This document shows positions 1 through 10,420 of a stretch of 10,420 nucleotides of DNA, in pieces (within the stretch, counting starts at the first letter, position 1; the number at the start of each line of letters is the position of its first letter). The position numbers were made by a program, and so were the translations under genes. Origin of the DNA: Candidatus Latescibacterota bacterium (GTDB lineage: Bacteria; JAAXHH01; JACQVL01); NCBI GenBank assembly GCA_016209865.1, contig JACQVL010000268.1, positions 1-10,420 of the forward strand, read 5' to 3'. The notes under the pieces were generated by a model. It saw only the letters and a program-made list of their open reading frames with translations, was not told the origin of the DNA and did not search any database.

Positions 1-1116
1 GCCCAAGGAAGTCTTTCCGACCCCCGGCGGACCGACGAAGCAGAGGATCGGCCCCTTGAGCGTTTTCGTCAGGTGCACCACGGCGAGATACTCCAGAACC
101 CGCTCCTTGGGCTTCTTCAGGCCGTAATGGTCGGATTCCAGGATACGCTCCACCGCATCGGTCTTCCGGCGGTCCTTCGTGCGCGCCGACCAGGGGACGG
201 CGATCAGCCAGTCGAGGTAATTCCGGATGACGGTCGCTTCCGGGGACGTGGGGTGCATCTTCTGGAGTTTGGCGACCTCCGCGAGCGCCTTGGTTTCGAT
301 GTCCTTCGGCATGCTCGCCGCCGTGACCTGCTGGGTGAGTTCGGTGATCTCCTCCGTCTGCTCGTCGATGTCGCCCAGCTCGCGCTTGATGACCTTCATC
401 TGTTCTTGCAGGAAAAACTCCCGCTGCGCCCGCTGGATGCGATCCCGGACTTCCCCGTCGATCTGGGTCTTGATCTCTAAGATGTCGAGCTCCGTCGCTA
501 AGATGGAGGACAGCTCTGTCAGTTGCTCGCCCAGGTGGGGGGTTTCCAGGAGCCGCTGCTTCACCTGGGGCGTCTGGATGAGGTACGCCGCCATCGTGTC
601 GGCTAACCGTCGCGGGTCGTCGACGTTGTTCAGGGCGAGGAGGACTTCGTCCGGGATCTGCCGGTTGAGCTTGACGTACTCCGTAAACTGGCCGAGGACG
701 GAACGCAGTCGAGCGTGCACCGCTGGGGTCGGCGGGTCGTGCTCAGACCGAACGGTCACCCTGGCCTGGAGGGACGAGGACGCGGCCAGGAACCGGACGA
801 CGCGGGCGCGGACGAGTCCTTCGACCAGCGCCCGGATCATGCCGCTGGGCAGTTTGAGCACCTGGAGGACCCGCGCGACCACTCCCGACCGGTGGACATC
901 ATCCTTCGTCGGATGCTCGACCTCCGCGTCTCGCTGGGCGGCCAGAAAGATCAGACGGTCCTGGGTGACCGCCTGTTCGAGTGCCTTGATCGAAGCCTCT
1001 CGCGCGATGATGAGCGGGACGACCATGAACGGAAAGACGACGACTTCCCGAAGGGGGATGAGGGGGAGGCGGTCGGGAACGGCGATGACTTCATCGTCGT
1101 GCTGAATCGTCGGCAT
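1..1116 (-). CDS. lon: ATP-dependent protease Lon, N-terminal 372 residues (runs off the left edge)
   Basis: Cytosolic AAA+ serine protease that unfolds and degrades damaged and regulatory proteins. The reading frame is open from ATG at 1116 to base 1 and is cut by the window, so the rest of the ATPase and the Ser/Lys protease domain are not seen. The start gives MPTIQHDDEVIAVPDRLPLI followed by PLREVVVFPFMVVPL, the typical opening of the Lon substrate-binding (LAN) domain (about residues 15-200). A helical stretch containing QREFFLQEQMKVIKRELG follows, characteristic of Lon just before the ATPase. The last visible residues include Walker A, GPPGVGKTS at about 362-370. A Shine-Dalgarno AAGGA lies 5 nt before the ATG. 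The gene is last visible in the tig-clpP-clpX-lon cluster, 89 nt after clpX, with two hairpins between. Family assignment is very secure; the paralogue type beyond Lon is not tested. Confidence 0.97.
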   Translation of the reverse strand, partial: MPTIQHDDEVIAVPDRLPLIPLREVVVFPFMVVPLIIAREASIKALEQAVTQDRLIFLAAQRDAEVEHPTKDDVHRSGVVARVLQVLKLPSGMIRALVEGLVRARVVRFLAASSSLQARVTVRSEHDPPTPAVHARLRSVLGQFTEYVKLNRQIPDEVLLALNNVDDPRRLADTMAAYLIQTPQVKQRLLETPHLGEQLTELSSILATELDILEIKTQIDGEVRDRIQRAQREFFLQEQMKVIKRELGDIDEQTEEITELTQQVTAASMPKDIETKALAEVAKLQKMHPTSPEATVIRNYLDWLIAVPWSARTKDRRKTDAVERILESDHYGLKKPKERVLEYLAVVHLTKTLKGPILCFVGPPGVGKTSLG

Positions 1117-1136
1117 CGGGGTCCTTGAATGACGCA

Positions 1137-1199
1137 GGGGCACGGCACGCCGTGCCCCTACAGAATCACACCAGAATGCGGGCACACAGCCGTGTGCCC
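1137..1199. repeat. Two adjacent GC-rich hairpin repeats between clpX and lon
   Basis: The first unit, 1137-1161, pairs GGGGCACGGC (1137-1146) with GCCGTGCCCC (1149-1158) around a 2-nt loop and ends in CTAC, so on the minus strand it opens with GTAGGGGC. The second, 1180-1199, pairs GGGCACAC with GTGTGCCC around four bases. They match the GTAGGGGC palindrome family seen elsewhere in this window. In the transcript they would fold between clpX and lon. There is no U-tract after either hairpin, so they look like REP-type elements that may stabilise mRNA or tune lon expression, not terminators. That role is inference. Confidence 0.8.
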
Positions 1200-1205
1200 C
1201 GACTA

Positions 1206-2459
1206 CTACGCGCTCTGTTTCGCTTCCTTGCCGCCGAAGAGGAAGAGCGGCGGTTCCTTCTTCAGCACCGCGTTCCGGGAGATCACGCACTCCTGGACGT
1301 CCGACCGGGACGGGAGGCTGAACATCACGTCGAGCATCACATCTTCCAGGATGGAGCGGAGGGCCCGCGCCCCGGTTTTCTTCGTCATCGCCATCTCGAC
1401 GATCGCCTTCAGGGCGTCCGGCTGGAACTTCAGTTTTACCCCTTCCATGTCGAACAGGCGCTGGTACTGTTTGGTGAGGGCGTTCTTCGGGCGGAGCAGG
1501 ATGTCCATCAGCGCCTCCTCGCCTAATTCATGGAGGGTGGCGACGACGGGCAGCCGGCCGATGAGTTCCGGGATCAGCCCGTACTGCAGCAAGTCGTCCG
1601 GCTCGACCTGCGCTAAGATATCGCCGAGGTTCCGGTCGCGTTTGCTTCGCGGGGTGGTGCCGAACCCGATCGTGTTCTCAGTGACCCGCTTTTCGATGAC
1701 CCGGTCGAGGTCGTCGAACGCGCCGCCGCACACGAACAAGATATTTTTCGTGTTGATCTGGATGAAATTCTGCTCCGGGTGTTTCCGGCCGCCCTTGGGC
1801 GGGACGTTCGAGACCGTCCCCTCCAGCATCTTCAGCAGCGCCTGCTGGACGCCTTCGCCGGAGACGTCGCGGGTGATCGAGGGGTTGGCGGATTTCCGGG
1901 CGATCTTGTCGAGCTCATCCAAGTAGATGATCCCGGTCTCCGCGCGGGCGACGTCGTAGTCGGCCGACTGGAGCAGCCGGACGAGGATGCTCTCGACGTC
2001 CTCCCCGACGTACCCGGCTTCGGTCAGGACAGTGGCATCGGCGATGCAGAACGGGACGTGGAGGATCTTGGCCAGGGTCTGGGCGAGCAGCGTCTTCCCC
2101 GTCCCGGTCGGCCCGATCAACAGGATGTTACTCTTCTCCAGCTCCACATCGTCCCGGACAGACCCGAAGCGGATGCGTTTGTAATGGTTGTAGACCGCGA
2201 CGGACAGGACTTTCTTCGCGCGTTCCTGGCCGATGACGTAATCATCCAAGACCGCCTTGATCTCGGCCGGGGTGGGCAGTCGCTCGACCGCGGTCAGCGC
2301 CCCTTTGGCCGTCTCCTCGGCCAGGATGTCGTTGCACATCATCACGCATACGTTGCAGATCTGCACCGCCGGCCCGGTGATCAGCCGGTCGACCTCATCC
2401 GCGCTCCGGTTGCAGAACGAACACCTCAGGTCTGATCGCGACGACGATCGCTTTTTCAT
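1206..2459 (-). CDS. clpX: ATP-dependent Clp protease ATP-binding subunit ClpX
   Basis: AAA+ unfoldase that recognises tagged substrates, unfolds them and threads them into ClpP. It is 417 residues, the usual length. The N-terminal zinc-binding domain has C13-x2-C16 and C35-x2-C38. Walker A is GPTGTGKT (116-123), the pore-1 loop is GYVGED (149-154), and Walker B is IIYLDE (177-182). The RKH loop lies at 225-227, the ClpP-docking IGF tripeptide at 264-266, the arginine-finger region [10 protein letters not shown] around 296-305, and sensor-2 GARALR at 363-368. All key ClpX features are therefore present, including those needed to partner ClpP. The ATG is 13 nt after the clpP stop, with a modest GAGG-type ribosome site overlapping that stop. 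The gene ends in two consecutive TAG codons, right where a GC-rich hairpin repeat begins. Confidence 0.98.
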
Positions 2460-2472
2460 AGCGGTCTCATCC

Positions 2473-3093
2473 TCACACTTTCTGGTCGGCGGACTGGGTC
2501 AATCCTGGAAACGTCTTCGTCTCGACGACCGCGTCGACGAGGCCGTACTCCACCGCCTGGGAGGCGGACATCCAGAAATCCCGGTCGGTATCCCGTTCGA
2601 TCTTCTCGATCGGCTGGCCGGTATGTCGAGCGAGGATTTCATTGGTGCTCCGCTTCATCTTGACGATCTCTTCCGCCTGGATCTCGATATCCTTCGCCGT
2701 CCCCCCGAACGACCCCGACGGCTGGTGGAGGAGCATCTTCGAGTACGGCAGCGCGAACCGCTTGCCCTTCGTGCCCGCCGTCAACAGGAACGCGCCCATG
2801 CTCGCCGCCAGCCCCAGACAGTACGTCTGGATGGGCGGCTTGACGAACTGCATCGTGTCGTAGATGGCCAACCCGGCGTAGACAAGCCCACCGGGGCTGT
2901 TGATGTACAGGATAATGTCCTTATCCGCATCCTCGTACTGGAGGAACAACAACTGGGCGATGACGAGGTTGGCGATCGTGTCATCGATCGGTGTCCCGAT
3001 GAAGATGATGCGGTTCTTCAGCAAGAGCGAGAAGATGTCGTACGCCCGTTCCCCCCGCCCTGTCTGTTCGATGACCATTGGAACCAAGGGCAT
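2473..3093 (-). CDS. clpP: ATP-dependent Clp protease proteolytic subunit ClpP
   Basis: Serine peptidase that forms the tetradecameric chamber of ClpXP. I place the start at ATG 3093 (206 residues), not at the first in-frame start at 3138. AAGGAG sits 6 nt upstream of 3093, and [20 protein letters not shown] matches the usual ClpP N-terminus; the longer form would overlap tig. The catalytic triad is complete: Ser98 in GLAASMG, His123 in LLHQP and Asp172 in DRDFW. The oxyanion-side motif INSPGG is at about 64-69. The ribosome site abuts the tig stop codon, and clpX follows after 13 nt, so translation of the three genes is tightly coupled. The sequence looks like an ordinary active ClpP; no paralogue-like losses are seen. 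Confidence 0.98.
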
Positions 3094-3106
3094 GGCACAC
3101 TCCTTC

Positions 3107-4348
3107 CTATCCCACGTGAATCTCCGCGACGTGCACAAGAAAATCGAGCACTTTATCTTCTTTGATCTCCGACTCGATCCGTTCGATCCGCCCGTTCTCC
3201 CGGAACGCCCTCTTCACCTGCTCGACCGTCAGGTTGCCCCGCTGCGCGATCAGGGCGATGCGTTCATCGAGTTCCGCCTCAGTCACGGTGATCCCTTCCC
3301 GTTCCGCGATCTCCTCGAAGATCAGGTACCGCTTGATCTGGTTGATGGCGGTCTGGTGGTACTGATGGCGCAACTCCTCTTCGTCGACGGGTTCTCGCGT
3401 GCTCCGCTTCGCGTTAGCGACGAGCTGATCGAGGTACGTCCGCAGCATCGACTGCGGGACTTCGAACGAGTTGTTCTCGACTAAGTGTTCGATCAGTTGG
3501 CCGCGAACTTCCCGGTCGGGTTCCTGCTCCAGGTCGCGCCGGATGCTCGCCGTGAGCGCCTCCAGGCTGCTGGACCCCAGGTCCTCCGCGAACGCGTCAT
3601 CGAGGGCTGGCAGCCGCTTCTCCAGGACATCCCGGACGGTCACCTGGAACAGGGCGTCCTGGCCGGCCAGGTTGGGGTCCTGGTAGTCCTGAGGGTACAC
3701 CGTCGACACCCGGCGTTCCTCGCCCGCCTGGATGCCGACGAGATGGTCGTCGAACTCCGGGCCGAACATCCCGTCGCCGAGCTGAAAAAACCGGTTGGTG
3801 AGCTTCCGGCCGATGATCGGGAGACCCGTCCGGTCGAGCTGCTGAATGTCCGCGACGAGGTACTGCTGGGGCTGGGCTTTTCCTTCGACGCGCACCACAT
3901 CCGCATGGCGGTCCCGCAGCGCATTCAGGGCGCGCTGGAGCTGCTCGTCGGTGACCTCCACCGGCCGCTTCGTCACCCGGATGCCCCGGTACTCCTTGAG
4001 GTCGATCGCGGGCTTGACCTCGACGGTCGCCTTGAAGCGGAGCGACTGGCCTTCCTGGAATTCGATCTCTTCCACCACGGCCTGGCCGAGGGGGACGAGA
4101 TGGACTTCCTCACGGGCTTTCTCGTAGAATTCTGGGACGAGCTTCTGGAGGACCTCCCGTTTGATCTCTTCCCCGAACCGGGCTTTCAGCAGGTCGAGCG
4201 GTGCTTTCCCCTGACGAAACCCTGGGAGTTTGATCTGTTTTCGGTAGCGCTGGAACGCGGAATCGATCTGCTCCTGGACCTGCGTCGACGGCACCTCGAT
4301 ATCTAATACGCGCTTCCACGGCGCGGGTTCGGTCATGGTGACTTTCAA
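3107..4348 (-). CDS. tig: Trigger factor (ribosome-associated chaperone), TTG start
   Basis: Chaperone that docks at the ribosomal exit tunnel and shelters nascent chains. From TTG at 4348 the product is 413 residues, slightly shorter than the E. coli protein. The ribosome-binding signature GFRQGKAP is at 43-50 in the N-terminal domain. A central PPIase-like (FKBP-type) domain covers about 155-245, with a weakly conserved core but recognisable [19 protein letters not shown]. The C-terminal helical chaperone arms run from about 250 to the end. An upstream GTG at 4366 would give six more residues, but AGGAGG at 4355-4360 lies inside that extension and is ideally placed (6 nt) for the TTG. The protein then starts (M)[12 protein letters not shown], aligning with the classical trigger factor start. 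First gene of the tig-clpP-clpX-lon operon. Confidence 0.96.
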
Positions 4349-4354
4349 CGCTGT

Positions 4355-4360
4355 CCTCCT
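4355..4360 (-). promoter_or_regulatory. Ribosome binding site that decides the tig start
   Basis: AGGAGG on the minus strand is followed by six bases and then TTG at 4348-4346. It is a perfect Shine-Dalgarno core and would be inside the coding region if the upstream GTG at 4366 were used, so it argues for the non-ATG start. Confidence 0.85.
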
Positions 4361-4373
4361 CACCACGTACGAG

Positions 4374-4399
4374 AGGGGCGCAGCAGGCCACGCCCCTAT
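4374..4399. repeat. GC-rich hairpin in the tig leader (repeat family member)
   Basis: AGGGGCG (4374-4380) pairs with CGCCCCT (4391-4397) around a 10-base loop. It resembles the other GTAGGGGC-type elements, here with ATAGGGGC on the minus strand. It lies between the tig promoter and its ribosome site, so every operon transcript should carry it in its roughly 80-nt leader. The hairpin ends about 13 nt before the Shine-Dalgarno, leaving that site free. Confidence 0.7.
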
Positions 4400-4433
4400 G
4401 GATCACACCGCTGTCACGGTCTTTCGCCCCGTC

Positions 4434-4462
4434 AATGTACGCATCCGTTCCGGGATTGTCAA
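4434..4462 (-). promoter_or_regulatory. Sigma70-like promoter for tig-clpP-clpX-lon
   Basis: Read on the minus strand, a perfect -35 TTGACA (4462-4457) is followed by a 17-nt spacer and a -10 TACATT (4439-4434). Transcription would start near 4427, giving a leader of about 80 nt before the TTG start of tig. No heat-shock type promoter or operator is evident beside it. Confidence 0.8.
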
Positions 4463-4482
4463 GCACAAATTCGGAAGACGGT

Positions 4483-4503
4483 GGTCGATGGTCGGTGGTC
4501 GGT
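4483..4503. repeat. Short tandem repeat, three 7-bp units
   Basis: Three head-to-tail heptamers, GGTCGAT, GGTCGGT and GGTCGGT, lie just upstream of the tig promoter. They could be a slippage-prone tract or a small binding array; nothing in the sequence separates these. Confidence 0.7.
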
Positions 4504-4515
4504 AAAAAGCAATGA

Positions 4516-4539
4516 GGGGCGCGAGGCCTCGCGCCCCTA
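4516..4539. repeat. Perfect 22-bp palindrome of the GTAGGGGC family, overlapping a stop codon
   Basis: Bases 4516-4537 read the same on both strands (GGGGCGCGAGG then CCTCGCGCCCC). The flanking TA at 4538-4539 completes, on the minus strand, the TAG stop codon of the gene at 4537-4968. A TTTTT run follows some bases later on the minus strand, so weak terminator activity between this gene and the tig operon is possible but not convincing. Confidence 0.85.
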
Positions 4540-4968
4540 CTTCATGTACTGCTCGAACAACGCGGGATACTTGACCACCATGACTTCGATCATCCGTTCG
4601 ACGTCCGGGGGAAGTTGGGCCTGGGGCACGATGAGTTTGTTCTGGTGCTCGACGTTCGCGCCCATGAACCCGCCGATGGCTCGGCCGACCTCAGCGTTGC
4701 GTTGGGCGATGATCGCCCGGATGAGGGTATCGGCTTCCGTCTGAGTGTACCGGCCGCGGAAGCGATCGGTCGTGATCGAGAGCACCCGGTTGTTCGCTTC
4801 CTCCGCTTTGACCAGTGCGACATCGACCAGGCCGATGGCGGCCAGGAATTGATCGGTGGACATCGGGACCCGCTGGGCGGTCCCGTGCGCGGAGCGTTGT
4901 CCGGCCAGGAATGCCCCGGTCAGCAGGCCGAGGACGACGACGATCATCAATCGAGGATGTCGTATCAT
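4537..4968 (-). CDS. Small membrane-anchored or secreted protein of unknown function
   Basis: I do not recognise a family. The 143-residue product starts MIRHPRLMIVVVLGLLTGAF: a short basic N-terminus and a hydrophobic segment (about 8-22) typical of a signal anchor or signal peptide. There is no cysteine for a lipoprotein. The rest is soluble, mostly helical in look (about 36-110, rich in Ala, Glu, Arg), and ends EVMVVKYPALFEQYMK. ATG at 4968 has AAGGGGG 7-8 nt upstream. The gene lies between a tRNA terminator and the tig promoter, with no clear promoter of its own in the ~60 nt available. Its TAG stop is formed by a GC-rich repeat, so the end may have been reshaped by repeat insertion. Coding status rests on the ribosome site, signal segment and intact frame. 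Confidence 0.75.
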   Translation of the reverse strand: MIRHPRLMIVVVLGLLTGAFLAGQRSAHGTAQRVPMSTDQFLAAIGLVDVALVKAEEANNRVLSITTDRFRGRYTQTEADTLIRAIIAQRNAEVGRAIGGFMGANVEHQNKLIVPQAQLPPDVERMIEVMVVKYPALFEQYMK

Positions 4969-4999
4969 ACGTTGACCCCCTTGATGAGACCATCCTGGA

Positions 5000-5024
5000 G
5001 GGGCACGGCGCGTCGTGTCCCTAC
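5000..5024. repeat. GTAGGG-type hairpin repeat downstream of the tRNA terminator
   Basis: The GGGGCACGGC arm at 5000-5009 pairs imperfectly with GTCGTGTCCC at 5012-5021, followed by TAC. It closely resembles the clpX-lon copy at 1137-1161 but with substitutions in one arm, as in a diverging family copy. It lies between the tRNA terminator and the small membrane protein gene. Confidence 0.75.
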
Positions 5025-5026
5025 GG

Positions 5027-5065
5027 AAAACAAAAACGACTTACAGCTATTGCTATAAGTCGTTT
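5027..5065 (-). terminator. Rho-independent terminator after tRNA-Leu
   Basis: On the minus strand, AAACGACTTA (5065-5056) pairs with TAAGTCGTTT (5043-5034). After a C-A mismatch, AGC/GCT gives three further pairs under a 4-nt loop. The stem is followed by TTTTTGTTTT. It begins 13 nt after the last base of the tRNA, the expected position, and would also end a ctpA-tRNA transcript. Confidence 0.9.
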
Positions 5066-5078
5066 CAGCGTCGAGGGA

Positions 5079-5160
5079 TGCGAGAGGGGGGAGTCGAACC
5101 CCCATGGGTCACCCCACTGGATCCTAAGTCCAGCGCGTCTGCCAATTCCGCCACCCTCGC
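5079..5160 (-). tRNA. tRNA-Leu, anticodon UAG (reads CUA/CUN)
   Basis: The 82-nt gene folds as a class II tRNA. The 7-bp acceptor stem GCGAGGG pairs with CTCTCGC (one G-T pair) and has discriminator A at 5079. The D-arm contains GGCGGAATTGGCAGACGC, and the anticodon stem is CTGGA/TCCAG with 7-nt loop CTTAGGA. The anticodon TAG is at 5126-5124. A variable arm, TGGGGTGACCCA, and the T-arm GGGGGTTCGACTCCCCC follow. A long variable arm, an A discriminator and the anticodon identify leucine. CCA is not encoded. The 5' end is only 14 nt from the ctpA stop codon and no separate promoter is obvious, so co-transcription with ctpA is likely. Confidence 0.97.
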
Positions 5161-5176
5161 GGCCTCCGCCACCCTC
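5147..5176. repeat. 12-bp direct repeat linking the tRNA 5' end and the ctpA stop
   Basis: TCCGCCACCCTC occurs at 5147-5158, inside the 5' part of the tRNA (acceptor and D-arm), and again at 5165-5176, covering the first bases of the ctpA stop region. The copies are offset by 18 bp. This looks like a local duplication of the tRNA 5' end. Confidence 0.75.
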
Positions 5177-6935
5177 ACTCCACCCCAACCACCGCCTCTC
5201 GCGTGCGACTGGGGAGCGCTCCTGTGCGCTTGGTCTCGGGTTTCTGCGCGCTGAGACTCTGTTTGTATTTCTGCGGGTCCTTCAGCATGTCGACGCCGGC
5301 CAGGACCTGCGGGTCGTGCTGCAAGGCGTACGTGTACCGTCCCTCACTCCCCCAGAGCTTAGCCGTGACCTCCGCCCCGATCTTGCCTTCGATCAGGTCC
5401 CGGTTGGCCTCAAACTCCGCGTCACGCTGCGCCTGGAGTTGGTCTCGCAGGACGGTGATCGTCCTCAGCACCGCCGCGTCGAACTTCCGCTCTTTGGCCA
5501 TCCCCTCCAGTTTTTCCAGTTCCAGCTCGGCATCCGTTTTATACGTAAAGCGCCGTTCTGCGAGGAACGTCTTGAACGCGGCGATCATCGCATCATCGAC
5601 CCGGAACGTCGCCCGATCGAAGTCCTTGTGCGCCGCAGTGTAGTGCGTGGCGAAGTTGATGAACATCTGATGGTTTGTCAATTCGTTCACCAGTCGTGGG
5701 GATGCGGGCGACTTGACTTCAACGTCTGGCGTCACCCCTCCACCGCCGTAGACAAAGCGTCCGGCATGGGTTCGGAATTGTTCCTTCTTCGCCGGGGGGG
5801 CGGTCGAGGGCTCCGCAGGAGCGTGGACAGCGGTGCTGTCCTCCCCATCACGGGCCGTGCGGGTCATCTTCTGGATCAACCGGCCGCTCGGGGTGTAGTA
5901 CCGGGCGGTCGTGATCTTCAGCGCGGTGCCGTTCGACATCGGGAAGATCTGCTGGACGAGCGCCTTGCCGTACGTCGTCGTCCCGATCACGACCCCGCGG
6001 TCCCAGTCCTGAATCGCGCCAGCGACGATCTCTGAGGCACTCGCACTGTATTCGTCCACCAGGACGACTAAGGGAAGGTCACGGACCCCGGCGGAACCGG
6101 AGGCACGGTATTCTTTATCCTGGTCCTTATCCCGGCCTTTGGTGTACACGATCAGCCGTCCGGACTCCAGGAACTTGCTCGCCACCGTCACGGCCTGTTC
6201 GAGCAGACCGCCCGGGTTGTGTCGCAGGTCGAGGATAAGGCCGGACACGCGTGTGGTCTGCAGCCGTCTGAGGGCGCGATCCACCTCGGCGCCAGAGTCC
6301 TCGGTGAACTGGTTGAGCTTGAGGTAGCCGATATCATCCTGGATGACCCCGGCATACTGGATGACGGGGATGGTGATGATCGCGCGGACGATGCGGTAGT
6401 CGATCGGGGCGTCGACTCCGTCCCGCTCGACAGCCAGGGAAACGGCCGTCCCCGGCTCTCCACGGAGCAGGTCGGCGGCCTGGGTCACGTCGAAGTCGGC
6501 AGTCGTCCGGCCTTCGATCTTCACGATGCGATCACCTGTCTGGATCCCCGCGTTGTACGCCGGGGTGTCCTCAAACAGGCTGACGACGATCAGGGATTTG
6601 TCCTGTTTGGCGATCTTGATGCCCAGCCCCCCGTACTTCCCCTGGATTTGCATCATCTTCATCTCATCGTTCTCTTTTTTCTCCAGGAATTCCGTGTAGG
6701 GGTCGAGCGTATCGAGCATCCCGCGGATAGCAGAGTTGATGGCGTGCTTCGCGTTGATCTCATCGACGTACTTCATCCGGATCTGGGTCGTGATCTGGTT
6801 GAGGAGGTTCAGGTTTTCGTAATAATCGTCCCCGATCGCCTGCACATGCCCGGAACCAACGATCCAGCCGATGCCGAGCAGGGCGACGACCGTCACGACG
6901 GCGATGGTCAGACTACTCCGATTCCGCGTCCACAT
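5175..6935 (-). CDS. ctpA: S41 family carboxy-terminal processing protease (CtpA-like), membrane-anchored
   Basis: Envelope serine protease with a Ser/Lys dyad that trims or degrades proteins from the C-terminus. I choose ATG 6935 (586 residues): AGGAGGT lies 7 nt upstream, while the longer frame runs into ino1. An N-terminal hydrophobic segment (about 9-26) is a signal anchor. A PDZ domain covers about 100-185 (GKYGGLGIKI, AGIQTGDRIVKIEG). The S41 core follows, with LDLRHNPGG at about 235-243, nucleophile Ser299 in SASASEI, and Lys324 with Gln328 in TYGKALVQQ; these match E. coli Prc Ser430/Lys455/Gln459 in spacing. A long C-terminal part (about 385-586), rich in Glu, Lys and Arg, exceeds the short tails of CtpA/CtpB. 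It lies 22 nt after ino1 and 14 nt before the tRNA. The substrate is unknown. Confidence 0.93.
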   Translation of the reverse strand: MWTRNRSSLTIAVVTVVALLGIGWIVGSGHVQAIGDDYYENLNLLNQITTQIRMKYVDEINAKHAINSAIRGMLDTLDPYTEFLEKKENDEMKMMQIQGKYGGLGIKIAKQDKSLIVVSLFEDTPAYNAGIQTGDRIVKIEGRTTADFDVTQAADLLRGEPGTAVSLAVERDGVDAPIDYRIVRAIITIPVIQYAGVIQDDIGYLKLNQFTEDSGAEVDRALRRLQTTRVSGLILDLRHNPGGLLEQAVTVASKFLESGRLIVYTKGRDKDQDKEYRASGSAGVRDLPLVVLVDEYSASASEIVAGAIQDWDRGVVIGTTTYGKALVQQIFPMSNGTALKITTARYYTPSGRLIQKMTRTARDGEDSTAVHAPAEPSTAPPAKKEQFRTHAGRFVYGGGGVTPDVEVKSPASPRLVNELTNHQMFINFATHYTAAHKDFDRATFRVDDAMIAAFKTFLAERRFTYKTDAELELEKLEGMAKERKFDAAVLRTITVLRDQLQAQRDAEFEANRDLIEGKIGAEVTAKLWGSEGRYTYALQHDPQVLAGVDMLKDPQKYKQSLSAQKPETKRTGALPSRTREAVVGVE

Positions 6936-6957
6936 GACCCGACCTCCTGGATTGACC

Positions 6958-8175
<1,218 letters not shown>

Positions 8176-8211
8176 GCACACGCTCCTTTTCCCGACACGC
8201 GGTCCCGCCCG

Positions 8212-8817
8212 TCATGGGGCGTCCGTCGACCGTTTCCAGATGTAGTACAGCCGCGAGAAGGCGGTCACGTTCGACACGACCGCGATCAACACGAGCGCCA
8301 CCGGGAAGTAGAACTCGCCCAGCAGCGCGCCAACCCCGAGACAGATGACCCGTTCGGGCCGTTGCATCAGACCGACCGTACACTCCTGCCCTAACCCCTC
8401 CGCGCGGGCACGGACGTAGCTCACCATCAACGACCCGGAGAGCCCTAAGATGACGACGATCACCCAGACTTGAACGAGCGAACTGAAGGGCACTCGGGTG
8501 AGATAATACACCGCGATCCCGATGAACACGACGATCTCGGCATACCGGTCGAGCGTCGAATCGAGGAGAGCCCCGAACAGGCTCTTCATCCCGGAAACAC
8601 GGGCCAGATGGCCGTCCACCACGTCACACGTCCCGCCGATGAAGAGGACAAGTCCCGCCCATCGGAATGCCCCCATCCCGAACAAGATGGCGGACAGGAG
8701 GGTGATCCCGAACCCCAGGATGGTGAGGACGTGCGGGTGAACCCCGAACCGCAGCGACGTCCGCGTCACCGGCTCCAGCAGGTTGACATACCACGCCTTC
8801 ACTTTTGGGCTCAGCAT
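8212..8817 (-). CDS. CDP-alcohol phosphatidyltransferase, probable phosphatidylinositol phosphate synthase
   Basis: Integral membrane enzyme that moves a phosphatidyl group from CDP-diacylglycerol (or CDP-archaeol-like lipid) to an alcohol. The 201-residue protein carries the complete signature D-x2-D-G-x2-A-R-x8-G-x3-D-x3-D at D65, D68, G69, A72, R73, G82, D86 and D90. About six hydrophobic segments follow the family layout (around 30-49, 53-63, 94-106, 113-135, 156-167, 171-188). SYVRARAEGLG (133-143) and QRPER (152-156) are typical of the cytosolic side of this family. ATG 8817 has GGGGAG 6 nt upstream; an earlier GTG at 8886 lacks a ribosome site. Because ino1 is next in the operon, inositol phosphate is the most likely acceptor, giving phosphatidylinositol phosphate as in mycobacterial PIP synthase. 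Sequence alone does not exclude glycerol-phosphate or another alcohol. Confidence 0.88.
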   Translation of the reverse strand: MLSPKVKAWYVNLLEPVTRTSLRFGVHPHVLTILGFGITLLSAILFGMGAFRWAGLVLFIGGTCDVVDGHLARVSGMKSLFGALLDSTLDRYAEIVVFIGIAVYYLTRVPFSSLVQVWVIVVILGLSGSLMVSYVRARAEGLGQECTVGLMQRPERVICLGVGALLGEFYFPVALVLIAVVSNVTAFSRLYYIWKRSTDAP

Positions 8818-8907
8818 GGACAACTCCCCGTCTGCGTCCAGACGACGCTGACTGGTCCGACCGCTCACGACGCCCGGTGGTCGCACAACACCGCTTGTAT
8901 AAAACCG

Positions 8908-8936
8908 AATATATTGGAAGGAAATGAAATAGTCAA
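8908..8936 (-). promoter_or_regulatory. Sigma70-like promoter for the CDP-alcohol phosphatidyltransferase-ino1-ctpA operon
   Basis: On the minus strand, -35 TTGACT (8936-8931) is followed by a 17-nt spacer and -10 TATATT (8913-8908). Transcription would begin near 8901, giving a leader of about 84 nt before ATG 8817. No other promoter of this quality is seen within the operon, so it may also serve ino1, ctpA and perhaps the tRNA. Confidence 0.82.
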
Positions 8937-9015
8937 GATAAAATCAGTGATCGCACCCCCCAGGGGCACACCGGGCGGACACCCCTTCCACAGCGAATGT
9001 TGACCCTTTTTTCGC

Positions 9016-9044
9016 TTGACAAAGCTCTGGACGCTTATTATTTT
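9016..9044 (+). promoter_or_regulatory. Sigma70-like promoter for hrcA
   Basis: A perfect TTGACA (9016-9021) is followed by 17 nt and TATTTT (9039-9044); an overlapping TATTAT at 9036 has too short a spacer. Transcription would begin near 9051, about 78 nt before the hrcA ATG. There is no TTAGCACTC-type CIRCE half-site around it, so classical HrcA autoregulation is not evident. Confidence 0.7.
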
Positions 9045-9128
9045 AGGCAGATGATTTTAAGTATTGTGATTCTTAGAGTTTTGTGCGGTTCTCTCTCATG
9101 ATTTTTCGCTCATCCGAGGGATCAACCG

Positions 9129-10157
9129 ATGAGTTACCAACTGCGAATGGAGCGCGAGAAAGATATTTTACGGTGTCTGGTCGATAGCCACGTGTCGACC
9201 GCTTCGCCGGTCGGGTCGCAGTGGATCGCGCGCCGGTCGGTCCTGGGCATCAGTCCCGCAACGATCCGCAACACCATGGGGGAACTGGAAGAGGCCGGCT
9301 ATATCTCCCGGCCCCACGCGTCCGCCGGACGGATCCCGACCGACAAGGGGTACCGGTACTACGTCGATACCCTCATCCGTCCGGTCCCGCTGTCGCCCAC
9401 AGAGAAAGGGCGGCTCCGTCGGGAAGTCCAGGGAGAGTGGAGTAGCGTCCAGGAGGTGCTCGACCACACCGCGCACGTCCTGGGGATCGTCTGCCGAGAA
9501 CTGGGGGTGACCCTGGCACCACGGCTGTACGCGGGGCTCTTCCAGCGCCTGGAGTTGATCCCGGTCGGGGACCGGAAAGTCCTGCTCGTCCTGATGATCA
9601 CCTCCGGTCTTGTGCGGACGATCGTGGCGGAGCTGGACTCGGATATTCCGCCCCCCGTCCTGGCGGAGACCTGCCGGGTGTTGAACGAACGCTTGAGCGG
9701 CTGCTCGTTGCAGGAAGTCAAGCGGCATCTGGACGAACGGCTGCGGGACGCGCCGCGCGCCCATCCGAAAGTGGTGCAGTTGTTCATCCGGTCGACCGAC
9801 CACCTGTTTGATTTCCGGGAGAACGAGCAGGTCCACTTAGGGGGGACGACGCAGATCGTCACCCAGCCGGAATTCGTGGATCATGAGAAACTCTCCCGGC
9901 TGCTCGAGTTCCTCGACCAGAAACAGGTGTTGGTTCAGTGGCTCCAGTCGCGGGAACACCCGGACGGGGTGATGGTCACGATCGGACACGAACATCCACG
10001 GGATGAGATCCACGCGTGCAGTGCGGTGACGTCCTCATATCGCATCGGCGGGGTCGTCGGGATCATCGGGGTGATCGGGCCGACTCGGATGCCGTATGCC
10101 CGGCTGATGTCCATCGTCGGGTATACGTCGCAGCTCTTGAGCACGATGTTTGTATGA
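9129..10157 (+). CDS. hrcA: Heat-inducible transcription repressor HrcA
   Basis: Dimeric repressor of class I heat-shock genes (groESL, dnaK operons), normally binding the CIRCE inverted repeat and needing GroEL for activity. The 342-residue product has the family's usual length. The N-terminal winged helix contains SPATIRNTMGELEEAGYISR (about 42-61) and PHASAGRIPTDKGYRYYVD (62-80), an HrcA hallmark. A GAF-like dimerisation region fills the middle. The C-terminal signature IGPTRMPYARLMSIVGYTSQ is at about 316-335. GAGGGA lies 7 nt before the ATG. The gene is transcribed away from the lipid operon under its own promoter. In many bacteria grpE, dnaK and dnaJ follow directly; here a foldback repeat element begins 20 nt after the stop, so any such operon would have this element inside it. 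Confidence 0.97.
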   Translation: MSYQLRMEREKDILRCLVDSHVSTASPVGSQWIARRSVLGISPATIRNTMGELEEAGYISRPHASAGRIPTDKGYRYYVDTLIRPVPLSPTEKGRLRREVQGEWSSVQEVLDHTAHVLGIVCRELGVTLAPRLYAGLFQRLELIPVGDRKVLLVLMITSGLVRTIVAELDSDIPPPVLAETCRVLNERLSGCSLQEVKRHLDERLRDAPRAHPKVVQLFIRSTDHLFDFRENEQVHLGGTTQIVTQPEFVDHEKLSRLLEFLDQKQVLVQWLQSREHPDGVMVTIGHEHPRDEIHACSAVTSSYRIGGVVGIIGVIGPTRMPYARLMSIVGYTSQLLSTMFV

Positions 10158-10177
10158 GAAAGAAGCCCGGTTCATCC

Positions 10178-10420
10178 TTACGTTCATGATGTTTTCGCAC
10201 GAGCGGGACGCGATCCTCACGCCCGCTTCGTCGTTTCTGATGAATTTTGACGACCAAAATCGGTAAAAACCTGTAGGGGCGAATCTTGTATTCGCCCCGA
10301 TGCGGGCGATCACAAGGATCGCCCCTACGGATGACCTGTTTTGATCATCAAATCTCATCAGAAACGACGAAGCGGGCGTGAGGATCGCGTCCCGCTCGTG
10401 CGAAAACATCATGAACGTAA
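10178..10420. repeat. Large foldback (MITE-like) inverted-repeat element, reaching the window end
   Basis: Bases 10178-10243 and 10355-10420 are perfect 66-bp inverted copies. The next 20 bases inward (10244-10263 against 10335-10354) still pair but with about six mismatches, and the centre contains a separate GTAGGGGC double hairpin. No protein-coding gene is enclosed. The arms may continue beyond the window, since the right arm ends exactly at its edge. This has the form of a miniature inverted-repeat transposable element or a large REP-like element. A target-site duplication cannot be judged because the right flank is missing. As RNA it would form a very strong hairpin just after hrcA. No U-tract follows within view. 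Confidence 0.85.
10273..10328. repeat. Central GTAGGGGC double hairpin with complementary loops
   Basis: GTAGGGGCGA (10273-10282) and TCGCCCCTAC (10319-10328) form the outer palindrome. Inside, two hairpins form: GGGGCGAAT/ATTCGCCCC (10276-10284/10290-10298), loop CTTGT, and GGGCGATC/GATCGCCC (10304-10311/10317-10324), loop ACAAG. The loops are exact reverse complements, so the unit can fold either as one long hairpin or as two hairpins joined by loop pairing. It is the fullest member of the repeat family in this window. ACCTGT flanks it directly on both sides (10269-10274 and 10334-10339), possibly an insertion footprint. Confidence 0.85.

Follow-up and report, generated by a model that had tools for sequence, protein, structure and literature searches.

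The last 59 bases of the 10,420-bp window (10362-10420, minus strand) are an exact reverse complement of the sequence just downstream of the heat-shock repressor gene hrcA (10178-10236, 59/59 identity). They are quite probably a fold-back of this left flank (a snap-back chimera), made in sequencing or assembly, before or during the latter step. The window is a whole contig (G000:C218:1-10420), position 10420 being the contig end, and the 243-bp foldback that closes it consists of two unrelated parts: a genuine copy of a 125-bp dispersed palindromic repeat and the mirrored hrcA flank. The contig is one of 356 in a draft genome (3.75 Mb, 83% complete). It carries clpX and the genes for trigger factor, an S41 peptidase, inositol-phosphate synthase and a CDP-alcohol transferase, as well as hrcA (9129-10157, plus strand; an ORF matching Pfam HrcA PF01628, E=3.7e-52). 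The HrcA protein shares 59-65% identity with its counterparts from genomes recorded mostly as Latescibacterota and Gemmatimonadetes (one Zixiibacteriota). Scans for fold-backs and GTAG units covered 100 contigs of the same draft (0.87 Mb), and 15 genomes of the same order served as the comparison set.

The preliminary description saw here a nested structure of 66-bp perfect arms, an imperfect extension and a different core palindrome, and all three levels are present in the sequence. The arms (10178-10243 and 10355-10420, the right one flush with the contig end) are complementary at 66/66 positions. Pairing continues inward for about 21 bp with 6 mismatches (overall 87 nt, 93%), and a separate palindrome pair (10273-10297 and 10304-10328) lies within the foldback. 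For the 271-nt contig end the folding energy is -196.6 kcal/mol, far below that of 200 shuffled versions (z = -22). Within a span of 3 kb, no other perfect inverted repeat in the 100 contigs (0.87 Mb) exceeds 42 bp, and the foldback is therefore not a chance match. The boundaries of the repeat family, 10237 and 10361, fall inside the 66-bp arms, so that each arm comprises 59 bp outside the element and 7 bp of element end. It had been proposed that the 66-bp arms are the ends of a mobile element, a claim staked beforehand on the arm occurring elsewhere; in the genome search, the outer 59 bp, single-copy hrcA flank and its mirror, were found at this site only. A 24-nt piece of the outer arm has no match in viral contigs. 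The idea that transposase recognition keeps the outer arms perfect while the inner arms diverge also fails, because conservation across many copies is seen for the core and the imperfectly paired inner stretch. Copying of a flank from a hairpin is expected to give just this combination of arms.

The complete repeat copy (10237-10361, plus strand), delimited by alignment of genome copies, belongs to a family with about 40 full or partial copies in the draft, complete copies being mostly 91-98% identical to the family query. When the left arm and core were used together as the genome query, the full match occurred only at the end of this contig, and the other strong matches started at about query position 59 (window 10236/10237). 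In the aligned copies the body is an imperfect palindrome bounded by CTNATGA and TCATNAG. The element folds end to end, is non-coding and is too short for a transposase gene. Its core (10273-10328, plus strand) consists of two GTAG-tagged REP-like palindromes placed head to head (GTAGGGGCGAAT..ATTCGCCCC / GGGCGATC..GATCGCCCCTAC). This core matches about 40 places in the genome and is 100% identical over 61 bp at 14 of them; GTAGGGGCG occurs 80 times in 0.87 Mb vs 6-44 times for scrambled versions, and GTAG..CTAC units of 28 and 56 bp recur in the same genome. Other palindromes were seen in the draft: short perfect ones such as TGTAGGGGCGCAGAATTCTGCGCCCCTACA (C12:657-686, C139:1016-1045, C301:552-579) are apparently single GTAG units, and a 42-bp perfect inverted pair with GTCATTCCCGCG..AAGCGGGAATCC (C213:136-177 / 2385-2426) is another dispersed palindromic repeat. 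In contigs C264, C266, C288, C298, C300 and C135, a subgroup of the 125-bp copies shares longer repeat sequence on both sides (...gactcaccgggtcgccc on the left, cgtgatccgtaaaaatgtcggatgaacc on the right) and so forms a larger composite family.

With multiple dispersed copies, constant ends, terminal inverted repeats and no coding capacity, the 125-bp repeat is MITE-like. The suggestion of a mobile MITE-like element was therefore right as to a short, non-coding, dispersed palindromic repeat and wrong in taking the 66-bp arms for its ends. Target duplications and a full-length IS with the same ends, both proposed as signs of mobility, were looked for. No common direct repeat lies next to the copies of the 125-bp repeat; a TNA beside the repeat ends agrees on both sides in some copies only, which is about the expectation if N varies freely. 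End-pattern searches of the 83%-complete draft yielded the short element itself and partial ends lacking a mate, and no IS or other transposon-sized partner with the same ends. The Y1/RAYT transposase domain (PF01797) has no match in this draft and is present in five control genomes. Since neither a RAYT nor a consistent target-site duplication was found, the repeat is called MITE-like only and is assigned to neither a MITE nor a GTAG REP family. No copy of it occurs in the 15 genomes of the same order, an exact 23-nt pattern of it has no match in viral contigs, and an Rfam search gave chance-level matches only. In the literature we found no published description of the family and nothing usable on MITEs of this lineage or on FFPE fold-back reads. 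The family belongs to a known class and is specific to this lineage.

The left outer arm (10178-10236, plus strand) lies outside the repeat and is the single-copy 3′ flank of hrcA, unique in its own genome. It contains a hairpin at about 10200-10228 (region 10196-10236) with a homologue in relatives of the same order, where the stretch between hrcA and grpE holds a hairpin (AGCGGACGTGAGCGATCACGCCCGCTTCGTTTTG) 40-80 nt past the stop codon of hrcA. This post-hrcA hairpin can be aligned with the left arm of the window, and ACGCCCGCTTC is invariant. In one related genus the hairpin occurs once per genome in 12/12 genomes, just after hrcA in those genomes whose hrcA was located, and between hrcA and grpE it is kept across several genera of the order (L091-L100). 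It may serve the heat-shock operon as a terminator or attenuator. A scan for intrinsic terminators gave no match, and an exact-match search of the window for half-sites of CIRCE, the HrcA operator, found none.

That grpE or dnaK should follow hrcA is borne out by the gene order of the closest relatives, hrcA-grpE-dnaK (L091) or hrcA-grpE. grpE is present in all 14 other members of the order that were searched and absent from this 83%-complete draft. Another contig of the draft (C219:1-3142) starts 2 nt before the ATG of dnaK, with dnaJ next. With grpE missing here and C219 opening at the start of dnaK, the gap probably falls between the end of the present contig and the start of C219, and the true right neighbour of the repeat is probably grpE.

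The sequence to the right of the repeat (10362-10420) occurs nowhere else in the genome. None of its bases is independent sequence: the mirror runs unbroken to the last base of the contig. What marks a chimera, a flank copied as an exact reverse complement from a natural inverted repeat, is seen here at 59/59 positions. About 12 distinct complete copies of the repeat were recovered, and mirrored flanks occur at this copy only, the others mirroring 0-2 bp. The mirrored junction is also missing at the same locus in other genomes: in the relatives the hrcA flank is not repeated in inverted form within 700 nt, a weak comparison because these relatives belong to other genera. The 125-bp repeat breaks the assembly of its own genome, as it harbours at least 15 contig ends of the draft; the other contig ends inside it show no fold-back. 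Overlaps between contig ends in unique sequence measure 79, 119 and 141 bp, values that match the MEGAHIT k series. On that fit k was above 66, so a contig would not be ended by a genuine 66-bp arm alone. The end of C129 and the start of C18 share 119 bp spanning a repeat copy and unique flank, and these two contigs are thus adjacent in the genome.

The chimera could have arisen as follows, in steps of pairing, trimming and extension modelled on a published library-preparation mechanism (PMC10908179). The genuine repeat would stand just after the post-hrcA hairpin, and all sequence to its right would be a chimeric mirror of the left flank. A partly single-stranded fragment starting at 10178 would fold on the complementary ends of the repeat, leaving the true right flank as an unpaired 3′ tail that an exonuclease may remove. 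The 3′ end, paired on the left repeat end, would then be extended to the 5′ end of the fragment. Pairing, trimming and fill-in predict what is found: a hairpin of 243 bp in total (a usual insert size) whose outer arms match perfectly, whose inner arms keep the mismatches of the original repeat, and which has nothing beyond it. The assembler, in difficulty at the repeat, would close the contig with the chimeric molecule. In the chromosome, the repeat would most likely be followed by other DNA and then by grpE-dnaK-dnaJ.

Palindromic repeats promote template switching during replication. The chief alternative is a real and very recent inverted duplication, in which a switch at the repeat hairpin copied the hrcA flank and its hairpin backwards, so that between hrcA and grpE the repeat is now enclosed in a perfect inverted repeat with 66-bp arms. 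The exactness of the mirror suits this reading, and in the contig text such a duplication would look identical to a chimera. The fold-back is moreover alone of its kind in the 100 contigs. This counts for a duplication and against a chimera in so far as the chimera would be a single event and not a systematic fault of the assembly, an explanation that was rejected on the same observation. A real strong hairpin could also cause loss of coverage and a contig end. A duplication, however, needs a singleton event that happens to fall right at the end of the contig, with no further sequence after it, and it finds no parallel in any other complete repeat copy or in an inverted second hrcA flank of the relatives. 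It is judged unlikely. Slightly less likely again is its functional corollary, that the second arm is real and the template switch made a large, perfect inverted duplication out of what had been one hairpin between hrcA and grpE, altering read-through from hrcA into grpE-dnaK.

The remaining readings take the foldback as a unit. A functional 3′ fold formed from both arms, acting as a strong terminator or regulatory structure of hrcA, would accord with the great stability of the full structure and with the hairpin conserved after hrcA in relatives. That hairpin is local, however, and complete in the left arm, so that neither the repeat nor the right arm is needed, and the terminator scan gives this fold no match; it is very improbable. 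The proposal of a mobile MITE spanning all 243 bp, with the 66-bp perfect ends as transposase recognition sequences, draws on the dispersed, MITE-like inner 125 bp. It is contradicted by the outer 59 bp, present at one place and homologous to the post-hrcA flank of relatives, and by the family ends inside the arms, the other complete copies stopping at CTNATGA / TCATNAG; hardly any likelihood is left to it. The snap-back chimera is therefore preferred.

The repeat and the chimera can each be set beside known systems. Unlike MITEs of the RUP, NEMIS or Nezha type, the 125-bp repeat was found without a consistent target-site duplication or an autonomous partner; like them (PMC3733652, PMC10969869), it is short (125 bp here), non-coding and dispersed, with terminal inverted repeats. 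GTAG-tagged REP HH dimers lie within longer palindromes in A. variabilis (PMC3733652), and the core described here shares with them the GTAG at the outer end of each palindrome, the head-to-head pairing and the many copies. It differs from GTAG REP systems in that the 83%-complete draft holds no Y1/RAYT (PF01797), and the same paper gives no consensus-based family assignment for the host organism. The fold-back has its counterpart in sonicated libraries, which yield reads that pass from a natural near-perfect inverted repeat into the inverted complement of their aligned strand; pairing, trimming of the 3′ end and fill-in were given as the cause (PMC10908179). The artefacts of that PDSM model come from human capture libraries and are seen at read level, whereas the present case is deduced from a metagenome contig end alone. 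Both nevertheless combine a natural near-perfect inverted repeat with an exact inverted complement of the flank, mismatches being confined to the original repeat (PMC10908179). A dispersed palindromic repeat can thus interrupt a draft assembly and also give rise to a false fold-back that resembles a new mobile element. Suspicion is due wherever a perfect inverted repeat surrounds a known multi-copy palindrome and reaches the very end of a contig.
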